This document shows, in pieces, positions 1-13,542 of a stretch of 13,542 nucleotides of DNA. The position numbers and the translations under genes were made by a program. How positions within the stretch are numbered: the first letter of the stretch is position 1; each line of letters starts with the position of its first letter. The DNA is from JALSIF01 sp026981635 [NCBI: bacterium] (GTDB taxonomy: Bacteria; 4484-113; JALSIF01). The notes beneath the pieces were generated by a model that saw nothing but the letters and a program-made list of their open reading frames with translations, did not search any database and was not told where the DNA came from. The stretch spans positions 1 through 13,542 of the forward strand of contig JALSIF010000225.1 of assembly GCA_026981635.1 (NCBI GenBank). Reading direction: 5' to 3'.

Positions 1-1
1 G

Positions 2-310
2 TGCGAGGAGGTCTTTTTTCGCGGGGTGGTGCAGATCATGCTTGAGCGGGCGACGGGGGTCTGGCCAGCGGTCGCTCTCACCGGCCTCCTCTTCGGACTG
101 CTCCACTCCCCCCACCTGGGCCGCCCCCTCGGCACCCTGTTTCTCTACTATGCCTTCTTCGGCATGGTGCTAAGCAGCATCTACGTCTGGTCGGGCTATG
201 ACCTTGGGATGATGATCCTCATCCACGGGGGGTACGACCTGGTGGCCCTGGTGGCCATCCGGGCCAACGCCAGGCGTCTGCTTCGCTGCTACGGGACGGC
301 GACGGGCTGA
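2..310 (+). CDS. CPBP-family intramembrane metalloprotease (C-terminal part, partial)
   Basis: The reading frame is open from the left edge and ends at TGA 308-310, so the N-terminus lies outside the window. The 102 visible residues hold the hallmarks of the CPBP/CAAX-protease (Abi, Rce1-like) family: EEVFFRG at visible residues 2-8 (the EExxxR motif), then FGLLHSPH (the FxxxH motif), and HGGYDL near the end (the last metal/catalytic motif). Hydrophobic segments lie between the motifs, as in this multi-pass membrane family. Known members process prenylated proteins, peptides or bacteriocins, or act in immunity; the substrate here cannot be read from sequence. An ATG at 38 lies after the first catalytic motif and cannot be the true start. 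The gene precedes the TauE/SafE gene by 33 bases on the same strand and may be cotranscribed with it. Confidence 0.85.
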   Translation, partial: CEEVFFRGVVQIMLERATGVWPAVALTGLLFGLLHSPHLGRPLGTLFLYYAFFGMVLSSIYVWSGYDLGMMILIHGGYDLVALVAIRANARRLLRCYGTATG

Positions 311-343
311 AAGGAACTTCGGGAGACAAGGGAGCAAGGAGAG

Positions 344-715
344 ATGGACAAAATCCTCATGCTTGGCATCGGCATCTTTGCCGGGGTTGCATCGGGTCTC
401 TTTGGCGTGGGCGGGGGAATACTTCTGGTCCCTGCCATGGTTCTCCTCCTGGGGATGGACCAGCACACCGCCCAGGGAACCAGCCTGCTGGTCCTCACCC
501 CGCCCTTCATGCTGATCGGGGCGGTCCAGTATTACAAGCAGGGCTATGTGGACCTGATTGTGGCCCTGTTTCTGGCCATCGGGCTGATGATGGGGCTGAT
601 TATGGGAGCACGGTTAAGCTTTGGTATCAACGAGCTCCTGCTGAGGAGGATGTTTGCCCTGCTTATGGCCCTGGTAGCGGTGAGGCTCTTTTTCAGCGGT
701 GGGGCACCCTCTTAG
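344..715 (+). CDS. TauE/SafE-family membrane permease, single-repeat (half-size)
   Basis: This 123-residue protein is almost entirely hydrophobic, with about four membrane segments. It begins with the glycine-rich TauE/SafE signature (GVASGLFGVGGG at residues 14-25, then PAMVLLLG and TAQGTSLLVL). Family members export sulfite, sulfoacetate or related organic anions. Most are about 250 residues and contain two inverted repeats; this one has only one repeat. Such half-length members exist and presumably dimerise, sometimes as pairs of adjacent genes, but no second half follows here. ATG 344 has AAGGAG (336-341) very close upstream and a further GGAG at 331-334 at better spacing. The stop codon at 713-715 lies inside a small perfect inverted repeat. 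The substrate is unknown. Confidence 0.85.
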   Translation: MDKILMLGIGIFAGVASGLFGVGGGILLVPAMVLLLGMDQHTAQGTSLLVLTPPFMLIGAVQYYKQGYVDLIVALFLAIGLMMGLIMGARLSFGINELLLRRMFALLMALVAVRLFFSGGAPS

Positions 716-720
716 GGTGC
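704..720 (+). terminator. Inverted repeat over the stop codon, weak terminator candidate
   Basis: GCACCCT (704-710) and AGGGTGC (714-720) pair perfectly around a 3-base loop that contains the first base of the stop codon. No T-run follows on either strand, so intrinsic termination is doubtful. It could instead be a 3'-end stabilising hairpin or an attenuating structure before the next promoter. Confidence 0.3.
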
Positions 721-725
721 GGGGC

Positions 726-733
726 TATAAAAT
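726..733 (+). promoter_or_regulatory. -10-like element of the 3-hydroxyacyl-CoA dehydrogenase gene
   Basis: TATAAAAT stands out in GC-rich surroundings just after the preceding gene and about 47 bases before ATG 780. No good -35 is visible at normal spacing. A start site near 738-740 would give a leader of about 40 bases, unlike the leaderless genes elsewhere in this window. Confidence 0.4.
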
Positions 734-750
734 TTCCCCTTCGGGAGGAA
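734..750 (+). other. UUCG-tetraloop hairpin at the 5' end of the dehydrogenase leader
   Basis: TTCC and CC (734-739) pair with GG and GGAA (744-750) around a TTCG loop closed by C-G, with one bulged A (746). The cUUCGg loop is exceptionally stable in RNA. If transcription starts just after the TATAAAAT at 726-733, much or all of the hairpin would sit at the extreme 5' end of the mRNA. It would also pair the purine-rich GGGAGGAA (743-750). The true ribosome binding site is probably GAGAAGG (766-772). Confidence 0.4.
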
Positions 751-779
751 GCTTGCCAGCGATGTGAGAAGGTAGAGCC

Positions 780-1949
780 ATGACACAACTGCCGCATAAG
801 ATCGCCATCGTGGGGGCGGGCACCATGGGTCGGGGAATCGCCCAGCTCGCCGCCCAGCACGGCTTTGAGGTTCTCCTCTACGACCAGAGTGCGGAGGCGC
901 TGAGGACCGCCCAGGGGGAGATAGAAAAGGGCTTTCAGTACCTGGTAAGCCGGGGAAAGCTTGAGCCCCAGGAGGCCAACGACGCCGCCCTGCGCATCCA
1001 CTACCTGAGCGAGTTTGACCAGCTGGGGGAGGGTGAGTTTGCCATTGAGGCGGTGGTGGAGGACCTGGAGGTCAAGACCCAGGTGTTTAGGGTGCTGGAA
1101 AAGATGCTTCACCCCCGCACCATCCTGGCCACCAACACCAGCTCCATCCCCATCACCGTCATCCAGTCGCGGGTGGATAACCCTGAGCGGGTGGTGGGGA
1201 TGCACTTCTTCAACCCGGCCCCGGTCATGAAGCTGGTGGAGGTGGTCAAGGGGATGTCCACCACCGAGCGGACGGTGATTGACACCATGGAGGTGGCCCG
1301 GGCGATGGGAAAGACGCCCATCCGGGTCAAGGACTCGCCCGCCTTCGTGGTCAACCGGGTGGCGCGAAACTTCTATGGCGAGGCGCTGAGGATCGTCAGC
1401 GAGCGGCTGGCCACGGTGGAGGAGGTGGACAGCGCCCTCCGAGGGGCTGGCTTCAAGATGGGCCCCTTTGAGCTGATGGACCTCATTGGGATAGACGTGA
1501 ACCTGGCGGTAAGCGAATCCACCTGGAAGGCCTTCTACATGGAGCCCCGCTTCCAGCCCCACCCCCTCCAGCGGCTGATGGTGGAGGCGGGCAGGCTGGG
1601 CAGAAAGACCGGCAAAGGCTTCTATGACTACTCCAACGGGCCCCAACGGGCCGAGGTGAAGGTGAGGTCCGACCTGGCCGAGCTTATCGTGGAGCGGATC
1701 GGGGTGATGGTGATTAACGAGGCGGCCTTCACCGTCTTTGAGGGGGTGGCCAGCCCCAGGGACATTGATACCGCCATGAAGCTGGGCACCAACTGGCCCA
1801 AGGGACCCTGCGAGTGGGCCAACGAGATGGGGATTGAAAACGTCCTTACCAGCCTGGAGAGGCTCTATGACCACTACCTGGAGCCCCGCTACCGGCCCTG
1901 CCCCCTGCTCAGGAAGATGGCCATGGACGGGGAGCGCTTCATGCTCTAG
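780..1949 (+). CDS. 3-hydroxyacyl-CoA dehydrogenase (NAD+), doubled C-terminal domain
   Basis: The enzyme oxidises L-3-hydroxyacyl-CoA to 3-ketoacyl-CoA with NAD+ (or the reverse with NAD(P)H), in fatty-acid beta-oxidation, butyrate-type metabolism or phenylacetate breakdown. The N-terminal Rossmann fold shows [11 protein letters not shown] (residues 11-21) with an acidic residue (D35) ending the second strand, as in NAD-specific members. Ser121, His142, Glu154 and Asn192 have exactly the spacing (21, 12, 38) of the Ser/His/Glu/Asn active site in human HADH. A first 3HCDH C-terminal domain covers about 185-285 (ending [11 protein letters not shown]) and a second covers about 298-385, giving 389 residues instead of the usual ~285. 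This layout recalls PaaH-like and Thermus-type enzymes. There is no enoyl-CoA hydratase fusion. ATG 780 follows GAGAAGG. No other beta-oxidation gene lies in the window, so the pathway cannot be assigned. Confidence 0.93.
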
Positions 1950-1981
1950 AAAAAAATCACCGGCGGATTTCCCGCCGGTGA
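1950..1981 (-). terminator. Intrinsic terminator, canonical on the minus strand
   Basis: On the minus strand TCACCGGCGG (1981-1972), a 5-base loop and CCGCCGGTGA (1966-1957) form a perfect 10-bp GC-rich stem. Seven T (1956-1950) follow immediately, the textbook Rho-independent form. On the plus strand the hairpin sits one base after the dehydrogenase stop with a run of A before it and no T-run after, so it is not a canonical terminator for that gene, though it could help end both transcripts. Confidence 0.75.
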
Positions 1982-2024
1982 GGAGGTGAAATTAAGATTA
2001 AGATTTTGGGAGGGACAAGCCCTC
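1950..2024 (-). ncRNA. Putative small regulatory RNA with anti-Shine-Dalgarno motif (~75 nt)
   Basis: No convincing coding frame lies between 1950 and 2090, yet the minus strand reads as a complete small transcription unit. It has a -35/-10 pair at 2060-2031, a predicted start near 2024, and a 5' stem-loop GAGGG-CUUGU-CCCUC (2024-2010). An A/U-rich linker repeating AAUCUU (about 2007-1990) follows, then an unpaired CACCUCCU (1988-1981), and finally the 10-bp GC hairpin plus U7. CACCUCCU is the conserved anti-Shine-Dalgarno core of the 16S rRNA 3' end, so the RNA could pair with ribosome binding sites such as GGAGGTG of yaaR or GGAGG of the gene at 3572. C-rich seeds targeting Shine-Dalgarno sites are known in Gram-positive small RNAs; the function here is inference. 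The exact 5' end is uncertain by a few bases. No known RNA family was recognised. Confidence 0.5.
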
Positions 2025-2030
2025 ATAAAA

Positions 2031-2060
2031 CTTATACCCCAGATTTCCCATTCCCGTCAA
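2031..2060 (-). promoter_or_regulatory. Sigma70-type promoter of the putative small RNA
   Basis: On the minus strand TTGACG (2060-2055, 5/6 to consensus) and TATAAG (2036-2031, 5/6) are separated by 18 bases. It is one of only two places in the window where both boxes are clearly visible at normal spacing. The -35 overlaps the region where a -35 for the oppositely oriented flavin-reductase promoter (-10 at 2079-2084) would lie, so the two could compete. Confidence 0.55.
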
Positions 2061-2078
2061 AGGGTGGTGAGCCGCAGG

Positions 2079-2084
2079 TAGAAT
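2079..2084 (+). promoter_or_regulatory. -10 element TAGAAT, leaderless promoter of the flavin-reductase gene
   Basis: TAGAAT is followed by exactly six bases (GGCCCC) and then GTG 2091. That puts the expected transcription start at the start codon. There is no Shine-Dalgarno sequence. The same hexamer and spacing recur before GTG 3663. No clear -35 is visible. Confidence 0.6.
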
Positions 2085-2090
2085 GGCCCC

Positions 2091-2723
2091 GTGGCCAAGG
2101 AAGGGATCAGCCGAATTGACCTAGGCGAAAAGGACCCCCGCACCGCCTATCACTGGCTTACCCGCACGGTCGCCCCCCGGCCCATCGCCTGGGTGAGCAC
2201 CAAGAGCCCGCGGGGCAAGCTGAACCTGGCTCCCTTCAGCTACTTCAACGCCGGGGGGGCAAACCCCCCCAGCCTGGTCTTCTCCTGCACCTACACCCGG
2301 GAGGGCAAGCCCAAAGACACCCTGCGAAACGTCAGAGAGACGGGGGAGTTTGTGGTCAATGTGGTCACCCGGGAGGTGGTGGAGGCGGCCAATCTAACCA
2401 GCCGGGCCTTTGAGTATGAGGTGAGCGAGTTTGAGGAGGTGGGGCTGACCCCGGCCTGGGACACCGCCCACGTGACCGTCCCCCGGGTGGCAGAAAGCCC
2501 CATCGCCTTTGAGTGCAGGGTGTTTGCCATCGTTGACCACGGCAATGGACCCCTAAGCGCCCACTATGTGATCGGGGAGGTGCTGGCGGTCCACTGCGAC
2601 GCCTCGCTGCTGGATGAGGAGGGGATGCCCGACCCGGCAAAGATAGAACACTGCGCCCGGCTGGGCAAGAGCTTCTACCTTCGGGTGAGGGAGGAGGAGC
2701 TGTTTGAGCTTCCCCGCCCCTAG
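2091..2723 (+). CDS. Flavin reductase-like domain protein (FMN-binding split-barrel)
   Basis: This 210-residue protein matches the DIM6/NTAB (flavin reductase-like) family. It shows APRPIAWVSTKSPRGKLNLAPFSYF-type strands at about residues 28-52 and a PPSLVFS strand at about 59-65. It also shows KDTLRNVRETGEFVVNVV (about 75-92), where family members bind the FMN phosphate and isoalloxazine. Relatives reduce FMN/FAD with NAD(P)H for a partner monooxygenase or simply hold FMN as redox proteins; no partner is encoded nearby. The GTG start is supported by the TAGAAT box six bases upstream, and an out-of-frame ATG at 2083 is not used. The gene converges on the 2730-3572 gene with only six bases between the two stops and no visible terminator. 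Confidence 0.88.
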   Translation: MAKEGISRIDLGEKDPRTAYHWLTRTVAPRPIAWVSTKSPRGKLNLAPFSYFNAGGANPPSLVFSCTYTREGKPKDTLRNVRETGEFVVNVVTREVVEAANLTSRAFEYEVSEFEEVGLTPAWDTAHVTVPRVAESPIAFECRVFAIVDHGNGPLSAHYVIGEVLAVHCDASLLDEEGMPDPAKIEHCARLGKSFYLRVREEELFELPRP

Positions 2724-2729
2724 GCCGGG

Positions 2730-3572
2730 TCAGGAGCCGCCGCCTACCGCCTGGCCTAGCTCGTCAATGTGGTCCTGCTCCTCCTCGTCGGGCCCGTCCC
2801 TATCTAGGGGAGGCTCCTTGGCGGAGGCGGCCTTCCCACCCGCCTGGTTCTCGTCCACCGGCTTGTAGCTGTCTGACCAGGTGGCCCAGTCACCCTCAAA
2901 GAAGCCCCGCTTGAGGCGGTAGAGGGCGAGGGCCTCGTAGCGCTTGATCAGGCCGATGGGAGCGCGGCGGGGCTCCACCGAGCGCTCGCCGGTCTTCAGG
3001 TCCAGGAAGTACTGGGCGATGCGCATGCGGCGCTTGGCCCCCTGGGGGCCGGAGCCCGGCTCGCCGATGTAGCGGTAGATGACGATCTTGCGGTAGACGT
3101 GGCCGTCCATGCCGAAGAAGAAGAAGGGGTCCACGTACTCGCAGCGGGCGGCGTTGTCAATGATCTCCGAGCCCTCGGTGTAGCAGCCGAAGGCACGGTA
3201 GAAGCCCTCGCGGGTCCTGTCACCGAACTTGATCTCGCTTCTGAGGTAGGCCACCGGCGCCTTCCACCAGACGTTGTTGTAGGGGTCGTAGATGACGGTC
3301 TGGCCGTCGGGGCCGCTTCCCGTCCAGTAGCGGAAGAACTGGTCCTGGTAGATGCCCCTGACGGTTACCTGGGTGTTGGAGAAGGCACCGCCCTTGCCTT
3401 GGACTGCACCGGTCACCACAAAGGGGCTGACCCGAGTGAAGTTGCGCAAGACCTCAACCTGGTCAAAGATGGTGGGCTTATTGTTGGGCTGCTGGGCACC
3501 TGCCATGCCGGCAGAAAGGAGAAGCAGGCCAGCCAGGACTGTCAGGATGAGAAGCTTATAAGACCGTCCCAT
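2730..3572 (-). CDS. Unknown exported protein with acidic C-terminal tail
   Basis: I do not recognise a family. The 280-residue product opens with a clear signal peptide: basic MGRSYK, a hydrophobic core at residues 7-20 and an AGA-QQ cleavage site after about residue 26. The mature part is rich in aromatic residues and beta-strand patterns. It has only two cysteines (130 and 144), which could form a disulfide after export, an FFFF run at 150-153, and a positively charged stretch at about 180-222. A low-complexity acidic tail (RDGPDEEEQDHIDE) lies near the C-terminus. The frame stays open upstream to 3794, but ATG 3572 is preferred. It begins the signal peptide, has GGAGG seven bases upstream, and lies downstream of a TAGAAT box, whereas the longer form would run into the divergent gene. 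Export suggests a surface, cell-wall or periplasmic role. Confidence 0.8.
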   Translation of the reverse strand: MGRSYKLLILTVLAGLLLLSAGMAGAQQPNNKPTIFDQVEVLRNFTRVSPFVVTGAVQGKGGAFSNTQVTVRGIYQDQFFRYWTGSGPDGQTVIYDPYNNVWWKAPVAYLRSEIKFGDRTREGFYRAFGCYTEGSEIIDNAARCEYVDPFFFFGMDGHVYRKIVIYRYIGEPGSGPQGAKRRMRIAQYFLDLKTGERSVEPRRAPIGLIKRYEALALYRLKRGFFEGDWATWSDSYKPVDENQAGGKAASAKEPPLDRDGPDEEEQDHIDELGQAVGGGS

Positions 3573-3579
3573 AGCGAAA

Positions 3580-3584
3580 CCTCC
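3580..3584 (-). promoter_or_regulatory. Shine-Dalgarno GGAGG deciding the start at 3572
   Basis: GGAGG (3584-3580) lies seven bases before ATG 3572 on the minus strand. This strong ribosome binding site fixes the start at the signal-peptide methionine and rejects the longer open frame to 3794. Confidence 0.75.
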
Positions 3585-3612
3585 AGGAGAGGAAACTCGC
3601 CTCTCAGGTCTC

Positions 3613-3618
3613 ATTCTA
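3613..3618 (-). promoter_or_regulatory. -10 element TAGAAT of the minus-strand exported-protein gene
   Basis: TAGAAT (3618-3613) lies 40 bases before ATG 3572, giving a leader of about 33 bases that carries the GGAGG site. A weak TTGCCC (3639-3634) is 15 bases upstream. It is the same hexamer as at the leaderless genes but placed for a conventional leader. Confidence 0.5.
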
Positions 3619-3632
3619 CCCAGCAAAGCGGC

Positions 3633-3645
3633 GGGGCAACGCCCC
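3633..3645. repeat. Inverted repeat between divergent promoters
   Basis: GGGGC-AAC-GCCCC is a perfect 5-bp inverted repeat lying between the two divergent TAGAAT boxes (3613-3618 and 3651-3656), over the position of both putative -35 regions. It could be a regulator operator or chance in GC-rich DNA. Confidence 0.25.
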
Positions 3646-3647
3646 AC

Positions 3648-3656
3648 TGATAGAAT
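3648..3656 (+). promoter_or_regulatory. Extended -10 TGATAGAAT, leaderless promoter of the 3663-6390 operon
   Basis: TAGAAT (3651-3656) carries a TGn extension and is followed by exactly six bases (TCGCCT) and GTG 3663, matching the arrangement at 2079-2091. There is no Shine-Dalgarno sequence. The extension may compensate for the lack of a visible -35. Confidence 0.6.
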
Positions 3657-3662
3657 TCGCCT

Positions 3663-4910
3663 GTGGACCTGACAAGGCTCCCCCAGCCTCTGGCGGCACT
3701 TCTTGTCGCACTCTCGCTTCTCCCCGCTCCCCTGGCAGCTCTCGCCGCAGGGCCCCTCTACTTTGAGTTTGCCCTGGTGGAGGATTTTGAGCAAGGGGGA
3801 GAGAGCCTCTTCTTTGAGGGGCAGAAGGGGGAGCGGGTCTTTATGGTTACCGCCGGACGCTACCAGCTTGATGCCGGCCGCTCGGTGATCTCCGCCAGCA
3901 GCACCATTCCGGTCATTGATCCTGCCGCCCGCCTCAGCACCACCCTGGAGCTCATCTCTCCCCGGGAGAGCGACTCACCGCCCCTCTATGGGCTGATCCT
4001 TGAGCGGGCAAGGGAGGAGGAAGGGGTCTCCCTGGTGGGGTGCGGGATCAGCGGGGGAAGGGCGGTGGTCTTTGAGCTTGACGGGCCGGGGGAGAGGCCG
4101 GAGATGGTGGCCGAGGGAGCGGAGGTTAAGGAGCCCTACGGACCAGTCCGGCTTACCCTGGCCTACTTCCCCGACCGCCTGCTCTGCTACGTGGACGGGG
4201 AGCTTGCGGTGAGGGCACCCCTTCCCCCCTACCGGCCCAAGGGAGTGGGGATGTTTGTGGCCGGGGGAGGGGTGCTGGCGGCAGACGACCTGGTTTTACA
4301 GAAGCCGGTCTTTCGGGCCATGGACCTCACGACCGACTTCAGCGATCTCAGGGAGGAGGCCAAACGGTGGTTTGTGGGCAGGGCGGGAAATGCAGTCTAC
4401 GCCCTCAGGGAGGAGGGCTATGTGATCAACACCATGTCGGCCCGCCGCCCGGCGGTGGCCATGCCTGAGGGGGGAGCGGCGGACCTCTCCCTCTCGGCCT
4501 CCCTGAGGTACCTTGACGGCGACCCCTCGGTGGGCTTCGGGCTCTTCATCCGCGCCCGCTCCGACCGGCAGGGGAGGATGAGCTACCTCAGGGTGCTAAT
4601 AAACGACCTCAGCGGGGTGGTGGTCCAGCTCCACACCCCCAAGGGGGAGAAGAACCTCTGGGGGTGGGAGATAAGCAAGCTCTACCGGGAGGGGGAGGAG
4701 AACCGGCTCCGAGTGGAGGTGTTTGGCAGGAACCTCTATGTGAGCCTGAACGGCCAGCGGGTGGCCGCCCTCAGTCTGCCGGAGGACCTTACCATCCAGC
4801 CGGGCCGCTTCGGCATCATCGTCTTTCCGGGGACCAAGGTGGCCGTCTCCCACTTTGCCGTCCAGGTCCACGACCCGGCCATCCTGCCCAGCGGAGGTGG
4901 TGAGCCTTGA
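3663..4910 (+). CDS. Exported protein with two LamG/concanavalin-like beta-sandwich domains (putative)
   Basis: The 415-residue product has an N-terminal signal peptide with a hydrophobic stretch at about residues 8-28 and possible Ala-rich cleavage near 28-29. Two similar halves follow, at about 32-215 and 216-405. Each ends with the pattern of a lectin-like jelly roll such as LamG or DUF1080: a strand with RLTLAYF or RLRVEVF, then a strand with LLCYVDGE or LYVSLNGQ, then GVGMFV or RFGIIVF, and a final strand (ADDLVLQ or VSHFAVQV). Such folds bind carbohydrate or other surface ligands; I see no catalytic signature. The call is fold-level inference. The GTG start is set by the TAGAAT box six bases upstream. 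The stop overlaps the TTG start of yaaR by four bases, so an exported protein is translationally linked to cytosolic replication-associated genes, which is unusual. Confidence 0.75.
   Translation: MDLTRLPQPLAALLVALSLLPAPLAALAAGPLYFEFALVEDFEQGGESLFFEGQKGERVFMVTAGRYQLDAGRSVISASSTIPVIDPAARLSTTLELISPRESDSPPLYGLILERAREEEGVSLVGCGISGGRAVVFELDGPGERPEMVAEGAEVKEPYGPVRLTLAYFPDRLLCYVDGELAVRAPLPPYRPKGVGMFVAGGGVLAADDLVLQKPVFRAMDLTTDFSDLREEAKRWFVGRAGNAVYALREEGYVINTMSARRPAVAMPEGGAADLSLSASLRYLDGDPSVGFGLFIRARSDRQGRMSYLRVLINDLSGVVVQLHTPKGEKNLWGWEISKLYREGEENRLRVEVFGRNLYVSLNGQRVAALSLPEDLTIQPGRFGIIVFPGTKVAVSHFAVQVHDPAILPSGGGEP
4893..4899 (+). promoter_or_regulatory. Shine-Dalgarno GGAGGTG selecting the TTG start of yaaR
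   Basis: GGAGGTG ends seven bases before TTG 4907. This strong site inside the end of the upstream gene supports the rare TTG start and the 4-base overlap (TTGA). It is perfectly complementary to the CACCUCC stretch of the putative small RNA at 1950-2024. Confidence 0.7.
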
Positions 4911-5332
4911 GCAAGGGAAGGCCGGTGGAGGGAGCACCGGAGGCGGGCCGCCCCGGTCCTCTGCCTGGGGCAGGCCGGACGCACACCGCCGGGGGAGAAG
5001 GGGAAAGCTTCCCCAAGGTCAGCGTCCCCCAGGAGCTTGTCCAGGCGGTGGAGGAGGCGGGGGAAAGACTCACCAAGGACCCCACTCCCCAGACCCTGGA
5101 GGACTACCGGCGGGCGGTAAAGCGGCTTATAGAAAGGGTGCTGGAGGAGGCGGCCCGGGTGAGGAGCGAGCTGGGGCTTAGCGGCTCGGGCCACCTGTTT
5201 ACCACCGTGGCCAAGGTGAACGAGAGGCTGCTGGAGCTGGCCGACGAGGTGCTCAGGCGGGAGCGGGAGGTGGTGCGCATCGCCCACATCACCGAGGAGA
5301 TCAAGGGACTGATCATTGACCTGGTGAAGTAG
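4907..5332 (+). CDS. yaaR: YaaR family protein (DUF327)
   Basis: This 141-residue protein has an N-terminal Gly/Pro-rich, probably disordered stretch (about residues 1-36) and a helical C-terminal domain (about 37-141) typical of DUF327/YaaR. Its features are TLEDYRRAVKRLIERVLEEA, KVNERLLELADEVLR and the ending IAHITEEIKGLIIDLVK. The function of YaaR is not established; in Bacillus subtilis it lies in tmk-yaaQ-yaaR-holB-yaaT. The direct yaaR-holB neighbourhood is kept here, which supports both calls, but tmk and yaaQ are replaced upstream by an exported protein. The TTG start is chosen for its GGAGGTG site at ideal spacing and the 4-base overlap with the preceding stop. The stop is two bases before the holB start. 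Confidence 0.82.
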   Translation: MSKGRPVEGAPEAGRPGPLPGAGRTHTAGGEGESFPKVSVPQELVQAVEEAGERLTKDPTPQTLEDYRRAVKRLIERVLEEAARVRSELGLSGSGHLFTTVAKVNERLLELADEVLRREREVVRIAHITEEIKGLIIDLVK

Positions 5333-5334
5333 GG

Positions 5335-6390
5335 ATGGAGGGAGGCAGGGGGAGGCTGTGGGGATTTGAGCGGGAGCGGGAGCTCCTTTCCCGCCTGATC
5401 CGCTCAGGCAGGACCGGCGGCTGCTTCATCCTTACCGGCCCCCTGGGGGTGGGCAAGACCACCCTGGCGCTGGCCTTTGCCATGGCCCTGGTCTGTGAGC
5501 AGAAGCCGGGCGAGGGGATGGTTTTCTGCGGGAAGTGTAGGGGCTGCCGGGCGGTGAGGGAGGTGAGGGGGGAGGACTTCATCTACCTCTTTCCCGAGGG
5601 CAAGTTCATCTCCCACGAGACGGTTAGCGACCACCAGATCACCCTCCGGGCATTTCAGCGGCCCCAGCAGCTCAGGCGGCGCTTGATACTCATGGACGAG
5701 TGCGAGAAGCTCAACCCCCAGAGCGCCAACCAGCTCTTAAAGACCCTGGAGGAGGCCCCCAGCTATACCACCTTCCTGCTGGTCACCGACACCGAGCACC
5801 TGGTCCTGCCCACCATCATGAGCCGTTGCCGGCGCATCCTGGTTGGACCGGCGAGGGAGGAGGAGCTGAGGCAGGCTGCTGGTGAGCTTTTCGGGGAGGG
5901 CAGGTTACCTGAGGAGCTTGCCCCGGCCCTGGGCGGCCGCATCGCCCTGATGACAAACCTGCTGGAGACAGAAGGACTGGTGGAGGGGGTCCTGGGCTAC
6001 GGATCGCTGCTGGCGGAGATCATCTCAGGGAGGGAGGAGGCGGTCTCCCGGGCAACTCTACTTCTCAGCCAGCTGGCCCGGGCACTGGCAGAGACCTACC
6101 AGGCCCGGGAGCAGGAGAGGCTGGTTCGGGTATTCGGGGAGGGGGAGAAGAGGAGCAAGCTCTCCGAGGCGAGAAAGAGCGAGCTTCGTCGCCGGGCCAA
6201 GGCGGTGGTGCTGGAGCTGGGACTCAGACTGGCGATGGACCGCTGCGGCTTGGAGGGGGAGCGGGGAAGGAGGATGCTCATGGCCTATCTAAGGCTGATG
6301 CAGGACCTCAGGTTCAATGTGGTTGAGGCGACCACCGATCTTGATCCCCACCTGATCCTGGCGGGAGGCGTGCCACCCGGAGCCGGCTAA
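5335..6390 (+). CDS. holB: DNA polymerase III delta' subunit (clamp-loader AAA+ protein)
   Basis: Delta' is part of the clamp loader that opens the beta sliding clamp and places it on primed DNA. The 351-residue product has a Walker A motif GPLGVGKTT (35-43) and a four-cysteine zinc module (C54, C65, C68, C71; VC...FCGKCRGC). It also has a Walker B-type LILMDECEKL (117-126), SANQLLKTLEEAPSYTTFLLVT (about 130-151) and the SRC motif IMSRCRR (161-167). These features are shared with DnaX, but the short length and the lack of a tau C-terminal region favour delta'. An intact Walker A is found in many delta' proteins outside the proteobacteria. ATG 5335 follows the yaaR stop by two bases, so translation is likely coupled. 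The stop overlaps the stop of the convergent 6387-7073 gene by four bases. YaaT/PSP1, often next in Firmicutes, is absent. Confidence 0.88.
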   Translation: MEGGRGRLWGFERERELLSRLIRSGRTGGCFILTGPLGVGKTTLALAFAMALVCEQKPGEGMVFCGKCRGCRAVREVRGEDFIYLFPEGKFISHETVSDHQITLRAFQRPQQLRRRLILMDECEKLNPQSANQLLKTLEEAPSYTTFLLVTDTEHLVLPTIMSRCRRILVGPAREEELRQAAGELFGEGRLPEELAPALGGRIALMTNLLETEGLVEGVLGYGSLLAEIISGREEAVSRATLLLSQLARALAETYQAREQERLVRVFGEGEKRSKLSEARKSELRRRAKAVVLELGLRLAMDRCGLEGERGRRMLMAYLRLMQDLRFNVVEATTDLDPHLILAGGVPPGAG

Positions 6391-7073
6391 GGGGAGAGCT
6401 TCTTAACCTCCTTGGCCATGATAACCACCATTTCACTCACCTCAGTTCTTTCCACTTTTACCCCCTTGTCAACCACGGGTGGAAGTTGATCCGATTCTCC
6501 ATCCCCTCCGGTGAGAAACTTGAGAAACTCCAAATCAAGCATGGTCGCAAGACCCAGCACCTTGACCTTGTCTCCACTTTTAAGCCTGAAGGTCTCTCCG
6601 CCCTGGGTAGTGGAATAGGTCACCATGACCATCTTATTTAGTTTCACCGCCTCTCCTCTCTGGCGCTTGCGATTGATCTCCTCAGTAACCAAGATAAAAC
6701 CAGTAGAACCTGGCGAGCCCACTTCAAACTCTGCCCCTCCCCCTTCCAGGCCCAGAAGTACATAACCTTCCAGCTCAACCCATTTCCCCTCTCCCGCTGA
6801 GGGGGTTTGATAAAGAGTCTCTAAGCTTATAGTTCCGTCAACCTTCTTCCTGGCCTCATCAATACTCGTTCTCTCAACCTCAAGCTGTGTTTGCACCATC
6901 TCCCCAATACCTAGTTTGTTGGCAAAGTAGAAAGAAAATCCTAAACAACCAACGAAAAGGAGCCCGAGTAATACAATGGGCCCAATACAGCAGCCGACTA
7001 TGAGCCAGGGAATGGGGTTAGAAGCCCTGGGTGGAGGAGGAGGCTCAGGGGGAGGTTGATACCGGTAGGCCAT
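6387..7073 (-). CDS. Unknown membrane-anchored protein, proline-rich N-terminus, low GC
   Basis: I do not recognise a family. The 228-residue protein begins with a proline-rich cytoplasmic segment (QPPPEPPPPPR, residues 6-16). One long hydrophobic span follows (about 21-50, with cysteines in WLIVGCC and GC), then an outward-facing soluble region. That region contains GKWVELEGYV and GDKVKVLGLA, patterns typical of OB-fold strands, so it may hold one or two small beta-barrels; this is only a structural guess. The gene is clearly poorer in GC than its neighbours (about half GC in the stretches I counted) and uses A/T-ending codons more freely, which suggests recent acquisition or different constraint. 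It has the most consensus-like promoter in the window (7083-7110) and a near-leaderless ATG. Its stop codon overlaps the holB stop by four bases in convergent orientation. Confidence 0.75.
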   Translation of the reverse strand: MAYRYQPPPEPPPPPRASNPIPWLIVGCCIGPIVLLGLLFVGCLGFSFYFANKLGIGEMVQTQLEVERTSIDEARKKVDGTISLETLYQTPSAGEGKWVELEGYVLLGLEGGGAEFEVGSPGSTGFILVTEEINRKRQRGEAVKLNKMVMVTYSTTQGGETFRLKSGDKVKVLGLATMLDLEFLKFLTGGDGESDQLPPVVDKGVKVERTEVSEMVVIMAKEVKKLSP

Positions 7074-7082
7074 AGTTGATTA

Positions 7083-7110
7083 ATTATAGGTACGGCACCC
7101 GGATTGACAA
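7083..7110 (-). promoter_or_regulatory. Consensus-like sigma70 promoter, near-leaderless, for the 7073 gene
   Basis: On the minus strand TTGTCA (7110-7105, 5/6 to consensus) and a perfect TATAAT (7088-7083) are separated by 16 bases. The -10 ends nine bases before ATG 7073, so the mRNA would have a leader of only about 2-3 bases. The surrounding 7074-7144 segment is markedly AT-rich. Confidence 0.7.
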
Positions 7111-7144
7111 GATGACGAATAAATCAAGGACAAAGGCAGCTGGA

Positions 7145-7984
7145 CTACTGACTCGTGTTTATCCTATCCTTACCCTCCAAAAGGAGTTCGGCCAGACTTC
7201 CCCGGCGATAGCCTTGGGGGTCGGCGGCGACCGCCTCAAATCCCAGGGCAAGGAGCCTGTCTGCCAGACCACCACGGAGCAGTTTCTCCAGCCGGGGGAC
7301 CTGGGAGCGCTCCACCTGGATGAGGGCCTGCTTCCCCAGGTCGCGCACCCGACAGAGGACAAAGCCCTCCTCCCTAAGGATCAGTTCGGCCTGCTCAACC
7401 CTGGCCAGGCGCTCCGGGGTGACCCTAAGGCCGTAGGCGATGCGGCTGGCCAGACAGGGGCTGGCGGGCCGGTCCCACTGGGGCAGGCCCAGAAGGCGGC
7501 TTAGCTCCCTCACCTCCTGCTTGTCTATCCCCAGCTCCACCAGGGGAGAGCGCACCCCGAGCTCCCGAGCTGCCCTGAGCCCTGGGCGGTAGTCGGAGAG
7601 GTCGCTCCGGTTGGTTCCGTCCACCACCACATAGCCCAGGGGGAGGGCAAACTCGGCCGCCCTGGAGTAGAGTTCCAGCTTGCAGAAGTAGCACCGCTCG
7701 GGAGGGTTGTCCCGGTAGCGGGGGTCGGATAGCTCCCGGGTCCGCACCATAACCCGCTCAATGCCGTGGTCGCGGATGAAGCGGTGGGCAAAGTCACGGT
7801 CCCAGATGGGAAAGCTCTCCGCCACCCCCTGAAAGGCGATCACCCGCTCCGCCTCGGAGAGGTGGGCGGCAAAGAGGACCAGGGTGGAGTCGACCCCGCC
7901 CGAGTAGCAGACCACCACACCGGGGTAGCCCGAGAACCAGTCAATCAGCGAGTGGGCCTTGATGAGCAGTGCCTCCCGCTCCAC
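7145..7984 (-). CDS. larE: ATP-dependent sacrificial sulfur transferase LarE (nickel-pincer cofactor synthesis)
   Basis: LarE AMPylates pyridinium-3,5-biscarboxylate mononucleotide and inserts sulfur, from a sacrificial cysteine or an iron-sulfur cluster. The pathway builds the nickel-pincer cofactor of lactate racemase and other LarA-type isomerases. The 279-residue product has the PP-loop SGGVDS (28-33), RCYFCK with C98 and C101, DGTNRSDLSDYRPGLRAARE (122-141) and the signature PASPCLASRIAYG (173-185). Its C177 is in the position of the sacrificial cysteine (Cys176) of Lactobacillus plantarum LarE. This supports the single-cysteine sacrificial type, though cluster forms also exist. The length is normal for the family. 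GTG 7984 follows a TAGAAT box by eight bases with no Shine-Dalgarno. larA, larB and larC are not in the window. The gene follows carA by 21 bases and may be read from both promoters. Confidence 0.9.
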   Translation of the reverse strand: MEREALLIKAHSLIDWFSGYPGVVVCYSGGVDSTLVLFAAHLSEAERVIAFQGVAESFPIWDRDFAHRFIRDHGIERVMVRTRELSDPRYRDNPPERCYFCKLELYSRAAEFALPLGYVVVDGTNRSDLSDYRPGLRAARELGVRSPLVELGIDKQEVRELSRLLGLPQWDRPASPCLASRIAYGLRVTPERLARVEQAELILREEGFVLCRVRDLGKQALIQVERSQVPRLEKLLRGGLADRLLALGFEAVAADPQGYRRGSLAELLLEGKDRINTSQ

Positions 7985-7992
7985 GGGGAGGC

Positions 7993-7998
7993 ATTCTA
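7993..7998 (-). promoter_or_regulatory. -10 element TAGAAT in the carA-larE gap, near-leaderless larE start
   Basis: TAGAAT (7998-7993) lies in the 21-base gap after the carA stop and ends eight bases before GTG 7984. The -35 region would fall inside the 3' end of carA and shows no good match, so this is an internal operon promoter candidate supported mainly by recurrence of the motif. Confidence 0.45.
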
Positions 7999-8005
7999 GC
8001 TAAGC

Positions 8006-9160
8006 TCAGGCGTGCTCAGCGATGAGCTCCACGAACTGGTCAAACAGGTAGGTGTTGTCCAGTGGACCGGGGGATCCTTCCGGGTGGTACTGGACGGCAA
8101 AGGCAGGGAGCTCCCGGTGGCGAAGGCCCTCCACCGAGCCGTCGTTGACGTTCAGGTGGGTGATGAGCACCTCGGGCCGGTCGGGGGCGGGGTAGGGCCC
8201 ATCGGGCAGGACGGGAGGCCTCACCTCCGGGTCGTAGCCCGGGTAGGGGGCGTGGACGGCGTAGCCGTGGTTGTGGCTGGAGATGTTTACCCGCCCCGCT
8301 GCAAGGTCCATCACCGGGTGATTGGCCCCCCGGTGGCCGAACTTGAGCTTGTAGGTGCGAAGGCCAAAGAGCAGGCCCAGGAGCTGGTTGCCCAGGCAGA
8401 TGCCGAAGGTGGGCAGGGCGCGGCGGAGGACCAGCTCCTCCAGCAGGGGCCTTACGGTGGGGAAGCAGGTGGCGGGGTCGCCGGGGCCGTTGGAGATGAA
8501 GAGGCCGTGGGGCTCAAACTCCAGCACCTCCTCCACCCTCACCCCGGCGGGATAGATCATGAGCCTAAGCCCCCGGCTGGCAAGCTCCCTAGCGATGGCC
8601 CGCTTCATCCCGCAGTGAAGGCAGGCCACTCGGAAGCACTCCTCCCCCTCAGGGGGGACCTCCTGGGGCTCCCTGGGGGTGACCTCGCCAACCAGGTCAA
8701 ACTCGCCCAGGTCGGGGAGAGTCTGAGCCATGCGGATGGCCTCCGCCTCGCTTAGCTCGGTGGTTATCACCCCGTTCATGGCCCCCTTCTCCCTCAGGCG
8801 CATGGCCACCAGGCGGGTGTCCACCCCCTCAATGGCCAGCACCCCCTGCTCCCGCAGCCATTCCCTCAGGGTGAGGGCGGCGCGGGGGTGGGAATCCTCC
8901 TGGTAGAGGCGGCTTATCACCAGGCCCTTGGCCTGTATCTCCTCCGACTGGCTCACCTCGGGGTCAACCCCGTAGCAGCCGATCAGGGGGAAGGTGAGGG
9001 TGAGGATCTCCCCCCGATAGCTGGGGTCGGTGAGCATCTCCTGGTAGCCGGTCATGGAGGTGTTGAAGACCACCTCGCCGCCCACCGTCCCTTGGCCGGA
9101 GATGGCCCGGCCCCGCAGGACTGTCCCGTCGGCCAAAACTAGCAGTGCCCTTCTCTCCAC
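8006..9160 (-). CDS. carA: Carbamoyl-phosphate synthase small subunit (glutamine amidotransferase)
   Basis: CarA hydrolyses glutamine and channels ammonia to CarB for carbamoyl phosphate, the precursor of arginine and pyrimidines. The 384-residue protein opens with the CarA-specific domain (FNTSMTGYQEMLTDPSY at about 32-48, then FPLIGCYGV). It continues into a class I amidotransferase domain with the oxyanion/nucleophile turn GICLGNQ (Cys255), FGHRGANHPV (274-283), THLNVNDGS and the catalytic pair His359 and Glu361 (YHPEGSPGP). All catalytic residues are present. Differences from the Escherichia coli enzyme are GNQ for GHQ beside the nucleophile, LHCGMKRA in place of the usual DFGxK motif, and about 20 extra Pro-rich residues at roughly 305-329. 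carB is not adjacent. GTG 9160 follows TAGAGG by six bases. Confidence 0.95.
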   Translation of the reverse strand: MERRALLVLADGTVLRGRAISGQGTVGGEVVFNTSMTGYQEMLTDPSYRGEILTLTFPLIGCYGVDPEVSQSEEIQAKGLVISRLYQEDSHPRAALTLREWLREQGVLAIEGVDTRLVAMRLREKGAMNGVITTELSEAEAIRMAQTLPDLGEFDLVGEVTPREPQEVPPEGEECFRVACLHCGMKRAIARELASRGLRLMIYPAGVRVEEVLEFEPHGLFISNGPGDPATCFPTVRPLLEELVLRRALPTFGICLGNQLLGLLFGLRTYKLKFGHRGANHPVMDLAAGRVNISSHNHGYAVHAPYPGYDPEVRPPVLPDGPYPAPDRPEVLITHLNVNDGSVEGLRHRELPAFAVQYHPEGSPGPLDNTYLFDQFVELIAEHA

Positions 9161-9166
9161 CGTCTC

Positions 9167-9172
9167 CCTCTA
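9167..9172 (-). promoter_or_regulatory. -10-like TAGAGG, possible leaderless promoter of carA
   Basis: TAGAGG (9172-9167) is followed by exactly six bases (GAGACG) and GTG 9160, the same geometry as the TAGAAT boxes at 2079 and 3651. It departs from TAnnnT at the last base. The purine run GAGGGAG could alternatively serve as a ribosome binding site, so leaderless initiation is less certain here. No pyrimidine-type attenuator hairpin with a T-run is visible in the 148-base upstream gap. Confidence 0.35.
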
Positions 9173-9251
9173 GACCTCTGCCTTGGCCAGCTACCCGGCC
9201 AGGCAAGAGTTTATCGGAGTGGCCACCTGGGCCGGGCGGGGCGGTTTGGGG

Positions 9252-9257
9252 CATAAT
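9252..9257 (+). promoter_or_regulatory. -10-like CATAAT upstream of the small membrane protein gene
   Basis: CATAAT lies 51 bases before ATG 9309 in the divergent carA gap. No -35 is recognisable. The rest of the 9161-9308 gap holds an imperfect hairpin (CTTGGCC with GGCCAGG, about 9182-9204) and nothing else I can identify. Confidence 0.3.
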
Positions 9258-9308
9258 GGGGGAGGTTTGGAAACGGCACGGGCAAGGCCCTGCTAGGGGG
9301 ATCAGGAG

Positions 9309-9581
9309 ATGGGCTTCTTCTACCTGCTTCTGCTTCTGGTGGTGGCGGCCATCGTGGGCGGCCTGGGTGCGAGGCTGGCCGGCCAGGACAACCTGGGCTG
9401 TCTGGGCTCCATTGCGGTGGGCTTCATCGGGGCGCTGATCGGAAGCTACCTCAGCCGGCTGATGGCCATCCCCGACCTGATCTACCTGCCCACCCGCCGG
9501 GGGCCCGACTTCCCCCTCATCTGGTCCATCGTGGGAGCGGCACTGTTCGTGGCCCTGCTAGGGCTCCTGCGCCGGCGCTAG
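9309..9581 (+). CDS. GlsB/YeaQ/YmgE family small membrane protein
   Basis: The 90-residue protein has three hydrophobic segments (about residues 3-20, 32-50 and 68-87) separated by short polar loops. The family pattern of glycine-rich helices is clear: VGGLGARLAG, LGCLGSIAVGFIGALIGSYL and SIVGAALFVALLGLL. The family, also called transglycosylase-associated proteins, is widespread, often linked to envelope stress, and has no proven biochemical role. ATG 9309 is preceded by AGGGGG (about 13 bases upstream) and AGGAG directly beside the start, so spacing is not ideal. The stop abuts the stop of the convergent lipoprotein gene with no base between. Confidence 0.82.
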   Translation: MGFFYLLLLLVVAAIVGGLGARLAGQDNLGCLGSIAVGFIGALIGSYLSRLMAIPDLIYLPTRRGPDFPLIWSIVGAALFVALLGLLRRR

Positions 9582-10889
9582 TCAGGAGCCTCCCAAGCTG
9601 AGCTCGGCCTGGCCGCTGAGCCCCGCCGAATCGGTTACCACCACCGAGATGGTGGCCCCGGCGGGGGGATCTGTCCAGACCACCGTGTCCTCAAGTTCGT
9701 CCGTGGCCAGCCTCTCGCTGTGGTCCAGGCTGCCACCGCTCACGCTCCACTGGTAGTCATAGGTCTCGCCGAAGACCCAGTCGGCATCCTCCACCCTGGC
9801 AGTCACCTCAAACCCCCCTTCCGGGTGAGGAGTCAAGGTGAGGCTAACCGATGGTGCCTGGGCGGGAGGGCGCATCGCTACCCGGAGGGTGAAGGTGGCC
9901 ACCAGCCCCACTCCCGGGTCGGCGCTGTCGTGGATGAGGAAGAAGAGCTTTAGCTCGCCCGGCAGGCGGGGGGTGGTGGTGAGAACAAACTGCTCCCCCT
10001 CATCAACCTGGAAGATGGGGAAGGCGGCGGGAAAGGGGTCGCTTGAGCCGGAAGCGCTTGCCTCAATGCGGTAGGGGGCCTCGCCGCCGAGCAGGTTGAA
10101 GCTGAAGCTGAGGGGCTCGCCCGCCACCGCCTCAATCAGTCCCAGGTTCATGGACCACTGGCTGGGGGTGAGGCCCAGGCTGCGGGGGACGCCCCGCTCC
10201 CCCACCTGGACCTCGGGGCCGACCAGAAGCTCGGGGCGAAAGTCGCCCCGCGAAGGCGGCTCCAGCCTGACGTTGTCGGCCACCGGCGGTTCGGGAGGAG
10301 TGGTGGGGGGAGCGGAGATGAAGACCAAGGCGTAGCTTCCCCCCTGGCGGGCGAAGAAATAGACCCGGGCAGGCTCCACCCCCAGGTCGTCCTCCACAAT
10401 GCGATCTATGGCCACCTCCTCCCCGCCGCCGCTGCCATCAAGCCTCAGCACCCGAAAATGAGAGACGGTCTCAGGCGGGGCGAGGGAGGCGGAGAGCTTG
10501 TCCACCCCGATGCGCACCGGGATGCTTACCTCAAAGCTGAACTGAGGCGCCGGGTCCAGGGTGAGGTTGAGGCCGCCCACGAAGTGCTCCCTTACTCCCA
10601 GGGCGAGGGGCCGGTCAAGCTCGCTTGGCTCTGCCGCCGTGGTCAGCTCTACCGCGGTCTGCCCGGCAATGGCCACGGCGGGAAAGCTCACCACCACACC
10701 ACCGGCGCTCACCTCCCCGCCCACGTTGGGGGCGAGGGTTGCGGTGGCCCGGTCGGGGAAGACCACCGTCTCGGCGGTGAGCCGGTCGGGGGGGCGGGCG
10801 ATGGGCTTGTCCCCTCCCCCGCCGCAGGACAGGGCCATGAGGCCCAGGGGGAGGAGAACTGCCCCAAGTAGCAAGCCTTGCCTCTTCAT
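9582..10889 (-). CDS. Surface lipoprotein with ZU5-like and Ig/PKD-like domains (putative)
   Basis: The 435-residue product starts with MKRQG, a hydrophobic core and a lipobox ending ALSC (Cys22), followed by GGGGD, so it is a predicted lipoprotein. Residues about 45-193 resemble the beta-rich ZU5-like module found in surface proteins: GGEVSAGGVVVSFPAVAIAG, a FSFEVSIPVRIGVD strand, then SYALVFI. A Pro/Thr linker (PPTTPPEPP, about 194-202) leads to a second beta domain (about 250-338, EPLSFSFNLLGGEAPYRI). The last domain (about 345-433) has PKD/Ig features (YDYQWSVSGG, TISVVVTDSAGLSG). Domain names are by pattern only. It has no visible enzymatic motif; an adhesive or structural envelope role is inference. 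The frame is open to 10994, but that start overlaps the cupin gene and spoils the signal peptide. ATG 10889 lies four bases after the cupin stop. Confidence 0.82.
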   Translation of the reverse strand: MKRQGLLLGAVLLPLGLMALSCGGGGDKPIARPPDRLTAETVVFPDRATATLAPNVGGEVSAGGVVVSFPAVAIAGQTAVELTTAAEPSELDRPLALGVREHFVGGLNLTLDPAPQFSFEVSIPVRIGVDKLSASLAPPETVSHFRVLRLDGSGGGEEVAIDRIVEDDLGVEPARVYFFARQGGSYALVFISAPPTTPPEPPVADNVRLEPPSRGDFRPELLVGPEVQVGERGVPRSLGLTPSQWSMNLGLIEAVAGEPLSFSFNLLGGEAPYRIEASASGSSDPFPAAFPIFQVDEGEQFVLTTTPRLPGELKLFFLIHDSADPGVGLVATFTLRVAMRPPAQAPSVSLTLTPHPEGGFEVTARVEDADWVFGETYDYQWSVSGGSLDHSERLATDELEDTVVWTDPPAGATISVVVTDSAGLSGQAELSLGGS

Positions 10890-10893
10890 CTCG

Positions 10894-11274
10894 CTAGTAG
10901 TCGTCGCCCTGGGCCTGGGAGTCACCCGGCTCCAGGCGGTAGGAGTCCTCGTCGTAGTGGCGGGTAGAGAACTCAAAGATCTCCGCATCCTCAATGCCGG
11001 TGAAGCGGTGGGGGGTGCCGGGCTCCAGCAGGCACTTGTCCCCCGGGCCCATGAGGCGGATCTCGCGCACCCCGTCGGGGTAGTTGATCTCTAGGGCGAG
11101 GCGGCCCGACTGGACGAAGAAGGTCTCGGTCTTCAGCTTGTGGTAGTGGAGGCTTGAGCGCCTGCCCGCCCTAAGGATCAGCTTCTTGCCGCAGTAGAGG
11201 TCGGTGTTCTCAATCCACTCCTCCCTGCCCCACCCCTTGGGGACGATCTTTATGGGGGTTTCCAGCTTGGCCAT
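10894..11274 (-). CDS. Cupin-domain protein, phosphomannose-isomerase-like
   Basis: This 126-residue single-domain cupin has metal-binding motif 1 at residues 43-57 (HYHKLKTETFFVQSG, with H43, H45 and E50) and motif 2 PGTPHRFTG (H89). The N-terminal KGWGREEWIENTDLYCGKKL recalls the C-terminal cupin of type II mannose-6-phosphate isomerase/GDP-mannose pyrophosphorylase and its stand-alone relatives. These bind or isomerise sugar phosphates or serve in nucleotide-sugar metabolism. No pyrophosphorylase partner is nearby, so substrate and reaction are open. A TTG at 11280 would add two residues, but it lies only three bases after the TAGAAT box, too close to be transcribed. ATG 11274, nine bases after the box, fits the near-leaderless pattern. 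The lipoprotein gene follows after four bases and is probably cotranscribed. Confidence 0.85.
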   Translation of the reverse strand: MAKLETPIKIVPKGWGREEWIENTDLYCGKKLILRAGRRSSLHYHKLKTETFFVQSGRLALEINYPDGVREIRLMGPGDKCLLEPGTPHRFTGIEDAEIFEFSTRHYDEDSYRLEPGDSQAQGDDY

Positions 11275-11283
11275 GGGCAAGCC

Positions 11284-11289
11284 ATTCTA
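11284..11289 (-). promoter_or_regulatory. -10 element TAGAAT of the cupin-lipoprotein operon
   Basis: TAGAAT (11289-11284) lies in the 48-base gap after clpX and ends nine bases before ATG 11274, matching the spacing of the TATAAT at 7083. No Shine-Dalgarno or clear -35 is present. It decides between TTG 11280 and ATG 11274 in favour of the latter. Confidence 0.55.
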
Positions 11290-11322
11290 CCCCGCCTATG
11301 GGCCGGTGCCCCGCTCACGGAA

Positions 11323-12639
11323 CTACTCGCCCCCCGAGGCCAGGTCGGGCTGCTCTTCCTCCCGGGGGAGGGGAAACTCAATCAATCTGCCGCTCATCGC
11401 CTGGCGGACGTGGTGCTCGTCTATGACGATCTTGTTCACCTTCTTGCCCGGCAGCTCATACATCAGGTCTAGCAGGACCTTTTCCATGATGGAACGCAGG
11501 CCACGGGCGCCGGTCCCGCGCCGCACCGCCTGGCGGGCCACCTCGCGGAGGGCGGCCTCGGTGAACTCAAGCTTCACCCCCTCCTTCTGGAAGAGGTACT
11601 GGTACTGCTTGAGGAGGGAGTTGCGGGGTTCCTTGAGGATGCGCACCAGGTCCTTCTCTCCCAGGTCCTCCAGCGGAGCCACCACCGGCAGGCGGCCCAC
11701 CAGCTCGGGGATGAGACCGAACTTAATCAGGTCCTCCGGCTCAACGTGTCTTAGGAGTTCCTCGCGAGGAACCTGGCGGCCTACCTCGCGGTGGGCGGTG
11801 CGGAAGCCAATCACCTGCTCGCCCAGCCGCTTGGCCACGATCTGCTCCAGGCCGTTGAAGGCCCCGCCGCAGATGAAGAGGATGTTGGTGGTGTCAATCT
11901 GGATGAAGTCGTCCTGTGGGTGCTTGCGGCCGCCGTGGGGGGGCACGTTGGCCACCGTCCCCTCCAGGAGCTTAAGCAGGGCCTGCTGGACCCCCTCCCC
12001 GCTCACGTCGCGGGTGATGGAGGGGTTCTCGCTCTTGCGGCTGATCTTGTCTATCTCGTCAATGAAGACGATGCCCCGCTCGGTCTCGGCGATGGCCTCG
12101 GCGGGAGAGAGATCCCCCTGCTCGCTGGCCACCTGGTAGAGGCGAAGGAGGATGTTTTCCACATCCTCCCCCACATAGCCCGCCTCGGTCAGACTGGTGG
12201 CGTCGGCGATGGCGAAGGGAACGTCCAGGATCTTGGCGATGGTGCGGGCGATCAGGGTCTTGCCGGTGCCGGTGTTGCCAATCATGAGGATGTTGGCCTT
12301 CTCTATCTCCAGCCCCTCGCTCTCCTGGTCAATGACGGAGTTGATCCGCTTGTAGTGGTTGTAGACCGCCACCGCCACCACCTTCTTGGCGTAGTCCTGG
12401 CGGATGACGTACTTGTCCAGGTGCTCAACGATCTGGCGGGGAAGGGGAACCTGCTGCTGGGTGACCACCCGGGCCCGCCCCCGCGAGGTGGAAGACTCCA
12501 GCAGGTTCTCGCAGGTGCGCACGCACTCCTCGCAGATGTAGACCCCCGGACCCTTGATCATCCGAAGGTCGGGTTTCTGCACCTCGCCACAGAAGCTGCA
12601 GCGGGGAAGCTCTGAGTTGAAGTCTCTGGGATCCACCAT
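11323..12639 (-). CDS. clpX: ClpX, AAA+ unfoldase subunit of the ClpXP protease
   Basis: ClpX recognises tagged or damaged proteins, unfolds them with ATP and feeds them to ClpP. The 438-residue length is normal. The N-terminal zinc-binding domain has C14, C17, C36 and C39. Then come Walker A GNTGTGKT (121-128), pore loop GYVG (154-157), Walker B IVFIDEID (190-197) and the RKH-type segment GGRKHPQDD (236-244). IGF at 277-279, within QVIGFR, is the loop that docks on ClpP, which implies a ClpP partner encoded elsewhere. The sensor-2 region [23 protein letters not shown] lies near the C-terminus. The more common GPTGSGKT is GNTGTGKT here, a conservative change. ATG 12639 has AAGGGGGC (12652-12645) upstream. 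clpP and tig, frequent neighbours of clpX, are not adjacent. Confidence 0.97.
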
Positions 12640-12644
12640 AGCTT

Positions 12645-12652
12645 GCCCCCTT
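12645..12652 (-). promoter_or_regulatory. Shine-Dalgarno-like AAGGGGGC before clpX
   Basis: AAGGGGGC (12652-12645) precedes ATG 12639 by five bases, supporting this start and conventional leadered initiation. Confidence 0.5.
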
Positions 12653-12667
12653 GTCTAGGGCTCTCTA

Positions 12668-12673
12668 ATCATA
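12668..12673 (-). promoter_or_regulatory. -10-like TATGAT upstream of clpX
   Basis: TATGAT (12673-12668) lies 28 bases before ATG 12639 and would give a short leader that includes the ribosome binding site. A self-complementary CCCCCGCGGGGG (12675-12686) sits directly upstream where the spacer would be. A TTGACC at 12708-12703 is too far away to be the matching -35. The promoter is therefore only suggestive; clpX may also be read from the upstream genes. Confidence 0.35.
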
Positions 12674-12704
12674 CCCCCGCGGGGGCGGTTGTGTTCCCCC
12701 CGGG

Positions 12705-13085
12705 TCAATCGTCCGTCAACCGCTCAAGACTGAGCCTTCCCGCCAGGGGAAGGACAAGGAGCTGGTGGGGAAGGGAGGCAAGGGGTATAAGTTCCAGTCC
12801 CTTCTCCCGGCAGAGGGCAAGCAGTCTGGCTCCCTCGCGGCCGCGGACGAGGCTGAGCACCGCCCATTCCTCTCCCCATTCCTCCACCACCAGCAGTCCA
12901 GCCGCTCGGCCGATCCAGAGCTGGCTCTCCACCGCCGGAGGCTCTTCGTGGTAGAGGAAGAGCTCCCGCTCGGGGAGAAATGTCCACTCCACCCGGACCT
13001 CACCAGCCCTGGAGGCAAAGACAGCCGCAAACCTTCCCCCCAGCCAGCCTGGCCAGTCCCGGCGCTCTCTCCCCTTGTCGCTCAT
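12705..13085 (-). CDS. Unknown small protein coupled to the M42 peptidase gene
   Basis: I do not recognise a family. The 126-residue protein has no signal peptide or membrane segment. It begins with a charged segment (MSDKGRERRDWPGW) and continues with alternating beta-strand and helix patterns: FAAVFASRAGEVRVEWTFL, AAGLLVVEEWGEEWAVLSLV, a helix ARLLALCREKGLELI and LLVLPLAGRLSL. It has one cysteine and several tryptophans. The ATG overlaps the stop of the M42 peptidase gene in an ATGA junction (13082-13085), which indicates translational coupling and perhaps a related role, although nothing in the protein shows one. Its stop is 65 bases before clpX. Confidence 0.7.
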   Translation of the reverse strand: MSDKGRERRDWPGWLGGRFAAVFASRAGEVRVEWTFLPERELFLYHEEPPAVESQLWIGRAAGLLVVEEWGEEWAVLSLVRGREGARLLALCREKGLELIPLASLPHQLLVLPLAGRLSLERLTDD

Positions 13086-13542
13086 CCGGTGGCGATGGCA
13101 AGCAGAATCCTCACCAGGGCGCTTAGGTCCCTGAGGTCAATAACTTCGGTGGCATGGGTGTAGCGGACTGGTATAGAAAGTGGCAGCACCCTGGCACCAG
13201 TAGGCTCCCACACCGAGCCATCATTGCCCCCGCGAGTGGCAATGGCGTGCTCCTGAACCGGGGTTGAGGTGCGGGTGGCAAGGGAGATAACCCCGTCAAC
13301 CAGCGGCCTCTCTGCCACCGTGGTGGAGTCCATGGCACGGACACAGAACCCCTCCCCCAGCCTGGCCTGCCCCAGGGCCTCACTCTCCCCGAAGGGGGAG
13401 TCGCTGGCAGGGAATATGTCCACCGGCACCACCAGGTCAAAGGGGCCCAGGGCGTGGGCGAGCTGCCTTGCCCCCCTGAGGCCCAGCTCCTCCTGGACGG
13501 AGAATGCCACCACCAGCTCGGCCTGGCTGGGGTCTGCCACCG
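13082..13542 (-). CDS. M42-family aminopeptidase (C-terminal part, partial)
   Basis: The frame runs off the right edge, so the N-terminus, including the first metal-binding His and Asp, lies outside; the GTG at 13540 is internal. The visible 153 residues match the second half of M42 (TET-type, FrvX/glutamyl aminopeptidase) peptidases. They include FSVQEELGLRGA with the catalytic Glu pair, VPVDIFPASDSP with the metal-binding Asp, RGGNDG, and PVRYTHATEVIDLRDL with the last metal-binding His. These enzymes are cytosolic, self-compartmentalising dinuclear metal aminopeptidases that trim short peptides, a fitting companion to ClpXP output nearby; that link is inference. The stop overlaps the start of the next gene by four bases. 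Confidence 0.88.
   Translation of the reverse strand, partial: VADPSQAELVVAFSVQEELGLRGARQLAHALGPFDLVVPVDIFPASDSPFGESEALGQARLGEGFCVRAMDSTTVAERPLVDGVISLATRTSTPVQEHAIATRGGNDGSVWEPTGARVLPLSIPVRYTHATEVIDLRDLSALVRILLAIATG

Follow-up and report, generated by a model that had tools for sequence, protein, structure and literature searches.

The DNA between two convergently and divergently placed neighbours of a putative minus-strand transcript raises the question of whether it encodes a small RNA of its own and, if so, what an RNA exposing a copy of the ribosome's anti-Shine-Dalgarno (anti-SD) core would do. The locus lies in a 13 542-nt stretch of a contig of JALSIF01 sp026981635 (hereafter the window, whose numbering is used throughout), where it forms an AT-rich stretch between GC-rich genes, with a GC content of 0.38 at 1990-2050 against 0.63 and 0.65 in the flanking genes. 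On one side is a 3-hydroxyacyl-CoA dehydrogenase gene (780-1949, plus strand; Pfam PF02737, PF00725), convergent with the unit, and on the other a flavin reductase-like gene (2091-2723, plus strand; Pfam PF01613), divergent from it and leaderless-looking, with TAGAAT at 2079-2084, a gap of 6 and GTG at 2091.

Read in order, the minus strand presents TTGACG, 18 nt, TATAAG, a predicted +1, a 5' hairpin, a linker, CACCTCCT, a terminator hairpin and T7, and direct reading confirms the unit as the preliminary description had drawn it, up to the T-run beside the dehydrogenase stop codon. The promoter (2031-2060, minus) is of the sigma70 type, with TTGACG at 2060-2055 and TATAAG at 2036-2031, and matches TTGACA/TATAAT at 10 of 12 positions. 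Transcription is predicted to start at 2024, six bases beyond the -10, and to yield an RNA of 75 nt (1950-2024, minus, from sequence and fold), whose first base is also the first base of the 5' hairpin GAGGG-CUUGU-CCCUC (2010-2024). The linker (1982-2009), which holds AAUCUU repeats and the anti-SD stretch, is unpaired in both the minimum-energy and the centroid structures, and CACCTCCT occupies 1981-1988. An intrinsic terminator (1950-1981), recognized in scans and in the fold, consists of a perfect 10-bp hairpin and T7; the scans give its stem 11 pairs and a loop of 3. By direct reading the hairpin runs from 1981 to 1957 and the T7 from 1956 to 1950, abutting the plus-strand stop codon TAG at 1947-1949, and the last U of CACCUCCU doubles as the first base of the terminator stem. 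The fold of 1950-2026 contains both hairpins at -27.6 kcal/mol (z -4.65), and none of 200 shuffles folded as well. A minus-strand ORF from the ATG at 2026 (26 codons, running through the terminator) was rejected as a product of this unit, since its ATG is only 4 nt past the -10 and leaderless starts here lie at 6-9 nt. On the plus strand (1947-2081), the dehydrogenase frame stays open beyond its TAG as far as the TAG at 2079-2081. Within 2031-2091, the promoter of the RNA points away from that of the flavin reductase gene (TAGAAT, 2079-2084, plus) and the two overlap around their -35 regions, so that a single regulator could act on both.

The promoter belongs to a class that is real in this genome. 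The sample comprised 121 contigs, or 867 kb including 56 kb of N, of a 1.75-Mb assembly (317 contigs, 85% complete), in which a simple script based on codon usage called 778 genes with only approximate start codons. In half of the genome, sigma70-like sites scoring at least 10/12 numbered 31 in intergenic DNA against 8 in reversed sequence, and their density between genes was 48 times that inside genes; some of them, in our own reading of the sequence by eye, precede gene starts or apparent tRNA or 5S genes. A 10-of-12 promoter within 160 nt upstream was found for 2.4% of N-free random intergenic points. A promoter scan demanding T as the sixth -10 base misses TATAAG.

Strict intrinsic terminators numbered 16 in the 867 kb, 12 of them intergenic, against 6 in the reversed control, and the score of the one in the window (17.1) exceeds the best of those 6 control matches (14.8). 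CACCTCCT alone is not rare, with 6 copies in the window against a shuffle mean of 1.0, and it is the combination of parts, rather than this stretch by itself, that exceeds chance. In the 40 nt leading up to the stem, CCTCCT is present at 4 of the 12 intergenic terminators (background 3.9%, P = 0.0009), and at 3 of 11 when the window is left out (P = 0.0075). Plain CCTCC likewise precedes the stem at 4 of these 12, its background being 12.6% (P = 0.054), and exact CACCTCCT before a terminator was seen, with the window left out, in 1 of 11 (P = 0.06).

The C-rich stretch had been equated with the core of the 16S anti-SD. Scoring 26 of 46 first-look candidates yielded no 16S gene in this assembly; GGATCACCTCCTTTT stands at the 16S tail of two genomes of the same class, which makes it very probable that CACCUCCU, in a linker that the fold leaves unpaired, equals the anti-SD core of this bacterium, as had been proposed. 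Both kinds of translation start are visible in the genome. Among 682 genes, starts are preceded at 5-12 nt by an excess of SD-like 5-mers and at 6-9 nt by an excess of TANNNT, a mark of leaderless genes, with 139 counts at those four gaps against roughly 7 per position elsewhere. Leaderless-like starts were assigned to 136 of the 682 genes and, within the window, to 4 of 14 tested genes, the flavin reductase gene among them, in keeping with the earlier remark that such starts are common.

The linker pairs on average at -16.1 kcal/mol with SD-like starts (157 genes), -9.4 with leaderless-like starts (136), -11.4 with the others (389) and -10.7 with internal controls, the difference between SD-like and leaderless starts being partly built in because the former are complementary by definition. 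Over all 682 starts the specificity is modest, with a mean duplex energy of -12.1 kcal/mol for the linker against -11.7 for the reversed linker, and with 346 starts reaching -12 kcal/mol against 316 for the reversed linker and 239 of 682 internal controls. AGGAGGTG lies within the 33 bases that end with the start codon in 11 of 682 genes. The target prediction suggested in the preliminary description shows better pairing of the linker with SD-like starts, and no single target stands out because the linker fits many strong SDs. Repression of SD-led mRNAs would call for just such a preference for SD-like starts. A gene for Hfq was not found in the 85% complete genome.

The case for a complete minus-strand RNA gene is strengthened by a like unit on contig C4. 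The pattern CACCTCCTN{10,40}TTTTT, searched across the whole genome, gave 8 overlapping matches at 5 places, without enrichment over the backwards control (7 matches); by eye, a terminator hairpin is present at 2 of the 5 places, namely the window and C4 (5796-5760, minus). The neighbours of the C4 unit are a minus-strand gene without a Pfam family and a plus-strand gene that is thioredoxin reductase-like by Pfam. Its presumed promoter, TTGGGC-17-TATGCT, is weak and scores 7/12, the best site there scoring 8/12, and a promoter of at least 8/12 accompanies 24% of N-free random intergenic points. A hairpin, GCCGGG...CCCGGC, begins six bases past TATGCT and is followed by a second hairpin, unpaired CACCACCUCCUUUCG and the terminator, with CACCACCUCCU contained in the unpaired linker; the RNA predicted from C4 spans 5846-5760, or 87 nt. 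The stems of the window and C4 RNAs differ in sequence and both pair. The two units have little common sequence beyond CACCTCCT and an 11-nt spacer element, so their common descent is not demonstrated. Because the search that led to C4 used CACCTCCT and a T-run, independent support comes only from the C4 5' hairpin and from the 11-mer. The C4 terminator could also belong to the minus-strand gene whose end lies 97 nt ahead of the terminator stem.

A third candidate, of 79 nt on contig C20 (L151; 5939-6017, plus), has the same layout: it begins with a 5' hairpin and ends with a terminator, and the CU-rich linker between them is unpaired and contains UUCCUCCUU. Its best promoter score is 8/12 and its terminator lies 135 nt past one gene and 37 nt before another; given the weak promoter and this position, a leader or a 3' UTR is an alternative reading of the unit. 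On C279 (L287, G000:C279; 1291-1458), two intrinsic terminators follow one gene in a row, and before the second a hairpin, GCACUC...GAGUGC, carries CUCCUUCCCCCA (CTCCTTCCCCCA) in its loop. The looser pattern CCTCCN{14,44}TTTTT gave 119 matches in this genome against 123 in the control; among the matches listed, which extend to C281 (C282-C317 being covered by the terminator scan instead), the places with a terminator hairpin by eye are C4, C20, C225, C279, C123 and C33. At C123 the hairpin sits directly on CCTCC, and C33 is in coding-like sequence. A candidate unit at L289 was discarded as low-complexity DNA beside and inside a called gene. Another locus, L284 (G000:C276; 770-933), is small-RNA-like, with TTGACA-18-TAACCT, a hairpin and a terminator, and lacks an anti-SD stretch. 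The genome carries at least two units of the layout described for the window, perhaps three, and the C4 and C20 units may be read from their sequences as sibling small RNAs blocking SD-led translation.

The 11-nt spacer element, GGGAAATCTGG (2039-2049, minus), recurs on sequence comparison just before the presumed -10 of the C4 unit: it lies two bases ahead of TATAAG in the window and immediately ahead of TATGCT at C4. Among 60 000 random intergenic pairs, 201 have an 11-mer in common within 20 nt of register, and 608 have one anywhere in 130 nt. The genome contains 6 exact copies of GGGAAATCTGG, and 47 places match with at most one mismatch (a count that takes in the exact copies), the backwards control giving 13. 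A role as a regulator site throughout the genome was rejected; the four other exact copies (C3, C284, C308 and C54) occur without the unit; those on C3 and C284 are in called genes, that on C308 is in an uncalled stretch and that on C54 looks coding by eye. In half of the genome and with N excluded, GGGAAATC stands between called genes 10 times where 1.9 would be expected, a roughly fivefold excess spread over varied contexts, and AATCTGG 19 times where 6.7 would be expected; most of the listed copies of either have, by eye, no small-RNA-like unit behind them.

An RNA is probably made from this locus, as judged from its sequence. As to the whole explanation, namely that the locus is a free-standing gene, one of at least two such units, for an anti-SD small RNA that represses SD-led mRNAs, we lean towards it with some reserve. 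The sigma70-type promoter would drive the free-standing gene at 2060-1950 (minus) to give the 75-nt RNA, whose 5' hairpin and terminator hairpin would protect its ends and hold the linker single-stranded. CACCUCCU in the linker would then pair with AGGAGGUG-like Shine-Dalgarno sequences and exclude ribosomes, leading to repression of a set of SD-led mRNAs, and shared control of transcription is suggested by GGGAAATCTGG, which two units carry ahead of the -10. That the RNA is made, pairs in the cell, represses and is controlled jointly with its sibling are all steps that we infer. Since leaderless starts are common here, the RNA could possibly sort SD-led from leaderless transcripts, and the mixture of both kinds of start in one genome makes it a clean place to ask whether such an RNA acts on one class only. 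A bolder version, in which two or more sibling anti-SD RNAs share a regulator and target the whole SD-led class, their induction thereby tilting translation in favour of leaderless genes, is speculative and in our judgement quite unlikely. Among the papers listed on anti-SD small RNAs together with leaderless mRNAs, no title or abstract opening put forward a sorting of SD-led from leaderless transcripts.

The arrangement of the neighbouring genes invites a different interpretation. The terminators lie just past the stop codons of convergent oxidoreductase genes, by 7 nt in the window and by 21 nt at C4, and the RNA would be fully complementary to the 3' UTR if the convergent mRNAs run on. It might then be a cis-antisense RNA to the 3' end of the dehydrogenase mRNA (and of the thioredoxin reductase-like mRNA at C4) that affects stability or termination, with the anti-SD match incidental. 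Pairing with two unrelated mRNAs would not, however, need the identical 8-base CACCTCCT in both units, although C4 was located through that very stretch, and we regard an antisense role as rather unlikely. The same bases can also be read on the plus strand, as an A-run and a hairpin capping the dehydrogenase mRNA, followed by AGGAGGTGA as the ribosome binding site of a short ORF, the minus-strand promoter being a product of chance. AGGAGGTGA is a perfect Shine-Dalgarno sequence; at C4, too, AGGAGGTG follows the hairpin on that strand, and in two same-class genomes a hairpin past a stop codon precedes a conserved GGGGAGATAAGTGGATG that resembles a start region. Yet no ATG, GTG or TTG is found at a workable distance past AGGAGGTGA in the window, the T-run is on the minus-strand side only, and promoters like the one dismissed as chance are strongly concentrated between genes, so that a plus-strand element appears quite unlikely.

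Whether the terminator needs a small RNA at all must also be considered, since it might terminate antisense noise or long transcripts from a minus-strand gene (2730-3794). Between the end of this gene, at 2730, and the terminator the strict scan gives no other terminator, and antisense transcription into the hairpin is possible. Such transcripts would nevertheless have to extend about 750 nt beyond the gene, mostly antisense to the flavin reductase gene, whereas the other nine of the ten best terminators in the 867 kb lie 12-135 nt (in one case 204 nt) past a same-strand gene, and only that of the window has its nearest upstream gene on the opposite strand. A 10-of-12 promoter directly ahead of the hairpin argues further against read-through, which we consider improbable.

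The preliminary description knew of no described family with this layout, a claim that has to be withdrawn because the csRNAs of Streptococcus and the cyanobacterial Yfr1 are both described with two stem-loops and an unpaired motif. The csRNAs belong to the CiaRH regulon and are encoded by two to six intergenic genes per genome, each with its own promoter and giving RNAs of 51-202 nt, many of which have two stem-loops, an unpaired region complementary to Shine-Dalgarno and AUG, and a terminator (PMC3091779). Their promoters are of the CiaR type, with TTTAAG-N5-TTTAAG before the -10, and the unpaired region holds an anti-start codon, CAU in 53 of 61 and otherwise anti-GUG or anti-UUG (PMC3091779). 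The window RNA likewise has two stem-loops parted by an unpaired region with an anti-SD. Unlike the csRNAs, it comes from different bacteria and shows, by eye, no TTTAAG in the 60 nt upstream of its +1. As to the anti-start codon, its linker holds no CAU; CAC (anti-GUG) is present, inside the anti-SD stretch only. Yfr1, of 54-69 nt, has a 5' hairpin with a stem of 6-10 bp, an unpaired centre of 16-20 nt with the undecanucleotide ACUCCUCACAC, and a terminator hairpin with a U-tail (PMC2190773). The window RNA matches this succession of 5' stem-loop, unpaired C/U-rich centre and terminator hairpin with U-tail. Its linker of 28 nt is longer than that of Yfr1 and its 5' stem of 5 bp is one pair short of the range; the window RNA holds CUCCUCAC, a part of ACUCCUCACAC, without the full undecanucleotide, and the 3' half of CUCCUCAC is inside the terminator stem, whereas the Yfr1 motif is unpaired. 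By sequence, then, the window RNA is neither a csRNA nor Yfr1, having no CiaR repeats, full Yfr1 motif or Rfam match; by analogy, it would work like both if expressed.

SmelA075 and SmelA099 are the RNAs later called cuckoo RNAs. In these RNAs of Rhizobiales, the anti-SD motif CCUCCUCCC is displayed in three or four hairpin loops and is conserved while the stems diverge (PMC3927594). The window and C4 units similarly keep the anti-SD motif with diverging stems, but the motif of the window is in the linker and not in several hairpin loops. The NmsR RNAs of Neisseria are a sibling pair with UC-rich single-stranded stretches complementary to target SDs, three stem-loops, tandem genes and 70% identity (PMC5362039). 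Single-stranded stretches complementary to SDs are also a feature of the window and C4 units, which differ in lying on separate contigs with only short motifs in common. One agent known to affect the whole class of SD-led mRNAs in translation is MazF-mt11, which cuts off the 16S anti-SD (PMC12274833). This protein removes the ribosome's anti-SD, whereas the window RNA would mask the mRNA side and would, if the proposal is true, be the mRNA-side counterpart of such toxins. It would also add anti-SD RNAs of csRNA/Yfr1-like layout to a lineage where no Hfq gene was found, and such RNAs would have arisen more than once.

Searches for relatives returned the window itself. In 60 genomes (own included), the 156-base stretch matched only the window, all other matches having E >= 0.007 and being short, and no convincing homologue of the RNA unit was found among 9 same-class genomes. 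Orthologues of the flanking proteins in the class are distant; counting the own genome, 5 of 10 genomes have the flavin reductase and all 10 the dehydrogenase. Across the class, the pattern ACCTCCN{12,42}TTTTTT was matched 49 times and its backwards control 42 times, without overall enrichment; in the own genome the two counts were 6 and 0. At Rfam 15 gathering scores there were 0 matches in the window and none at the C4 unit (L135, L152). A covariance model built from three sequences (window, C4 and C20), with a hand-set structure fitting the window best, found only these three sources with confidence in the own and nine same-class genomes (150 of 213 first-look candidates scored in the own genome); the next match had an E of 0.1, and among 15 selected loci the next had 0.07.

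Several other elements came to light in the class. Two weak matches of the covariance model led to L348 (G007:C33) and L349 (G005:C26), where, close to the centre of each locus, a 27-nt AGCCAACCATCCACTTATCTCCCCAAC is identical in two genera; it adjoins a hairpin 3' of the stop codon of a related gene (polysaccharide export protein-like by eye) and on the opposite strand resembles a Shine-Dalgarno sequence plus ATG. A similar RNA-like element lies near a contig end at L213 (G001:C11; 119-199) and L222 (G005:C39; 88-186), both minus, with ACCTCCTGC before a terminator that has CCCACCTC in its loop; GAGGTGGG, upstream, could pair with that loop. At L221 (G003:C29 near 70198; 1352-1725), TRF delineates five tandem repeats of a 75-nt unit; every repeat contains a hairpin with CCTCCTGG at its start (in one repeat CCTTCTGG instead) and finishes in T-rich sequence.
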